DNA from: Ancylobacter defluvii | GTDB lineage: Bacteria; Pseudomonadota; Alphaproteobacteria; Rhizobiales; Xanthobacteraceae | NCBI RefSeq assembly: GCF_018390605.1 | Contig: NZ_JAHBGD010000016.1 | Coordinates: 1-64,000, forward strand | Direction: 5' to 3' | DNA: 64,000 nt | Shown here: one piece after another, positions 1 through 64,000 of the stretch | Numbering within the stretch: position 1 is the stretch's first letter | How the letters are laid out: every line of letters starts with the position of its first letter | The notes under the pieces: generated by a model | Told to the model about the DNA's origin: nothing | The model's input: only the letters and a program-made list of their open reading frames with translations | Database searches by the model: none | Made by a program: the position numbers and the translations under genes

Positions 1-1
1 G

Positions 2-421
2 TTTCCGGGCCAGGAGGTGATCGATCGCACGCTCATCAACACCTGGCAGGACCCGAAGGTGGTGGACGTGGTCAAGGCGACCGGCCGCAAGCAATTGATC
101 ATCGCCGGCCTGTGGACCGAGGTGTGCGTGGCGATGCCGGTGATCCAGGCTCTCGGCGAGGGCTGGGATGTAACAGTGGTCACCGATGCGTCCGGCGGCG
201 TTTCGGTCGAGGCGCACGAGGTCGCCATAGAGCGCATGATCGCCGCCGGCGCGAATGTGATGACCTGGATGGCTGTGGCCGGCGAATGGCAGCGCGACTG
301 GGCCCGGCTCGATACGGCCGCCAAGCTGACCGAGGTGCTCGTGCAGCACGGCGGAGGCAGCGGCATCGCCTATCTCTGGGAGCAGCAGTTGCTCCACACG
401 CCAGTGCCGAGCAAGGGCTGA
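2..421 (+). CDS. Isochorismatase-family cysteine hydrolase, YcaC-like (5' end outside the window)
   Basis: The reading frame is open from base 2, so the start lies upstream of the window. The visible part holds the family core: a strand ending in the motif LWTEVCV, whose Cys is the expected nucleophile, followed by the VVTDASGG segment and the helix EAHEVAIERMIAAGA, then a WQRDWAR tail typical of YcaC-type hydrolases. The family contains amide and ester hydrolases and the substrate cannot be told from sequence. The C-terminus (about 30 residues after WQRDWAR) is complete and ends in TGA at 419-421. Downstream lies unannotatable sequence and a decayed IS3 element, so this gene may mark the old chromosomal edge or belong to the accessory segment. 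Confidence 0.8.
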   Translation, partial: FPGQEVIDRTLINTWQDPKVVDVVKATGRKQLIIAGLWTEVCVAMPVIQALGEGWDVTVVTDASGGVSVEAHEVAIERMIAAGANVMTWMAVAGEWQRDWARLDTAAKLTEVLVQHGGGSGIAYLWEQQLLHTPVPSKG

Positions 422-818
422 TCTGGCAGGGATGGCGAGGATCCTGCGCGGTGCACTCCGTTGGAACTGAATGCTTGTCGGGATTCGTCATCCCATCTCG
501 ACGCTCAGCCGAAAGTGGGCTCGCCCAGCATCGATTGTGTCGCTCCAGCGGGCGCGGCTGGCAACTGCCGGTGATAATCGGGGGCTTCACCGCAGGCGCT
601 CGTGCACAGCGATGGGCGCTTCATCGGAACACGGGCCGAATAGCCGTCGACTGGCAGGCCAAGCCGGAGCTCAACCCGGCGGCCTCGGTCGGCGTCTTCG
701 ATCCGGGAAGTCAATCGGCACGGAAACCTGCCCCCCTATCTGGAGTGCGGCCCTTGTGGCGGACAGCGTTACGAGAGGGAATTGACCGGGGAGCCGGGCT
801 TTCGAAAGATGACAGCCC
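422..818. other. Gene-free stretch before the IS3 remnant
   Basis: About 400 bases without a convincing gene. Short open frames exist on both strands but none has a recognisable domain, a plausible start with ribosome binding site, or a coherent amino-acid composition. It may be older mobile-element debris, but I could not identify a family. Confidence 0.4.
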
Positions 819-1086
819 ATGGCCCGACACCGCACCGACAGCATCGAGTTCAAGCGCCAGGTGGCGCAGGATTAACTGGCTGGCGAGACGCTCCATAGCC
901 TTGCCCGCCGACATGACCTGTCGCGCAACCTGATCCGCATCTGGATTCAGAAATTCGCGGGCGGCGCCTTTGACGACGAAGCCAATCGCCGTCGATACGA
1001 TCGAAGCCTACGAGGCGCGCATAGCCGCGCTGGAGCGGCTCGTCGGCAGGCAGGCCCTGGAGATCGAGTTTCTAAAGGGGCTCTGA
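819..1086 (+). pseudogene. IS3-family transposase OrfA remnant (stop and frameshift)
   Basis: From ATG 819 the frame gives MARHRTDSIEFKRQVAQD, then a TAA at 873-875, then LAGETLHSLARRHDLSRN, which is the helix-turn-helix region of IS3-family OrfA. Past about 980 the family-like sequence (EAYEARIAALERLVGRQ, the leucine-zipper helix, then EIEFLKG) continues in another frame. One in-frame stop and at least one indel therefore separate it from a working OrfA. OrfB remnants follow immediately. The element is inactive and old enough to have decayed. Confidence 0.8.
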
Positions 1087-1536
1087 AGCGCGGACCGCGG
1101 CCGAGAAGCGCGACGACATCCGTCGTCACCGGCCCCTGCGGCATCTCGGTCGCAGAAGGATGCCGGCTGATGGGGATCGCGCGTTCAACTTACTACGACA
1201 AGCCGGCCACCCGGCTGCATCCACCACACGGACCGCGGCTCGCAATACGCGGCTGGACGCTACCGGCAAGCCCTCGCCGAACATGGCCAGGTCGGATCGA
1301 TGGGGCACCGCGGCAATCCCTATGATAACGCCAAGGCCGAGAGCTTCATGAAAACGCTCAAGGTCGAGGCCGTCTATCCGATGGCCTATGAGACGTTCGA
1401 CGATGTCGCTGCCGACCTTCCGCGCTTTATCGATCAGGTCTACAACGCCAGCCGACTGCACTCCGCGCTCGGCTATCTCAGCCCTCAGCAGTTCGAGGAT
1501 CAACACGCCCGGCTCTCGGTCAAAACCGCAGCCTGA
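1083..1536 (+). pseudogene. IS3-family transposase OrfB remnant with internal deletion
   Basis: Two pieces of OrfB are joined. The first (1083 to about 1208) gives the N-terminal part ending in [17 protein letters not shown]. The second (1210-1536, another frame) begins [14 protein letters not shown] and runs through [19 protein letters not shown] to [17 protein letters not shown]. Everything between, including the first catalytic Asp of the DDE triad and most of the integrase core, is missing. The second Asp (HTDRGS) and the Glu (NAKAESF) remain. The deletion also changes frame, so no functional transposase can be made. The right end of the IS probably lies shortly after the TGA at 1534-1536, near 1564, but I could not define the terminal inverted repeats. 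Confidence 0.85.
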
Positions 1537-1633
1537 TCCTGTCTACCAGCAGCGGCGAACTCCAATCGTTAACGAGCCCCTAACCCCCGACAACGACGAC
1601 CGCGAAGCCCGCTGGCGGCTAAACGACAAACTC

Positions 1634-1789
1634 GTGAGCACTGCGAGCCAACTCCATACGATGATCCGCTTTACCCAGGTGGCATGGCAGCAGGGATTTG
1701 AGTGCGACCGGGCGATGATGGACCAAGCCTTGGACGTATTGCTGTCCCTGGCGATCGACCTCGAAACAACCGCCTACGAGATCGTCTGA
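1634..1789 (+). CDS. Small hypothetical protein, possibly 5'-truncated by the IS
   Basis: The frame is open from the IS remnant to TGA 1787-1789 and looks coding from about 1565 (residues NEPLTPDNDDREARWRLND). The first usable start after the IS is GTG 1634; ATG 1661 is an alternative. No strong ribosome binding site supports either, so the native 5' end may have been lost to the IS insertion. The product is an acidic helical peptide (FECDRAMMDQALDVLLSLAIDLE) with no family I recognise. The next gene starts 12 bases downstream behind a GGAGG, so the three small genes here look co-transcribed. Confidence 0.45.
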   Translation: MSTASQLHTMIRFTQVAWQQGFECDRAMMDQALDVLLSLAIDLETTAYEIV

Positions 1790-1801
1790 GGAGGCCGCCC
1801 A

Positions 1802-2242
1802 ATGAACGCCCAGATCAACATCGACCGCATCGTCGACGAAGCCGTCACGCTCGCTGACCTCACCGGGCCACAGACCGGCACCGCACCCACGCCAAGGGTG
1901 CCGCGCTTCGACGCGCCCGCCGATCAGCCGCCCGTGGACTATGAGGTCGGCGAGGATGACGATAGAGGCGAGGTGACGCCGGCTCGGGCTCGCATCCTCC
2001 TCGGGGAGTTTTTCGACGAGTTTCCAAAGGATCTGCTTGCCGCAATGGCGATTGAACAGGTCGTAGGGATGCGCTCCGCGACAGTCAACGTGATGCTCGG
2101 AGAATGGGGCGAGGCCTATGCCAAGGGACTCGTTTCCCAGCCGATGAGCCCCGCGGCCTTCGCTCGTTTCGCGTCAGACCAATATGATTGCGGTTTCGAT
2201 GACGGCGCCACTGATCGTGCGCTGACCGGGAGGGCGTCATGA
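1802..2242 (+). CDS. Hypothetical protein (146 aa), accessory region
   Basis: ATG 1802 is preceded by GAGGAGG at 1788-1794. The 146-residue product is acidic and soluble. Residues about 18-50 are Pro-rich and disordered-looking, and the C-terminal two thirds are helical (PARARILLGEFFDEFPKDLLAAM, then AFARFASDQYDCGFDDGATDRAL). I do not recognise a family. The stop overlaps the start of the next gene (ATGA at 2239-2242), which indicates translational coupling. Position between an IS remnant and a tRNA suggests a plasmid-, phage- or island-borne gene, but this is inference from context only. Confidence 0.6.
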   Translation: MNAQINIDRIVDEAVTLADLTGPQTGTAPTPRVPRFDAPADQPPVDYEVGEDDDRGEVTPARARILLGEFFDEFPKDLLAAMAIEQVVGMRSATVNVMLGEWGEAYAKGLVSQPMSPAAFARFASDQYDCGFDDGATDRALTGRAS

Positions 2243-2742
2243 ACGTTCACGTCGAGAAGCCAGCCAAAGACGACCGGCCAACGGTGGCGCGCTCGCTGGA
2301 GCAGTTGAAGCAACTGAAACGCACGTGGACGGGCGTCTCCGCCGAGACCGCGGCGCGTCTCAACGACGCCGAGGAGCAGATTCTCGAGGAGCTATTCAGC
2401 AAGCCCTGCTCCGACGCCGCCGACCTGCTGGCGAAGGCCACGGCCTGGGGCATGGTGATCGACGAGGGTGGCGATCCGGCGCAGGCATGGGGCGAGAACT
2501 GGCCGATTTTCGTGGCCGATATCGAGCGACTCGCGGGTCGGCACATGAGCGAGTCCGCATCGCGGCTCCCCGACTGGCGCCTACTGGCCGCTGACGGCGG
2601 CTCGGTGTCTGAGGCAGACGAGCTGGGGCGCGCCATCCTCGCCGCTCCGGCGCGCTCCTTGGTCGATCTGGCGGCCAAGCATGAGGTGCTGGTCCACGCC
2701 ATCGGCGAGGAGCTTCCGCCTGCGTACCGGGTGCTGCTGTGA
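2239..2742 (+). CDS. Hypothetical protein (167 aa), accessory region
   Basis: Starts at ATG 2239 overlapping the previous stop. The 167-residue product is mostly helical and acidic, with a basic N-terminus (EKPAKDDRPTVARSLEQLKQLKRTW) and repeated short helices such as EEQILEELFSKPCSDAADLLAKA and AILAAPARSLVDLAAKHEVL. Phrases like SDAADLLAKA and SLVDLAAK resemble helical segments of small proteins seen on rhizobial mobile elements, but that is only a general impression. No catalytic motif, signal peptide or membrane segment is visible. A strong hairpin follows at 2768-2795, which probably ends the three-gene unit. Confidence 0.6.
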   Translation: MNVHVEKPAKDDRPTVARSLEQLKQLKRTWTGVSAETAARLNDAEEQILEELFSKPCSDAADLLAKATAWGMVIDEGGDPAQAWGENWPIFVADIERLAGRHMSESASRLPDWRLLAADGGSVSEADELGRAILAAPARSLVDLAAKHEVLVHAIGEELPPAYRVLL

Positions 2743-2767
2743 GCTACGACAGATGGTGTGACCACCA

Positions 2768-2795
2768 GCCCCGCCGCGCGTCTGTGCGGCGGGGC
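2768..2795 (+). terminator. Terminator-like hairpin after the small accessory operon
   Basis: A perfect 10-bp GC stem (2768-2777 with 2786-2795) and an 8-nt loop stand 25 bases after the stop at 2742. The downstream sequence (GCTCTCTAG) is only weakly T-rich, so it is either an intrinsic terminator of modest strength or an mRNA-stabilising hairpin. Confidence 0.6.
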
Positions 2796-2965
2796 GCTCT
2801 CTAGGCGGGTTCGACTCCACGATGGAGCCAAGAGGGCAGGGGAAACACCCGAGTCGCGCAATTTGCGGCTTCAAGGGCGGTCATTGAATTAGGAGCGGTG
2901 TTTTGGGGGCAGCTAAATCGCCAATGCTGATTTGCTTTTGCAATCAACGCCTTGGCTGGAAGAGA

Positions 2966-3041
2966 TGGCTCCCTGAGCAGGACTCGAACCTGCGACCATT
3001 CGATTAACAGTCGAACGCTCTACCAACTGAGCTATCAGGGA
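2966..3041 (-). tRNA. tRNA-Asn (anticodon GTT), CCA encoded
   Basis: On the minus strand the sequence folds as a standard tRNA: acceptor TCCCTGA, D-arm TAGCTCAGTTGGTAGAGC, anticodon loop CTGTTAA, T-arm GCAGGTTCGAGTCCTGC, acceptor partner TCAGGGA, discriminator G at 2969 and an encoded CCA at 2968-2966. The anticodon GTT reads Asn codons. The 3' end faces the accessory genes at 1-2742, the orientation expected when an integrating element has used the tRNA 3' end. I saw no integrase and no obvious repeat of the tRNA 3' end within the window. Confidence 0.97.
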
Positions 3042-3130
3042 ATGGAGGCGACCTCGTCGCCGTCACGGGGGCCCCTATAGCAACGCCGGATGCGTTTGTG
3101 AAGTCGCATCCGGCCGGCATGTGGATATCT

Positions 3131-4936
<1,806 letters not shown>

Positions 4937-5151
4937 CAAGCAGTTCCTTGTACAGCGGCGACGGCGTACCAACCGTTGCACCGCAAGGGCTGTCCGCCGG
5001 CGGCGGCTTCAGCGGGGCGGCTTCATCAACGACGATCGACCGGCATTGTCAAACGATGGAGCGTTGCGGGCGCGCATCCCGCCGCTCCCTGTTGCGGTCG
5101 CAACACGCGCCGCCGGAGCCGGTTTCGGCATCTCGGCGGCGCGTGCGCTGT

Positions 5152-5225
5152 TGGAGGCCACGGAGGGAATCGAACCCCCGTACGCGGATTTGCAGTCCGC
5201 TGCGTAACCACTCCGCCACGTGGCC
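5152..5225 (-). tRNA. tRNA-Cys (anticodon GCA), CCA encoded
   Basis: The minus strand reads acceptor GGCCACG, D-arm TGGCGGAGTGGTTACGCA, anticodon loop CTGCAAA, T-arm GGGGGTTCGATTCCCTC and acceptor partner CGTGGCC, followed by discriminator T at 5155 and an encoded CCA at 5154-5152. The U73 discriminator is the normal identity element of tRNA-Cys. Confidence 0.96.
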
Positions 5226-5583
5226 GCAGGAGAGGGAGAGCACTCCGGGGAGGTCTCCATCTTGCAGCCGAGGCGCCTCATAACAGAGCCGCTCGCGGAC
5301 GGCAACGGAGGAGGGCCGCTCGTCCCCGGTGCTGTGCCGGTGCGGTGCAGTGAGGTGTATGATCGGTGCAACTGCCGGCGCGGACGTCCGATCCGGCGCC
5401 GGATCGGGCCGGAAGGTCGCGCATGGATCCCCGACAGGGCGTCCGACCTTCGGGAAGGCTGCAAGAACTCTTGCCAAGCCGGCGTGCGTCGCACTACTCA
5501 TGACGGGCCGCGAGAGGCAAGGGAGCCTTGTCCGCACAGCCTCTGGCGGCGTTATCGGGAAAATAGTTCGGGGTTGCGCCAGA
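5226..5583. other. Intergenic region with a 20-bp perfect palindrome
   Basis: No gene seen. The stretch must carry the promoter of the leftward tRNA-Cys and of the rightward methyltransferase gene. Its most notable feature is a perfect 20-bp palindrome at 5388-5407 (CCGATCCGGC with its reverse complement), which could be a protein binding site or a hairpin. Confidence 0.5.
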
Positions 5584-6246
5584 ATGATCGATTTCGCTGA
5601 GATGCGCCGTGCCATGGTCGACGCGCAGGTGCGGGCGAACGACGTGACCGATCTCAAGATCGTCGCCGCCATGATGGAGACGCCGCGCGAGCGCTTCGTC
5701 CCCGCCGGGCTGCGCAACTTCGCCTATATAGACGACGACCTCCTGGTGAAGGAGGGCGCTCCGGCACGTTACCTGATGGAGCCGATGGTGCTCGCCAAGC
5801 TGCTGCAGGCGGCGGAGATCGGCGACGGCGACCTGGTGCTCGATGTCGGTGCCTCCAGCGGCTATTCCACCGCCGTGCTCGCCAAGCTGGCCGGCCAGGT
5901 GGTGGCGCTTGAAGAGGATGCCGAGCTCGCCGACCGCGGCGCCGGCGTGCTGACCGATCTCGGCCTGCTCAACGCCGCCTATGTCAAGGGGGCGCTCACC
6001 GCCGGCTGGCCGGGCGAGGCGCCCTATGACGCGATTCTGCTGAACGGCTCGGTCGACGAGGCGCCGCAGACGCTGCTCTCCCAGCTCAAGCCCGGCGGGC
6101 GACTCGTCGCGGTCGTCGGCCGCGGCCGCGCCGGCCGCGCCACCGTGTTCACCAACACGGCCGGCGGTATCGGTTCGCGCGTCGTCTTCGACGCCGCGGT
6201 GCCGACCCTGCCGGGGTTCGAGGCGGCGCCGAGCTTTGTATTCTAA
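5584..6246 (+). CDS. Protein-L-isoaspartate O-methyltransferase-like protein
   Basis: A 220-residue class I SAM-dependent methyltransferase. The PCMT fold is shown by an N-terminal RRAMVDAQVRANDV segment, the ERFVPAG motif near residue 36 and the SAM-binding loop LDVGASSGYSTAVLA at about 86-100. ATG 5584 gives the start MIDFAEMRRAM that matches such proteins. The usual catalytic-region serine motif (QSISQP type) is not present and is replaced by ARYLMEPMVLAKLL, so true isoaspartyl repair activity is doubtful. A second, canonical pcm is found at 33309. Position just upstream of tolC suggests a conserved partnership of unknown meaning. Confidence 0.85.
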   Translation: MIDFAEMRRAMVDAQVRANDVTDLKIVAAMMETPRERFVPAGLRNFAYIDDDLLVKEGAPARYLMEPMVLAKLLQAAEIGDGDLVLDVGASSGYSTAVLAKLAGQVVALEEDAELADRGAGVLTDLGLLNAAYVKGALTAGWPGEAPYDAILLNGSVDEAPQTLLSQLKPGGRLVAVVGRGRAGRATVFTNTAGGIGSRVVFDAAVPTLPGFEAAPSFVF

Positions 6247-6424
6247 GGCTTTGCGCGGGGGCTGTGGCTGATCTGCCGCTGCCTCCCGCAAAATGGTTTC
6301 CGGCTGCTTACTCCCGGTTCACAGCTCCCCTTCCTCCTCCTATTCTGACAGTCCGTCATACATAGATGAGAAGCGGCCAATGGTAGCCGCTTCCGTTTAG
6401 TCGCGCGTTTGTAGGGGTTTGAGC

Positions 6425-7840
6425 ATGTGGCTTGATGCTACCGGGGGCAGGCTGGTCGCGTCCGCGATCGCCGTTTTCGTCATTGGAACGTCGCTTCCAG
6501 CCGCAGCGCAGACGCTCGATCAGGCTCTGGTCTCGGCCTACAGCACCAATCCCACGCTGAATTCCCAGCGTGCGGCGACCCGCGCCACCGACGAATATGT
6601 GCCGATCGCGCTGTCCGGCTACCGGCCGCAGGTGTTCGGCAGCGCCAGCATCGGCGCCGAGTGGGCGGAGACGCGCGTCTCCTCCGGCAGCGCCGCCGCG
6701 CTGCTGAACGGTGGCAACACGATCAGCAACAACCGGCTGTTTCCCTCGGGATTCGGCGTCACCATCAGCCAGACCATCTATGACGGCCTGCGTACCGCCA
6801 ATTCGGTGCGCGGCGCCGAATCGCAGGTGAGGGGGCAGCGCGAGCTGCTGCGCAACACCGAGCAACTGGTGCTGCTCGACGGTGTGACCGCCTATATGAA
6901 CGTGCTGCAGAATTCGGCGCTGGTGGAGCTGCAGAAGCAGAACCTGGCGGCGTTGCAGGAAGAACTGCGTGCTGCCCGCGATCGCTTCGCCGTCGGCGAA
7001 ATCACCCGCACCGACGTCGCCCAGGCCGAGGCCAGCGTCGCCAATGCCCAGAGCCTGCTGTCGCAGGCGCAGTCGAACCTGACCACCTCGCAGGCGGTGT
7101 TCCTGCAGGTGACCGGGCTGAAGGCGACCAAGCTGTCCCCCGGCCGGCCGATCGACCCGATGCTGCCGAAGAGTGTCGACGCGGCGATCCAGATGGGCCT
7201 CGGCCGCCACCCGGCGGTAAAGGCGGCCGAGTTCGCGGTCGATGCCTCGATGTCGAACGTGAAGGTGGCGGAATCGGCCCTGTCGCCGCAGCTCACCCTC
7301 AACGGCGCCGCAGCCTCCAACTACAACAGCTCCGCCACCACCGAGCGGGCTACCAGCGCCGCCGCGACGCTGAACCTCTCGGTGCCGATCTACCAGGGCG
7401 GCGGCGAATTCGCGACCATCCGCCAGAGCAAGGAATTCCTCAGCCAGTCGCGCATCGAGGTCGATGTGAACCGCGACCAGGTGCGGGCCAATGTCGTGCA
7501 GTACTGGGGCGCGCTGCAGGCGGCGCGGGACGCCATCGAATCGGCGCAGGCCTCGGTGGCCGCCAACGAGATCGCGCTGCGCGGCGTGCGCGAGGAATGG
7601 CGCGTCGGCCAGCGCACCACCCTCGACGTGCTGAACGCCCAGACCGCGCTGTTCAACGCCCGCGCCAGCCTGGTCATCGCCCAGCGCGACCGGGTAGTGG
7701 CCTCCTATGCGGTACTGTCGGCGGTCGGCGAACTCAACGCCGCCAAGCTGTCGCTGCGGGTCGCGACCTACAACCCGAAGATCCACTACGAGCAGGTGCG
7801 CGACGCCTGGATCGGCGTGCGCACCCCCGGCGGGCAGTGA
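6425..7840 (+). CDS. tolC: TolC-family outer membrane efflux and secretion channel
   Basis: A 471-residue protein with a signal peptide (VASAIAVFVIGTSLPAAAQT) and the two internally repeated OEP domains of TolC. Family marks are the opening TLDQALVSAYSTNPTLNSQ, the central helices ELRAARDRFAVGEITRTDVAQAEA and the second-repeat counterpart EWRVGQRTTLDVLNAQTALF, each ending in the conserved T-D-V or T-L-D-V turn. It forms a trimeric channel for type I secretion and drug export. ATG 6425 follows an AGGGG at 6413-6417; TTG 6419 is possible. A strong terminator follows, and no inner-membrane partner is adjacent. Confidence 0.93.
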   Translation: MWLDATGGRLVASAIAVFVIGTSLPAAAQTLDQALVSAYSTNPTLNSQRAATRATDEYVPIALSGYRPQVFGSASIGAEWAETRVSSGSAAALLNGGNTISNNRLFPSGFGVTISQTIYDGLRTANSVRGAESQVRGQRELLRNTEQLVLLDGVTAYMNVLQNSALVELQKQNLAALQEELRAARDRFAVGEITRTDVAQAEASVANAQSLLSQAQSNLTTSQAVFLQVTGLKATKLSPGRPIDPMLPKSVDAAIQMGLGRHPAVKAAEFAVDASMSNVKVAESALSPQLTLNGAAASNYNSSATTERATSAAATLNLSVPIYQGGGEFATIRQSKEFLSQSRIEVDVNRDQVRANVVQYWGALQAARDAIESAQASVAANEIALRGVREEWRVGQRTTLDVLNAQTALFNARASLVIAQRDRVVASYAVLSAVGELNAAKLSLRVATYNPKIHYEQVRDAWIGVRTPGGQ

Positions 7841-7878
7841 CGCCGGCGCCTCCGGCGCCCCGACATCGAAGAGACGAC

Positions 7879-7910
7879 ATGCCCGGCCTCGCGCCGGGCA
7901 TTTTCGTTTC
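7879..7910 (+). terminator. Rho-independent terminator of tolC
   Basis: A 9-bp perfect stem (7879-7887 with 7893-7901) and a 5-nt loop are followed by TTTCGTTTC, 39 bases past the tolC stop. Confidence 0.88.
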
Positions 7911-8501
7911 GGGCGCGCGGCGGGCGCGGGATCGGTCGGGCGTCCGATCCATAGGGCTTCGGATCGACGGCGAGACCGCGGCGCTGAGGAGGCGCCGTCT
8001 CGCGGATCGCGGGCAGGTGGGCTCGCGGACGGGCGAGCCGATCGGGTACGCAGATCATCGGCTCGGATCATCTGTGAGGGGAGAGGCATTGGCTTGGCGA
8101 GGTGCGGACCGACAGGCCGGTCCCGCCGCGAGGCGTGTTGCTGCCATCGCTATGGCCTGCGGCTGCCGGCGCGCCCGATCAAGCCGGAGCGCCTGCTGCC
8201 GGAGCGCCGGCTGCCGGAGAGCGACGCGTTCGCAGGCATCGGTTGCGGGGGAGCTGGGGTCCCGGGTGGCGCGCCCGCTTAGGCTCCCTCCGCCGGTCCG
8301 TGCGATAGCGTAACGGAAGGAGTGGCGGCGCCGGAACGTCGATGGCGGGCTGCATCGGCGCTGCCGGAAGGCCGTCATCCACAAGGCTGTGGCGCCTTGA
8401 TGGTGTCATATCGGCGCTAGTGGCATGTTTACAAAGTGTTAAGGTATGATTCGTCGGACCAGTTGTCCGTCGGTCATTTGAGTAAGCGTTTCAGGGATCG
8501 G
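7911..8501. other. Long intergenic region upstream of popZ
   Basis: About 590 bases with no supported gene. A bulged hairpin can form at 7970-8003 and the last 60 bases before popZ are AT-richer (around TTTACAAAGTGTTAAGGTATG at 8428-8447), which is the likely promoter zone. Open frames here are Arg- and Pro-rich and look non-coding. Confidence 0.45.
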
Positions 8502-9482
8502 ATGCAGCGCATGTCGGTGAGTGCGAGGGCGAACGAGCCGTCGATGGAAGAGATCCTCGCCTCGATCAGGCGGATCATTTCGGACGATGTGGCCGGCGAG
8601 GCCGAGGCGGCGCGTACCGCCAGCCTCGTCGAGCTGGTGGAGGCCGCTCCGGCGGAGGAAGAGCCCGCGCCGGAGCTCGAAGACGCGCCGGCGTCCGCCG
8701 CCGCGGAAGACCCGCTCGACCTCGAAGCCGAGCTGCCGGCCACTTCCGCGCCCGCCGTGGTGGAAACGGCTGTTGCCGCGCCCGAGGCGCCGGCGGCCGA
8801 AGCCGCCGCGGCGCGCCCGCGTCCGCTGCCGACCTCGCTGCGGCCGGTGCCGCGCGACGAGCCGCAGGCCGAGGCAGTTGCCCTCCAGATCACGCCTTCG
8901 CCGGCCGCCTCCGCGGCCCCCGTCGCCTCGCCGGCCGCCTCCGCGTCCCCTGTGGTCCCATCTGCCGCGCCGCGGGCCGACCTCACCCATGTCGAACGCA
9001 CCGTGCATGCGGAACTGGACGGCTTGGCCGGTAGTTTGCACGCACAGGTCATGGCCGCCGTGACCCGTTCCGTTGAAAACCTCGCCCCCAAAGCCTTCCC
9101 GGAGACTGTCGATATGCAGGTGCAAGCCAAGCCCGCCGTGGTTTCGTCGCGTGTCGCCCCCGCGCTCGCCGAGCGCCGCACCACCGAGGACGCCCCGGCC
9201 GTCGTCGAGGCTTCGCGCAGCGCCGAGCCGCGCTCGCTGCTGGCCCGCGCCGAGGCCGAGAGCCGGCCGAACCGGCTGCTGTCCGGCGCCACCGGCGAAT
9301 CGGTCGCCTCCTCCTTCGGAGCGCTGAGCCGTACCGTCGCCTCCAATACCCGCTCGATGGAGGATGTGGTCACCGACGCGCTGCGGCCGATGCTGAAGAG
9401 CTGGCTCGATGAGAACCTGCCGGAACTGGTGGAGCGGCTGGTGCGCGCCGAGATCGAGCGCGTGGCGCGCCACGGCCAGTGA
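8502..9482 (+). CDS. popZ: PopZ-like polar organising protein (DUF2497)
   Basis: The protein has the three-part layout of PopZ. The N-terminal helix carries EPSMEEILASIRRIISDD, a long Ala-, Pro- and Glu-rich linker covers about residues 40-190, and the C-terminal oligomerisation helices end in PMLKSWLDENLPELVERLVRAEIERVA. In Caulobacter PopZ builds a polar microdomain that anchors the ParB-origin complex and recruits cell-cycle proteins. ATG 8502 follows AGGGA at 8493-8497; ATG 8511 is the alternative. At about 326 residues it is longer than Caulobacter PopZ (177), owing to the linker, which is common in Hyphomicrobiales. valS follows. Confidence 0.88.
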   Translation: MQRMSVSARANEPSMEEILASIRRIISDDVAGEAEAARTASLVELVEAAPAEEEPAPELEDAPASAAAEDPLDLEAELPATSAPAVVETAVAAPEAPAAEAAAARPRPLPTSLRPVPRDEPQAEAVALQITPSPAASAAPVASPAASASPVVPSAAPRADLTHVERTVHAELDGLAGSLHAQVMAAVTRSVENLAPKAFPETVDMQVQAKPAVVSSRVAPALAERRTTEDAPAVVEASRSAEPRSLLARAEAESRPNRLLSGATGESVASSFGALSRTVASNTRSMEDVVTDALRPMLKSWLDENLPELVERLVRAEIERVARHGQ

Positions 9483-9683
9483 GAGGCGCGGGCGGGCACC
9501 AGCCCCGCCCGCCGCGTCATTGCCCGCCGCGTCATCGCCGATGACGCATCGATGCGGCCAACCGGCTGCCGGTCGGGTTTCCGGGAGCTTCCGGCCGCTC
9601 GCCGAATAACCGGCGCCATGTTGACTCCCGCTCCCGGCTCCGCTTTCTGTCGCATCGATTCACGTGGTGCCCCCGGAGCCGAC

Positions 9684-12515
9684 ATGCTCGACAACAGGTT
9701 CGATCCCGCCGCCGTCGAAGGCCGCATCTATCAGGCATGGGTCGAGGCCGATGCCTTCAAGGCCGGCCGTCCCGAGCGGGTACATGCCGAGCCGTACTGC
9801 ATCGTCATCCCGCCGCCCAACGTCACCGGCTCGCTCCATATGGGGCATGCGCTGAACAACACGCTGCAGGACGTGCTCGCCCGCTTCGAGCGCATGCGCG
9901 GCAAGGACGTGCTGTGGCAGGTCGGTACCGACCATGCCGGCATCGCCACCCAGATGGTGGTCGAGCGCCAGCTCGCCGAACGCCAGCAGCCCGGCCGCCG
10001 CGAGATGGGCCGGGCCGCCTTCGTCGAGCGCATCTGGGCGTGGAAGGAAGAATCCGGCGGCACCATCATCAACCAGCTGAAGCGGCTGGGCGCCTCCTGC
10101 GACTGGTCGCGCGAGCGCTTCACCATGGATGAGGGGCTGTCGCGCGCGGTCCTCAAGGTGTTCGTGCGGCTCTACAAGCAGGGGCTGATCTACAAGGACA
10201 AGCGGCTGGTCAACTGGGACCCGAAGTTCCAGTCGGCCATCTCCGACCTCGAAGTGGTACAGGTCGAGGTGAAGGGCCATCTCTGGCACTTCCGCTACCC
10301 GCTCGACGGCGGCGTCACCTACCAGCATCCCGTCGCCTTCGACGAGGCGGGCCGCCCGACCGAGTATGAGACGCGCGACTACATCGTCGTCGCCACCACC
10401 CGGCCGGAGACCATGCTTGGCGACACCGCGGTGGCGGTGCATCCCGACGACGAGCGCTACAGGGGCCTGGTCGGCACATTCGTGCGTCTGCCGCTGGTCG
10501 GCCGGCTGGTGCCGATCGTCGCCGATGCCTATTCCGACCCGACCAAGGGCACCGGCGCGGTGAAGATCACCCCGGCGCACGACTTCAACGACTTCGAGGT
10601 CGGCAAGCGTGCCGGCGTGCCGATGATCAACGTGCTCGACGCCGAGGCGCGGCTGACGCTGTCCGGCAATGCCGAGTTCCTGGAGGGCGCGGTCGAGGGG
10701 CCGGATCTCGACGCGGTGCTGGCGCTCAGCGGCCACAGCCGCGAGGCGGCGCGCAAGGCGATCGTGGCGCTGATGGACGAGCGCGGGCTGCTCGACAAGA
10801 TCGAGCCGCACGCCCACACGGTGCCGCATGGCGACCGCTCCAATGTCGTCATCGAGCCCTGGCTGACCGACCAGTGGTATGTCGACGCCCACACGCTGGC
10901 GCAGCCGGCGCTGAAGGCGGTGCGCGACGGCCGCACCAGCTTCGTCCCGAAGAACTGGGAGAAGACCTATTTCGAGTGGCTGGAGAACATCCAGCCCTGG
11001 TGCATCTCGCGCCAGCTGTGGTGGGGCCACCAGATCCCGGCCTGGTACGGGCCGGACGGCTCGGTGTTCGTCGAGGAGACCGAGGAGGCGGCTCTCGCGA
11101 GCGCGCTTGCCCATTGCGTGCAGGCCGGCATCATCACCGACGAGCAGGCGCGGGACTACGCCAAGCATCCCGAGAAGGCCGGCGGCCTCATCACCCGCGA
11201 CGAGGACGTGCTCGACACCTGGTTCTCCTCGGCGCTGTGGCCGTTCTCGACGCTCGGCTGGCCGGACCAGACCCGCGAGCTGGAGCGCTTCTACCCGACC
11301 TCGGTGCTGATCACCGGCTTCGACATCATCTTCTTCTGGGTCGCCCGGATGATGATGATGGGCCTGCACTTCATGGACGGCGAGATTCCGTTCAAGCACG
11401 TCTACATCCACGCCCTCGTCCGCGACGAGAAGGGCGCCAAGATGTCGAAGTCCAAGGGCAACGTCATCGACCCGCTGTCGCTGATCGAGGAATACGGCGC
11501 CGACGCGCTGCGCTTCACGCTGGCGGCGATGGCGGCGCAGGGCCGCGACATCAAGCTCGCCACCTCGCGCGTCGAGGGCTACCGCAACTTCGCGACCAAG
11601 CTGTGGAACGCCGCCCGCTTCGCCGAGATGAACGGCTGCACGCGGGTGCCGACCTACGAGCCGAAGAAGGTGGAGCTGGCGGTGAACCGCTGGATCCTCA
11701 GCGAACTCCAGCAGGCGCAGGAAGACATCACCGCCGGCATCGAGGCCTACCGCTTCAACGAGGCGGCGGGCGCGGCCTATCGCTTCGTGTGGAACATCTT
11801 CTGCGACTGGTATCTCGAACTCGCCAAGCCGGTGTTCATGAACGCCGACAATCCCTGGCAGGCCGAGACGCGGGCGACCACCGCCTTCGTGCTCGACGAG
11901 ATACTGAAGCTGCTGCACCCCTTCATGCCGTTCCTCACCGAGGAACTGTGGAAGCTCACCGCCGGCGAGGGGCTGCGGCGGCCGGCCATGCTGGCGCTGA
12001 CGCAATGGCCGAAGCTGTCGGGCCTGAAGGCGCCGGCGGCGGCGCAGGAGATCGGCTGGCTGATCGACCTCGTCACCGAGATCCGCTCGGTGCGTGCCGA
12101 GATGAACGTGCCGGCCGGGGCGCAGATCCCGCTGGTGCTGGTGGACGCCTCCAGCCTGACCCAGACCCGCACCGAGGTGTGGATGGACGCGCTTACCCGC
12201 CTCGCGCGGCTCTCCGGCGTGACCTTTGCCGACGCCGCGCCGGCCGGCGCGGTGCAGGTGGTGGTGCAGGGCGAGACGGCGGCGCTGCCGCTTGCCGGCA
12301 TCATCGACATGGATGCCGAGGTGGTGCGGCTGACCAAGGAGCTCGGCAAGACGCATGACGAGCTCGACAAGATCGAGAAGAAGCTCGGCAATCCCGACTT
12401 CATCGCCCGCGCCAAGGAAGAGGTGATCGACGAGCAGCGCGAGCGCCGCGATGCCGCCCAGGCCCGCGCCGCCAAGATCGTCGATGCGCTCGGCCGGCTC
12501 GGCAAGGTGGGGTGA
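9684..12515 (+). CDS. valS: Valyl-tRNA synthetase
   Basis: A 943-residue class Ia synthetase that charges tRNA-Val. [15 protein letters not shown] (HIGH signature HMGH at about 52-55) and [14 protein letters not shown] (KMSKS at about 586-590) mark the catalytic domain. The segment [21 protein letters not shown] belongs to the inserted editing domain that hydrolyses Thr-tRNA-Val. The C-terminal region (about 880-940) is the Lys- and Glu-rich coiled coil typical of ValRS ([20 protein letters not shown]). Start ATG 9684 ([12 protein letters not shown]) fits the family. A frame continues upstream but lacks similarity. Confidence 0.97.
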
Positions 12516-12572
12516 GGGACGGCCGTCGCGTCGGCTTCATCCGCGCGGGGCGGGGCGGGCAGGGGCCGCGTG

Positions 12573-12856
12573 CTTCGAGGCTCGCGGATCCAGTCCTTGG
12601 GCTTGCACTTCGGCATGAGGAAGCTTGTCCCGCATGATGCATTTCCAAGGCTCCTCATCCTGAGAGTCTGACTCGCCGTTGCCGAAGGAGTGGGGAACTC
12701 CCTCTCCCCGACGTAGAGATGGCTGGGGCGAGGGGGCTTCGCGGTATTCCAAAGGGGGAGCTCCCCCTCACCGACCCGCTTCGCGGGCCACCTCTCCCCA
12801 TCGGGGAGAGGAATACCTGTCAGACTCTGAGGTGCGAGCGCCGGCGAGCCTCGAAG
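12573..12856. repeat. Nested inverted-repeat unit
   Basis: The outer arms CTTCGAGGCTCGC (12573-12585) and GCGAGCCTCGAAG (12844-12856) are perfect 13-bp inverted copies. Inside them lies a second perfect pair, AGAGTCTGAC (12663-12672) with GTCAGACTCT (12819-12828). Inside that lies the CTCCCC...GGGGAGAGG module at 12761-12811. The arrangement resembles a compound REP-type intergenic element rather than a terminator of valS, which it follows. Confidence 0.7.
12761..12811. repeat. Interspersed palindromic repeat, copy 1
   Basis: A 51-bp module with two hairpins, one around CCCGCTTCGCGGG and a 9-bp stem CCTCTCCCC/GGGGAGAGG. An almost identical 50-bp copy lies at 21021-21070. The two differ by one C near the start and two bases in the second loop. 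Confidence 0.85.
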
Positions 12857-13111
12857 GATGCAGGCCCTGCCCATGGACAGGCGCCGCGAAACGCAGGACC
12901 GGGATCGCTCTCCGGCTTCCGGGGCGATCCCGGCTCGGCCTTTGGCCATCCGGGATGCCGATGGGGGAGCGTCACCGGCGCGTGCGCCCCGACCGGGCGT
13001 CATCGAACCGTCATCTCCGCCGGTCTAGAGGCCTGAGCACGCCGGGCGTAGGATCCGCCGGGCGGAACCGGCAGGGGCGGGTCCTCCGCCCGCCGAGCGG
13101 GAAGGACCGAC

Positions 13112-13825
13112 ATGCCGTTCATCGCCTCGTTCCAGCTCGGCGACTTCGCCAGCACGCTGATCAGCCTCGTGGTCGCCTTCGTCCTCGGCACGTTGATCGG
13201 CGCCGAGCGGCAATACCGCCAGCGCATCGCCGGTCTGCGTACCAATGTGCTGGTGGCCATCGGCGCCTGCCAGTTCGTCGACATGGCGATGCATCTCGAC
13301 GGCGCCGGCGGCGCGGTGCGCGTCATCGCCTATGTGGTCTCGGGAATCGGCTTTCTCGGCGCCGGCGTCATCATGAAGGACGGCGCCAATGTCAGCGGTC
13401 TCAACACCGCCGCGACGCTGTGGTGTTCGGCGGCGGTCGGTGCCTGCGCCGGGGCCGACCTGATTGCCCAGTCGGTGGCGCTGACGGTGTTCGTGCTCGC
13501 CGGCAACACCCTGCTGCGCCCGCTGGTGCGTCGGCTGGAGCGGCTGCCGCAGGGCGAGGAGACCGAGGCCAGCTATGAGGTGATCCTGCTCGGCGCCGCC
13601 GCCGAGGCGACGGCATTGCAGGCCCGGCTCGCCGAACAGCTGGAGGAGGCCGCCTATCCGGCCGCCGACATCGAGGCGGTGGAGCGGCCGAACGACATGG
13701 TGGAGATCACCGCGCGGCTGGTCTCCACCACCGCCCGCCGGGCCGAGCTCGATGCGCTCACGGCGCGGCTGCGCGGCCTTGCCGGCGTCTCCTCGGCGCA
13801 CTGGTTCCGCAGCGCCGGGGAATAA
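13112..13825 (+). CDS. MgtC/SapB-family membrane protein
   Basis: A 237-residue protein. Residues 1 to about 140 are the MgtC domain with four or five hydrophobic segments and the conserved LGTLIGAERQYRQRIAGLRTN and GIGFLGAGVIMKDG motifs. A soluble C-terminal ACT-like region (about 150-237, starting EASYEVILLG) follows. MgtC proteins modulate F-type ATP synthase and help growth in low magnesium and in macrophages. In free-living bacteria the role is less clear. No magnesium-sensing leader could be recognised upstream. It is convergent with the small gene at 13834. Confidence 0.88.
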   Translation: MPFIASFQLGDFASTLISLVVAFVLGTLIGAERQYRQRIAGLRTNVLVAIGACQFVDMAMHLDGAGGAVRVIAYVVSGIGFLGAGVIMKDGANVSGLNTAATLWCSAAVGACAGADLIAQSVALTVFVLAGNTLLRPLVRRLERLPQGEETEASYEVILLGAAAEATALQARLAEQLEEAAYPAADIEAVERPNDMVEITARLVSTTARRAELDALTARLRGLAGVSSAHWFRSAGE

Positions 13826-13833
13826 GGCCGGAC

Positions 13834-14028
13834 TCAGCCGCCATTGGCCGGCGAGGACTGCGACGGAGCCGGCGCCTCGACCGGCGGCAGATATTTGTCG
13901 AGCTCGGCGCGCAGCCGCTCGATCACATCGGCGGCCTCGGACAGCTCGTCCTCGATTTTGTCGCGCGGAAACTGGTCGAGATTCGCCGCCATGGCCCGCA
14001 ACCGCTCCACGATATTGCCGCTCGACAT
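13834..14028 (-). CDS. Small acidic coiled-coil protein, hypothetical
   Basis: A 64-residue protein starting MSSGNIVERLRAMAANLDQF. ATG 14028 is placed 7 bases after an AAGGAGG on the minus strand, so it is preferred over the in-frame ATG at 14034 that abuts the ribosome binding site. The middle part (IEDELSEAADVIERLRAELDKY) is a heptad-like amphipathic helix and the tail is Pro- and Ser-rich. I know no function. Similar small helical proteins with an EAADVIERLR pattern occur in phages and bacteria, but I cannot assign a family. Confidence 0.65.
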   Translation of the reverse strand: MSSGNIVERLRAMAANLDQFPRDKIEDELSEAADVIERLRAELDKYLPPVEAPAPSQSSPANGG

Positions 14029-14261
14029 CCTCATCCTCCTTGGCCGCGGTCTTCGCCGCGCCGTTGCAGCCTATACTGACGCAACCCCTTCGGCACGGCG
14101 CGTGACATGCTGATGACGCCGCCCCGCCCGGTGCCGGACGGCCGGCATCAGGCGGGCGGCGGCCGGGCATCTCGGCGGCGGCGGCGGCGCCACGCGGCAG
14201 GAAAAACTTAAGCCTAAGCGCAAGCGGGGAGCGGTGGGGGGCGTTCGGCGCTACCGCCGGT

Positions 14262-14287
14262 CGTGACACATGTGCAACAGTGTCACG
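14262..14287. promoter_or_regulatory. Operator-like inverted repeat upstream of ilvD
   Basis: CGTGACAC (14262-14269) and GTGTCACG (14280-14287) are perfect 8-bp inverted arms around a 10-bp spacer. The size suits a dimeric regulator. The regulator is not identifiable from sequence. Confidence 0.4.
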
Positions 14288-14385
14288 CATTCGCCACCCT
14301 AAGTGGAGCCGGGACCGGCGACGCCGTGAAGCCGCCACAAACCGGCACGAAATCCGACCCGAAGAGAGTGGATAGTCGTGCGTAA

Positions 14386-14413
14386 GGATGCGGTGTTGCA
14401 GAATTCCGCATCC
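14386..14413 (+). promoter_or_regulatory. Leader hairpin before ilvD
   Basis: GGATGCGG (14386-14393) pairs perfectly with CCGCATCC (14406-14413) over a 12-nt loop, 19 bases before ATG 14433. If transcribed it would sit next to the weak ribosome binding site and could affect translation. Confidence 0.35.
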
Positions 14414-14432
14414 GCCGGGAAAGTACTGAAGA

Positions 14433-16160
14433 ATGGACGCCAAGACGCTCATCGATAAACGCAACCTGCCCAGCCGTCACGTTACGGAAGGGCCGGCGCG
14501 TGCCCCGCACCGCTCCTATCTCTACGCCATGGGCCTGACCCGCGAGCAGATTCACCAGCCGCTGGTGGGCGTGGCGTCGTGCTGGAACGAGGCGGCGCCG
14601 TGCAACATCTCGCTGATGCGGCAGGCGCAGGCGGTGAAGAAGGGCGTTGCGGCCGCCGCCGGTACCCCGCGCGAATTCTGCACCATTACCGTCACCGATG
14701 GCATCGCCATGGGCCATGACGGCATGAAGGCCTCGCTGGCCTCGCGCGAGGTGATCGCCGACAGTGTCGAGCTGACCATTCGCGGCCATGCCTATGACGC
14801 GCTGGTCGGCTTGGCGGGCTGCGACAAGTCGCTGCCGGGCATGATGATGGCGATGGTGCGGCTCAACGTGCCGTCGATCTTCATCTATGGCGGCTCGATC
14901 CTGCCCGGCTCGTTCCGCGGCCAGCCCGTTACCGTGCAGGACCTGTTCGAGGCGGTCGGCAAATATTCGGTCGGCGGCATGTCGCTCGACGATCTCGACG
15001 AGCTCGAGCAGGTGGCGTGCCCCTCCGCCGGAGCGTGTGGCGCGCAGTTCACCGCCAACACCATGGCCACCGTCTCCGAGGCGATCGGCCTGGCTTTGCC
15101 CTATTCGGCCGGCGCGCCGGCGCCCTACGAGATCCGCGACAAGTTCTGCATGGCCGCCGGCGAGCAGGTGATGGACCTCATCGCCCGCAATATCCGCCCG
15201 CGCGACATCGTCACCCTCAAGGCGCTGGAAAACGCCGCCACCGTGGTGGCGGCTTCCGGCGGCTCGACCAATGCCGGCCTGCATCTGCCGGCCATCGCCC
15301 ATGAGGCCGGCATCAAGTTCGACCTGTTCGACGTCGCCGAGATCTTCAAGCGCACCCCCTATATCGCCGATCTGAAGCCGGGCGGGCGCTATGTCGCCAA
15401 GGACATGTTCGAGGCCGGCGGCATCCCGCTGTTGATGAAGACGCTGCTCGACCACGGCTATCTGCACGGCGACTGCCTGACCGTGACCGGCCGCACCATC
15501 GCCGAGAACCTCGCTTCGGTGAAGTGGAACCCGCACCAGGACGTGGTGCGCTCCGCCGACAACCCGATCACCCCGACCGGCGGCGTGGTCGGCCTTGCCG
15601 GCAACCTCGCCGAGGACGGCGCCATCGTGAAGGTGGCGGGGATGAAGAACCTGAAATTCACCGGCCCGGCGCGCTGCTTCGACGGCGAGGAAGCCTGTTT
15701 CGAAGCCGTCACCAACCGCGCCTACAAGGAAGGCGAAGTGCTGGTGATCCGCTACGAGGGCCCGAAAGGCGGTCCGGGCATGCGCGAGATGCTGTCGACC
15801 ACCGCGGCGCTGTATGGCCAGGGCATGGGCGACAAGGTGGCGCTGATCACCGATGGCCGCTTCTCCGGCGCCACCCGCGGCTTCTGTGTCGGCCATGTCG
15901 GGCCGGAGGCGGCGGTCGGCGGGCCGATCGGGCTGATCCGCGACGGCGACATCATCACCATCGACGCCGTCGAGGGGCGGCTCGAGGTTGCTCTTTCGGA
16001 CGAGGAGATCACCGCGCGCCGCGCGCAGTGGCAGCCGCGTCCTTCGACTGTTGGCTCGGGGGCCATCTGGAAGTTCGCGCAGGCCGTGGGACCCGCCCGT
16101 CTGGGCGCCGTGACCCATCCCGGCGGCGCGGCCGAGACATCGTGCTATGCGGATATTTGA
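14433..16160 (+). CDS. ilvD: Dihydroxy-acid dehydratase
   Basis: A 575-residue enzyme of branched-chain amino acid synthesis that dehydrates 2,3-dihydroxyisovalerate and its homologue to the 2-keto acids. The iron-sulfur cysteines are recognisable: C57 in [11 protein letters not shown]130 in [11 protein letters not shown] and C202 in [11 protein letters not shown]. The family marks GGSILPGS and [21 protein letters not shown] are intact. Length matches the IlvD/Edd family. The last 14 bases overlap the start of exoR, so the two genes may be transcribed together. Confidence 0.96.
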
Positions 16161-16980
16161 CCGTCTGGCTCTCATAGCCGTCCTCGCGACGGCGCTGATG
16201 CCGCTGTCGGCGGTGATGTCGGGGGCCTATGCCTTCGACGGCACCACCGATACCGGGAACGGGGCCATCGCGGCCCCGCGCCCGCTCGACGAGGCGGTGC
16301 GCTTCGGCACCCAGGCGCTGCGCTCGGGCGAGACCGACAAGGGCATCGAATCCCTGCGCTACGCCGCCGACCAGGGCCATGCCGGCGCCCAATGGAAGCT
16401 CGGGCGCATGTATGCCGAGGGCGAGGGCGTCGAGCGCAACGACATCAAGGCGTTCGAGTACTTCACCCAGATCGCCAACATGCATGCGGACGACAACCCG
16501 TCGACGCCGCAGGCGCGTTTCGTCGCCGATGCCTTCGTGGCGCTGGGCGGCTATTATCTGGCCGGCATTCCCAACAGCAAGGTGCGGCGCGACCCCAACC
16601 GGGCGCGCGACATGTTCGCCTATGCGGCGTCGTATTTCGGCGACCCGGAGGCGCAGTATCATCTGGCGCGGCTCTATATTGACGGCGTCGGCGTCAATCG
16701 CGACCCGCGCTTCGCTGCCCGCTGGCTGGGCCTTGCCGCGCATAAGGGCCAGTACCAGGCGCAGGCGGCGCTGGGTGGGCTGCTGATCAAGGGCGAGGAG
16801 GGGGTTCCCCGCCAGGCGGCGCGCGGCCTGATGTGGCTGACGCTCGCCCGCGACGCCGCGGCCGGCCCGAACGACAAATGGGTGGTCGACCTCTATGACG
16901 ACGCCTTCGCCGGCGCCACGCCGGACGAGCGCGCCATGGCGCTGGTCTATCTCGAGCAATATATGAAGGTCGAGAAGTAA
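16147..16980 (+). CDS. exoR: ExoR-like periplasmic Sel1-repeat regulator
   Basis: A 277-residue protein with a signal peptide ([26 protein letters not shown]) and Sel1-type helical repeats such as [23 protein letters not shown] and [21 protein letters not shown]. Length, layout and the order of repeats match ExoR of rhizobia, which binds the sensor ExoS/ChvG in the periplasm and restrains the ExoS-ChvI two-component system controlling exopolysaccharide, motility and acid response. No exoS/chvI gene lies in the window. The assignment rests on remembered similarity, and another Sel1 protein is possible. Confidence 0.8.
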
Positions 16981-17082
16981 GCCCTTTTCCGATCAGGTGA
17001 TATCACCCGGTCGGACGGGGAGGGTATGCACCCCGCCCAGCTGGCCTCCCGTCGCCATCCTCCCCGGCCGGAGAGCCGGCTC

Positions 17083-17874
17083 TCACGCCGCGATGTCGAA
17101 ATCCGCCCACACCGGCACATGGTCGGAGGGCTTCTCCCAGCTGCGCACATGCTTGTCGATGCCGGCCCCGGTGAGGAGGTCGGCAGCCTGCGGGGACAGC
17201 AGCAGGTGGTCGATGCGGATGCCGTTGTTCTTCTGCCACGCCCCGGCCTGGTAGTCCCAGAAGGTATAGAGCCCGGCTTCGTCGCTGGCCGCCCGCACCG
17301 CATCGGTGAGGCCGAGCGTCTCGATGGCGCGGAAGGCGGCGCGGGTTCGCGGCAGGAACAGCGCGTCGCGCACCCACATTTCCGGATGGGCGGCATCCTC
17401 CGGCTCGGGAATGACATTATAGTCGCCGGCGACGATCAGCGGCTCCTCCAGTTCGAGCCGCGCTGCGATGTGCGCCTTCAGCCGCGCCATCCAGGCGAGC
17501 TTGTAGGGGTATTTCTCGGTGTCGGGCGGGTTGCCGTTGGGCAGGTAGATGCCGCAGATCCGTACCACGCCGCCGCCGGGACGCGACACCACCACCTCGA
17601 TGAAGCGCGACTGCACATCCTCGTCGTCGCCGGGCAGGCCGTTGGTCACCTCGTCGAACGGCAGGCGCGAGAGCACGGCAACGCCGTTGAAGCCCTTCTG
17701 CCCGTGCACGGCGACGTTATAGCCGGCGGCCTCGAAGGCTTCGCGGGGGAACTGGTCGTCCTGGCACTTGATCTCCTGCAGGCAGACGACATCCGGCTTG
17801 CGCTCGGCGAGCCAGGCCAGGGTGTTGTCGAGCCGCAGCCGGACGGAATTGACGTTCCAGGTAGCGATGCGCAT
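17083..17874 (-). CDS. xthA: Exodeoxyribonuclease III
   Basis: A 263-residue AP endonuclease and 3'-5' exonuclease of base excision repair. The endonuclease-exonuclease-phosphatase fold is shown by MRIATWNVNSV (Asn7), LQEIKCQDDQFP (Glu34 metal ligand), GIYLPNGNP, the catalytic GDYNVIPEPED and the C-terminal SDHVPVWADF (Asp-His). ATG 17874 was chosen because the family starts exactly with MRIATWN; an upstream in-frame extension is unlike it. The gene is convergent with exoR. Confidence 0.96.
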   Translation of the reverse strand: MRIATWNVNSVRLRLDNTLAWLAERKPDVVCLQEIKCQDDQFPREAFEAAGYNVAVHGQKGFNGVAVLSRLPFDEVTNGLPGDDEDVQSRFIEVVVSRPGGGVVRICGIYLPNGNPPDTEKYPYKLAWMARLKAHIAARLELEEPLIVAGDYNVIPEPEDAAHPEMWVRDALFLPRTRAAFRAIETLGLTDAVRAASDEAGLYTFWDYQAGAWQKNNGIRIDHLLLSPQAADLLTGAGIDKHVRSWEKPSDHVPVWADFDIAA

Positions 17875-17970
17875 GCGCGAGATATCCGCTTTTCCGTCGG
17901 GGTCTTGAATCGGGCGCAGCATGACGGCTCGGCGGGCGCGGCGCAATCGGCGCGGCCGGAAGGGGGCGGC

Positions 17971-18117
17971 CTAGGCGTGGGAGCGGCGCCGGATCTTGCC
18001 GTCACTGACGCAATAACGGCCGTGCTGGTAGGCGCCGTCGGTGAGCCGGCGGTTGAGCCGTTGGAACAGCTGCGCCAGAACGGAACGCAGGGTCGCGAGG
18101 AACATCTTGGACTCCAT
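17971..18117 (-). CDS. Small basic hypothetical protein (48 aa)
   Basis: A short frame from ATG 18117 to TAG at 17971-17973 encodes MESKMFLATLRSVLAQLFQR and continues NRRLTDGAYQHGRYCVSDGK, then IRRRSHA. The N-terminal half forms an amphipathic helix and the C-terminal half is basic with one Cys. The composition looks like a real protein and the third base of codons is GC-biased like its neighbours. Ribosome binding is weak (GGTCG upstream). It lies just upstream of xthA in the same direction, with about 95 bases between. The function is unknown. Confidence 0.5.
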   Translation of the reverse strand: MESKMFLATLRSVLAQLFQRLNRRLTDGAYQHGRYCVSDGKIRRRSHA

Positions 18118-18303
18118 CGACCGGGATCGGCCGTGTCTTCAATGTGGGCGACGCTGGGTCAGCTTTCGATGGCGAAGACGGAGCAGCCGCATAAGCAGAG
18201 TGTAAAGACCGGATGCGTCTGCCACCCGGTTGCCCCGGACATGGCTCGCACCTAGCCTGAGACGCCGAGTGGGCTGGAGGCGGCTAATGGCGGGAGGGTG
18301 CAG

Positions 18304-18471
18304 GTGCGAGGCTATGGGCCGTACATCGCGGGAGCAGCGCTCGGGCTGGTCGTGGCCCTGGCGCTGTCTGCCGGACTAGGGCTGAGCGGGACGCCGCAGT
18401 TGCTGCTGTTCGCGGTGCTGCCGGCGCTGGGCGGCGCCGTGGCCGAGCGGCTGGTCGCCGCCCGCCGGTGA
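18304..18471 (+). CDS. Small membrane protein (55 aa), hypothetical
   Basis: GTG 18304 stands 6 bases after GGGAGG (18292-18297) and the frame runs to TGA 18469-18471. The product has two hydrophobic segments, GAALGLVVALALSAGLG and QLLLFAVLPALGGAVA, and a basic end ERLVAARR, giving an inner-membrane hairpin. No family is recognised. It faces the MTA/SAH nucleosidase gene convergently. Confidence 0.5.
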   Translation: MRGYGPYIAGAALGLVVALALSAGLGLSGTPQLLLFAVLPALGGAVAERLVAARR

Positions 18472-18484
18472 GTGCGCGAGGCCG

Positions 18485-19255
18485 CTAGAGCACCGGCAGC
18501 AGCCGCCGCACGATGAGGGCGCCGGAGCGGGCCACCTCGTCGAGGAAGCGGTGCACGTCGAAATGCGACGAGTGGCCGGCGAGATCGGATAAAGCGCGGA
18601 TCACCACCCAGGGCACGCCGAAGGCGGCGCAAACCTGCGCCATGGCGGCGCCTTCCATCTCCACCGCGCGGGCGTCGAAATCGCGGAACAGCGCCGCCCG
18701 CACGTCCTCGTTGTTGATGAACTGGTCGCCGGTGAGCACCCGGCCGAAATGGATGCGCGGCGCGCGGGCGCCGGCCTCGGCGGTGACGGAGAGAGGGGAG
18801 AGCTCGTAATCCGCCAGCGCCGCGGCGATGCGGCCGGCGAGGGCGGCGTCGAGGGCGAGGCCGAGACCGTCAAACGGATTGAAGAACGGCTGGTGGCCGT
18901 GCTGGTACACCACGAAGCCGCCCGGCCCCTCATAGCCGTGGTCGTGCTGCACCACATGATCGGCAATGACGACGTCGCCGACCGACAGCGCCGGGTCGAG
19001 CCCGCCGGCGACACCGGAGAACACCACCGCGCTGGCCCCGAAGCGCTCGATCAGCAGCGTGGCGGCGATGGCGGCATTGACCTTTCCCATGCCGGCCTTG
19101 GCCAGCACCACCGCCTCGCCATCGAGCCGGCCGGCATGAAAGGCCATGCCGGCGGCGTCGAAGGTCTCGGCGTGCTCGAGATTGTCGAGCAGATAGGCGA
19201 CTTCCTGTTCCAGCGCGCAGAGCACGCCGATACGCCTCGCACCGGCGTGGGGCAT
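18485..19255 (-). CDS. mtnN: 5'-methylthioadenosine/S-adenosylhomocysteine nucleosidase
   Basis: A 256-residue PNP/UDP-phosphorylase-family protein. Typical marks are IGVLCALEQEVAYLL with the catalytic-region Glu, VVFSGVAGGLDPALSVGDVVIADHVVQHD, the EMEGAAMAQVC motif (nucleoside-binding Met-Glu) and RALSDLAG with the catalytic Asp. The enzyme cleaves adenine from MTA and SAH, recycling by-products of polyamine synthesis and methylation. The start codon overlaps the stop of the erpA-like gene by one base (TGATG), so both are translated from one leftward mRNA. Confidence 0.9.
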   Translation of the reverse strand: MPHAGARRIGVLCALEQEVAYLLDNLEHAETFDAAGMAFHAGRLDGEAVVLAKAGMGKVNAAIAATLLIERFGASAVVFSGVAGGLDPALSVGDVVIADHVVQHDHGYEGPGGFVVYQHGHQPFFNPFDGLGLALDAALAGRIAAALADYELSPLSVTAEAGARAPRIHFGRVLTGDQFINNEDVRAALFRDFDARAVEMEGAAMAQVCAAFGVPWVVIRALSDLAGHSSHFDVHRFLDEVARSGALIVRRLLPVL

Positions 19256-19623
19256 CAGAGCGCGAAGCTGGTGCCGCAGCCGCAGGAGGCGGTGGCGTGC
19301 GGATTGCTGATCTTGAACGAGGCGCCGATCAGATCGTCGACGAAATCGATATGCGAGCCGGACATATATTCCAGCGACACCGGATCGACGACGACGGTGG
19401 CACCGTCCCGCGCGATGACGATGTCGTCGGCGGCCTTCTCGCGGGTGATGTCGAACTTGTACTGGAAGCCCGAGCAGCCGCCGCCCTCGACGCTGACCCG
19501 GAGCATGCTCTCGGGCGGTTCGGCGGCGAGGATCTCGGCGATGCGGCGGACGGCGCTGGCGGTGACCGCCACATTGGTGGCCACAACGTCTTCGGCAGAG
19601 GGAACGAGTGAGGCGTCAGCCAT
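19255..19623 (-). CDS. erpA: A-type iron-sulfur cluster carrier, ErpA/IscA-like
   Basis: A 122-residue HesB/IscA-family protein with the three conserved cysteines: C50 in VEGGGCSGFQY and C114/C116 in the C-terminal CGCGTSF. Such carriers bind and transfer Fe-S clusters to apoproteins such as complex I and IspG/H. The N-terminal extension of about 20 residues is common in alphaproteobacterial members. It is first in a two-gene leftward unit with mtnN and is divergent from the dGTPase-like gene, with 108 bases between the starts. Confidence 0.9.
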   Translation of the reverse strand: MADASLVPSAEDVVATNVAVTASAVRRIAEILAAEPPESMLRVSVEGGGCSGFQYKFDITREKAADDIVIARDGATVVVDPVSLEYMSGSHIDFVDDLIGASFKISNPHATASCGCGTSFAL

Positions 19624-19731
19624 CGGGGCGGCCTTCGTATGTTGGATCGGCGGAGTTGAACATGACTGCCTGAATAGTTAAGTGCGGACGCCGCCGAGTC
19701 AAAGGGGTGATCGCGCAGAGGAGACCCGCGC

Positions 19732-20910
19732 ATGGCGCTCGCCGCCGCCGAGCCACGGGCCGACTGGGCCGCCCGCGCCGAGGAAAGCCGCGGCCGCCTG
19801 GTCGCGGAGCCGCCGGGCGGCTCGCGCAGCGCCTTCCGCCGCGACGCCGACCGCATCATCCATTCCAGCGCCTTCCGCCGGCTCGCCTACAAGACGCAGG
19901 TGTTCACCTATCACGAGGGCGACCACTACCGCACCCGGCTGACCCACACGCTGGAGGTGGTGCAGGTGGCGCGCTCGATCGCCCGCGCGCTGGGGCTCGA
20001 CGAGGACCTCGCCGAGGCGCTGGCGCTGGCGCACGACCTCGGCCACCCGCCCTTCGCCCATGCCGGCGAGCGGGTGCTCCACGCCTGCATGGCGAGCTAT
20101 GGCGGCTTCGACCACAACGCCCAGTCGCTGCGGGTGGTGACGCGGCTGGAGAACCGCTACCCCGGCTTCGACGGGCTGAACCTCTCTTGGGAGACGCTGG
20201 AGGGCATCGTCAAGCATAACGGGCCGCTGACCGGGCCGGGCTGCAAACCGTTGCCGCATGCCATCGCCGAGCATGTCGAGACGCAGGATCTGTGGCTGGG
20301 GAGCTGGCCTTCGGCCGAGGCGCAGGTCGCCGCCATCGCCGACGACATCGCCTATGACGTGCACGACCTCGACGACGGTCTGCGCGCGGGGATGTTCACG
20401 GTGGAGGAACTCGCCGCGTTGCCGCTGGTCGGGGAGGTGATCGCCGGCATCGCCGCCGACTGGCCGGGGCTCGTCGGCTCGCGGCTGGTGCATGAGGTCG
20501 GCCGCCGGATGATCACGCTGCTGATCGACGATGCGGTGGCCGAGACGCGGCGGCGGGCCGCCGAACTCGCCCCCGCCAGCGCCGACGACGTGCGCCGGCT
20601 GGGCCGGGCGCTGGTCGGCTTTTCGCCGGAGCGGGCGGTGGGCGAGCGGGCGATCAAGGATTTCCTGTTTCCGCGCATGTACCGGCACCCGCGGGTGATG
20701 TCGGAGATGGATGCGGCCGGGCGGGTGGTGCGCGACCTGTTCGGCGGCTACATGGCCGACAGCTTCACCCTGCCGGTGGAATGGCGGGCCGGGATGGACG
20801 GACGCACCGAGGAGGAACGGGCGCGGCGCATCGCCGACTTCATCGCCGGCCAGACCGACCGCTACGCGCTGGCCGAGCACGCCCGGCTGTTCGACAGCGC
20901 GAATTTGTGA
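19732..20910 (+). CDS. dgt: Deoxyguanosinetriphosphate triphosphohydrolase-like protein
   Basis: A 392-residue HD-domain protein. The metal-binding HD motif is built from H72 ([10 protein letters not shown]) and H101-D102 ([12 protein letters not shown]), with the family's [23 protein letters not shown] at about 35-57 and [14 protein letters not shown] further on. Length corresponds to the type 2 Dgt-like subfamily, which hydrolyses dNTPs to deoxynucleosides plus triphosphate. The preferred substrate here is unknown. It is divergent from erpA. Confidence 0.92.
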
Positions 20911-21020
20911 GCGTTACGTTACGGTACGTCGCCTCGCGGCACTTTTCTCCCTCTCCTCGCACCGAACGCGGCGGTTGCCACGTTCGGCAGGGCGGGGGGC
21001 TCTTCGATTCCCAATGTTGT

Positions 21021-21070
21021 CTCCCCTCACCGACCCGCTTCGCGGGCCACCTCTCCCCGACGGGGAGAGG
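21021..21070. repeat. Interspersed palindromic repeat, copy 2
   Basis: Nearly identical to 12761-12811, with the same CCCGCTTCGCGGG hairpin and a CCTCTCCCC/GGGGAGAGG stem. The copies lie in different intergenic regions 8 kb apart and in the same orientation. Confidence 0.85.
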
Positions 21071-21178
21071 GAAAGAAGGGCGGGCTCCGAGGAAGGCGGC
21101 AGCTGGGGCGCGCGGCGCTTGCACCTCGGCATGAGGGAGGGGGGCGATGGGGCGGTCAGGTTCGCTTGACCCGCGCAC

Positions 21179-21264
21179 GACGTCATGGCTTGGCCCGGCC
21201 ATCCACCTCTTCGGTGCGTCCGGCCAAAGGCGTGGATCCCCGGGCCGAGCCCGGGAATGACGTC
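21179..21264. repeat. REP-like imperfect inverted repeat
   Basis: The ends GACGTCAT (21179-21186) and ATGACGTC (21257-21264) are perfect inverted copies. Inside them GGCCCGGCCATCCAC faces GTGGATCCCCGGGCC. A related CCCGGG-rich element occurs at 53783-53823. Confidence 0.65.
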
Positions 21265-21385
21265 GCGTGGGGCGGGAGGCCTGCACGACAATGGCGTTGT
21301 CCGTGAGTGAGTCTTTTGACTTGCCCCCCGAAACGCGCTAGCCGGCTCGCGCCCCTTCGGGCCGGCCGTTTCGGAGCTTTCCGCC

Positions 21386-23152
21386 ATGAACCTCTATGCC
21401 CTCTTCGCCGATCATGTCCGCGCCGCGCTCGACGCGCTGGCTGCCGATGGTGTGCTGCCGGGAGGCATCGACGCGCGACGCGTGGTGGTCGAGCCGCCGC
21501 GCGACGCCAGCCATGGCGACCTCGCCACCAATGCGGCGATGGTGCTGGCGAAGGAGGCGGGCCTCAAGCCGCGCGAGCTCGCCGACAAGCTCGCCGACAA
21601 GCTGCGGGCGGTAAAGGATGTCGAGCGGGTCGACGTGGCCGGGCCGGGCTTCATCAACATCGCGCTCGCGCCGGCCTTCTGGCCGCGGGTGATCGAGGCC
21701 GTGCTGATCCAGGGCGACGATTTCGGCCGCTCCGGCATGGGCGGGGCGCAGGCGATGAATGTCGAATACGTCTCGGCCAACCCGACCGGGCCGATGCATG
21801 TCGGCCATTGCCGCGGCGCGGTGTTCGGCGACGCGCTCGCCAATTTGCTCGCCTTCGCCGGCTGGGCGGTGACGCGGGAATATTACATCAACGACGCCGG
21901 CGTGCAGGTGGACGTGCTCGCCCGCTCGGCGTTCCTGCGCTACCGCGAGGCGCTGGGCGAGGCGATCACCATCCCCGAAGGGCTGTATCCCGGCGACTAT
22001 CTGGTGCCGGTGGGGCGCGACCTGGTGGTGAAGTACGGCAGGACGCTCCTCGACAAGAGCGAGGAGGACTGGCTGCCGCTGGTCCGCAAGATCGCCATCG
22101 ACGAGATGATGGAGATGATCCGCAGCGACCTCGCGGCGCTGAACATCCGCCACGGCGTGTTCTTTTCCGAGCGGACGCTGCATGCGCGGGAAGGCGGCAA
22201 TTCCAGCACCATCGACCGGCTGCTGGAAGATTTGCGCGCCCGCGACCTGGTCTATGACGGCCGCCTGCCGCCGCCCAAGGGCGCGCCGGTGGAGGACTGG
22301 GAGGACCGCGAGCAGACGCTGTTCCGCGCCACCGAATATGGCGACGACGTCGACCGGCCGCTGGTGAAATCCGACGGCACCTATACCTACTTCGCCGCCG
22401 ACATCGCCTACCACAAGGACAAGTTCGATCGCGGCTTCAAGCAGATGATCGACGTGTGGGGCGCCGACCATGGCGGCTACATCAAGCGGATGCAGGCGGC
22501 GGTGAAGGCGGCGACCGGCGGGGAGGGCAGCCTCGACGTCGAGATCTGCCAGCTGGTGCGCCTGCTGCGCAATGGCGAGCCGGTGAAGATGTCGAAGCGG
22601 GCCGGTACCTTCGTGACGTTGCGTGAAGTCGTGGATGAAGTCGGGCGCGACGCGGTGCGCTTCATGATGATCCACCGCAAGAACGACGCGGTGCTCGATT
22701 TCGACCTCGCCAAGGTGATGGAGCAGAGCCGCGAGAACCCGGTGTTCTATGTGCAGTACGCCCATGCACGGGCGCGCTCGATCCTGCGCAACGCCCGCGA
22801 AGCCTTCGCCGATCTGCCGTCCGATCCGGCGGCGTTCGCCTCGGCGGAGCTGTCGCGGCTCGACGACGAAGGAGAAGTGGCGCTCGCCAAGCTGATCGCC
22901 GCCTGGCCGCGGCTGATCGAGCAGGCAGCCTCGGCACGCGAGCCGCACCGGGTGGCCTTCTATCTGTACGACCTCGCCAGCGCCCTGCACGCACAGTGGA
23001 ATCGGGGCAAAGACGCGCCACATTTACGCTTCATTATCGAAGATGATCGAAAGTCAACATATGCGCGGCTGGCACTCGTTCACGCGGTCGCGCTGATCAT
23101 CGCTTCGGGTCTTGCGATCCTCGGAGTCGATGCTCCCGAAGAAATGCGGTGA
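21386..23152 (+). CDS. argS: Arginyl-tRNA synthetase
   Basis: A 588-residue class I synthetase. The HIGH motif is HVGH at about 138-141 within [16 protein letters not shown], and a KMSKR variant lies at about 401-405 ([12 protein letters not shown]). The N-terminal additional domain ([17 protein letters not shown], then [12 protein letters not shown]) and the all-helical anticodon-binding C-terminus ([21 protein letters not shown]) are typical of ArgRS. Dgt, argS and the SPOR gene form a rightward series also known from related bacteria. Confidence 0.97.
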
Positions 23153-23243
23153 GCGCGTTGCGTAAGGTCTCGCTCCGCTCGTCCTAAGTGCGCCTCCGGT
23201 CCTGCCGGCGGGTGTTCGCACGCAGCCAACAGGTCCGGTTAAC

Positions 23244-25052
23244 ATGGTCAACGACGGCACTTCACGTTATCGGCAGAGCGAGCCGGGGCCCGCCCCGCGC
23301 CCGGCCGAGGGAAGGTCCAACGCCGCTGATCCGCTTGCCGAACTCGCGCGCATGATGGCGCAGGAGGACGAGTTCGCGGCACTGATGCGCGAGGTTCCCC
23401 GGCAGCCGCAGCGCCCTGCCGCCAGCGCCGCGCCGCGCCCGCAGCCAGCCGCGCCGCCGCGTCCGCAAGCCCCGGCTGCGCCGCCGCGTCCGCAGGCCTC
23501 GCCGGCGCCCCAGCCGCCGCGCGCGCCGGCGCCGACGGTGTCTTCCCCGGCTGCGGCCGCCCCGTCTCCGCGCCCGTCGCCGGGCTCCTTCGCGGCGCTG
23601 GCCGCCGAGGTCTATACCGAATCAGCGCAGCGCGCCGCCGCCCCGGCCCCGCGCGCCGAGCGTCCCTCCGTCGATCCGGCCCCGCGCGATCCGGCCCCGC
23701 GCCAGCCTTATCCGAGCGATCCCTATGCGCGGGAAACGCGGCCGGCCGCCGCGCCGCGCCCGGCGGCACCCCTTGCTGCGCCTCCCGCCGCGCCGCGTGC
23801 GCCGATGCCGCCCCCGCCGGCCCCGGTCTCCACCCGGGCGCCGATGCCCGATCCGCGCCGCCCCGTCGAGCCGCCCCCGGCGCCGCGGGCACCCGTGCGC
23901 GCCGAACCTGCCTTCGAGCAGCCGGCCGCCGCGCCGCCGCCGAGCTGGATGAGCCGCGCCAACCCGGCGCCGGTGGATCGCGACACCACCTTCGATCTCG
24001 GCCTCGACCGCGATGACGACGTCTATGATTATGGCCGCTCCTCCACCGACGACGATGGTTACGGCACCGCCGGCGACGAGGAGTACGGGCACGAAGCCGC
24101 CGCGGTGCCGCACCGCAGCCGTCGCCGCCTGCTGATGGCGGGCGCCGCGCTGGTGGTGCTGGTGATCGGTGGCGCCGGCGCCTATGCGCTGCTGCGCAGC
24201 GGCGGTGAAGGCACCACCGCCGGCGGCCAGCCGCCGGTGATCCGCGCCGAACAATCGCCCAACAAGGTGGTGCCTGAGCCGACCAAGACGGCAGAGGCGA
24301 CCACCGACGGCCAGAAGCTGATCTATGACCGCGTCGGCGGCACCGGCTCGACCGGCAGCGAGAAGGTGGTCTCCAGCGAGGAGCAGCCGGTCGACATGTC
24401 GCAGGCGGCGCAGCCGCAGCCGCGCGTCATCGCCCCGGCGCCGAGCCCCGGCACGCCGATCGCCACCGCCGCTTCCGGCACCGAGCCGAAGCGGGTGCGC
24501 ACCCTGACCGTGCGCGCCGATGGCAGCATCGTCGAGGGTGATCCCGCCCCGACGCCGGCGCCGGCCATCGCGGCGACGCCGCAATCGCCGCAGCCGACCG
24601 CCTCGGCGCCGGCGGTGCTGAGCGCCGGCACCCCCGGCCCGGTCTCGACCAATCCGCAGCCGCTCGCCGCCACGCCGTCCATCGTGCCGAACGTGCCGCT
24701 GCCGCCGACCCGCGTCGCCGCCGCCCCGGCGCAGGCCGCGCCGGCCGCGAACGTGGCGCAGACGCTGAATGCGGCGGCGAATGTCGCGCCGACCGCCAGC
24801 GGCGCCTATGTGGTGCAGATCGGCTCGCTGCCGAGCGAGGCGGATGCGCAGGCCATGTTGCGCAACGCCCAGTCGCGCTTCCCCTCCCTGCTGGCCGGCA
24901 AGCCGGCGGCGGTGCGGCGCGGCGACGTCTCCACCACCGGCGGCACCACCTATCGCGCTCAGGTCGGCTCGTTCGCCAACCGCACCGAGGCGGTGAATCT
25001 GTGCGAGCAGTTGAAGGCGCAGGGCGGCAACTGCTTCGTCTCGCGCATCTGA
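23244..25052 (+). CDS. SPOR-domain protein with long Pro-rich cytoplasmic region
   Basis: A 602-residue single-pass protein. Residues 1 to about 290 are Pro- and Ala-rich with acidic blocks and lack a fold signature. One membrane segment lies at about 294-316 (LLMAGAALVVLVIGGAGAYALL), preceded by HRSRRR, which makes the N-terminus cytoplasmic. A second Ala/Pro linker is followed by the SPOR domain at about 525-602 (GAYVVQIGSLPSEADAQAML to the end). SPOR domains bind denuded glycan strands at the septum, so a role in division or envelope remodelling is likely. nagZ follows 17 bases later. Confidence 0.88.
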   Translation: MVNDGTSRYRQSEPGPAPRPAEGRSNAADPLAELARMMAQEDEFAALMREVPRQPQRPAASAAPRPQPAAPPRPQAPAAPPRPQASPAPQPPRAPAPTVSSPAAAAPSPRPSPGSFAALAAEVYTESAQRAAAPAPRAERPSVDPAPRDPAPRQPYPSDPYARETRPAAAPRPAAPLAAPPAAPRAPMPPPPAPVSTRAPMPDPRRPVEPPPAPRAPVRAEPAFEQPAAAPPPSWMSRANPAPVDRDTTFDLGLDRDDDVYDYGRSSTDDDGYGTAGDEEYGHEAAAVPHRSRRRLLMAGAALVVLVIGGAGAYALLRSGGEGTTAGGQPPVIRAEQSPNKVVPEPTKTAEATTDGQKLIYDRVGGTGSTGSEKVVSSEEQPVDMSQAAQPQPRVIAPAPSPGTPIATAASGTEPKRVRTLTVRADGSIVEGDPAPTPAPAIAATPQSPQPTASAPAVLSAGTPGPVSTNPQPLAATPSIVPNVPLPPTRVAAAPAQAAPAANVAQTLNAAANVAPTASGAYVVQIGSLPSEADAQAMLRNAQSRFPSLLAGKPAAVRRGDVSTTGGTTYRAQVGSFANRTEAVNLCEQLKAQGGNCFVSRI

Positions 25053-25069
25053 CGGCCGGGTAGCCCGAC

Positions 25070-26086
25070 ATGACCGTCTCCCGCGCCTTCATCGCCGGCT
25101 GCGCCGGCCTCGTGCTCACCGCCGACGAGCGCCGCTTCTTCGCGGAAGCGGCGCCGTGGGGGCTGATCCTGTTCCGCCGCAATGTCGAGACGCCGGCGCA
25201 GGTGGCGGCGCTGGTCGCCGCCTTCCGCGCCGTGGTCGGCCGGCCCGATGCGCCGGTGCTGATCGACCAGGAGGGCGGGCGGGTGCAGCGGCTCGGCCCG
25301 CCGCACTGGCCGGCCTATCTGCCGGCCGGGCGCTTCGCCGCGCTGGCCGAGGCGGGCGACGCTGCTGCCGAGGACGCGGCGCGGGCCAATGCGCGAGTGA
25401 TGGCGGACGACCTCGCGGCGCTCGGCATCAATGTGGACTGCGTGCCCTGCGCCGATCTGCGCCTGCCGGAAGGCCACGGCATCATCGGCGACCGCGCCTA
25501 TGGCGCCGAGCCGGCGCAGGTGGCGCGGCTGGCCCGCGCCGTGGCCGAGGGCATGGGCGCGCGCGGCGTGCTGCCGGTGCTCAAGCACATTCCAGGCCAT
25601 GGTCGCGCCCGCGCCGACAGCCATGAGAGCCTGCCGGTGGTCGATACCTCCCGCGCGGAGCTGGAGGCCACCGATTTCGAGGCGTTCCGCCGGCTCAAAG
25701 ACCTGCCGCTCGGCATGACCGCGCATGTGGTCTACACCGCCATCGACGCCGCGGCGCCGGCGACCACCTCGCGAAAGGTGATCGACGAGGTGATCCGCGG
25801 CTTCATCGGCTTCGACGGCGCGCTGATGAGCGACGACCTTTCCATGGGCGCGCTGTCGGGCTCGCTGGCCGAGCGGGCGGCCGCCTCCTTCGCCGCCGGC
25901 TGCGATCTCGCGCTCCACTGCAACGGCAGCATGGCGGAGATGGCCGAGGTGGCGGCGCATACCCCGCTGCTGGCCGGCGCGGCGGCAAGGCGCTGCGCGG
26001 CGGCGCTGTCCTGGCGCCCCGATGCCGCCGCGATGGCGGCGGTTGCGGATTCCGCGGCGTTTTCGGGTATGATCGCGGCATCCTGA
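25070..26086 (+). CDS. nagZ: Beta-N-acetylhexosaminidase
   Basis: A 338-residue family 3 glycoside hydrolase that removes N-acetylglucosamine from anhydromuropeptides during cell-wall recycling. The NagZ signature KHIPGHGRARADSHESLP (about 173-190) contains the catalytic His, and the nucleophile Asp lies in LMSDDLSMGAL (about 253). LIDQEGGRVQRL is the other family hallmark. No signal peptide is seen, in line with a cytoplasmic enzyme. It is followed by scpA, scpB and the tat genes. Confidence 0.93.
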   Translation: MTVSRAFIAGCAGLVLTADERRFFAEAAPWGLILFRRNVETPAQVAALVAAFRAVVGRPDAPVLIDQEGGRVQRLGPPHWPAYLPAGRFAALAEAGDAAAEDAARANARVMADDLAALGINVDCVPCADLRLPEGHGIIGDRAYGAEPAQVARLARAVAEGMGARGVLPVLKHIPGHGRARADSHESLPVVDTSRAELEATDFEAFRRLKDLPLGMTAHVVYTAIDAAAPATTSRKVIDEVIRGFIGFDGALMSDDLSMGALSGSLAERAAASFAAGCDLALHCNGSMAEMAEVAAHTPLLAGAAARRCAAALSWRPDAAAMAAVADSAAFSGMIAAS

Positions 26087-26118
26087 ACGCCGCCCCGAAC
26101 CGCAAGCCGACGACCGCC

Positions 26119-26928
26119 ATGGAACCCAGCCCTCTCGCCTTCGAGGCGGACGACGCCCGCACGCCGGGCGAGGGCACGCTCGTGGTCGATGTCGACGGCT
26201 TCGAGGGGCCGCTCGACCTGCTGCTGGCGCTGGCCCGGACGCAGAAGGTCGACCTCGCGCGCATCTCCATCCTCGAACTCGCCGAGCAATATCTGCGCTT
26301 CGTCGAGGCGGCGCGGCGGGTGCGGCTGGAGCTGGCGGCAGACTATCTCGTCATGGCGGCGTGGCTCGCCTTCCTGAAGTCGCGGCTGCTGCTGCCGGAA
26401 CCGCCGAAGCAGGAAGGGCCCAGCGCCGCCGACCTGGCGCAGGACCTCACCGCGCGGCTGGAGCGGCTGGAGCGCATCCGCGCCGCCGCCGCGCATCTCG
26501 CCACCCGCGACCGCATCGGCCACGAGGTGTTCGCCCGCGGCGCGCCGGAGCCGCTGACCGGCGGGGCACGGCCGGTCTATGAGGCGACGCTGTACGACCT
26601 GCTCGCCGCCTATGGCGCCCAGCGGCAGAAGATGGCGCTGTCGCAGGTGCGCTTCGCGCCGCGCAACGTGATCCCGCTCGCCGAGGCGCGCGAGCGGCTG
26701 GAGCGGCTGATCGGCCGACTGCATCCCGCCGGCGAATGGTCGCGGCTCGACGGCCTGCTGATCGACTGGTTCGTCGATCCGAAGATGCGGGCGACCATGC
26801 TCGCCTCCAGCTTCTCCGCCAGCCTGGAAATGGTGCGCGAGGGGCTGATCGACGTGCAGCAGAGCGAGGCTTTCGCGCCGATCTATCTCCGCCGCCGCGG
26901 GGACGCAGAGCCGGGGCCGGCGCAGTGA
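26119..26928 (+). CDS. scpA: Segregation and condensation protein A
   Basis: A 269-residue kleisin that links SMC heads in the bacterial condensin. The N-terminal FEGPLDLLLALARTQKVDLARISILELAEQYL motif and the C-terminal winged-helix segment (FSASLEMVREGLIDVQQSEAFAPIYL) are characteristic. The stop codon overlaps the GTG start of scpB (GTGA), which couples the two subunits. Confidence 0.94.
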   Translation: MEPSPLAFEADDARTPGEGTLVVDVDGFEGPLDLLLALARTQKVDLARISILELAEQYLRFVEAARRVRLELAADYLVMAAWLAFLKSRLLLPEPPKQEGPSAADLAQDLTARLERLERIRAAAAHLATRDRIGHEVFARGAPEPLTGGARPVYEATLYDLLAAYGAQRQKMALSQVRFAPRNVIPLAEARERLERLIGRLHPAGEWSRLDGLLIDWFVDPKMRATMLASSFSASLEMVREGLIDVQQSEAFAPIYLRRRGDAEPGPAQ

Positions 26929-27623
26929 GCGGAGCCGCCGGCGTACCGGAGCGCGACGTGCATCTGCGCCTCATCGAAGCGATGCTGTTCGCCGCCGGCG
27001 AGCCGCTCGACGAGGCGGTGCTGGCCGCGCGGCTGCCGGAGGGAACTGACCTGCAGCGGCTGCTGGCGCAACTGGCCGCTGATTATGCCGGGCGCGGCGT
27101 CAATCTGGTGCGGGTGGCGGGCAAATGGATGCTGCGCACCGCGCCGGACCTCGGCTTCCTGCTCGCCCGCGACAAGCCGGAGCCGCGCAAGCTGTCGCGC
27201 GCAGCGCTGGAGACGCTGGCGATCATCGCCTACCACCAGCCGGTGACGCGGGCGGAGATCGAGGAGGTGCGCGGCGTCTCCACCAGCAAGGGCACGCTCG
27301 ACGTGCTGCTCGAAGCCGGCTGGGCGCGCATGCGCGGACGCCGACGCAGCCCCGGACGGCCGGTGACCTACGGCACCACCGACGCCTTCCTGGTGCATTT
27401 CGGGCTGGAGGCGATCCAGGACCTGCCGGGGCTGGAGGAATTGAAGGGCGCCGGATTTGTTGACGCGCGCGTCACCGCCGGACTAACCGTGCCGCTGCCG
27501 AGTGACGATATCTCGCTGGCGGATGACGAGGATCCGCTGGAGCCGGAGCTCGATTTCGGCCTCGCGCCGGAGCCGGAGGCGATGGACGAGGTGCCGGAGG
27601 ACGAACGCGAGGACGAGGGATAG
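26925..27623 (+). CDS. scpB: Segregation and condensation protein B
   Basis: GTG 26925 overlaps the scpA stop. The 232-residue product has two winged-helix domains (HLRLIEAMLFAAGEPLDEAVL, and LSRAALETLAIIAYHQPVTRAEIEEVRGV with TYGTTDAFLVHFGL), the layout of ScpB, which binds ScpA in SMC-ScpAB. The last 45 residues form a highly acidic tail (EPELDFGLAPEPEAMDEVPEDE) beyond the usual fold, likely disordered. Confidence 0.93.
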   Translation: MSGAAGVPERDVHLRLIEAMLFAAGEPLDEAVLAARLPEGTDLQRLLAQLAADYAGRGVNLVRVAGKWMLRTAPDLGFLLARDKPEPRKLSRAALETLAIIAYHQPVTRAEIEEVRGVSTSKGTLDVLLEAGWARMRGRRRSPGRPVTYGTTDAFLVHFGLEAIQDLPGLEELKGAGFVDARVTAGLTVPLPSDDISLADDEDPLEPELDFGLAPEPEAMDEVPEDEREDEG

Positions 27624-27702
27624 GGCTCAAGGCTGAAGCCGAGGCTCAAATCTGAGGCTCAGGGCTGGGCTCGAGGGCCCGCGACAGGGACCAAGGACGC
27701 GA

Positions 27703-28782
27703 ATGGACGACGTGCCGACCCGCACCCCGGTCTCGCTGGCGAGCCGGCTGATCCTCGAGGGGGTGCATCACAGCTATGGCGCCACCAATGCCGCCGATGG
27801 CATCGACCTCACCATCGAGCCCGGCGAGATCGTCTGCCTGCTCGGCCCCTCCGGCTGCGGCAAGACCACGCTGCTGCGCCTGATCGCCGGCATCGAGCGG
27901 CCGAGCGCCGGGCGCATCCTGCTCGACCGGCAGGTGGTGGCCGGGCCGGAGGCGTTCGTGCCGCCGGAGAAGCGGCAGATCGGCCTGGTCTTCCAGGATT
28001 ATGCGCTGTTTCCGCATCTGAGCAATCTCGACAATGTCGCCTTCGGCCTGAAGGCGCTGACCAGGGCCGAGGCGCTGGCCGAGGCCGGCCGGGCGCTGGA
28101 GCGGATGCGACTCGGCCGCTATGCCGCCGACTACCCGCACGCGCTTTCCGGCGGCGAACAGCAGCGCGTGGCGCTCGCACGCGCACTTGTGACCCGGCCG
28201 GGAATCCTGCTGATGGACGAGCCGTTCTCCGGTCTCGACAGCCGTCTGCGCGGCAGCGTGCGCGCCGAGACCCTCGACGTGGTGCGCGACGCCGGGGCGA
28301 CCTGCGTCATCGTTACCCATGACCCGGAGGAGGCGATGCGCATGGGCGACCGCATCGCGCTGATGCGGGCCGGACGGCTGGTGCAACTCGGCACGCCGGA
28401 GATGCTGTACCGTAGCCCCTGCGACCTGTCGGCGGCGCGTTTCTTCTGCGAAATCAACGAGGTGAGCGGCAAGGTCGCCGGCGGGCGAATCCATACGCCG
28501 CTCGGCAGCTTCCCGGCGCCGGCGCTGCGCGAGGGCGAGCGGGCAGTGGCGGCGATCCGTCCGCAGGGTATCGAGATGCGGGCGCCGGGCTCGGGCATTG
28601 CCGGCCGGGTGATGGAGCATCGCTTCCTCGGCGAGCTCGACATGTACGAGGTGGCGGTGCAGGGAATCGACCGGCCGCTGGTGGTGCGGCGGCGCGCGAC
28701 GGCCGGGCTGGCCGCCGGCCAGAACGTCGGCGTGCACATCGACATCGCCGAAGTTCTTGTTTTCGCCGCGACCGGACCTTAG
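27703..28782 (+). CDS. ABC importer ATPase, FbpC/PotA-like, no permease nearby
   Basis: A 359-residue ATP-binding subunit with Walker A GPSGCGKTT (48-56), Q-loop VFQDYALFPHL, signature LSGGEQQRVALARAL (about 147-161), Walker B ILLMDEPFSGLD (about 169-180) and switch VTHDPEEAM. A C-terminal TOBE-type domain follows (about 250-359). Members with this layout drive uptake of ferric iron, polyamines, sulfate or molybdate, and the substrate cannot be told here. Neither a permease nor a binding protein is adjacent. The gene stands between scpB and tatA, where related genomes often have none. Confidence 0.85.
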   Translation: MDDVPTRTPVSLASRLILEGVHHSYGATNAADGIDLTIEPGEIVCLLGPSGCGKTTLLRLIAGIERPSAGRILLDRQVVAGPEAFVPPEKRQIGLVFQDYALFPHLSNLDNVAFGLKALTRAEALAEAGRALERMRLGRYAADYPHALSGGEQQRVALARALVTRPGILLMDEPFSGLDSRLRGSVRAETLDVVRDAGATCVIVTHDPEEAMRMGDRIALMRAGRLVQLGTPEMLYRSPCDLSAARFFCEINEVSGKVAGGRIHTPLGSFPAPALREGERAVAAIRPQGIEMRAPGSGIAGRVMEHRFLGELDMYEVAVQGIDRPLVVRRRATAGLAAGQNVGVHIDIAEVLVFAATGP

Positions 28783-28969
28783 ATGACCTTAGGTAGGGCA
28801 GGCGCGGCTGATCGCGAAACGACCGATGCCCATCACGTGAGCAGGGACTGCGCGAAAAAGCTGTTCCCACTTTTCCGCGCGATGCTCTAGTGTCCGGCCT
28901 CAGTTGCGACGCGCGCGCCGTGAGTTCCAGCCGCTTGGGGCAGGCGTTTCGGTTCAGGGAGTTTCTGAT

Positions 28970-29194
28970 ATGGGTTCGTTGAGCATCTGGCATTGGATTA
29001 TCGTGCTGGTTGTCGTGCTCCTCCTCTTCGGTCGCGGCAAGCTGTCGGAGCTGATGGGCGATGCCGCCAAGGGCATCAAGGCGTTCAAGAAGGGCATGGC
29101 CGACGACGACGAGACGCCGTCCAAGCCGGCCGAGCCAGTGCGCACGCTCGACCACCAGAACAGCGTCGAGGCCGAGCGCAGCAAGGTCAGCTGA
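28970..29194 (+). CDS. tatA: Twin-arginine translocase subunit TatA
   Basis: A 74-residue protein: one N-terminal membrane helix ([20 protein letters not shown]), the [23 protein letters not shown] amphipathic helix with the conserved Phe-Gly hinge, and a short charged tail. ATG 28970 gives the family start [10 protein letters not shown]. TatA polymerises to form the pore for folded Tat substrates. A strong hairpin lies between it and tatB. Confidence 0.95.
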
Positions 29195-29209
29195 CGGGCA
29201 TGGCGGCTT

Positions 29210-29228
29210 CCCGGCCCGTCGGGCCGGG
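29210..29228 (+). promoter_or_regulatory. Strong hairpin between tatA and tatB
   Basis: CCCGGCCC (29210-29217), loop GTC, and GGGCCGGG (29221-29228) make a perfect 8-bp all-GC stem 15 bases after the tatA stop. No T-run follows, so it may stabilise the tatA end of the mRNA or partly terminate transcription, giving more TatA than TatB and TatC. Confidence 0.45.
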
Positions 29229-29370
29229 GGAGGGCCTGCACGCCGCAGCCAGGTGCGTCCACCGACGCGCCGGGCCGTGCGGTGCCGGCACACCGGACGA
29301 CGCGGACAGGCTATGAATCGCACACCATCGGATCGGGGAGGGCAGCCGTCGCGCTGCCCCATCATCGTTC

Positions 29371-30060
29371 ATGTTTGATATCGGCTGGTCCGAAATGCTG
29401 GTGATCGGCGTCGTGGCGCTGATCGTGATCGGTCCCAAGGAACTGCCCGGCGTGATCCGCAATGTCGGACGCATGGTGGGCAAGCTGCGCCGCATGGCCG
29501 GCGAGTTCCAGGGCACCTTCCAGGAAGCGCTGCGCGAGGCTGATCTCGCGGATGTGAAGAAGACGCTGTCCGGCTTCGCCGACGACACGCAGAACAGCAT
29601 ATCCAGCGTGCGCGACAGCGTGGCGGCCTCGATCCCGACCAATCCGCTGCACGACATCGAGCAGCAGTTGAAGGACGCGGCGACGCCGGTGGAGCGCAAG
29701 GATCTGCCGGCGCCCGCCGACCCGACGGCCCCGCCGTCGGCGCCGGAGGCGACCGAGCTGGAGCCGAACGCCTTCGAGAGCATCGAGGCCGAGGTGCGCG
29801 ACGCCGCCGACGCCATTGCCGAGGCGCCGCCGCAGCCGGTGGCCGTCGCCACGGCGACGGAGGTGGCGACATCGGCCGAGCCGGCCGCCAAGCCTCAGGC
29901 TGCCGAGCCGGAGATTGCCGAGGCGGTGGCCGATCTCGACCATCCGCCTGTCGCAGCCGCTCCGACAGCCAGCACCAAGACCGCCGAGGCCGATGTGGGT
30001 GCCGTCCCCGCCGCGCCGGCCGGCGATGACGCGACGAAGGCGAAGGGCGGCGCAGCATGA
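29371..30060 (+). CDS. tatB: Twin-arginine translocase subunit TatB
   Basis: A 229-residue protein. Residues 1-22 contain the membrane helix in MFDIGWSEMLVIGVVALIVI with the TatB Glu at position 8, followed by GPKELPGVIRNVGRMVGKLRRM, the amphipathic helix. A long Ala-, Pro- and Glu-rich C-terminus (about 95-229) is disordered and longer than in E. coli. TatB and TatC form the substrate receptor. The stop overlaps the tatC start (ATGA at 30057). Confidence 0.95.
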   Translation: MFDIGWSEMLVIGVVALIVIGPKELPGVIRNVGRMVGKLRRMAGEFQGTFQEALREADLADVKKTLSGFADDTQNSISSVRDSVAASIPTNPLHDIEQQLKDAATPVERKDLPAPADPTAPPSAPEATELEPNAFESIEAEVRDAADAIAEAPPQPVAVATATEVATSAEPAAKPQAAEPEIAEAVADLDHPPVAAAPTASTKTAEADVGAVPAAPAGDDATKAKGGAA

Positions 30061-30845
30061 GCCAGGACGATATCGACGCTTCCAAGGCTCCGCTGATCGA
30101 GCATCTGGTCGAGCTGCGCTCGCGGCTGATCAAATCGCTGATCGCGTTCTTCATCGCCTTCTTCGCCTGCTTCATGCTGGGCAAGGCGATCTACAACATC
30201 CTGCTCTGGCCCTATGAGTTCGCCGCCGGCGGCTCGCAGAACGTCAAGCTGATCTATACGGCGCCGCAGGAATTCCTGTTCACCCAGATCAAGCTCGGCA
30301 TGTTCGGGGCGGCGTTCATCTCCTTCCCGGTGGTGGCGTCGCAGGTCTACATGTTCGTGGCGCCGGGACTCTACAAGCATGAGCGCGGCGCCTTCCGGCC
30401 CTATCTGATCGCCACCCCGGTCTGCTTCCTCATCGGCGCCGCCTTCGTCTATTTCGTCGCGATGCCGCTGGCGATGAGCTACTTCATCTCCATGCAGCAG
30501 GCCGCCGGGCCGGACTCGCCGGAAATCTCGCTGCTGCCGCAGGTCAGCGAATATCTGTCGCTGATCATGACGCTGATCTTCGCCTTCGGCATCTGCTTCC
30601 AGCTGCCGGTGATTCTCACGCTGCTGGCGCAGATCGGGGTGGTCACCTCCGACCAGCTGAAGAAGTTCCGCCGCTACGCCATCGTCGGCGTGTTCGTCGC
30701 CGCCGCGGTGCTGACGCCGCCGGACGTGGTGAGCCAGTTCTCGCTCGCCATCCCGACCTTGCTTCTCTACGAGGTCTCGGTCTACCTCGTGCGCATCGTC
30801 GAGAAGCGGCGCGCGGCGGCAGCGGCGAAGGAAAACGCCGCTTAA
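30057..30845 (+). CDS. tatC: Twin-arginine translocase subunit TatC
   Basis: A 262-residue polytopic protein with six predicted membrane helices. Family features include [13 protein letters not shown] (the N-terminal substrate-binding region with the conserved Glu) and [34 protein letters not shown]. TatC recognises twin-arginine signal peptides. serS follows after 26 bases and may be co-transcribed. Confidence 0.96.
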
Positions 30846-30871
30846 GACACGGGTTTCGAGGGGCAACCTCC

Positions 30872-32389
30872 ATGCACGACATCAAATGGATCCGCGAAGA
30901 CGCGCGGGGACTGGTGACCGCTCTCGTCCGGCGCGGCACCGACGAGGCCGAGGCGCAGGCGCTGGTCGACGGGCTGATCGCGCTCGATGCGCGCCGTCGC
31001 GACGGCATCGTCAAGCTGGAGGAGCTTCAGGCCCGCCGCAACGCCGCCTCCAAGGAGATCGGCGCCGCCAAGAAGTCCGGCGACAACGCCCGCGCTGAGG
31101 CGCTGATGGCGGAGGTGAACGGCTTCAAGACCGAGATCCCGGCGATCGAAGCGGACGTGAAGGCGGCCGAGGCCGAGCTGCACGACGCGCTCGCCGCCAT
31201 TCCCAACGCGCCGCTCGCGCAGGTGCCGGACGGCCGCGACGAGCACGACAACGTGCCGTATGACGCCGCGCCGCATGCGGAGATCGAGGGCTCGGCGCTC
31301 GCCATGCCGGCGATCCGCACCTACGCCTTCGCGCCGAAGCAGCATTTCGAGATCGGCGAAGCGCTCGGCCAGATGGATTTCGAGGCGGCGGCCAAGCTGT
31401 CCGGCGCCCGCTTCGTGGTGCTGAAGAGCCAGCTGGCGCGGCTGGAACGCGCGATCGGGCAGTTCTTCATCAACACCCACACGGAAGAGCACGGCTATAC
31501 CGAGGTGGCGCCGCCGGTCCTTGTCAAGGACGAGGCGATGTTCGGCACCGCGCAACTGCCGAAGTTCCGCGAGGATCAGTTTGCCGCCGGTACTTTGCGT
31601 AAGGTTTTTGATTTTAAGTACTATATCGAAAAATATCCCGAGTTTTCCGATACGTGGAATGGCGTCCTAGTAACCTTTATGGAAGGGCGCTTGGACGAGT
31701 TGGAGATCCTCATTGAAGGTCTGAGCATTCATCTTGAGCAGGCTGATTTTGCAAATCTTCGGGATGAGGTCCTACCGAAAAATCTCTGGCTCATCCCCAC
31801 CGCCGAAGTCCCGCTGACCAATCTGGTGGCGCAGTCGATCCTCGCCGAGGACGAGCTGCCGCTGCGCTTCACCGCGCTCACCCCCTGCTTCCGCGCCGAG
31901 GCCGGGGCGGCGGGGCGCGATACGCGCGGCATGATCCGCCAGCACCAGTTCAACAAGGTGGAGATGGTCTCGATCACCGCGCCGGAAAAGTCGCTGGAGG
32001 AGCAGGAGCGCATGCTCGCCTGCGCGCAGGCGGTGCTGAAGAAGCTCGGCCTGCACCACCGGGTGGTGACGCTGTGCACCGGCGACATGGGCTTCGCCTC
32101 CGCCCGCACCTTCGACATCGAGGTGTGGCTGCCGGGGCAGAATGCCTATCGCGAGATTTCCTCGGTCTCGACCTGCTCCGACTTCCAGGCGCGGCGGATG
32201 AATGCCCGCTACCGGCCGAAGGACAGCAAGGGCCCGCGCTTCGTCCACACGCTCAACGGCTCGGGCGTGGCGGTGGGGCGTGCCATGGTGGCGATCCTCG
32301 AGACCTACCAGAACGAGGACGGCTCGGTGAGCGTGCCCGATGCGCTGGTGCCCTATATGGGCGGGCGCACCCGGATCGCGGCGAACTGA
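30872..32389 (+). CDS. serS: Seryl-tRNA synthetase with an in-frame low-GC insert
   Basis: A 505-residue class II synthetase charging tRNA-Ser. Present are the N-terminal tRNA-binding coiled coil (about 30-110), motif 1 ([20 protein letters not shown]), motif 2 ([20 protein letters not shown]) and motif 3 ([16 protein letters not shown]). Between [10 protein letters not shown] and [12 protein letters not shown], which are nearly adjacent in ordinary SerRS, this gene has about 69 extra residues (about 238-306: for example [20 protein letters not shown] and [16 protein letters not shown]). I counted 87 G or C in 31591-31790 (43.5%), far below the flanks. Without the insert the length would be about 436, normal for the family. 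The frame is unbroken, so the enzyme is probably made in full. Confidence 0.95.
31583..31789 (+). other. AT-rich in-frame insert inside serS
   Basis: About 69 codons with A- and T-ending codons (TTT, GAT, AAA, TAT, ATT) that are rare in surrounding genes. The boundaries are inferred from the SerRS consensus: after Phe237 and before Leu307. No stop, no inverted-repeat ends and no splicing-type intein motifs were seen. It would lie on a surface loop between motifs 1 and 2. Confidence 0.65.
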
Positions 32390-32513
32390 TCGCCGCCGAT
32401 TCTGTGCTTCGCGTCATCGCGGAGGCTGCCGTCAGGTGATATCGGGGGAGGTGGCCGGGCGGAGCGATTCCGCCGGCCGCCCGCTTTCCGCCGCGACGAC
32501 GAATGGACAGGCT

Positions 32514-33278
32514 ATGCGCATCCTCGTGACCAATGACGACGGCATCCACGCGCCCGGGCTCGAGGCCTGCGCACGGATCGCCCGGGCGCTCTCCGACGAC
32601 GTGTGGGTGGTGGCGCCGGAATTCGACCAATCCGGCGTGTCGCATTCGCTGTCGCTCTCCGATCCGCTGCGGCTGCGGCAGGTGGAGGAGAAGCGCTTCG
32701 CGGTGAAGGGCACGCCGACCGACTGCGTGATCATGGCGGTGCGGCACATCCTCAAGGACAGCAAGCCCGACCTCGTGCTCTCCGGCGTCAATCGCGGCCA
32801 GAACGTCGCCGAGGATGTCGGCTATTCCGGCACGGTGGCCGGCGCCATGGAGGGCACGGTGCTCGGCATCCCCTCCATCGCGCTGTCCCAGGCCTATGGG
32901 CTCGCCACCCGCCACGCGCCCTCCTATGACGCGGCCGAGCATCACGGGCCGACGGTGATCCGCAAGCTGCTGGAGGAGGGGATCCCGCCGGGCCTGCTGA
33001 TCAACGTCAACTTCCCCAACCGGCCGCCGGAAGAGGTGGTCGGGGTGCGGGTGACGGCGCAGGGCAAGCGCAACCAGGAACTGCTGCGCATCGACGAGCG
33101 CGCCGACGGCCGCGGCAATCCGTATTTCTGGATCGCCTTCGAGCGGCGGGTGTTCGAGACGGTGAACGGCTCCGACCTGCACGCGCTCGACCAGGGCTGT
33201 ATCTCGGTGACGCCGCTGCGGCTCGACATGACCGACGAGCCGATGATGACCAAGCTGGCGCAGCTGTTCCACGGCTGA
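32514..33278 (+). CDS. surE: 5'-nucleotidase SurE
   Basis: A 254-residue phosphatase. The metal-binding D8-D9 pair in [15 protein letters not shown], the [10 protein letters not shown] loop with the conserved Ser, and [22 protein letters not shown] with the ligand Asn all match SurE. The enzyme dephosphorylates nucleoside monophosphates and is a stationary-phase survival factor. ATG 32514 starts the conserved fold. It lies between serS and pcm, the usual surE-pcm pairing. Confidence 0.95.
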
Positions 33279-33308
33279 TTGCGGCGGGCGAGGCGAGAGG
33301 CGGCGGCT

Positions 33309-33968
33309 GTGGCGGGCGACATCGACGAGACCGAGGCGACGGCGCGGGCGGCACTGCTGCTCTCGCTGCGCCAGCGTGGCCTGCGCGACCGCAACATCCT
33401 GCGCGCCATGGAGCAGGTGCCGCGCCACCTGTTCATCGCATCGGCGTTCCGGCACCTCGCCTGGAGCGACCAGGCGCTGCCGATCGAATGCGGGCAGAGC
33501 ATCAGCCAGCCCTCGCTGGTGGCGCGGATGACCGGGGCGCTGGAGCCGGGCCCGCAGCACCGCGTGCTCGAAATCGGCACCGGCAGCGGCTACCAGACGG
33601 CGGTGCTCGCCCATCTCGCCGGCCGGGTGATCTCGCTGGAGCGATTCCACACGCTGGCCGCCGAGGCGCGGGCACGGCTGAAGGCGCTGGAACTGGCCAA
33701 TGTCGACGTGGTGGTGGCGGATGGCCGCTACGGCTACCTCGCCACCTCGCCCTATGACCGCATCCTCGTCACCGCCGCGGTGCGCGAGGTGCCGCCGGCG
33801 CTGCTGGCCCAGCTTAACCATGGCGGCATACTGGTGGCGCCGATCGGCGAGCCCGACGGTACACAGGTGTTGATGCGGATCGTCTCCACCCCCGACGGGC
33901 TGGAGCGGCATGAACTGGGGCGGGTGCGTTTCGTGCCGCTGCTGCCGGGCGTAGCCGAGATTCTGTAG
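33309..33968 (+). CDS. pcm: Protein-L-isoaspartate O-methyltransferase
   Basis: A 219-residue methyltransferase that repairs isoaspartyl residues using SAM. The canonical motifs are VPRHLFIASAF, ECGQSISQPSLVARM with the catalytic-region Ser, and the SAM loop VLEIGTGSGYQTAVLAHL. GTG 33309 was preferred; a TTG at 33279 would add ten Arg/Ala-rich residues. This is the genuine Pcm of the window, unlike the divergent relative at 5584. Confidence 0.93.
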   Translation: MAGDIDETEATARAALLLSLRQRGLRDRNILRAMEQVPRHLFIASAFRHLAWSDQALPIECGQSISQPSLVARMTGALEPGPQHRVLEIGTGSGYQTAVLAHLAGRVISLERFHTLAAEARARLKALELANVDVVVADGRYGYLATSPYDRILVTAAVREVPPALLAQLNHGGILVAPIGEPDGTQVLMRIVSTPDGLERHELGRVRFVPLLPGVAEIL

Positions 33969-34056
33969 CGATTCCGCCACGCTTTCGCCGTTTCATGCGC
34001 CGCAGCGTGAGCGGACTTAAGCCGATGTTTACCTATACGAGCCTTTAATCCCACCT

Positions 34057-35457
34057 GTGTTTGGCGTGCGGGTGATGGGTGCGATGCTCGGGTCTTGGAT
34101 GCGTGAATCTTGGTCGGCTTCGGGCTCCCGGTCCTTTCTGCGGCTGACGGTCGTGGCGCTGCTGGGCGGTACGGCGGCGGCATGCAGTTCGGATGTTGGC
34201 CGCTTCCAGAATCCCAATCAGAGCCCGTTCGCGGCGCAGTCGGCGCCGGCCTATACCGGCTCGATCGCCGCCGCGCCCACCGGGCAGGTGCAGGCCGCGC
34301 CGATGGCGGCTCCGTCCTATGCCGCGCCGCGGCCGGTGGCGGCAGCGCCGCAGGGCTATGGCGCCGCGCCGGCCTACGGCGCCGCGCAGCCTTCCTATGG
34401 CGCCCAGCCAGGCTATGGCGCTCCCCAGACTTATGGCGCTCCCCAGACCTACGGCGCCGCGCAGCCTTCCTACGGCGCGCCGCAGCAGCCGCAGCAGTTG
34501 GCGAGCGTCACTCCGGCCCAGCAGCCGCTCTACGGCAGCTATGCCACGCCGGCCGCCGCCCCGGTGCGCCAGCCGGCGCCGGTTGCCGCGGCTCCCGTCC
34601 AGCCCGCGCCGGTGCTGCACGCGCCGGCGGTGGCGAAGCCTTCCATGGCGGCCGCCGGCGCCGCGCATGTCGTCGCCCCCGGCGAGACGCTGAATTCGCT
34701 GTCGCGCCGCTACAATGTGCCGGTCTCGCAGATTGCCGCCGCCAACGGCTTCGACACCAGCGCCCAGATGCGCATCGGCCAGAGCGTGGTGATCCCCGGC
34801 GCCAGCGCCGCCACACTGGCGGCCAAGCCTGCCGCCGCGCCCGCGCCCCTCGCTGCCGCCAAGCCGGCGACCACGACCCCGGTGACCGCCGCCGCCCCGG
34901 CGCTGGCGGCGCCGGCCGCCGTCGCCGCGGCTCCCGCCGCCAAGCCGGTCGTCGCGACCAAGCCGGCCCCCGCCGTCGTCGCGGCGGCGCCGGCCGCGGT
35001 TCCCGCCGAGCCCAAGCCGCAGGTGATCGCCGCGGTGAAGCCGACCGAACCGGTGGAAGAAAGCCGCACCGCGAGCGGCGTGCAGTTCCGCTGGCCGGTG
35101 CGCGGGCGTATCATTTCCGGCTACGGCCCCAAGCCGGGCGGCCAGACCAATGAAGGCATCAACGTCTCGGTGCCGGAAGGCACCTCGGTGAAGGCCGCCG
35201 AGGACGGCGTCGTCGCCTATGCCGGCAGCGAGCTGAAGGGCTACGGCAATCTGGTGCTGATCAAGCATTCGGACGGCTGGGTTACCGCCTATGCCCACAA
35301 CAGCGCGCTCGACGTGAAGAAGGGCGACACCGTCAAGCGCGGCCAGGTGATCGCTAAGGCCGGCCAGACCGGCAATGTGAACTCGCCGCAGGTGCATTTC
35401 GAGATCCGCAAGGGCTCGCAGGCGATGGATCCCTCGCAGTATCTCGCCGGTCTCTGA
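34057..35457 (+). CDS. LysM and LytM (M23) lipoprotein, NlpD/DipM-like
   Basis: An envelope protein of about 466 residues. A lipoprotein signal ends LTVVALLGGTAAACSS with the lipobox Cys. A Tyr-, Gly- and Pro-rich region with tandem YGAPQT units follows (34414-34449), then a LysM domain (VVAPGETLNSLSRRYNVPVS), an Ala/Pro linker and a C-terminal LytM domain. The zinc site is degenerate: the usual H-x-G-x-D reads NEGIN and the last motif reads VHFEIR, so one or more ligands are lost. This fits NlpD- and DipM-type activators of amidases at division rather than an active endopeptidase. The start is uncertain (GTG 34057, ATG 34075 or ATG 34099). Confidence 0.85.
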   Translation: MFGVRVMGAMLGSWMRESWSASGSRSFLRLTVVALLGGTAAACSSDVGRFQNPNQSPFAAQSAPAYTGSIAAAPTGQVQAAPMAAPSYAAPRPVAAAPQGYGAAPAYGAAQPSYGAQPGYGAPQTYGAPQTYGAAQPSYGAPQQPQQLASVTPAQQPLYGSYATPAAAPVRQPAPVAAAPVQPAPVLHAPAVAKPSMAAAGAAHVVAPGETLNSLSRRYNVPVSQIAAANGFDTSAQMRIGQSVVIPGASAATLAAKPAAAPAPLAAAKPATTTPVTAAAPALAAPAAVAAAPAAKPVVATKPAPAVVAAAPAAVPAEPKPQVIAAVKPTEPVEESRTASGVQFRWPVRGRIISGYGPKPGGQTNEGINVSVPEGTSVKAAEDGVVAYAGSELKGYGNLVLIKHSDGWVTAYAHNSALDVKKGDTVKRGQVIAKAGQTGNVNSPQVHFEIRKGSQAMDPSQYLAGL

Positions 35458-35501
35458 CCGCCGGTCTCCGCTTCGCCGGGCCTCCGAACCCGGCCACTTG
35501 C

Positions 35502-35537
35502 ACCGCGCCCGCCGCAAGGCCGGGCGCGGTTTTGTTT
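35502..35537 (+). terminator. Rho-independent terminator of the LytM gene
   Basis: ACCGCGCCCG (35502-35511) and CGGGCGCGGT (35521-35530) form a perfect 10-bp stem, followed by TTTGTTT, 44 bases after the stop. It ends the long rightward series that begins near nagZ, or a distal part of it. Confidence 0.88.
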
Positions 35538-35545
35538 GACCTCGA

Positions 35546-36427
35546 TCAGCGCTCGGTCAGCGCCACGCCGAGCCGTCCGGCGACATCCTGCACATATTGC
35601 CAGGCGGTGCGGCCGGAGCGGGCGCCGCGCGTGGTCGACCATTCCAGCGATTCGCGGCGCAGCGTCTCGTCGTCGATCGGCAGCCCGAAGCGGGCGGCAT
35701 AGCCGCGCACCATCTCCAGATAGTCGTCCTGCGAGCATTTGTGGAAGCCGAGCCACAGGCCGAAGCGATCGGATAGCGACACCTTCTCCTCCACCGCCTC
35801 GCCGGGATTGATGGCGGTGGAGCGCTCATTCTCCATCATGTCGCGCGGCAGCAAGTGCCGGCGGTTGGAGGTGGCGTAGAAGATGACATTGTCTGGCCGG
35901 CCCTCGATGCCGCCTTCCAGCACCGCCTTCAGCGACTTGTAGGAGGTGTCGTCGGCATCGAAGGACAGGTCGTCGCAGAAGACGATGAAATGGAATGGCG
36001 CCGGGCGCATCAGGCTCATCAGCGCCGGCAAGGTCTCGATGTCCTCGCGATGGATCTCGATCAGCTTCAGCGGCGGCAGGCCGTCGGCGACGAGACCGGC
36101 ATTGACCTCGGCATGCGCGGCCTTGACCAGGGAGCTCTTGCCCATGCCGCGCGCGCCCCAGAGCAGGGCGTTGTTGGCCGGCAGGCCGCGGGCGAAGCGG
36201 GAGGTGTTGTCCACCAGCATGTCGCGGGTGCGGTCGATACCCTTCAGCAGCTCCATCGCCACGCGGCTGACGCGCGGCACCGGCTCGAGGCGGCGCCCTT
36301 CCGCGTGCCAGACATAGGCGTCGGCGGCGGTGAAATCGATGGCGGCGGCGGTCGGCGGGGCGAGACGGTCGAGCGCATCGGCGATGCGCGCGAGAACGGC
36401 TCCGAGATCGTCCGAAATGTGGGTCAT
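35546..36427 (-). CDS. DUF815 AAA-type ATPase
   Basis: A 293-residue P-loop protein. Walker A is GARGMGKSSLVKA (about 97-109) and the Walker B-like acidic pair is in FIVFCDDLSFDADD. The family hallmarks NNALLWGARGMGKSS, YATSNRRHLLPRDM and EEKVSLSDRFGLWLGFHKCSQDDYL are present. The biochemical role of DUF815 proteins is not established. ATG 36427 has an AAGGAG 6-7 bases upstream. It is divergent from yajC, with about 200 bases between. Confidence 0.88.
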   Translation of the reverse strand: MTHISDDLGAVLARIADALDRLAPPTAAAIDFTAADAYVWHAEGRRLEPVPRVSRVAMELLKGIDRTRDMLVDNTSRFARGLPANNALLWGARGMGKSSLVKAAHAEVNAGLVADGLPPLKLIEIHREDIETLPALMSLMRPAPFHFIVFCDDLSFDADDTSYKSLKAVLEGGIEGRPDNVIFYATSNRRHLLPRDMMENERSTAINPGEAVEEKVSLSDRFGLWLGFHKCSQDDYLEMVRGYAARFGLPIDDETLRRESLEWSTTRGARSGRTAWQYVQDVAGRLGVALTER

Positions 36428-36624
36428 GATGGGACTCCTTGGCGGAGCCGGAATAGCCATCCCCGGCCGGCGATACAAGCACAACCGTAACGCGGGTTAC
36501 TCCATTTCGCAGACGTGACGTCGCCGGGTGCCGACGGCGTTTGCAATCGGCAGGCGCGTCAGTATATTCCGCGCGCTTCGCCGGGCCTGTTGCCCGCCAC
36601 GTTTTCGACGGACAAGGAACCCCT

Positions 36625-36963
36625 ATGCTGATCACGCCCGCCTACGCGCAGGCCGCCGGCCCGGGCGGTACCGACATGCTGATGTCGCTGCTGCCCTTCG
36701 TTCTGATCTTCGTGATCATGTATTTCCTCATCCTGCGTCCGCAGCAGCGGAAGGTGAAGGCTCACCAGGAACTGGTGAAGGGGGTTCGCCGCGGCGATAC
36801 GGTGGTCACCTCCGGCGGCCTGATCGGCAAGGTCGCGCGGGTGGTGGACGACAACGAGATCGAATTGCAGATCGGCGAGGGCGTGAAGATTCGCCAGCTG
36901 CGCGGCATGATCTCGGAAGTGCGCGCCAAGGGCGAGCCCGCCAAGGAAGACGGCGCCTCCTGA
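36625..36963 (+). CDS. yajC: Sec translocase accessory subunit YajC
   Basis: A 112-residue single-pass protein with one membrane segment (LMSLLPFVLIFVIMYFLILRPQQRK), the family's LRPQQRK turn, and a small soluble domain (GVRRGDTVVTSGGLIGKVARV). YajC associates with SecD and SecF, whose genes follow in order. ATG 36625 gives the short Ala-rich N-terminus usual for alphaproteobacteria. Confidence 0.94.
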   Translation: MLITPAYAQAAGPGGTDMLMSLLPFVLIFVIMYFLILRPQQRKVKAHQELVKGVRRGDTVVTSGGLIGKVARVVDDNEIELQIGEGVKIRQLRGMISEVRAKGEPAKEDGAS

Positions 36964-37117
36964 GGCACCAGCTGTTCCGCGAAAGTTGAAAGATTTTTGC
37001 GTTGAGAACATGCTCCGGATGATGGGATCGGGAGCGCCTTGCGGCGATCGGGCGCCTCCGCCCGGTCGGAAAGGGCTTCAGCGGCCCGCTTGAACGCGAG
37101 CGGCCGGAAAGAACGAC

Positions 37118-38716
37118 ATGCTCTATTTCTCCAAATGGAAAGCGCTGGCGATCGTGGTTTGCTCCGCGATCATCTGCCTCATGGTAGTGCCCAGCCTGTT
37201 GTCGCCGACCGCTTTCGAAAAGCTGCCGAGCTTCATGCAGCGCAAGATCGTGCTCGGCCTCGATCTGCAGGGCGGCTCCTACATCGTGCTCGAAGTGCAG
37301 CAGAACGATGTGCGCCAGGCACGGCTCACCCAGCTGCGCGACGATTCCCGCCGACTGCTGCGCGACGCCAAGATCGGCTTCAGCAATGTCGCGATCCAGG
37401 GCGATGCCGTCATCGTGCGCCTGCGCGACGGCAATGACGGCAACGCGGCGCTCGCCAAGCTGCGCGAACTGGCCCAGCCGATCGGCGGAGTGATGGCGGG
37501 TGGTGGCCAGCTCGACACCGACGTGTCGCTGAGCGGCGACACCATCCGCGTCGCCCCGTCTTCCGCCGGCCTCCAGGCGCGCACCATCCAGGCGGTGTCG
37601 CAGTCCATCGAAATCATCCGCAAGCGCATCGACCAGCTGGGCACCACCGAGCCGTCGATTCAGCGCCAGGGCTCCGACCGCATCCAGGTGCAGGTGCCCG
37701 GCCTGCAGGATCCCTCGCGCCTCAAGGCGCTGCTCGGCCAGACCGCGCAGCTGACCTTCCGCCTCGTCGATACCTCGGTGAACCCGCAGCAGGCGCTGCA
37801 GGGCCGCCCGCCGGCGGGCACGCAGGTGCTCACCTCGCAGGATAACCCGCCGCAGCCCTACGTGATCGAGGACCGCGTGCTGGTCGCCGGCGAGGACCTC
37901 ACCGACGCGCAGCCGAGCTTCGACCCGCAGACCCGCGAACCGGTGGTGACCTTCCGCTTCAACACCAACGGCGCGCGGCGCTTTGCCGAAGCGACGCAGC
38001 AGAATGTCGGCAAGCCCTTCGCCATCATCCTCGACAACCATGTGATCTCGGCGCCGGTGATTCGCGAGCCGATCCTCGGCGGTTCCGGCCAGATCAGCGG
38101 CAATTTCACCGTGCAGCAGGCGAACGACCTCGCCATCCTGCTCCGCGCCGGCGCGCTGCCGGTGCCGTTGCAGGTGGTGGAGGAGCGCACGGTCGGGCCC
38201 GGACTCGGCGCCGATTCGATCCGCTCGGGTATCGTGGCGTCCATCGTCGGCGCCCTGGCGGTGGCACTGTTCATGATCGCCACCTACGGCCTGTTCGGCG
38301 TCATCGCCGTACTGGCGGTGGCGGTGAACGTCGGCATGATCTTCGGCATCCTCGCCATGCTCGGGGCGACGCTCACCCTGCCGGGCATTGCCGGCGTGGT
38401 GCTCACGGTCGGCATTGCGGTGGATTCCAATGTGCTGATCTATGAGCGCATCCGCGAGGAGGCGCGCGCCGGCCGCTCGGCGATCTCCGCCATCGATGCC
38501 GGCTTCTCGCGCGCGCTGGCGACCATCCTCGATTCGAACATCACCACCTTCATCGCGGCGGCGGTGCTGTTCTATATCGGTTCCGGCCCGGTGCGCGGCT
38601 TCGCCATCACCTTCGGCATCGGCATCCTCACCACCGTGTTCACCGCCTTCACGCTGACCCGCCTGATGGCGGCTGTCTGGGTGCGCTGGAAGCGTCCCCA
38701 GCGCGTGCCGATCTGA
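37118..38716 (+). CDS. secD: Protein translocase subunit SecD
   Basis: A 532-residue member of the RND-like Sec accessory family. One N-terminal membrane helix is followed by the large periplasmic region (KIVLGLDLQGGSYIVLEV, then FRFNTNGARRFAEAT) and five C-terminal helices with VLTVGIAVDSNVLIYERIREE, where the Asp of helix 4 couples to protons. SecDF pulls translocating chains using the proton gradient. The gap to secF is 17 bases. Confidence 0.96.
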   Translation: MLYFSKWKALAIVVCSAIICLMVVPSLLSPTAFEKLPSFMQRKIVLGLDLQGGSYIVLEVQQNDVRQARLTQLRDDSRRLLRDAKIGFSNVAIQGDAVIVRLRDGNDGNAALAKLRELAQPIGGVMAGGGQLDTDVSLSGDTIRVAPSSAGLQARTIQAVSQSIEIIRKRIDQLGTTEPSIQRQGSDRIQVQVPGLQDPSRLKALLGQTAQLTFRLVDTSVNPQQALQGRPPAGTQVLTSQDNPPQPYVIEDRVLVAGEDLTDAQPSFDPQTREPVVTFRFNTNGARRFAEATQQNVGKPFAIILDNHVISAPVIREPILGGSGQISGNFTVQQANDLAILLRAGALPVPLQVVEERTVGPGLGADSIRSGIVASIVGALAVALFMIATYGLFGVIAVLAVAVNVGMIFGILAMLGATLTLPGIAGVVLTVGIAVDSNVLIYERIREEARAGRSAISAIDAGFSRALATILDSNITTFIAAAVLFYIGSGPVRGFAITFGIGILTTVFTAFTLTRLMAAVWVRWKRPQRVPI

Positions 38717-38733
38717 GAAAGGCGACAGCTCCC

Positions 38734-39711
38734 ATGCGTCTGCTCCGCATAGTTCCGGACGACACAAAATTCGACTTCATGCGCTTCCGGCGCATCAGCT
38801 TCCCGATCTCGGCGCTGCTGTCGATCGTCGCCCTCGTCGCCTTCCTGACCGTCGGGCTGAATTTCGGCATCGACTTCAAGGGCGGCACGCTGCTCGAGGT
38901 GCGCTACCCGAACAACACGCTGGACATCGGCGACGTGCGCTCCAAGCTGGAGACGCTCGGTCTTGGCGAAGTGCAGATCCAGGAGGTCGGCTCCGATGGC
39001 GAGGTGCTGATCCGCGTCGCCCAGCAGCCGGGCGGCGAAAGCGCCCAGCAGGTGGTGGCGGGCAAGGTGCGCGCCGCGCTCGGCGATGCGGTCGAATACC
39101 GCCGCGTCGAGGTGGTCGGCCCGCGCGTGTCGCAGGAACTGCTCAGCTACGGCATTGTCGGCCTTATCGCCGCGGTGTTCTGCATCCTGGTCTATCTGTG
39201 GTTCCGCTTCGAGTGGCAGTTCGCGCTCGGCGCCTCGATCGCCAACTTCCACGACATCGTGCTGACCATCGGGTTCATGGCGATCTTCCAGATCGACTTC
39301 GACCTGACCAGCGTGGCGGCGCTGCTGACCATTCTCGGCTACTCGCTGAACGACACCATCGTCATCTATGACCGCATCCGCGAAATGCTGCGGCGCTACA
39401 AGAAGATGCCGATCGACGAACTGCTCAACCAATCGATCAACTCGACGCTGTCGCGCTCGGTGATCACCCATGTGACGGTCACGCTGGCGCTGTTGTCGCT
39501 GGTGCTGTTCGGCGGGCGGGCGATCCACTCCTTCTCGGTGACGATGATGTTCGGCGTGGTGCTGGTCGGCACCTACACCTCGATCTTCATCGCCTCGCCG
39601 CTGCTGATCTATCTCGGCGTCAACACCCGCACCATGGCGGAGAAGGATGCCGAGGCGAAGGCCGCGAAGGCAGAAGGCAAGCCGGCGGAAGGCAAGCCGG
39701 CGCGGCCGTGA
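38734..39711 (+). CDS. secF: Protein translocase subunit SecF
   Basis: A 325-residue partner of SecD with six membrane helices: the N-terminal FPISALLSIVALVAFLTVGLNFGIDFKGGT, the periplasmic domain, and ILGYSLNDTIVIYDRIREMLR, which carries the conserved Asp. The Lys- and Ala-rich C-terminal tail (EKDAEAKAAKAEGKPAEGKP) is a simple repeat. It follows secD and is succeeded by the Mth938-domain gene. Confidence 0.96.
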   Translation: MRLLRIVPDDTKFDFMRFRRISFPISALLSIVALVAFLTVGLNFGIDFKGGTLLEVRYPNNTLDIGDVRSKLETLGLGEVQIQEVGSDGEVLIRVAQQPGGESAQQVVAGKVRAALGDAVEYRRVEVVGPRVSQELLSYGIVGLIAAVFCILVYLWFRFEWQFALGASIANFHDIVLTIGFMAIFQIDFDLTSVAALLTILGYSLNDTIVIYDRIREMLRRYKKMPIDELLNQSINSTLSRSVITHVTVTLALLSLVLFGGRAIHSFSVTMMFGVVLVGTYTSIFIASPLLIYLGVNTRTMAEKDAEAKAAKAEGKPAEGKPARP

Positions 39712-39766
39712 ACTGACCCCATGCCGGAGCGCCGCGAACGGCGTTCCGCACCCGGAGCCCTCGACA

Positions 39767-40144
39767 ATGGCCACGCCCGACGCCCATCTGCCCCGTCAGG
39801 TGCCCATTGACGGCTATGGCGCCGGCTTCTTCCACTTTGCCGGCATGGCCTCGGACGGCTCGATCCTCGCCTTGCCGAGCGGCATCCATGCCTGGCGGAT
39901 CGCCACGGTCGGCGAGATCGACGCCGCCGCGCTGGCGCCGGTGCTCGCCGAGAGCGCGGCCATCGAGATGCTGATCATCGGTACCGGCGTGGAGCCGTGG
40001 GCGGTGCCGGACGCGCTGCGCTGGCGGCTGCGCGATGCCGGCATCGGCATCGACGCCATGCCGACACGGGCGGCGGCCTCGACCTATAATGTGTTGCTGG
40101 CCGAGGGACGCCCGGTGGCGGCCGCCCTGCTGGCGCTGCGCTGA
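39767..40144 (+). CDS. Mth938/DUF498-domain protein, NDUFAF3-like
   Basis: A 125-residue small globular protein with the Mth938 fold pattern: VPIDGYGAGFFHFAGM, an acidic middle, EMLIIGTGVEPWAVPDALRWRLRDAGIGIDAMPTRAAASTYNVLLAEGR. The human relative NDUFAF3 is a complex I assembly factor, and its bacterial homologues are known to sit beside secDF in alphaproteobacteria (established knowledge, from memory). A role in complex I biogenesis is therefore plausible here but not proven. Confidence 0.85.
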   Translation: MATPDAHLPRQVPIDGYGAGFFHFAGMASDGSILALPSGIHAWRIATVGEIDAAALAPVLAESAAIEMLIIGTGVEPWAVPDALRWRLRDAGIGIDAMPTRAAASTYNVLLAEGRPVAAALLALR

Positions 40145-40186
40145 GGGCAGGGGCTTTTGGAGGGCGTGGTCGTGGAGGAGGCGGGC

Positions 40187-41065
40187 GTGGAAGGACCGGA
40201 CGCCGATATCGCCTATTGCACGCGGCTGGTGCGAGAATTCGACCGCGACCGCTACATTGCCGGCCTGTTCGCGCCGGAGCCGGTCCGCGGGGCGCTGATG
40301 GCCCTGCATGCCTTCAACATCGAGGTCTCGCGGGTGCGCGAGGCGATCACCAATCCGCTCGCCGGCGAAGTGCGGCTGCAATGGTGGAGCGACGCCCTGA
40401 TCGGCGACGCCCGCGGCGACGTGAAGGCGAACCCGGTGGCGGCGGCGCTGCTCGACGCCATCAACCGGCACAGCCTGCCGCGCCCGGCCTTCTTCGCGCT
40501 GATCGATGCGCGCGTCTTCGATCTGTACGACGACCCGATGCCCAGCGTGAACGACCTCGAAGGCTATGCCGGCGAGACGTCCTCGGCGCTGATCCGGCTG
40601 GGGACGCTGATCCTGACCGGCGCGGCGCCGGGCCGTGGCGGCGAGCGGGCGCTCGCCGACGCCGCCGGCCATGCCGGGGTCGCGTATGCGGTGACGGGGC
40701 TTCTGCGGGCGTTTCCCCACCATGCGCGGCGCGGCCAGTGCTATGTGCCGCTCGACCTGTTGAAGGCGCATGGGGTCGGGCCGGAGGCGGCGCTGTCGGG
40801 ACAGGCGACGCCGGGGCTCGGCGCGGCGCTGGCCGACCTGCGCAACCTGGCGCGGCGGCACTATGAGCAGGCGATGGCGGCGCTGGCCGGGGTCGATCCG
40901 GCCAATTACCCGGCCTTCCTGCCGCTGGCGCTGGTGCCCGGCGACCTTGCCCGCATGGCGCGGGCGCACGACCCGTTTACGCAGGTGCCGGCGGTCTCCG
41001 CGCCGGGGCGCATCTGGCTCATATGGCGCGCCTCGCGCCGCTTCGGCGCGGCTGTCGGGGCCTGA
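40187..41065 (+). CDS. Squalene/phytoene synthase-family protein, NDUFAF6-like
   Basis: A protein of about 292 residues with the trans-isoprenyl synthase-like fold (YCTRLVREFDRDRYIAGLFAPEP, ALHAFNIEVSRVREAI, VRLQWWSDALIGD). The second Asp-rich motif of true squalene and phytoene synthases is replaced by TGLLRAFPHHARRGQCYVPL with no DxxxD, so catalysis is doubtful. This pattern matches NDUFAF6, a complex I assembly factor. Adjacency to the NDUFAF3-like gene strengthens that reading. GTG 40187 follows GGAGGAGG at 40174-40181; upstream GTG or TTG starts down to 40157 remain possible. Confidence 0.82.
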   Translation: MEGPDADIAYCTRLVREFDRDRYIAGLFAPEPVRGALMALHAFNIEVSRVREAITNPLAGEVRLQWWSDALIGDARGDVKANPVAAALLDAINRHSLPRPAFFALIDARVFDLYDDPMPSVNDLEGYAGETSSALIRLGTLILTGAAPGRGGERALADAAGHAGVAYAVTGLLRAFPHHARRGQCYVPLDLLKAHGVGPEAALSGQATPGLGAALADLRNLARRHYEQAMAALAGVDPANYPAFLPLALVPGDLARMARAHDPFTQVPAVSAPGRIWLIWRASRRFGAAVGA

Positions 41066-41080
41066 GCGGCGCTCGCCGGC

Positions 41081-42505
41081 TCAGGGACGATTGTAGACGT
41101 CCTCGATGCGGACGATATCGTCCTCGCCGAGATAGGAGCCGGTCTGCACCTCGATCAGCTCCAGCGGGATCTTGCCGGGATTGGCGAGCCGATGCACGCC
41201 GCCAAGCGGCAGATAGGTCGATTCGTTCTCGCGCACCTCGAACACCCTGCCGTCCAGCGTCACCTCGGCGGTGCCCTTCACCACGATCCAGTGCTCGGCG
41301 CGGTGATAATGCTTCTGCAGCGACAGCCGCCCGCCCGGCTCGACGACGATCTTCTTCACATGGAAGCGCTCGCCGCGGCAGACGGTCTGGTAGCTGCCCC
41401 AGGGGCGGTGGGCCTTCAGATGCTCGCTGGCGGCGTTGTGGCGCTCGGTCTTCAGCTGCGCGACCAGGCCCTTGACGTCCTGCGCCCGGTCGATCGGCAT
41501 CACCAGCACCGCATCCTCGGTGGCGATGACCGAGAGGTTGTCGAGGCCGATGCCGGCGACCAGCGGGCCTTCGGAGTGGAAATAGGAATTGCGGGAATCG
41601 AGCAGCGTCACCGGCCCGCGGGTGACGTTGCCGGCCTCGTCGCCCTCGGCGAGATCGTGCAGCGCATCCCACGAGCCGACATCCGACCAGCGGAAGCGGC
41701 CCTCGACCACGGCGGCGCGCCTAGTGTGCTCCATCACCGCATAGTCGATCGACTTCGCCGGGGCGGTGGCGAAGGCGCCGGCGTCGAGCTTGATGAAGCC
41801 GAGATCCTCGATCGCGGTCTCCACCGCCGCGCGGACCGCGGCGACCATGTCCGGCTCGAAGCGGGTGGCCTCCTCCAGCAGCACGCTGGCGGGGAAGAAG
41901 AAGTTGCCCGAGTTCCACAGATAGCCCTCCGCCACATAGCGGGTGGCGGTGGCAAGGTCCGGCTTCTCGACGAAGGCCGCGACCGGGCGGGCGCCGCCGG
42001 CGCCGGCCGGGCTGCCGGGCCGGATGTAGCCATAGGCGGTGGATGGCTCGGTGGGGGTGATGCCGAAGGTGACGATCTGCCCCTCGGCGGCCGCCTGTGC
42101 GCCGGCGCGGCAGGCGTCGAGGAACAAGGGCTCGTCGAGCACCACATGGTCGGCGGCGAGCGCCAGCACCAGGCAGTCCTCGCCATGCAGCTTCTGGGCG
42201 ATGAGGGCGGCGGCGATCAGCGCCGGGCCGGAATCGCGGCGCATCGGCTCCAGCGCCACCGTGACCTCCATGCCGATCTCGGCGGCCTGGCGGCGGGCGA
42301 AGAAGCGGAAATCCTCATGGGTGAGGACGAGGGGGGCGGCGAACAGCGAAGGGTCCGCCACCCGCTGCAGCGTCTGCTGATAGAGGGTGTGCGATCCGGT
42401 GAGTACCTGGAACTGCTTGGGTAGGCTGTCGCGCGAGACCGGCCATAGCCGGGTGCCGCTGCCGCCGGCCAGGATTACAGGGACAATCGGAGCGGGGCTC
42501 GGCAT
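41081..42505 (-). CDS. manC: Mannose-1-phosphate guanylyltransferase/mannose-6-phosphate isomerase
   Basis: A 474-residue bifunctional type II enzyme. The N-terminal nucleotidyltransferase starts PVILAGGSGTRLWPVSRDSLPKQ. The C-terminal cupin isomerase domain contains RPWGSYQTVCRGERFHVKKI and GGRLSLQKHYHRAEHWIVVKG, with the zinc-binding His/Glu set. It makes GDP-mannose, a precursor of mannose- and fucose-containing exopolysaccharides and lipopolysaccharide. The gene stands alone, convergent with the squalene synthase-like gene, and divergent from the AI-2E family gene. Confidence 0.93.
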   Translation of the reverse strand: MPSPAPIVPVILAGGSGTRLWPVSRDSLPKQFQVLTGSHTLYQQTLQRVADPSLFAAPLVLTHEDFRFFARRQAAEIGMEVTVALEPMRRDSGPALIAAALIAQKLHGEDCLVLALAADHVVLDEPLFLDACRAGAQAAAEGQIVTFGITPTEPSTAYGYIRPGSPAGAGGARPVAAFVEKPDLATATRYVAEGYLWNSGNFFFPASVLLEEATRFEPDMVAAVRAAVETAIEDLGFIKLDAGAFATAPAKSIDYAVMEHTRRAAVVEGRFRWSDVGSWDALHDLAEGDEAGNVTRGPVTLLDSRNSYFHSEGPLVAGIGLDNLSVIATEDAVLVMPIDRAQDVKGLVAQLKTERHNAASEHLKAHRPWGSYQTVCRGERFHVKKIVVEPGGRLSLQKHYHRAEHWIVVKGTAEVTLDGRVFEVRENESTYLPLGGVHRLANPGKIPLELIEVQTGSYLGEDDIVRIEDVYNRP

Positions 42506-42742
42506 GGAAGGGGATCTCCGACAGGTCATAGCCGGCGCAAACTGGGCGCCCGCTGGGCGGGCGCAACGCGAGTGACAGCCGGAGCGTCGCGCGGGCGGCG
42601 ACGCCGCGCACCATGCCGGATTTCCGACCGGCGGCCAAGCCGCTGTCCCCAAACGATGTCTCGACCGCAAGGCGGCCGGGAACCGGCCTTGCGGCCGCGC
42701 GTTGTGGACGACGGGCGGGGCGGACGGAGAGGCGGGTCAGCA

Positions 42743-43897
42743 GTGAACATCCAGCGGGTTACGGCCGGCGAGGGGGGGCCGGCGGCAAGCCAGATGGCGG
42801 GCCATCTGACCCCGGCCGGTCTACGTGTGCCGGCGGCGTCGGCGCGGGCAAGGAGCAGCGATCTCATCTGGCTGCGCCTGTCGCAACTGGCGATCATGAC
42901 GCTGGCAGCTCTGGCCCTGGCCGCGCTGCTGGTGGTGGCGCGGCCGGTGCTGATCCCGATCGTCGCCGCGGTGATCATCGGCAGCGTCATCGGCCCCTTC
43001 ATCGAGGCGCTGGCACGGCGGGGCATCCCGTCCCCGGTGACGGCGGTGCTGATCGTGATCGCGATCACGGCGGCGTTCTACGGCGCCGCCACGGTGCTGG
43101 CCGGACCGCTTGCCGAATGGATCGAGCGGGCACCGGAGATTGGCGACACGCTGCGCGAACGCTTCGCCACGCTGCGGCCGGCGGTGCAGCGTATATTATC
43201 CTTCGTGGAGGCGCTCGAATCGATCGGGCGCGCCGCCGAGCCGCCGATGTCGGTGTCGATCTCCGATTCGCGCATGCTGGAAAGCGCTATCGGGCTGGTG
43301 ACCCCGGCGATAGGCGGCTTCATCCTGTTCGTCGGCTCGCTGCTGTTCTTCCTGGCCGGGCGGATCCAGATCAAGCGCAAGGTGGTGCAGGCGATCGGCC
43401 CGCGTGCCGGACGGCTGACGGCGCTCCGGGTGTTCCGCGAGATCGAGACGCGGCTCGGTACCTATCTGGTCACCGCCACCTTCATCAATGCCGGCCTCGG
43501 GGTGGCCACCGGCCTGCTCACCTGGGCGCTGGGGCTGCCGACGCCGGTGATGTGGGGGGTGCTTGCCGGGGTGCTGAACTATATTCCCTATGTCGGGCCG
43601 GCAGCGATGACGCTGGTCCTCGCCCTGGTCGGCATCGTCAGCTTTCCCGGCCTGTTCGAGGGACTGCTGCCGGCGGCACTGTTCGTGGTGGTCACCTCGA
43701 TCGAGGGGCATTTCCTGACCCCGATGATCGTCGGGCGGCGGGTGTCGCTCAATCCGTTCTCGGTCTTCCTATCGATGGCGCTATGGACGTGGCTGTGGGG
43801 CCCGATCGGTACCTTCCTGGCGGTGCCGCTGCTGATCGCCGCGATGGCACTCGCCGATGCGCTGCTGGCGACCCGCCGGCCGCAGCTTCCCGGCTGA
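42743..43897 (+). CDS. AI-2E/PerM-family membrane transporter
   Basis: A 384-residue polytopic protein. After a basic N-terminus come two helices (LAIMTLAALALAALLVVARPVLIPIVAAVIIG), a soluble stretch (about 130-195), and the C-terminal helices with the family motif GVLNYIPYVGPAAMTLVLALVG and VTSIEGHFLTPMIVGRRVSLNP. Members export small molecules such as autoinducer-2 or act as Na+/H+ antiporters, and the substrate is not predictable. GTG 42743 is the chosen start; ATG 42794 is an alternative. Confidence 0.85.
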   Translation: MNIQRVTAGEGGPAASQMAGHLTPAGLRVPAASARARSSDLIWLRLSQLAIMTLAALALAALLVVARPVLIPIVAAVIIGSVIGPFIEALARRGIPSPVTAVLIVIAITAAFYGAATVLAGPLAEWIERAPEIGDTLRERFATLRPAVQRILSFVEALESIGRAAEPPMSVSISDSRMLESAIGLVTPAIGGFILFVGSLLFFLAGRIQIKRKVVQAIGPRAGRLTALRVFREIETRLGTYLVTATFINAGLGVATGLLTWALGLPTPVMWGVLAGVLNYIPYVGPAAMTLVLALVGIVSFPGLFEGLLPAALFVVVTSIEGHFLTPMIVGRRVSLNPFSVFLSMALWTWLWGPIGTFLAVPLLIAAMALADALLATRRPQLPG

Positions 43898-44015
43898 GTG
43901 CGTGTACTGTCCACAGGCCGCGGGGAAGGGGCTGACAAGGATGCTTGACACCCCGCCGTGGCTGCCTTAACACCCGCCGCACTCGACGGGCGGTCCACAC
44001 AGTGACCCGGTCGTT

Positions 44016-44092
<77 letters not shown>

Positions 44093-44235
44093 CTCCAATC
44101 GATAATCCCGCTGCAATCGATCCAGACGTCCTCTCCGACCTTTTCGGTCGGATGATTGTTCGTGACGTCGAGGATCGCCGCCTTGTGTACACTTTCGCGG
44201 ACATGTCCTGCGCAAGGCGTGGTAACCTTTTCTTC

Positions 44236-44487
44236 ATGAACACAAACATCGAAGTCAGGGCACGGGCGTTGTGCGCGGCGGATTTGGCAGCGCGCGTGGC
44301 GCCCGTCGATCTCGACCGCGTGGTCGACAGGCTGTGGCCGGTCGTCGCTCGCGAGATCCAGGGCAATGTCATGGATTCGGGTGCGGACAGGGAGCCGCCC
44401 GACCTCGCCGAGCGCATCGCCGAGTATGAGCGCCTGCGCTGGGCAGGAGAGGCGGACGAGCCGATCTTCGCCAGAGCGGCGCGCTGA
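44236..44487 (+). CDS. Small hypothetical protein (83 aa)
   Basis: From ATG 44236 the product is an acidic helical protein (MNTNIEVRARALCAADLAAR, then VDRLWPVVAREIQGNVMD and ERIAEYERLRWAGEADEP). I recognise no family and see no membrane segment. The frame is open further upstream to 44152, but the upstream part looks less protein-like. It sits between tRNA-Asp and the LysR gene, convergent with the latter. Confidence 0.45.
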   Translation: MNTNIEVRARALCAADLAARVAPVDLDRVVDRLWPVVAREIQGNVMDSGADREPPDLAERIAEYERLRWAGEADEPIFARAAR

Positions 44488-44504
44488 CGTCCTCGCGAGG
44501 GAGC

Positions 44505-45464
44505 TCAGAAGCCAGCGAGGAGCGTCTGCCGCTCGCGGGCGGCTATCTCGTGCAGCACATCGATGAAATCGGCGACATTGGCCGAGGGGGTCTCGCCACG
44601 ACGGGTGATGATGCCGAGCGGCCCCAGCTGGTTCGGCAGCTCGATCGGCAGTCGCTTGAAGGTATCGCGGCCGACGCCCTCCATCAGGATCGATTTCGGC
44701 AGACAGGCGATCATGCCGGCCTCGCGCACCAGATGCAGGGTGGCGAAGATCGAGGTGGTCTCGACCAGATTGTTGAGCGTGCCGACCCCGGCCTCGACGA
44801 AGGCCCGGTCGATGAGCTGCCGCATCGGGCTGGTCTTCTGCTGCAGCACCCAAGGCATATGCGCCGTCTCTCCGAGGGTGAGCGACGTCACATGGGCCAG
44901 TGGGTGCTGCGCGGCAACGAAGATCCACAATTCCTCATGGGCGAGCGGTTCGAGATCGAAGGCCAGCGCGTTGCTCGGATCGGTGAAGCGGCCGAGCGCC
45001 ATGGAGATCTCGTTGCGTTCCAGCGCGTCGAGCAGGATGTCGCTGGTGGCGGCGAGCAGCTGGATGGTCATCAGCGGCCGCCGGCGCTTCAGCTCGGCGA
45101 TGGCCTTGGGCAGCAGGCCGGGCGTGGTCGCCATGATGGCGCCGATGGCCAGGGCGCCGAAGCCGCCGGCCTTCAGATTATCCAATCCGTCGGCGAAGCT
45201 GTCGGCCTCGCGCAGGGTGCGGGCGGCATAGTCGGCGACGAAGGCGCCGATCTCGGTGGGCAGCATGGCGCGCGGCGTGCGCTCGAACAGCCGCACCCCG
45301 AGCAGGATCTCGGCGTCCTGCAGGATCTTGGAAGCCGCCGGCTGCGTCATGTTCATCTCGGCGGCGACGCGGTGCAGGTTGCCGCCGCGCGCCAGCAGAT
45401 CGATGAGCCGCAGATGCCGGAAGCGCAGCCGGGTCACCAGGGCGGCAAAGGAGGAGGAGACCAT
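44505..45464 (-). CDS. LysR-family transcriptional regulator of the rhamnonate operon
   Basis: A 319-residue LysR regulator. The winged helix-turn-helix covers about residues 12-70 (LRLIDLLARGGNLHRVAAEM and TQPAASKILQDAEILLGVRLFERTPRA) and the periplasmic-binding-like effector domain covers about 95-300. It is divergent from the FAH-SDR-MFS-RhmD operon, with 133 bases between the starts that contain overlapping dyads, the classical LysR arrangement. The likely effector is rhamnonate or a pathway intermediate (inference). E. coli uses an IclR-type regulator for its rhamnonate genes. Confidence 0.9.
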   Translation of the reverse strand: MVSSSFAALVTRLRFRHLRLIDLLARGGNLHRVAAEMNMTQPAASKILQDAEILLGVRLFERTPRAMLPTEIGAFVADYAARTLREADSFADGLDNLKAGGFGALAIGAIMATTPGLLPKAIAELKRRRPLMTIQLLAATSDILLDALERNEISMALGRFTDPSNALAFDLEPLAHEELWIFVAAQHPLAHVTSLTLGETAHMPWVLQQKTSPMRQLIDRAFVEAGVGTLNNLVETTSIFATLHLVREAGMIACLPKSILMEGVGRDTFKRLPIELPNQLGPLGIITRRGETPSANVADFIDVLHEIAARERQTLLAGF

Positions 45465-45467
45465 TAG

Positions 45468-45520
45468 TCGATAACCAGATGGAATTGATCAATTCGAACA
45501 TTTCATTATCAAGTTATCGA
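45468..45520. promoter_or_regulatory. Nested dyads in the LysR-operon intergenic region
   Basis: The outer arms TCGATAAC (45468-45475) and GTTATCGA (45513-45520) are perfect inverted copies. Inside lies the perfect 14-bp palindrome GAATTGATCAATTC (45482-45495). The segment is strikingly AT-rich for this genome and lies between the divergent starts, so it is a strong operator candidate for the LysR protein. Confidence 0.6.
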
Positions 45521-45597
45521 GGCAGCCGCTACGGAATCCGACCCAAGAAAGTCCTCCAGCCTCAAGGCTGGCGAAACTCAGGGAAGGAGCGATCGGG

Positions 45598-46443
45598 ATG
45601 AAGCTTGTCCGTTACGGCGAACCGGGGGCAGAGCGCCCCGCCATCCTCGATGCGCAGGGCGTGCTGCGCGATCTCTCCGGCATCGTGCCCGATATCGGCG
45701 GCGCGACGCTGCTGCCGGAAGGCCTGGCCAAGATCGCCGCGCTCGACCTCGCCGCGCTGCCGGCGGTTGAAGGCACGCCGCGTATCGGCGCCTGCGTCGG
45801 CCAGGTCGGCAAGTTCATCTGCGTCGGCCTGAACTACACCGACCACGCCGCCGAATCCGGCATGGCGATCCCCGACGAGCCGGTGCTGTTCATGAAGACC
45901 ACCAGCTGCATCGTCGGTCCCAATGACGACGTCGAGATCCCCCGCGGGTCGGAAAAGACCGACTGGGAAGTCGAGCTCGGCATCGTCATCGGCAAGACCG
46001 CGAAATATGTGTCTAAGGAAGACGCCTACGACCACGTCGCCGGCTATTGCGTGATCAACGACGTCTCCGAGCGCCACTTCCAGCTCGAGCGCGGCGGCCA
46101 GTGGGACAAGGGCAAGGGCTGCGACACCTTCGGCCCGATCGGACCCTGGCTGGTCACCACCGACGAAATCACCGACCCGCATGTGCTCGACATGTGGCTG
46201 GAGGTCGACGGCAAGCGCTACCAGAACGGCTCGACCCGCACGATGATCTTCGACGTGCCGACCATCGTCTCCTATGTCAGCCAGTTCATGAGCCTGCAGC
46301 CCGGCGACATCATCTCCACCGGCACCCCGCCCGGCGTCGGCCTCGGCCAGAAGCCGCCGGTCTATCTCAAGGCCGGCCAGACCATGCGCCTCGCCATTTC
46401 CGGCCTCGGCGAGCAGCAGCAGACCACCGTCGCGGCGGCGTGA
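45598..46443 (+). CDS. FAH-family hydrolase, likely L-2,4-diketo-3-deoxyrhamnonate hydrolase
   Basis: A 281-residue fumarylacetoacetate hydrolase-family enzyme with the metal-binding set in EKTDWEVELGIVIGK and the signature GLNYTDHAAESGM, plus STGTPPGVGLGQKPP. In the diketo-hydrolase branch of L-rhamnose breakdown, an FAH enzyme (LRA6) splits 2,4-diketo-3-deoxyrhamnonate to pyruvate and L-lactate. The neighbouring SDR, transporter and rhamnonate dehydratase support that role. Alone, the sequence would only say acylpyruvase-type hydrolase. It is first in the operon, with AAGGAG before ATG 45598. Confidence 0.88.
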   Translation: MKLVRYGEPGAERPAILDAQGVLRDLSGIVPDIGGATLLPEGLAKIAALDLAALPAVEGTPRIGACVGQVGKFICVGLNYTDHAAESGMAIPDEPVLFMKTTSCIVGPNDDVEIPRGSEKTDWEVELGIVIGKTAKYVSKEDAYDHVAGYCVINDVSERHFQLERGGQWDKGKGCDTFGPIGPWLVTTDEITDPHVLDMWLEVDGKRYQNGSTRTMIFDVPTIVSYVSQFMSLQPGDIISTGTPPGVGLGQKPPVYLKAGQTMRLAISGLGEQQQTTVAAA

Positions 46444-46456
46444 AGGAACTAGCCAG

Positions 46457-47209
46457 ATGAACAAGCTCGATCTCACCGGCCGCGTCGCCATCATCACCGG
46501 CGGTGCCCGCGGCATCGGCTACGCCACCGCCGAGCGCATGCTCGCCTCCGGCGCCTCGGTGGCGCTGTGGGACATCGACGCCGTCCGCCTCGACGAGGCC
46601 GCCGCGGTGCTGGGCTCGCTCGGCAAGGTGTCCACCCATGTCGTCGAACTCACCGACGAGGCCTCGGTCACCGCCGCCGCCGAGGCGACGGCGGGCGCGC
46701 ATGGCAAGATCGACATCCTGGTCAACAATGCCGGCATCACCGGCGGCAACGGCAAGCTGTGGGAGCTCGACACCGAGACCTGGCGCCGGGTTGTCGACGT
46801 CAACCTGGTCGGGCCGTTCCTGACCTGCAAGGCGGTGGTGCCGTACCTGCTGAAGAACGGCTGGGGGCGCATCGTCAACGTCGCCTCCATCGCCGGCAAG
46901 GAAGGCAACCCGAACGCCTCGCACTACTCGGCCTCGAAGGCCGGGCTGATCGGGCTGACCAAGTCGCTCGGCAAGGAGCTGGCGACCTCGAACATCCTGG
47001 TCAACGCCATCACCCCGGCGGCGGCGAAGACCGAGATCTTCAACCAGATGAAGCAGGAGCACATCGACTTCATGCTGTCGAAGATCCCGATGAACCGCTT
47101 CCTGGCGGTCGACGAGGCGGCGGCGCTGATCTCCTGGCTGTCCTCCGAGGACTGCGCCTTCTCCACCGGCGCGGTGTTCGACATCTCCGGCGGTCGCGCC
47201 GTCTACTGA
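46457..47209 (+). CDS. SDR dehydrogenase, likely 2-keto-3-deoxy-L-rhamnonate 4-dehydrogenase
   Basis: A 250-residue short-chain dehydrogenase. The cofactor motif is TGGARGIGYATAERM, with NNAGITGG, the catalytic Ser in VASIAG and YSASKAG (Tyr-x-x-x-Lys). The C-terminal FSTGAVFDISGGRA is usual. In this operon it would oxidise C4 of 2-keto-3-deoxy-L-rhamnonate (LRA5 step), between the dehydratase and the FAH hydrolase. The specificity is inferred from context. Confidence 0.88.
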   Translation: MNKLDLTGRVAIITGGARGIGYATAERMLASGASVALWDIDAVRLDEAAAVLGSLGKVSTHVVELTDEASVTAAAEATAGAHGKIDILVNNAGITGGNGKLWELDTETWRRVVDVNLVGPFLTCKAVVPYLLKNGWGRIVNVASIAGKEGNPNASHYSASKAGLIGLTKSLGKELATSNILVNAITPAAAKTEIFNQMKQEHIDFMLSKIPMNRFLAVDEAAALISWLSSEDCAFSTGAVFDISGGRAVY

Positions 47210-47319
47210 GGCGTCGCCGGGCGACCGGCGGCTCCTTCAACAACAACCAAGATCGCAGCGCCGGGCCGGTCCCGGACGCAATGGCGGCGTATGTCCATCT
47301 AACAAGGGAGGGCGCCCGC

Positions 47320-48639
47320 ATGGTCGCGCAGACACCGACTCTACTCTCGACGATCAGCAAGGTCACGAAGCGGCTGCTGCCGTTCCTGCTGCTGATGTAC
47401 ATCCTTGCCTTCCTCGACCGCGCCAATGTGGGCTTCGCCAAGGCGGCCTTCCAGGCCGACACCGGCATCTCCAATGCCGCCTTCGCCTTCGGCGCCAGCA
47501 TCTTCTTCCTGGGCTACGCCCTGTTCGAAGTGCCCTCCAACCTGATCATGCACCGCGTCGGCGCCAAGATCTGGATGGCGCGCATCATGGTGACCTGGGG
47601 GCTGATCTCGGCGGCGATGATGTTCGCCCATAACGAGACCACCTTCTACATCCTGCGCGTGCTGCTCGGCATCGCCGAGGCCGGCTTCTTCCCCGGCGTG
47701 ATCCTGTATCTCACCTACTGGTTCCCCTCTTTCGCGCGCGGCCGGGCCATGGGCCTGTTCTATTTCGGCGCCCCGCTCGCCTTCATCTTCGGCTCGCCGC
47801 TCTCCGGCCTGCTGCTGGAGTTCCAGGGCGTCGGCGGCCTGCATGGCTGGCAGTGGATGTTCCTGGTCGAAGGCCTGCTGGCCTCGGTGGTCGGCGTGTG
47901 GGCGTATTTCTACCTCGACAACAAGCCGGCCGACGCCAAGTGGCTGACGGCGCAGGAGAAGACCGTTCTTCAGGACGCCCTGAACGCCGAAGACACGGTG
48001 AAGCAGTCGCACGGCCCGCGCGGCACCCTCGCAGCGCTGAAAAGCGGGCGCGTGCTCTACTTCTCGCTGATCTACTTCATCATCCAGATGAGCGTGTATG
48101 GCGTGGTGTTCTACCTGCCGACCCAGGTCGCCGGCCTGCTCGGCACCAAGGTGGGCCTGACGGTGGGTATCGTGACCGCCATTCCGTGGGTCTGCGCGAT
48201 GGTGGCGACCTACTACCTGCCGCGCCTCTCCGACCAGACCGGCGAGCGTCGCCTGTTCGCCGGCGGCATCCTCGTGGTCTGCGCCGCCGGCATCGCCGCC
48301 TCGGTGGCCTCCGGCTCGCCGCTGCTGTCGATGATCGCGCTGTGCTTCGCCGCGGCCGGCTTCATCTCGGTGCAGCCGATCTTCTGGACCCTGCCGACCG
48401 GCTATCTCGGCGGCGTCGCGGCGGCCGGCGGCATCGCATTGATCAACTCGCTCGGCTCGCTCGGCGGCTTCGTGGCGCCGAACGTGAAGAACTGGGCCGA
48501 GGCGACCTTCGCCTCGACGTCCGCCGGTCTCTACCTGCTGGCCTGCACGACGCTGATCGGCGCCATCCTCGTCTTCGCGCTGGCCGCCATCGGCGTCGGC
48601 CGCGAGGCCCGCTCGGGCGCGGCGGCCACCAGCCGCTGA
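47320..48639 (+). CDS. MFS transporter of the ACS family, likely L-rhamnonate uptake
   Basis: A 439-residue protein with twelve predicted membrane helices. Anion:cation symporter family features include LAFLDRANVGFAKAAFQ in helix 1, FEVPSNLIMHRVGAKIWMARIMVTWG and LGIAEAGFFPGVILYLTYWFP. Relatives carry sugar acids, including E. coli RhmT. ATG 47320 is 8 bases after AGGGAGG; an in-frame ATG at 47281 would add 13 residues. Clustering with rhmD makes L-rhamnonate the probable substrate. Confidence 0.88.
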   Translation: MVAQTPTLLSTISKVTKRLLPFLLLMYILAFLDRANVGFAKAAFQADTGISNAAFAFGASIFFLGYALFEVPSNLIMHRVGAKIWMARIMVTWGLISAAMMFAHNETTFYILRVLLGIAEAGFFPGVILYLTYWFPSFARGRAMGLFYFGAPLAFIFGSPLSGLLLEFQGVGGLHGWQWMFLVEGLLASVVGVWAYFYLDNKPADAKWLTAQEKTVLQDALNAEDTVKQSHGPRGTLAALKSGRVLYFSLIYFIIQMSVYGVVFYLPTQVAGLLGTKVGLTVGIVTAIPWVCAMVATYYLPRLSDQTGERRLFAGGILVVCAAGIAASVASGSPLLSMIALCFAAAGFISVQPIFWTLPTGYLGGVAAAGGIALINSLGSLGGFVAPNVKNWAEATFASTSAGLYLLACTTLIGAILVFALAAIGVGREARSGAAATSR

Positions 48640-48656
48640 GTGCTTCTCATCGACAA

Positions 48657-48683
48657 CCGCGGCCGTCGCTGAGGCGGCCGCGG
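48657..48683 (+). promoter_or_regulatory. Hairpin between the MFS gene and rhmD
   Basis: CCGCGGCCG (48657-48665) pairs with CGGCCGCGG (48675-48683) over a 9-nt loop, followed by CTTCCTTCT. It lies in the 72-base gap before rhmD and could partly terminate transcription or protect the upstream mRNA. Confidence 0.4.
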
Positions 48684-48711
48684 CTTCCTTCTACCGGGAG
48701 CTCGACACATC

Positions 48712-49899
48712 ATGTCCATGCCGACCATCAAGGCCGTCCGGGCCTTCACCGTACGCGGCGGCGGCGCCGATTATCACGATCAGGCCGGCGGCCACTGGAT
48801 CGACGATCACATCGGCACGCCGATGGGCAAGTACCCTGAGTATCGCCAGAGCCGCCAGAGCTTCGGCATCAACGTGCTGGGCACGCTGGTGGTGGAGATC
48901 GAGGCCTCCGACGGCACCGTGGGCTTCGCGGTGACCACCGCCGGCGAAATCGGCGCCTTCATCGTCGAGAAGCACCTCTCGCGCTTCCTGATCGGCCGCC
49001 AGGTCACCGAGATCGAGAAGATCTGGGACCAGATGTATTTCGCCACCCAGTATTACGGCCGCAAGGGCGTGGTGCTGAACACCATTTCCGGTGTCGACCT
49101 GGCACTGTGGGACCTGCTCGCCAAGGTGCGCAAGGAACCCGTGCACGCGCTGCTCGGCGGCCCGGTGCGCGACGAATTGCAGTTCTACGCCACCGGCGCG
49201 CGGCCGGACCTCGCCAAGGAGATGGGCTTCATCGGCGGCAAGCTGCCGCTGCACCATGTCCCGGCCGAGGGCGAGGAAGGCTTCAGGAAGAACATCGAGC
49301 TGCTCGCCGAGATGCGCTCGCGCTGCGGCGACGACTTCTGGCTGATGTATGACTGCTGGATGAGCCTCGACCTCAATTACGCGACCAAGCTCGCCCACAA
49401 GGCCCATGAATACGGGCTGAAGTGGATCGAGGAGGCGCTGTCGCCGGACGACTACTGGGGCTATGCCGAGCTGCGCAAGAACGTGCCCAAGGGCATGCTG
49501 GTCACCACCGGCGAGCACGAGGCGACGCGCTGGGGCTTCAAGCTGCTGCTGGAGATGGGCTGCTGCGACATCATCCAGCCGGATGTCGGCTGGTGCGGCG
49601 GCGTCACCGAGCTGATCAAGATCTCGGCGCTGGCCGACGCCCATTCGGCGCTGGTCGTGCCGCACGGCTCCTCGGTCTACAGCTACCACTTCGTCATCAC
49701 CCGGCAGAACTCGCCCTTCGCCGAGTTCCTGATGATGCACCCGGTTCCCGATCAGGTGGTGCCGATGTTCACGCCGCTGCTGCTGGACGAGCCGGTGCCG
49801 GTGAATGGCCGCATGAAGGCCAGCGTGCTCGACAAGCCGGGCTTCGGCGTGCGGCTCAATCCCGAGGTGAAGTTGCACCGCCCCTACGCTAACGGCTGA
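48712..49899 (+). CDS. rhmD: L-rhamnonate dehydratase
   Basis: A 395-residue enolase-superfamily enzyme that dehydrates L-rhamnonate to 2-keto-3-deoxy-L-rhamnonate. The first 90 residues match RhmD closely as I remember it ([36 protein letters not shown]). The Mg-binding acids are in [20 protein letters not shown] and [10 protein letters not shown], and [11 protein letters not shown] carries the catalytic His. It closes the catabolic operon and is followed at once by a strong terminator. ATG 48718 is a possible alternative start. Confidence 0.93.
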
Positions 49900-49925
49900 G
49901 GAACCCGATCCGTCAGCCGTACTCG

Positions 49926-49959
49926 CGGCCCGCCTCTCCCTGGGAGGCGGGCCGTTTTT
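49926..49959 (+). terminator. Rho-independent terminator of the rhamnonate operon
   Basis: CGGCCCGCCTC (49926-49936) pairs perfectly with GAGGCGGGCCG (49944-49954), followed by five T residues. It lies between the convergent rhmD and CoA transferase genes, and the symmetric stem may serve both strands. Confidence 0.93.
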
Positions 49960-49962
49960 CGT

Positions 49963-51477
49963 TCAGCCGGTCGCCTCAGTGGAGACGGCGGTGGGCATGC
50001 GGCCGGTGGCGCGCAGCGCGGCATGCCAGGACAGCGCCTCCTCGATGATGTGCGGCGTGTGGCCGCCGCGGGCCAGTGCCCGGCGATGATAGTCGGCCAG
50101 CGGCTCGCGATAGGCGGGGTGGACGCAATTGGCGAGGATCGCCCGCGCCCGTTCGCGCGGGGCGAGGCCGCGCAGGTCGGCGAGGCCGATCTCGGTGACC
50201 AGCACGTCGACATCGTGCTCGTTGTGGTCGACATGACTGACCATCGGCACCACCGAGGAGATGGCGCCGCCCTTGGCGATCGACTTGGTGACGAACACCG
50301 ACATATAGCCGTTGCGGGCGAAGTCGCCCGAGCCGCCGATGCCGTTCATCATGTGGGTACCGCCGACATGGGTGGAGTTGACGTTGCCGTAGATGTCGAA
50401 CTCCAGCGCAGTGTTGATGCCGATGATGCCGAGCCGGCGCACCACTTCCGGGTGGTTGCTGATCTCCTGCGGGCGCAGGATCAGCCGCGGCTTGTAGTGC
50501 GGCAGCCTCGGCAGCACCTCGCGGTACTTGTCCGCCGAGAGGGTGATCGAGGAGCCGGAGGCGAAGTCGAGCTTGCCGGCGTCGAACAGGTCGAAGGTCG
50601 AATCCTGCAGCACCTCGGAATACATGGTGAGGTTGTGGAACGGCGTCTCGATGAAGCCGTGCAGCACCGCGTTGGCGATGGTGCCGATGCCGGCCTGCAA
50701 GGGCTGCAGGCGGTTGGTCAGCCGCCCTTTCTTCACCTCGTTGAGGAAGAACTCGGTGAGGTGGCCGGCAATGGCGGCGGTCTCGGCGTCCGGCGGTAGC
50801 ACCGTCGACGAGCTGTCGAGCTTCTGCGTGAAGACGATGGCGGCGATCTTGTCGGGGTCGACCGGGATGAAGGGCAGGCCGATACGGCTCTGCGGCGCCA
50901 CCACCGGGATCGGCTCGCGATGCGGCCGGTGGGTCGGGATATAGATGTCGTGCAGGCCCTCCAGCGCTACCGGCTGCGAGAGGTTGATCTCGACGATGAC
51001 CTTCTCGGCCAGGATGGCGAAGCTGGCGGAATTGCCGACCGAGGTGGTCGGCACGATGCCGCCCTGCTCGGTGATCGCCACCGCCTCGATCACCGCGACG
51101 TCGATCGGCCCGAGCTGGCGGGTGCGCAGCATCTCCACCGTCTCGGACAGATGCTGGTCGACGAACATCACCTCGCCGGCATTGATCGCCCGGCGCAGCG
51201 CCGGGTCGGACTGGAAGGGGATGCGGCGGGAGAGCAGGTGCGCCTCGGCCATGGTCTTGTCGAGATCGTTGCCGAGCGAGGCGCCGGTGATGAGGGTGAT
51301 CTTGATCGGCTCGGAGCGGGCGCGCTCGGCGAGCGCCATCGGCACCGCCTTGGCCTCGCCGGCGCGGGTGAAACCGCTCATGCCGATGGTCATGCCGTCC
51401 CTGATCAGCCGCGCGGCGTTTTCCGCGCTGGTCACCTTCTCCGCCAATGGCGCGTAGCGCAGGCGATCCTCGTGCAT
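49963..51477 (-). CDS. Acetyl-CoA hydrolase/transferase-family CoA transferase
   Basis: A 504-residue class I CoA transferase of the AarC/Cat1 type. Marks are GMTIGMSGFTRAGEAKAVPMAL near the N-terminus, NTALEFDIYGNVNSTHVGG, which contains the catalytic Glu, and MNGIGGSGDFARNGYMSVFV. It probably moves CoA between succinyl-CoA and acetate. ATG 51477 gives the family-like start MHEDRLRYAPLAEKV. It is convergent with the rhamnonate operon and shows no obvious link to it. Confidence 0.9.
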   Translation of the reverse strand: MHEDRLRYAPLAEKVTSAENAARLIRDGMTIGMSGFTRAGEAKAVPMALAERARSEPIKITLITGASLGNDLDKTMAEAHLLSRRIPFQSDPALRRAINAGEVMFVDQHLSETVEMLRTRQLGPIDVAVIEAVAITEQGGIVPTTSVGNSASFAILAEKVIVEINLSQPVALEGLHDIYIPTHRPHREPIPVVAPQSRIGLPFIPVDPDKIAAIVFTQKLDSSSTVLPPDAETAAIAGHLTEFFLNEVKKGRLTNRLQPLQAGIGTIANAVLHGFIETPFHNLTMYSEVLQDSTFDLFDAGKLDFASGSSITLSADKYREVLPRLPHYKPRLILRPQEISNHPEVVRRLGIIGINTALEFDIYGNVNSTHVGGTHMMNGIGGSGDFARNGYMSVFVTKSIAKGGAISSVVPMVSHVDHNEHDVDVLVTEIGLADLRGLAPRERARAILANCVHPAYREPLADYHRRALARGGHTPHIIEEALSWHAALRATGRMPTAVSTEATG

Positions 51478-51764
51478 GGCGTCGTTCCTCCGTTCGATCC
51501 TTTCGCCGGGGCCAGTGGATCCGGCGGCGGATTTCGGGAAATCGATCACGCGGACAAGGCGAGGGCGGGCGCCCCTGTTTGATCCGGCCTTGCCGGAACG
51601 GCCAGTTCGACCTTTGGCCGGGTATGAGGCGGACGCATGGCGTCGCGCGGCAACCACCCCGGCAAACGGCGGGACAAGCCTGTGAACCGGCTCGACAATT
51701 CCGGCCATTCGCCTCCGAAGGCGCGAGCCGCTATCCTCGCCGCCGCGCGAGGGGAGATTCGCAG

Positions 51765-52802
51765 ATGCGGAATGGCTGGCGGCACATGCTTCTTCACAGG
51801 CGGCATTTCATGGCTCTCGCCGGCTCGGCGGCACTGCTGTCGCTGCACGCGCGCCCGCTTCATGCCCAGGGCGCCGATCCGGGCGATGCGGCGGTGAGCG
51901 AGTTGGCAGCGGTCGCCGCGCTGAAGCCGGGTCAGTATGTGTGGTATCCCGACCGCTCCCCCGAGGGGTTCGTCGCCATCATCGTCTCGCTGCCGGACCA
52001 GCGCTGCTATGTCTATCGCAACGGCGTGCGCATCGGCGTCTCCACCTGCTCGACCGGACGCGCCGGCCATGAGACGCCGGTAGGCGTGTTCACCATCCTG
52101 CAGAAGGATGTCGACCACCATTCCTCGCTCTATGACGACGCGCCGATGCCCTATGCCGAGCGGCTGACCTGGTCGGGCGTGGCGCTGCATGCCGGCGGGC
52201 TGCCGGGCTATCCGTCCTCGCATGGCTGCGTGCACCTGCCGATGGCGTTCTCCAAGCTGCTGTTCGGCATCACCCATTTCGGCACGCCGGTGATCATCGC
52301 CGACGCGCATTCCCAGCCGGCGGACGTGCTGCATCCCGGCCTGGTGCTGCCGGCCGACGCCTCCACCGCCATCAAGACCGAGGCGCCGAAGGACGACACC
52401 CCGGCCGCGGTGCAGGCCGCCGCGCAGATGGCGGCGGAAAATGCCGTCTCCATGGTGGTGAGCGGCGCCGACAAGCAGCTGACCGTGCTGAAGAACGGCG
52501 CGGTGGCGCTGACCGCCGCGGTAACGATCCGCGATTCCGGCACGCCGCTCGGCAATGTCGTCTATGTGCTGAAGAAGGTTGCCGGCGAGGTCGCCTGGAC
52601 GGCGATCGGCTTCGAGGGCAACGGCGCCGGTCAGGGCAAGGCGGCCGGGGCCATCGACCGCATCACCGTGGCGCCGCAGGCCAACCAGCAGCTGGCGCAA
52701 TTGCTGGTTCCGGGCTCGACGCTGTTCGTCACCGACCTGCCGGCGGATCCCGCGACGCGGACCGACAAGGACTTCGTGGTGCTGTCGCAGGCGATGAGCT
52801 GA
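51765..52802 (+). CDS. L,D-transpeptidase (YkuD) with signal peptide
   Basis: A 345-residue secreted protein. The signal peptide is HRRHFMALAGSAALLSLHARPLHAQG and contains a basic HRR start. The YkuD domain covers about residues 60-180 (VYRNGVRIGVSTCSTGRAGHETPVGVFTI), with the catalytic motif in SSHGCVHLP, where Cys is the nucleophile. A C-terminal region of about 150 residues (about 200-345) has no fold I recognise. L,D-transpeptidases cross-link peptidoglycan or attach proteins to it. The MepA gene follows after 14 bases, so the two likely act on the same wall. Confidence 0.9.
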   Translation: MRNGWRHMLLHRRHFMALAGSAALLSLHARPLHAQGADPGDAAVSELAAVAALKPGQYVWYPDRSPEGFVAIIVSLPDQRCYVYRNGVRIGVSTCSTGRAGHETPVGVFTILQKDVDHHSSLYDDAPMPYAERLTWSGVALHAGGLPGYPSSHGCVHLPMAFSKLLFGITHFGTPVIIADAHSQPADVLHPGLVLPADASTAIKTEAPKDDTPAAVQAAAQMAAENAVSMVVSGADKQLTVLKNGAVALTAAVTIRDSGTPLGNVVYVLKKVAGEVAWTAIGFEGNGAGQGKAAGAIDRITVAPQANQQLAQLLVPGSTLFVTDLPADPATRTDKDFVVLSQAMS

Positions 52803-52816
52803 TCGGGGAGGCGGGC

Positions 52817-53734
52817 ATGCGTCGTCTTCTCGCCGCGCTCATCCTGGCCGGCCTGGCGCTGATCGGTGGGGCCGGGGCGCTGCGGGCACAGGACGATACC
52901 CCACCCATGAGCCCGGCCAAGCCCGCCGCCGGCAGCGCCACGCCGGCAAAGCTGCTGTTCGGGGCGGTGAAGGAACCGGCATCCGACCTAGCGCCGCGCG
53001 CCATCGGCTTCTATTCGCGCGGCTGCCTCGCGGGCGGCGAGGCGCTGCCGATCAACGGGCCGACCTGGCAGGCGATGCGGCTGTCGCGCAACCGCAACTG
53101 GGGGCATCCCGACCTCGTGGTGTTCCTCGAGCAATTGGCGGCGCGGGCGCCGAAGGTCGGTTGGCCGGGCCTGCTGGTCGGCGACATGGCGCAGCCGCGT
53201 GGTGGGCCGATGGCGAGCGGCCATGCCTCGCACCAGATCGGCCTCGACGCCGACATCTGGCTGACGCCGATGCCGAAGCGCGAATACACCGCCAAGGAGC
53301 GCGAGGACGTGTCGGCGACGATGATCGTGCGGCCGGACCGGCTTGATGTCGACGCCAAGGTGTGGACGCCGGCGCATGTCGCCATCATCCGCGCCGCCGC
53401 GCAGGACGAGCGGGTGGAACGGGTGCTGGTGAACGCGGCGATCAAGAAGGCGCTGTGCCGCGATGCCAAGGGCGACCGTGCCTGGCTGCAGAAGGTGCGG
53501 CCCTATTGGGGGCACGACTATCACATGCATGTGCGCATCTCCTGCCCGGCCTCCAGCCCCGACTGCCGGCCGCAGGACGCCGTGGTGCCGGGCGATGGCT
53601 GCGACAAGCTCGACTGGTGGTTCTCCGAGGGCGTGCTGCATCCCAAGCCGCCGAAGGTTCCGCCGAAGCCGGCGCCGCCGGTGACGCTGGCCCAACTGCC
53701 GCCGGCCTGCGCGGCGGTGCTGAAGGCGCCGTGA
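52817..53734 (+). CDS. mepA: Penicillin-insensitive murein endopeptidase
   Basis: A 305-residue LAS-family metallopeptidase with a signal peptide (LLAALILAGLALIGGAGALRAQ). The MepA signatures are ALPINGPTWQAMRLSRNRNWGHP, GGPMASGHASHQIGLDADIWL (His and Asp zinc ligands) and GHDYHMHVRI (second ligand set). It cleaves D-Ala-mDAP cross-links in peptidoglycan. It is probably co-transcribed with the YkuD gene. Confidence 0.94.
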   Translation: MRRLLAALILAGLALIGGAGALRAQDDTPPMSPAKPAAGSATPAKLLFGAVKEPASDLAPRAIGFYSRGCLAGGEALPINGPTWQAMRLSRNRNWGHPDLVVFLEQLAARAPKVGWPGLLVGDMAQPRGGPMASGHASHQIGLDADIWLTPMPKREYTAKEREDVSATMIVRPDRLDVDAKVWTPAHVAIIRAAAQDERVERVLVNAAIKKALCRDAKGDRAWLQKVRPYWGHDYHMHVRISCPASSPDCRPQDAVVPGDGCDKLDWWFSEGVLHPKPPKVPPKPAPPVTLAQLPPACAAVLKAP

Positions 53735-53782
53735 GGAGGCGCGGCTTCTGTCTCTCGGCGGGCATCAGCGGCCACACTGTCA

Positions 53783-53823
53783 TGCCCGGGTTTGGCCCGA
53801 ACATCTACGCCTCGGGCCGGGCA
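53783..53823. repeat. REP-like CCCGGG element
   Basis: TGCCCGGGTTTGGCCCGA faces TCGGGCCGGGCA across about 11 bases, forming a bulged hairpin between the convergent mepA and GMC genes. It resembles the element at 21179-21264 in the CCCGGG/GGCCCG core and could also act as a bidirectional terminator. Confidence 0.55.
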
Positions 53824-53926
53824 CGCCAGCCGGAACCGCGCGGATGGCCGGATCAGGTTCAGCCATGACGGCGTGAAGGGTGACTGCGTGCGATGAGGGA
53901 CACGCTACGTTTGGCCGCCACGCGTC

Positions 53927-55552
53927 TCACCGCCGGTCGGCGTGGATCATCGCCGCCGCCTTTTCGGCGATCATCATGGTGGGGGAGGCGGTGTTGCCGG
54001 ACACGATGCTCGGCATCACCGAGGCGTCCGCCACCCTGAGCCCCTCGATGCCGAACACCCGCAGCCGCTCGTCGACCACCGCCAACGGGTCGCTCGGCAG
54101 GCCCATTTTGGCGGTGCCGACCGGGTGGAAGATGGTGGTGCCGATCTCGCCGGCGGCGCGCAGAAGGCTGTCGTCGTCATCGCCGACCAAGGGTCCGGGC
54201 AGGAACTCCTCCGGCCGCAACGGCGCCAATGCCGGACGGGTGACGATGCGGCGGGCGACGCGCAGGCTGTCGATCGCTACCTGCCGATCCTCCTCGGTCG
54301 CCAGATAATTGGGTCGAATCACCGGCGCCGCTGCCGGGTCGGCGCTGGCGAGCCGCACATCGCCGCGGCTCGATGGGCGTAGATTGCACACGCTCATGGT
54401 GAATGCCGGAAAGCGGTGCAGCGGCTCGCCGAACTTGCCGAGCGACAACGGCTGCACGTGGAATTCCAGATCGGCGCGCTCCTTCTCCGGCCGCGAGCGG
54501 GTGAACAGGCCGAGCTGCGAGGGCGCCATGGTCAGCGGCCCGCGCCGGAACAGCGCGTAGTCGAGCGCCATCGACGCCTTGCCCCACAGCGAGTGGTAGC
54601 GCTCGTTGAGCGTGTTCGCGCCATGCACCTTGTAGATCAGCCGCAACTGCAGATGATCCTGCAGGTTGGCGCCGATGCCCGGCCGGTCGAGGGCGACGTC
54701 GATGCCGTGCCGGGCGAGCTCGGCGCCGGGGCCGATGCCGGACAGCATGAGGATCTGCGGCGAGCCGATGGCGCCGGCCGAGAGGATGACCTCGCCGCGG
54801 ACGCGGGCGGTGCGGGCGACGCCGTGCTGCCGATAGGCGATGCCGACGGCGCGATAGCCGTCGAGAATCACCCGCTCTGTCAGGCAACCGGTGCGCAGGA
54901 TGAGATTCGGCCGGTCGAGAACAGGTTTCAGGAAGCCGCGGGCCGCGCTCCAGCGCCGGCCGCGCTTCTGGTTCACCTGGAAATAGGCCGAGCCTTCATT
55001 GTCTCCGGTGTTGTAGTCGTCGATCGGGGTGATGCCGTCCTGGGCGGCCGCCTCGCGCACCCTGTCGAGCAACGGCCAGGTGAGGCGGGGATATTCGACG
55101 CGCCACTCGCCGCCGCTGCCGTGGAACGCGTCTCCGCCGCGATAATGGTCCTCATGGCCTTTGAAGAGCGGCAGCACGTCGTCCCAGCCCCAGCCCGACA
55201 GCCCCAGCTGGCGCCAGCCGTCATAATCGCCGGCCTGGCCGCGCATGTAGATCATGGCATTGATGGCCGAGCAGCCGCCGATCACCTTGCCGCGCGGATA
55301 GGCGAGGGCGCGGCCGTTCAGCCCCGGCTCGGCCTCGGTGCGGAACATCCAGTCGGCACGCGGATTGCCGATGGCGAACAGATAGCCGACCGGGATGTGG
55401 AACCAGATCCAGTCGTCGCGCCCGCCGGCTTCCAGCAGCAGCACCCGGATGCCCGGATCGGCGGAGAGCCGGTTGGCGAGCACGCAGCCGGCCGAGCCCG
55501 CGCCGACGATGATGTAGTCGTATTGCTCTTCGCCGGACGTGTCGTCGACCAT
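53927..55552 (-). CDS. GMC-family FAD oxidoreductase (choline dehydrogenase-like)
   Basis: A 541-residue flavoprotein. The FAD-binding motif is YIIVGAGSAGCVLANRL near the N-terminus, with the GMC signatures PRGKVIGGCSAINAMIYMRG and GAIGSPQILMLSGIGP. The C-terminal active-site block is GTTIFHPVGTAKMG with the catalytic His, followed by NTASPTMMIAEKAA. Members oxidise alcohols, choline, glucose or polyethylene glycol, and the substrate is unknown here. ATG 55552 was chosen; a longer frame reaches 55717 but lacks family sequence. Confidence 0.9.
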   Translation of the reverse strand: MVDDTSGEEQYDYIIVGAGSAGCVLANRLSADPGIRVLLLEAGGRDDWIWFHIPVGYLFAIGNPRADWMFRTEAEPGLNGRALAYPRGKVIGGCSAINAMIYMRGQAGDYDGWRQLGLSGWGWDDVLPLFKGHEDHYRGGDAFHGSGGEWRVEYPRLTWPLLDRVREAAAQDGITPIDDYNTGDNEGSAYFQVNQKRGRRWSAARGFLKPVLDRPNLILRTGCLTERVILDGYRAVGIAYRQHGVARTARVRGEVILSAGAIGSPQILMLSGIGPGAELARHGIDVALDRPGIGANLQDHLQLRLIYKVHGANTLNERYHSLWGKASMALDYALFRRGPLTMAPSQLGLFTRSRPEKERADLEFHVQPLSLGKFGEPLHRFPAFTMSVCNLRPSSRGDVRLASADPAAAPVIRPNYLATEEDRQVAIDSLRVARRIVTRPALAPLRPEEFLPGPLVGDDDDSLLRAAGEIGTTIFHPVGTAKMGLPSDPLAVVDERLRVFGIEGLRVADASVMPSIVSGNTASPTMMIAEKAAAMIHADRR

Positions 55553-55962
55553 GCTTCCACCTGCGCAAGCTCGTCGCGGGGAACCGGCGACGACCGCTGA
55601 TTTCTGACCCATTCCGCAGCGGATCGCCACCGTCCAGGTAGTGACTCGCGGGAGGTGCGGAGGTGCCGTAGAGGGAGCCGACGGTGTGCGGCGGTGGGTC
55701 GCTGCGATCATCTCCACGTGACACGAGACTAAAGTCTAATGTCGCGATATTGTCCCAATAGGCCAAGAGGATGCCGCAATGCGGCGTAACCTGTTGGGAA
55801 CGTTGGGTCGCTTGTGAATTTTGTATGCCAGGAGCGGTGCAAGGCTCATTGATGCCCTTGCCCTCTCTGGGGCGGTGCGATAAGCCTGCCCTGTGCTTTG
55901 AATATTTCGCAACTGAGGTTGCGCGCCGGACGGCGCCCACGCACCGGGGGAGGATGCGGCCC
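55553..55962. other. Divergent control region between the GMC gene and the nuo operon
   Basis: About 410 bases without a gene. An AT-richer patch at 55728-55770 (around GAGACTAAAGTCTAATG) and another at 55890-55920 probably contain promoters for the leftward GMC gene and the rightward nuo operon. No specific operator was identified. Confidence 0.45.
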
Positions 55963-56328
55963 ATGAGCAGCCTGCTGCAGGATTATCTGCCGGTCGTCAT
56001 TTTCATCGGGGTATCGGCCGTCATCGGGCTGGCCCTGCTGGTGGCCCCCTTCCTGGTCGCGTTCTCCCGGCCCGATCCAGAGAAGATGTCGGCTTATGAA
56101 TGTGGCTTCAATGCGTTCGACGACGCGCGCATGAAGTTCGACGTCCGTTTCTATCTGGTGTCGATCCTCTTCATCATCTTCGATCTTGAGGTCGCCTTCC
56201 TGTTTCCCTGGGCTATCACCTTCGGCGAACTCGGCAATTTCGGCTTCTGGTCGATGATGATTTTCCTGGCCGTGCTGACGATCGGCTTTGTCTACGAATG
56301 GAAGAAGGGAGCGCTCGAATGGGATTGA
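55963..56328 (+). CDS. nuoA: NADH-quinone oxidoreductase subunit A
   Basis: A 121-residue membrane subunit with three helices and the loop [29 protein letters not shown], which includes the conserved Cys at the quinone chamber. GGGGAGG precedes ATG 55963 by 10 bases; the ATG at 55954 is too close. It is first in the nuo operon. The end overlaps nuoB by 10 bases. Confidence 0.95.
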
Positions 56329-56900
56329 GCGCCGCGAATACCCCTCTCGTCGCTCCGGCGGCCAAGGGAATCATCGACCCGAACACCGGCCGGCCGGTGG
56401 GGGCTACCGATCCGTTCTTCGTCGAGGTCAACAACGAGTTGGCCGACAAGGGCTTTCTCGTCACCGCCACCGACGATCTCATCAACTGGGCGCGCACCGG
56501 CTCGCTGATGTGGATGACCTTCGGTCTCGCCTGCTGCGCGGTCGAGATGATGCAGACTTCGATGCCGCGCTACGATGTGGAGCGGTTCGGCTTCGCGCCG
56601 CGCGCCTCGCCGCGCCAGTCGGACGTGATGATCGTCGCCGGCACGCTGACCAACAAGATGGCTCCGGCCCTGCGCAAGGTCTACGACCAGATGCCGGAGC
56701 CGCGCTACGTCATCTCCATGGGCAGCTGCGCCAATGGCGGCGGCTACTATCACTATTCCTATTCGGTGGTGCGCGGCTGCGACCGTATCGTGCCGGTCGA
56801 CATCTACGTTCCGGGCTGCCCGCCGACGGCGGAGGCGCTGCTGTACGGCGTGCTGCTGCTGCAGAAGAAGATTCGCCGTACCGGCACCATCGAACGCTGA
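56319..56900 (+). CDS. nuoB: NADH-quinone oxidoreductase subunit B
   Basis: A 193-residue subunit binding the terminal N2 4Fe-4S cluster. Ligands C72 and C73 are in [12 protein letters not shown]137 in MGSCANGGG and C167 in [11 protein letters not shown]. The N-terminal 40 residues are variable, as usual. ATG 56319 inside the end of nuoA follows AGAAGGGA. Confidence 0.96.
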
Positions 56901-56942
56901 CGACCGAACGCCAGGCGCAGAAGCGGGCAAGACGGGTAAGAC

Positions 56943-57557
56943 ATGGACGAGACGCTGAGAGAGCTTGGGGCGCACATCGCCGAGGCGATGCCGGATGCGA
57001 TCGACGAGATCGTCGTCGCCTATGGCGAGCTTACCGTGGTGGTGCCAGCCGCCGAGGTGGTGAAGGTGCTGACCTTCCTGCGTGACGATCCGTCCTGCCG
57101 GTTCGTCAGCTTCGTCGATGTGTGCGGTGTGGATTGGCCGAAGCGCGAGAAGCGCTTCGACGTCGTCTACCATCTGCTGTCGCCGACGCTGAATGCCCGC
57201 ATCCGGGTCAAGGCCGAGACCGACGAGACGACGCCGGTGCCTTCGGCCACCGGAGTGTTCGCCGGCGCGCTGTGGTTCGAGCGTGAAGCCTACGACATGT
57301 ACGGCATCCTGTTCTCCGGCCATCCGGAGCTGCGGCGCCTGCTCACCGATTATGGCTTCGACGGCTATCCGCTGCGTAAGGACTTCCCGACCACCGGCTT
57401 CGTCGAGGTGCGCTATGACGACGAGCGCAAGCGCGTCGTCTACGAGCCGGTGAAGCTCGCGCAGGAGTTCCGCAATTTCGACTTCCTGTCGCCGTGGGAG
57501 GGGCCGGACTACGTGCTCCCGGGCGATGAGAAGGCTTCTGCCCCCAAGGCCGGTTGA
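56943..57557 (+). CDS. nuoC: NADH-quinone oxidoreductase subunit C
   Basis: A 204-residue 30-kDa hydrophilic subunit, separate from NuoD as in alphaproteobacteria and mitochondria. Typical stretches are [47 protein letters not shown] and [14 protein letters not shown]. Confidence 0.95.
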
Positions 57558-57574
57558 GGCGGAGTGAGACGACC

Positions 57575-58792
57575 ATGAACGCCGCTGTCAGCACTGCGTC
57601 TGCCACCACCACCGATCCCAACGTCCGCAATTTCCAGATCAATTTCGGTCCGCAGCATCCGGCGGCGCACGGCGTGTTGCGCCTGGTGCTGGAGCTCGAC
57701 GGCGAGATCGTCGAGCGTGTCGATCCGCATATCGGCCTGCTGCACCGCGGCACCGAGAAGCTGATCGAGACCAAGACCTTCACCCAGGCGATGCCCTATT
57801 TCGACCGGCTCGACTATGTCGCGCCGATGAACCAGGAGCATGCCTACTGCCTTGCCATCGAGCGGCTGCTCGGGGTGGAAGTGCCCAAGCGCGGACAGTT
57901 GATCCGCGTGCTCTATTCCGAGATCGGCCGCATCCTGTCGCATATGCTCAATGTGACGACGCAGGCGATGGACGTCGGCGCGCTCACCCCGCCGCTGTGG
58001 GGCTTCGAGGAGCGCGAGAAACTGATGGTGTTCTATGAGCGCGCCTCCGGCTCGCGCATGCACGCCGCCTATTTCCGTCCCGGCGGCGTCCACCAGGACC
58101 TGCCGCGCCAGCTGGTACAGGACATCCTCGACTGGATCGAGCCGTTCCTGAAGGTCTGCGACGACCTCGAGGGGCTGCTCACCGACAACCGCATCTTCAA
58201 GCAGCGCAATGTCGATATCGGCATCGTGTCGCTGGAGGACGCCTTCGCCTGGGGCTTCTCCGGGGTGATGGTGCGCGGCTCCGGCGCGGCCTGGGACCTG
58301 CGCAAGGCGCAGCCCTATGAGTGCTATGACGAGCTGGAATTCGACATTCCGATCGGCAAGAACTGCGACAATTACGATCGCTACTGTATTCGCATGGAGG
58401 AGATGCGGCAGTCGGCCTACATCATGCGCCAGTGCTGCGAGCGTCTTCTCAAGGAGGCCGGCCCGGTCTCGGCGGTGGATAACAAGATCGTCGCGCCCAA
58501 GCGCGGCGAGATGAAGCGCTCGATGGAAGCGCTCATCCATCACTTCAAGCTCTACACCGAAGGCTTCCATGTTCCGGCCGGCGAAGTTTACGCGGCGGTG
58601 GAAGCGCCCAAGGGCGAATTCGGCGTCTATCTGGTGTCTGACGGCACCAACAAGCCCTACCGCTGCAAGATACGCGCGCCGGGTTTCGCCCATCTTCAAT
58701 CGATGGATTTCATGTGCCGCGGCTACATGCTGGCGGACGTCTCGGCGATCCTCGGGTCGCTGGACATCGTTTTCGGGGAAGTGGACCGCTGA
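57575..58792 (+). CDS. nuoD: NADH-quinone oxidoreductase subunit D
   Basis: A 405-residue 49-kDa subunit forming the quinone site with NuoB. It opens with [26 protein letters not shown] (the quinone-binding His) and has [26 protein letters not shown] and the C-terminal [12 protein letters not shown] 57575 was chosen; a TTG at 57554 would add seven residues. Confidence 0.96.
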
Positions 58793-58830
58793 GCCAATGA
58801 GGCAAGACGGTTCGATCGGAAGGGTACGGC

Positions 58831-59697
58831 ATGTCGGTCCGTAGGCTTGCGCCCAAGGAGTTGCAGCCCGAGAGCTTCGCCTTCACGGCGGAGAATCTGG
58901 CTTGGGCGGAAAACACCATCGCCAAGTATCCGGCTGGCCGGCAGGCCAGCGCGGTGATTCCGCTGCTCATGCGCGCGCAGGAACAGGCCGGCGGCTGGGT
59001 GTCGGAACCGGCGATGCGTTATGTCGGCGACATGCTCGGCATGGCGCCGATCCGCGTCTACGAGGTCGCCACCTTCTACACGCAGTTCCAGCTGCTCCCG
59101 GTCGGCCGCAAGGCGCATATCCAGGTCTGCGGCACCACGCCCTGCATGCTGAAGGGCGCCGGCGACCTGATGAAGGTCTGCAAGAACAAGATCCACGCCG
59201 AGCCCTTCCATCTCAACGAGAGCGGCACACTCTCCTGGGAAGAGGTGGAATGTGCCGGTGCCTGCGTGAACGCCCCGATGGTGCAGGTGGTGAACGAGGT
59301 GTTCGAGGACCTCACCCCCGAGATCCTCGAAGGCATCATCGACGCCTTCGAGCGTGGGGAAAAGCCGACCACCGGCCCGCAGAATGGCCGCAAGAGCTCC
59401 GAGCCGGTCACAGGCCTGCGCGTGCTGACCTCGCCGGAGCTGTATGACGGCTCGATGGTCGGCACCGGTGTCGGCCTTGCCGCCGCCCGCGAGGCGATCG
59501 CCGCCCGCGCGGCTGCAGCCGCGGCGCCCAAGCCGGCGGAGCCCGCCGCCGCTGCGGCGCCGGCCGCCCCGCCGAAGAGCGATCCCGCCCCGGCCAAGCC
59601 GCCGGTTGCCGAGGCGGTGAAGGCCGCCGGCAGCGCCGACAGCGATAAGCCGTCCAAGCCCGTAGCGCCGCCTCCGGCCGGCGAGAAGGGTAACTGA
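58831..59697 (+). CDS. nuoE: NADH-quinone oxidoreductase subunit E with long Ala/Pro tail
   Basis: A 288-residue 24-kDa subunit carrying the N1a 2Fe-2S cluster on C100, C105 ([11 protein letters not shown]), C141 and C145 ([10 protein letters not shown]). The conserved fold ends near residue 205. Residues about 218-288 form an Ala-, Pro- and Lys-rich tail ([20 protein letters not shown] and similar) with no role in the cluster. Many NuoE proteins end near 170-220 residues, so the tail is an extension. Confidence 0.94.
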
Positions 59698-59707
59698 GGA
59701 GCGAACC

Positions 59708-61009
59708 ATGCTGGCCGACAAGGATCGCATCTTCACCAATATCTACGGCTACCAGGATTGGGGCCTTCAGGGCGCGCTGAAGCGTGGCTCCTGGGACGGC
59801 ACCAAGACCATCATCGAGGCCGGCCGCGACTGGATCATCGACCAGATGAAGGCCTCCGGCCTGCGCGGCCGCGGCGGGGCGGGCTTCCCCACCGGCCTGA
59901 AATGGTCGTTCATGCCCAAGCAGTCGGACGGGCGGCCGCATTATCTCGTCGTCAATGCCGACGAATCCGAGCCCGGCACCTGCAAGGACCGCGAGATCCT
60001 GCGCCACGACCCGCATCATCTGGTCGAGGGCTGCCTGATCGCCGGCTTCGCCATGGGCGCGCATGCCGCCTACATCTATGTGCGCGGCGAGTTCATCCTC
60101 GAGCGCGAGCGCCTGCAGGCGGCGGTCGATCAGGCCTATGAGGCCAAGCTGATCGGCAAGGACAACGTGCATGGCTGGGACTTCGACATCGTCGTCCACC
60201 ATGGCGCCGGCGCCTATATCTGCGGCGAGGAAACCGCGCTCATCGAGAGCCTGGAAGGCAAGAAGGGCCAGCCGCGGCTGAAGCCGCCTTTCCCGGCGAA
60301 TGTCGGCCTCTATGGCTGCCCGACCACGGTGAATAACGTCGAATCCATCGCGGTGGCGCCGACCATCCTGCGGCGCGGGCCGGCCTGGTTCTCCGGCATC
60401 GGCCGCGCCAACAATGTCGGCACCAAGCTGTTCGGCATTTCCGGCCATGTGAACACGCCCTGCATCGTCGAAGAGGCGATGAGCATCCCGTTCAAGGAAT
60501 TGATCGAGAAGCATGGCGGCGGCGTGCGCGGCGGCTGGGACAACCTGCTCGCCATCATTCCCGGCGGCGCCTCCTGCCCGGTGATCCCGGCGGCGGACTG
60601 CGCCGAGCTGATCATGGATTTCGACGGCTGCCGCGCCGCGAAGTCGTCGTTCGGCACCGCCGGCGTGCTGGTGATGGACAAGCAGACCGATATCATCCGC
60701 GCCATCGCCCGCATCTCCTATTTCTTCCGGCACGAGAGCTGCGGCCAGTGTACGCCCTGCCGCGAAGGCACCGGCTGGATGTGGCGGGTGATGGACCGCA
60801 TGGCGGAGGGCCGCGCCCAGAAGCGCGAGATCGACCTCCTGTTGCAGGTTACCACCCAGATCGAGGGTCACACCATCTGCGCGCTCGGCGACGCCGCCGC
60901 GTGGCCGGTGCAGGGCCTGATCCGGCATTTCCGTCCCGAGATCGAGAAGCGGATCGACCAGTATTCGGCGAATCCCCATTCCGACCCGGTGCCGGTGGCG
61001 GCGGAGTAA
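59708..61009 (+). CDS. nuoF: NADH-quinone oxidoreductase subunit F
   Basis: A 433-residue 51-kDa subunit that binds NADH, FMN and the N3 cluster. The NADH-binding loop is [15 protein letters not shown], the FMN region includes [19 protein letters not shown], and [12 protein letters not shown] supplies three cluster ligands, with a fourth in [12 protein letters not shown]. The gap to nuoE is 10 bases and to nuoG 9 bases. Confidence 0.97.
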
Positions 61010-61018
61010 GAGAGCACC

Positions 61019-63097
61019 ATGGCCAAGCTCATCGTCGACGACATCGAGGTCGAAGTTCCCGCCGAGTACACGCTGCTTCAGGCGTGCGAGGCGGCGGGGG
61101 CTGAAATTCCGCGCTTCTGCTTCCATGAGCGCCTGTCGATTGCCGGCAACTGCCGGATGTGCCTCGTCGAGGTGAAGGGTGGCCCGCCCAAGCCGCAGGC
61201 CAGCTGCGCGATGAGCGTGCGCGACCTGCGCCCCGGCCCGAACGGCGAGCCCCCGGTCATCCTCACCAAGTCGCCGATGGTGAAGAAGGCCCGCGAAGGG
61301 GTGATGGAGTTCCTGCTCATCAACCACCCGCTGGATTGCCCGATCTGCGACCAGGGCGGCGAGTGCGACCTGCAGGACCAGGCCATGGCCTATGGCGTGG
61401 ATACCTCCCGCTACGCCGAGAACAAGCGCGCGGTCGAGGACAAGTATATCGGCCCGCTGGTGAAGACCTCGATGACGCGCTGCATCCAGTGCACGCGCTG
61501 CGTCCGCTTCACTACCGAAGTCGCCGGCGTCGCCGAGCTCGGCGCTATCGGCCGCGGCGAGGACATGGAGATCACCACCTATCTCGAGGCGGCGCTCTCC
61601 TCCGAATTGCAGGGCAATGTCGTCGACCTCTGCCCGGTCGGTGCGTTGACCCAGCGTCCCTACGCCTACCACGCCCGCCCGTGGGAGCTGGTGAAGACCG
61701 AATCCATCGACGTGATGGACGCGGTTGGCTCGAATATCCGCGTCGACACCCGCGGCCGCGAGGTGATGCGCATCCTGCCGCGTCTCCACGAGGACGTGAA
61801 CGAGGAGTGGATATCCGACAAGACCCGCTACATCTGGGACGGCCTCAAGACCCAGCGCCTCGACCGCCCCTATGTGCGCGTCGGTGGCAAGCTGCGTCCC
61901 GCCGGCTGGCCGGAGGCCTTCGCCGCCATTGCCGCCAAGGTGAAGGGCGTGCCGGGCAGCCGCATAGGCGGGCTGATCGGCGATCTGTCCTCGGTCGAGG
62001 AAGTGTTCGCGCTCAAGCAGCTGCTCGCCGCGCTCGGCTCGACCAGCATCGATGCCCGCCAGGATGGCGCCAAGCTCGACCCGGCGCTGGGCCGCGCGTC
62101 CTACCTGTTCAATGCCACCATTGCCGGCATCGAGCAGGCGGATGCGCTGCTGATCGTCGGCGCCAATCCGCGCCTTGAGGCGTCGGTGCTCAATGCCCGT
62201 ATCCGCAAGCGCTGGCTGCACGGCAATTTCCCGATCGGGCTGATCGGCGAGGCCGTCGACCTCACCTATGGCTATGACTATCTCGGCGCGGGCACCGATA
62301 CGCTGTCCGACCTGGTCGGCAGCGGCACCTTTGCCGAGACGCTGAAGAACGCCAAGCATCCGCTGATCCTGGTTGGCCAGGGCGCGCTGTCGCGGCCGGA
62401 CGGCGCGGCGGTGCTGGCGCTGGCGGCGCGGCTGGCGGTGTCGGTCGGTGCGGTGAAGGAGGGCTGGAACGGCTTCTCGGTGCTGCACACCGCCGCTTCG
62501 CGCGTCGGCGCGCTCGATGTCGGCGCGGTGCCGGGCGAGGGCGGTCTCGACGCCGTCGCCATGACCAACCCGGGCGGAGTTGACGTGTTGTTCGCGCTCG
62601 GCGCAGACGAGATTGACATCGCTCCGGGGGCCTTCGTAGTTTATATCGGCACCCATGGCGACCGCGGCGCCCATCGCGCCGACGTCATCCTGCCGGGGGC
62701 GGCCTATACCGAGAAGTCCGGCACCTATGTGAACACCGAGGGGCGGGCACAGATCGCCAACCGCGCGGCGTTCCCGCCCGGCGAGGCGCGCGAGGAATGG
62801 GCGATCCTGCGGGCGCTCTCCGACGTGCTCGGCAAGAAGCTGCCCTTCGACAGCCTCGGCCAGCTGCGCGCCGCGCTCTATGCGGCGCATCCGCACCTGG
62901 CCCGCATCGACCATGTCGAGGCGGCCGATGCGCAGGTGGTGATCGACCTCGCGGCTCGGGGCGGCGATACGGCGAGCGCGCCGTTCCATGCCGCCGTGAC
63001 CGCGTTCTATCTCACCAATCCGATCGCCCGCGCCTCCGCCGTGATGGCGGAATGCTCCGCGCTCGCGCAAGACCGCCTCGCGGCGGCGGCCGAGTAA
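61019..63097 (+). CDS. nuoG: NADH-quinone oxidoreductase subunit G
   Basis: A 692-residue 75-kDa subunit. The N-terminus has the 2Fe-2S site ([19 protein letters not shown]) and two 4Fe-4S sites ([25 protein letters not shown]). A molybdopterin oxidoreductase-like region follows from about residue 215 without cofactor motifs, as expected for the mitochondrial-type protein. Confidence 0.96.
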
Positions 63098-63109
63098 GGG
63101 GAGGGGAGC

Positions 63110-64000
63110 ATGACCGAGACCGTGACCACCACCTGGTTCGATACCCTCATCCACGTCCTGATCATCGTCGCCCAGAGCCTCGGGCTGCTGGTCGGCCTGC
63201 TGATCATCGTCGCCTATGTGCTGCTGGCCGACCGCAAGATCTGGGCAGCAGTGCAGCTGCGCCGCGGCCCCAACGTGGTCGGCCCCTTCGGCCTGTTCCA
63301 GTCCTTCGCCGACCTGCTCAAATTCGTGCTGAAGGAGCCGGTGATCCCCGACGGCTCGAACAAGGGCGTGTTCCTGCTCGCTCCGTTCGTCACCTGCCTG
63401 CTGGCGCTGGCCGCCTGGGCGGTGGTGCCGATCGACGCCGGCTGGGTGGTCGCCGACATCAATGTCGGCGTGCTGTACATCTTCGCCATCTCGTCGCTCG
63501 GTGTGTACGGCGTGATCATGGGCGGCTGGGCGTCGAACTCGAAGTATCCCTTCCTGTCGGCCCTTCGCGCAGCCGCGCAGATGGTGTCCTACGAGGTCTC
63601 GATCGGCTTCGTCATCGTCACCGTGCTGATGTGCGCCGGCTCGCTGAACCTGTCGGCGATCGTCGAGGCGCAGAATGGCGCGCTCGGCATGTTCGGCTGG
63701 TACTGGCTGCCGCTGTTCCCGATGTTCGTGATCTTCTTCATCTCGGCGCTGGCCGAGACCAATCGCCCGCCCTTCGATCTTGGCGAAGCGGAATCCGAAC
63801 TCGTCGCCGGCTTCATGGTGGAATACGGTTCGACACCCTACATGATGTTCATGCTGGGTGAGTACGTGGCGATCATGACCATGTGCGCGCTGACCACGAT
63901 CCTGTTCATGGGCGGATGGTTGCCGCCCTTCCCGATCGCGCCCTTCACCTGGGTGCCGGGGATCGTGTGGTTCCTGCTTAAGGTCCTGCTGGTCTTCTTC
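63110..64000 (+). CDS. nuoH: NADH-quinone oxidoreductase subunit H (3' end outside the window)
   Basis: ATG 63110 follows GGGGAGGGGAG, and the frame is open to the last base, giving 297 codons of a protein usually about 340 residues long. It starts [20 protein letters not shown] and has the conserved [37 protein letters not shown] and [23 protein letters not shown], which line the quinone channel. The missing part would hold the last helix or two. Confidence 0.95.

Follow-up and report, generated by a model that had tools for sequence, protein, structure and literature searches.

A hypervariable insert in the seryl-tRNA synthetase of Ancylobacter defluvii and other Xanthobacteraceae

The 64,000-nucleotide stretch of Ancylobacter defluvii DNA analysed here (positions 1 to 64,000 of contig NZ_JAHBGD010000016.1, hereafter the window) carries serS, the gene for seryl-tRNA synthetase (SerRS), with genes for a TatA/B-like protein and TatC upstream and for SurE and PCMT downstream, all four of them ordinary (Table 1). 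The serS product matches TIGR00414 in two stretches at 472.9 bits, against a cut-off of 301.65, and thus belongs to the SerRS family; the class II catalytic core (PF00587) matches residues 303–479 at 133.2 bits. Also in the window, a TatA/B-family protein (29371–30057, + strand) and a SPOR-domain protein (23244–25049, + strand; the stretch is Pro/Ala-rich) have internal segments that vary in comparison with one or the other of two congeneric genomes, G011 and G017.

Table 1. Features of serS and its insert in the A. defluvii window.
Feature	Coordinates	Strand	Remarks
serS, seryl-tRNA synthetase, 505 aa	30872..32389	+	Single ORF; TIGR00414; sole copy found in the genome (one match in the whole genome)
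Hypervariable insert, residues 238–306, 69 aa, GC 0.454, four predicted helices	31583..31789	+	
Left flank, 10 residues, conserved; final ~20 bp differ between species	31553..31582	+	Junctions compared in 30 species
Right flank, 12 residues, conserved; first bases near-invariant in congener DNA	31790..31825	+	

As the earlier note on this DNA had claimed, serS contains an in-frame insert of low G+C content. The insert comprises exactly 69 codons in one open frame, the ORF confirms the protein length given in that note, and its count of 87 G or C in the 200 bp at 31591–31790 is exact. The G+C content of the insert is 94/207, compared to 0.689 for the remainder of serS, and the comparison of codon usage that the note had proposed yields third-position values (GC3) of 0.507 and 0.924, respectively. 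A 207-bp segment with a G+C content of 0.454 or less is found at a single place in the window, the serS insert (z −4.8). An assembly chimera is an unlikely source of this segment because the same two flanks enclose inserts in 22 of the 29 other congeneric genomes.

Searched alone against Pfam and NCBIfam, the 69 residues gave no family. Inteins start with Cys or Ser, end with His-Asn, carry splicing motifs and are longer than about 100 residues; the insert is shorter, starts with Ala, ends with Trp and has no Pfam match of its own, and an intein was rejected. A structured RNA was rejected as well: no unusual RNA fold was seen in the insert (fold z −0.26), and the lone Rfam match (13.2 bits, gathering cut-off 40) lies on the opposite strand and outside the insert. 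The location in frame, the low G+C content and the fixed site would also suit a protein-coding mobile element similar to the palindromic elements of Rickettsia, which had been the first suggestion made for this segment. That explanation is largely refuted, given that the insert has a single genomic copy (one match at E ≤ 1) and no internal palindrome (the sole inverted pair has both arms outside it), and that the inserts described below form 82 clusters, not one repeat family, with the two types that were searched found in serS only.

The loop that holds the insert is flanked by the motifs QLPKFxxDQF and LIPTAE, and the content between them is hypervariable across the Xanthobacteraceae, so that the alignment of SerRS recommended in the earlier note revealed more than one window could show. 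In the genus Ancylobacter, sampled here at one genome per species (the closest case being two genomes 95% identical over 60 kb), serS was present in all 30 genomes searched. Inserts of 34–96 residues, which fall into 17 clusters (types), are found in 23 of these species, and a 7-residue linker (RAG[ED][ED]xW, RAGEDFW-like) joins the flanks in the other seven. When the window's insert alone was compared with the 29 other congeners, it matched only those of G020 and G010 (37% and 34% identity, respectively), both in serS. By the serS body, the nearest relatives of the window's gene are those of G017 (nucleotide identity 0.913), which carries an unrelated 68-residue insert, and G011 (0.909), which has no insert. 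The earlier note had said that a segment common to all close relatives would count against its view, and the segment is not shared in this way; as for the clade-specific, long-standing insert also considered there, the site is long-standing and its content is not.

Phylogenetic analysis of the gene body showed the same pattern throughout the genus. On the FastTree tree of the gene core, eight of the nine sister pairs differ in their inserts, in some cases with serS bodies that are 95–96% identical; two of the eight are weakly supported (0.78 and 0.62), and both members of the ninth pair are insert-free. On the IQ-TREE tree, the insert differs in six of the seven well-supported sister pairs, and a minimum of 21 changes of insert state is required for the 30 rows. 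A tree uniting in one clade the three genomes that carry the window's type was rejected (AU test, p = 4.5e-41), as was a single clade for the three carriers of another type, designated 'LNExGL' (p = 1.6e-5). The junctions are tight, with variation confined to ∼20 bp on the left and a near-invariant right flank.

The background against which this turnover has to be judged was examined most closely in the genomes G026 and G023, which are 95.4% identical over the 55,892 bases that align out of 60,000. At the DNA level, the identity of the two serS bodies is 96.4%, and their flanks are 96% identical right up to both junctions, whereas their inserts (60 and 44 aa) belong to different clusters and share 22% identity. 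Over 260 kb, in which 224 genes were called, the 164 orthologous pairs have a median protein identity of 98.3%. Among 1511 coding 200-bp windows, taken from aligned genes only (27% of the 260 kb is unaligned), 24 (1.6%) are less than 0.85 identical and three are mostly unalignable, two of them at the serS insert. The 260-kb comparison of frames found variable internal segments in one other protein, as well as in an antisense frame over serS. In the comparison of 44 frame pairs, none was flagged; serS was omitted from both of these comparisons because the longer antisense frame covers it, and the serS difference rests on the loop reading, the body identity, the 60-kb alignment and the coding windows. 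The one other variable protein is encoded by a 991-residue frame (L265:5562–8534, − strand), which we take to resemble a ComEC-type competence protein and in which the segments that vary between G026 and G023 are Pro/Ala-rich. The contrast is weaker in more distant pairs: serS and three other frames were flagged in each of the comparisons G000/G011, G000/G017, G017/G011 and G012/G027 (48, 35, 34 and 36 pairs, respectively), some of the flagged frames being antisense, truncated or of low complexity.

These observations bear on the possibility that the insert docks a lineage-specific cellular partner, such as a translation factor or a regulator, and changes along with it. Eukaryotic SerRS insertions and extensions bind partners, according to the part of the literature consulted (PMC10817482), and the conserved Trp at the end of the inserts (113 of 120) and the purifying selection within types, both described below, would fit such docking. 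However, G026 and G023 differ completely at the insert despite being 95% identical over 60 kb, insert-free species stand beside insert-bearing ones, so that any cellular partner would need to change just as quickly, and the four neighbours of serS are ordinary. We consider a co-adapted partner improbable.

Variation of the loop extends well beyond the genus. The family set consisted of 157 Xanthobacteraceae SerRS from 46 genera, namely the 30 congeners and 127 of the 133 further genomes of the family in which serS was matched, and included two partial loci (L181 and L242). Loop length in this set ranges from 7 to 98 aa, with at least 30 loop residues in 110 sequences, 9–29 in 31 and no more than eight in 16; the ends of the inserts were set by a regular expression or by an alignment anchor and may be a few residues out. 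The partial locus L242 (genome G093) has a serS frame of 298 aa in the fetched stretch, though the contig continues, and a frame break or a sequencing error is possible. In genome G032, of whose serS places one was read for the loop counts, serS matches lie on contigs C42 and C20, and two insert alleles may coexist (a contamination of 6% has been reported).

Most genera with more than one insert carry unrelated ones. An unrelated pair, defined by less than 35% identity and membership in different clusters, is present in 20 of the 22 genera that have at least two inserts of 30 or more residues; a looser count of 24 of 27 genera includes insert-versus-linker pairs. An insert and a linker of no more than eight residues are found side by side in five of the 27 genera, and a single type is kept in three (g24, g43 and g2, with two to four species read in each). 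Among 227 distinct SerRS from all sources there were 139 inserts of at least 20 aa, which grouped into 82 clusters, a number that depends on the phmmer threshold and on single linkage. In the remainder of the order, 16 of 104 evaluable genomes, the 16 belonging to 12 families, showed an insert in the form of a split match; three members of the Xanthobacteraceae, two fragments and two genomes that lacked a match had been set aside, and short inserts are liable to be missed; two of these cases adjoin insert-free species of the same genus. The other orders of the class yielded inserts in three of 62 evaluable genomes (after exclusion of two genomes that lacked a match and two loci that were broken).

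Insert types recur between genera, forming 23 cross-genus pairs with at least 35% identity. In all 23 of these pairs, identity is lower in the insert than in the body (at best, 0.79 vs 0.81), so the exchanges or splits between genera must be old, and no recent inter-genus transfer was caught among them. The old types could represent a long-kept polymorphism. A profile of the 'LNExGL' type gave 11 matches in 198 family genomes, one per genome and all in serS, nine of them at already known serS coordinates and two at new places that were read and found to be serS; since the profile was built from members that it found again, its informative results are the two new carriers and the lack of matches outside serS. 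The window's type, searched in the 30 congeners and 397 genomes of the order, was found in serS only, bar one weak match. No closer relative of this type turned up in the 397 genomes, which included one other Ancylobacter among the rows listed; the weak match contained a stop and was not a SerRS. Thus, for the two types tested, the insert seems to be confined to serS.

Of the origins proposed in the earlier note, a recombined loop from a distant SerRS comes nearest to these results. It is partly supported, in that both types searched reside in serS only and the carriers of one type do not group together in the gene-body tree; the searches of congeners and order genomes revealed no donor for the window's copy. 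The two relatives of this insert in the genus have G+C contents of 0.63 and 0.65, and low G+C is therefore not a property of the type; in the window's copy, it may mark recent arrival from an AT-richer host. Plasmids and viruses gave no source either: the 100 plasmid records with a serS relative were all less than 60% identical, and the loops in 63 parsed of 66 viral-contig SerRS loci have only 6–19 aa. The 66 viral-collection loci that encode a SerRS relative (L284–L349) include some on contigs of more than 400 kb, and some may be host sequence. serS is annotated on 73–260 kb plasmids of Escherichia coli and Acinetobacter cumulans (hits H17–H19, H26 and H27).

Alternatively, a mechanism such as targeted diversification could write new sequence into the loop. 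The sharp boundaries (∼20–50 bp) and the extreme turnover are what such a hypermutable site would produce, but recurrent, protein-conserved types in distant genera point to the exchange of old alleles, and a protein-level search of the genome found the insert only once. This mechanism is very improbable.

A search for known domains covered 80 inserts, i.e. 79 representatives of clusters, each with 30 or more residues, and the window's insert. At E ≤ 0.05, it gave nine families in Pfam, twelve in PHROGs and five in PADLOC, each with one member, and these scattered matches (best E 0.00046, to a CARF model of PADLOC) were taken as chance; no antagonist, partner or donor was found among them. One insert of the 'ERAPxKEDFW' type (L048:2095–2250, − strand) matched the VbhA antitoxin with an E value of 0.0045 and 17.4 bits, compared to a cut-off of 25.9, and this was likewise treated as chance. 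Related inserts of the same type are found at L054, L097 and L151.

In spite of their diversity, the inserts have several sequence features in common. Across 120 distinct inserts with 30 or more residues, the G+C content has a mean of 0.538, as against 0.649 in the bodies, and is the lower of the two in 110 cases; GC3 is 0.575 vs 0.846. The frame is open through the loop in all 237 loci, which is better evidence for coding than the absence of stops in the 120 inserts, where codon-position shuffles would give 237, because that zero is partly built in by drawing inserts from open frames. Trp is the last residue in 113 of the 120. Cys occurs four times in 7245 insert residues, compared to 104 in shuffles and to 619 in 50,877 residues of the bodies. 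A helical periodicity of hydrophobicity is seen in a positive correlation at lag 4 (z +5.1) and a negative one at lag 2 (z −12.1), but there is none at lags 3 and 7.

The structure prediction that had been suggested for the window's SerRS was carried out with AlphaFold2 and produced a model with pLDDT of at least 90 at 358 of the 505 residues. The insert is predicted to form four helices (residues 246–254, 256–270, 274–284 and 290–300) at block pLDDT values of 62–82, from an alignment that held no relative of the insert. For an insert from Aquabacter, a different, mostly helical arrangement was predicted, part of it at pLDDT 54–61. No solved structure resembling the insert was found at E ≤ 10. 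Because of the Cys depletion, the periodicity and the AlphaFold2 helices, the inserts look like folded helical protein; they would be compact helical mini-domains, not loose linkers, each fold being a prediction.

Selection on the inserts was estimated in 19 hand-chosen pairs with alignable inserts. In the ten with a finite insert dS and a non-zero insert dN, dN/dS was 0.03–0.29 for the insert and 0.06–0.28 for the body of the same pairs; of the rest, one had an insert dN of zero and eight had saturated dS. Within a type, the inserts are thus under purifying selection where it could be measured, and no excess of amino acid change was seen within types. The dS of the insert exceeds that of the core in all 11 pairs in which both are finite, and strong codon bias of the body could be the reason. 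A dN/dS below 1 equally fits a mere constraint on folding.

The latter point fits a neutral interpretation, in which a tolerant loop takes up any plug that folds well, plugs are exchanged by ordinary recombination and a misfolded one harms SerRS. Loop length also varies in other SerRS (6–19 aa in the parsed viral-contig loci mentioned above), and seven of the 30 Ancylobacter species do without an insert. Moreover, human SerRS carries in the same loop, near the active site, insertion II (G254–N261), which is described as having a negligible role in aminoacylation in the part of the study drawn on here (PMC10817482). Residue 266 of the human chain 8p7b_B (514 residues) aligns with residue 305 of the window's protein; if that chain has human numbering, insertion II lies 5–12 residues before the aligned point. 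On the other hand, the turnover looks far above background, affecting eight of nine sister pairs when only 1.6% of the coding windows of one pair fall below 0.85 identity, and neither 82 clusters among 139 inserts nor the near-absence of Cys would be expected of random filler. We regard neutral filling of the loop as rather unlikely, although it comes second among the explanations.

What we describe with high confidence is that a mini-domain, which fills a fixed loop in the catalytic domain of the essential SerRS, is replaced in the manner of alleles: close species with almost the same serS body differ entirely in what the loop contains. Its proposed mechanism is more conjectural. Recombination between the two flanks, both of them conserved, would replace the loop with another allele from a common pool, one member of which would be a 'no insert' allele in the form of the RAGEDFW-like linker. 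This pool may be kept diverse by a putative antagonist that binds SerRS, such as a phage protein or the toxin of a competitor. Such an antagonist would recognize the surface next to the active site, from which rare or new inserts would escape, and a bulky exchangeable domain could alter what binds to the catalytic face while leaving catalysis untouched. Frequency-dependent selection by a recognizer would lead to rapid turnover at one site, to old types that recur, to an allele that lacks the insert and to conservation inside each type. Diversifying selection by a putative SerRS-binding antagonist is accordingly the explanation we tentatively favour as the most likely one, at slightly less than an even chance.

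Housekeeping enzymes are expected to be quiet, and a domain swapped between sister species points to a strong selective agent acting on translation. If the antagonist is real, SerRS is a battlefield and its loop offers about 80 specificities collected by nature, counted as 82 clusters; a neutral loop would mean that an essential enzyme has an insertion site which is unusually permissive and has been tested in nature. The length of serS is a misleading marker in the Xanthobacteraceae.

Judged by titles and abstracts, the open literature (which leaves most subscription papers and bioRxiv out of scope) yielded no description of a hypervariable SerRS insert in these bacteria. The closest general description is that of segmentally variable genes, conserved proteins with a domain-length variable region for which a role in binding was proposed (Zheng, Roberts and Kasif, 2004; PMC387263). 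The sections of that paper considered here attribute the variability of aminoacyl-tRNA synthetases to the recognition of tRNA, and the word 'seryl' is absent from its main text. The serS insert is like these genes in combining a conserved protein with a variable region of domain length, and unlike them, as far as those sections go, in its wholesale replacement between sister species and in the recurrence of types across genera. Compared to the threshold of 70 aa used there, the window's insert has 69 aa and the loops of the family 7–98 aa; as regards the retention of function asked of such regions, dN/dS within types is well below 1 in ten of the 19 pairs, and binding is putative. Insertion II of human SerRS occupies the same loop, yet in the portion of its description used here it has eight residues and is confined to higher eukaryotes, whereas the bacterial inserts have 34–96 residues and are of many types.

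The palindromic elements of Rickettsia lie in frame in housekeeping genes, are repeated at many loci and are palindromic; the serS insert resembles them in its in-frame location in a housekeeping gene and differs in being unrepeated, non-palindromic and of many types at one site. Capsule and phage-receptor serotypes, self-incompatibility loci and MHC loci are characterized by many old alleles that are shared across species and differ between close relatives. In Xanthobacteraceae SerRS, types are likewise shared across lineages against the gene tree, as seen in the AU tests and the cross-genus types. It is possible, rather than probable, that the loop constitutes a serotype-like, trans-genus allele system of this family, serving as a counter-measure to widespread putative phage or competitor proteins. 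The serS insert would then match serotype-like and MHC systems in its allele pattern and differ from them in residing inside an essential cytosolic enzyme, with a recognizer that is putative.
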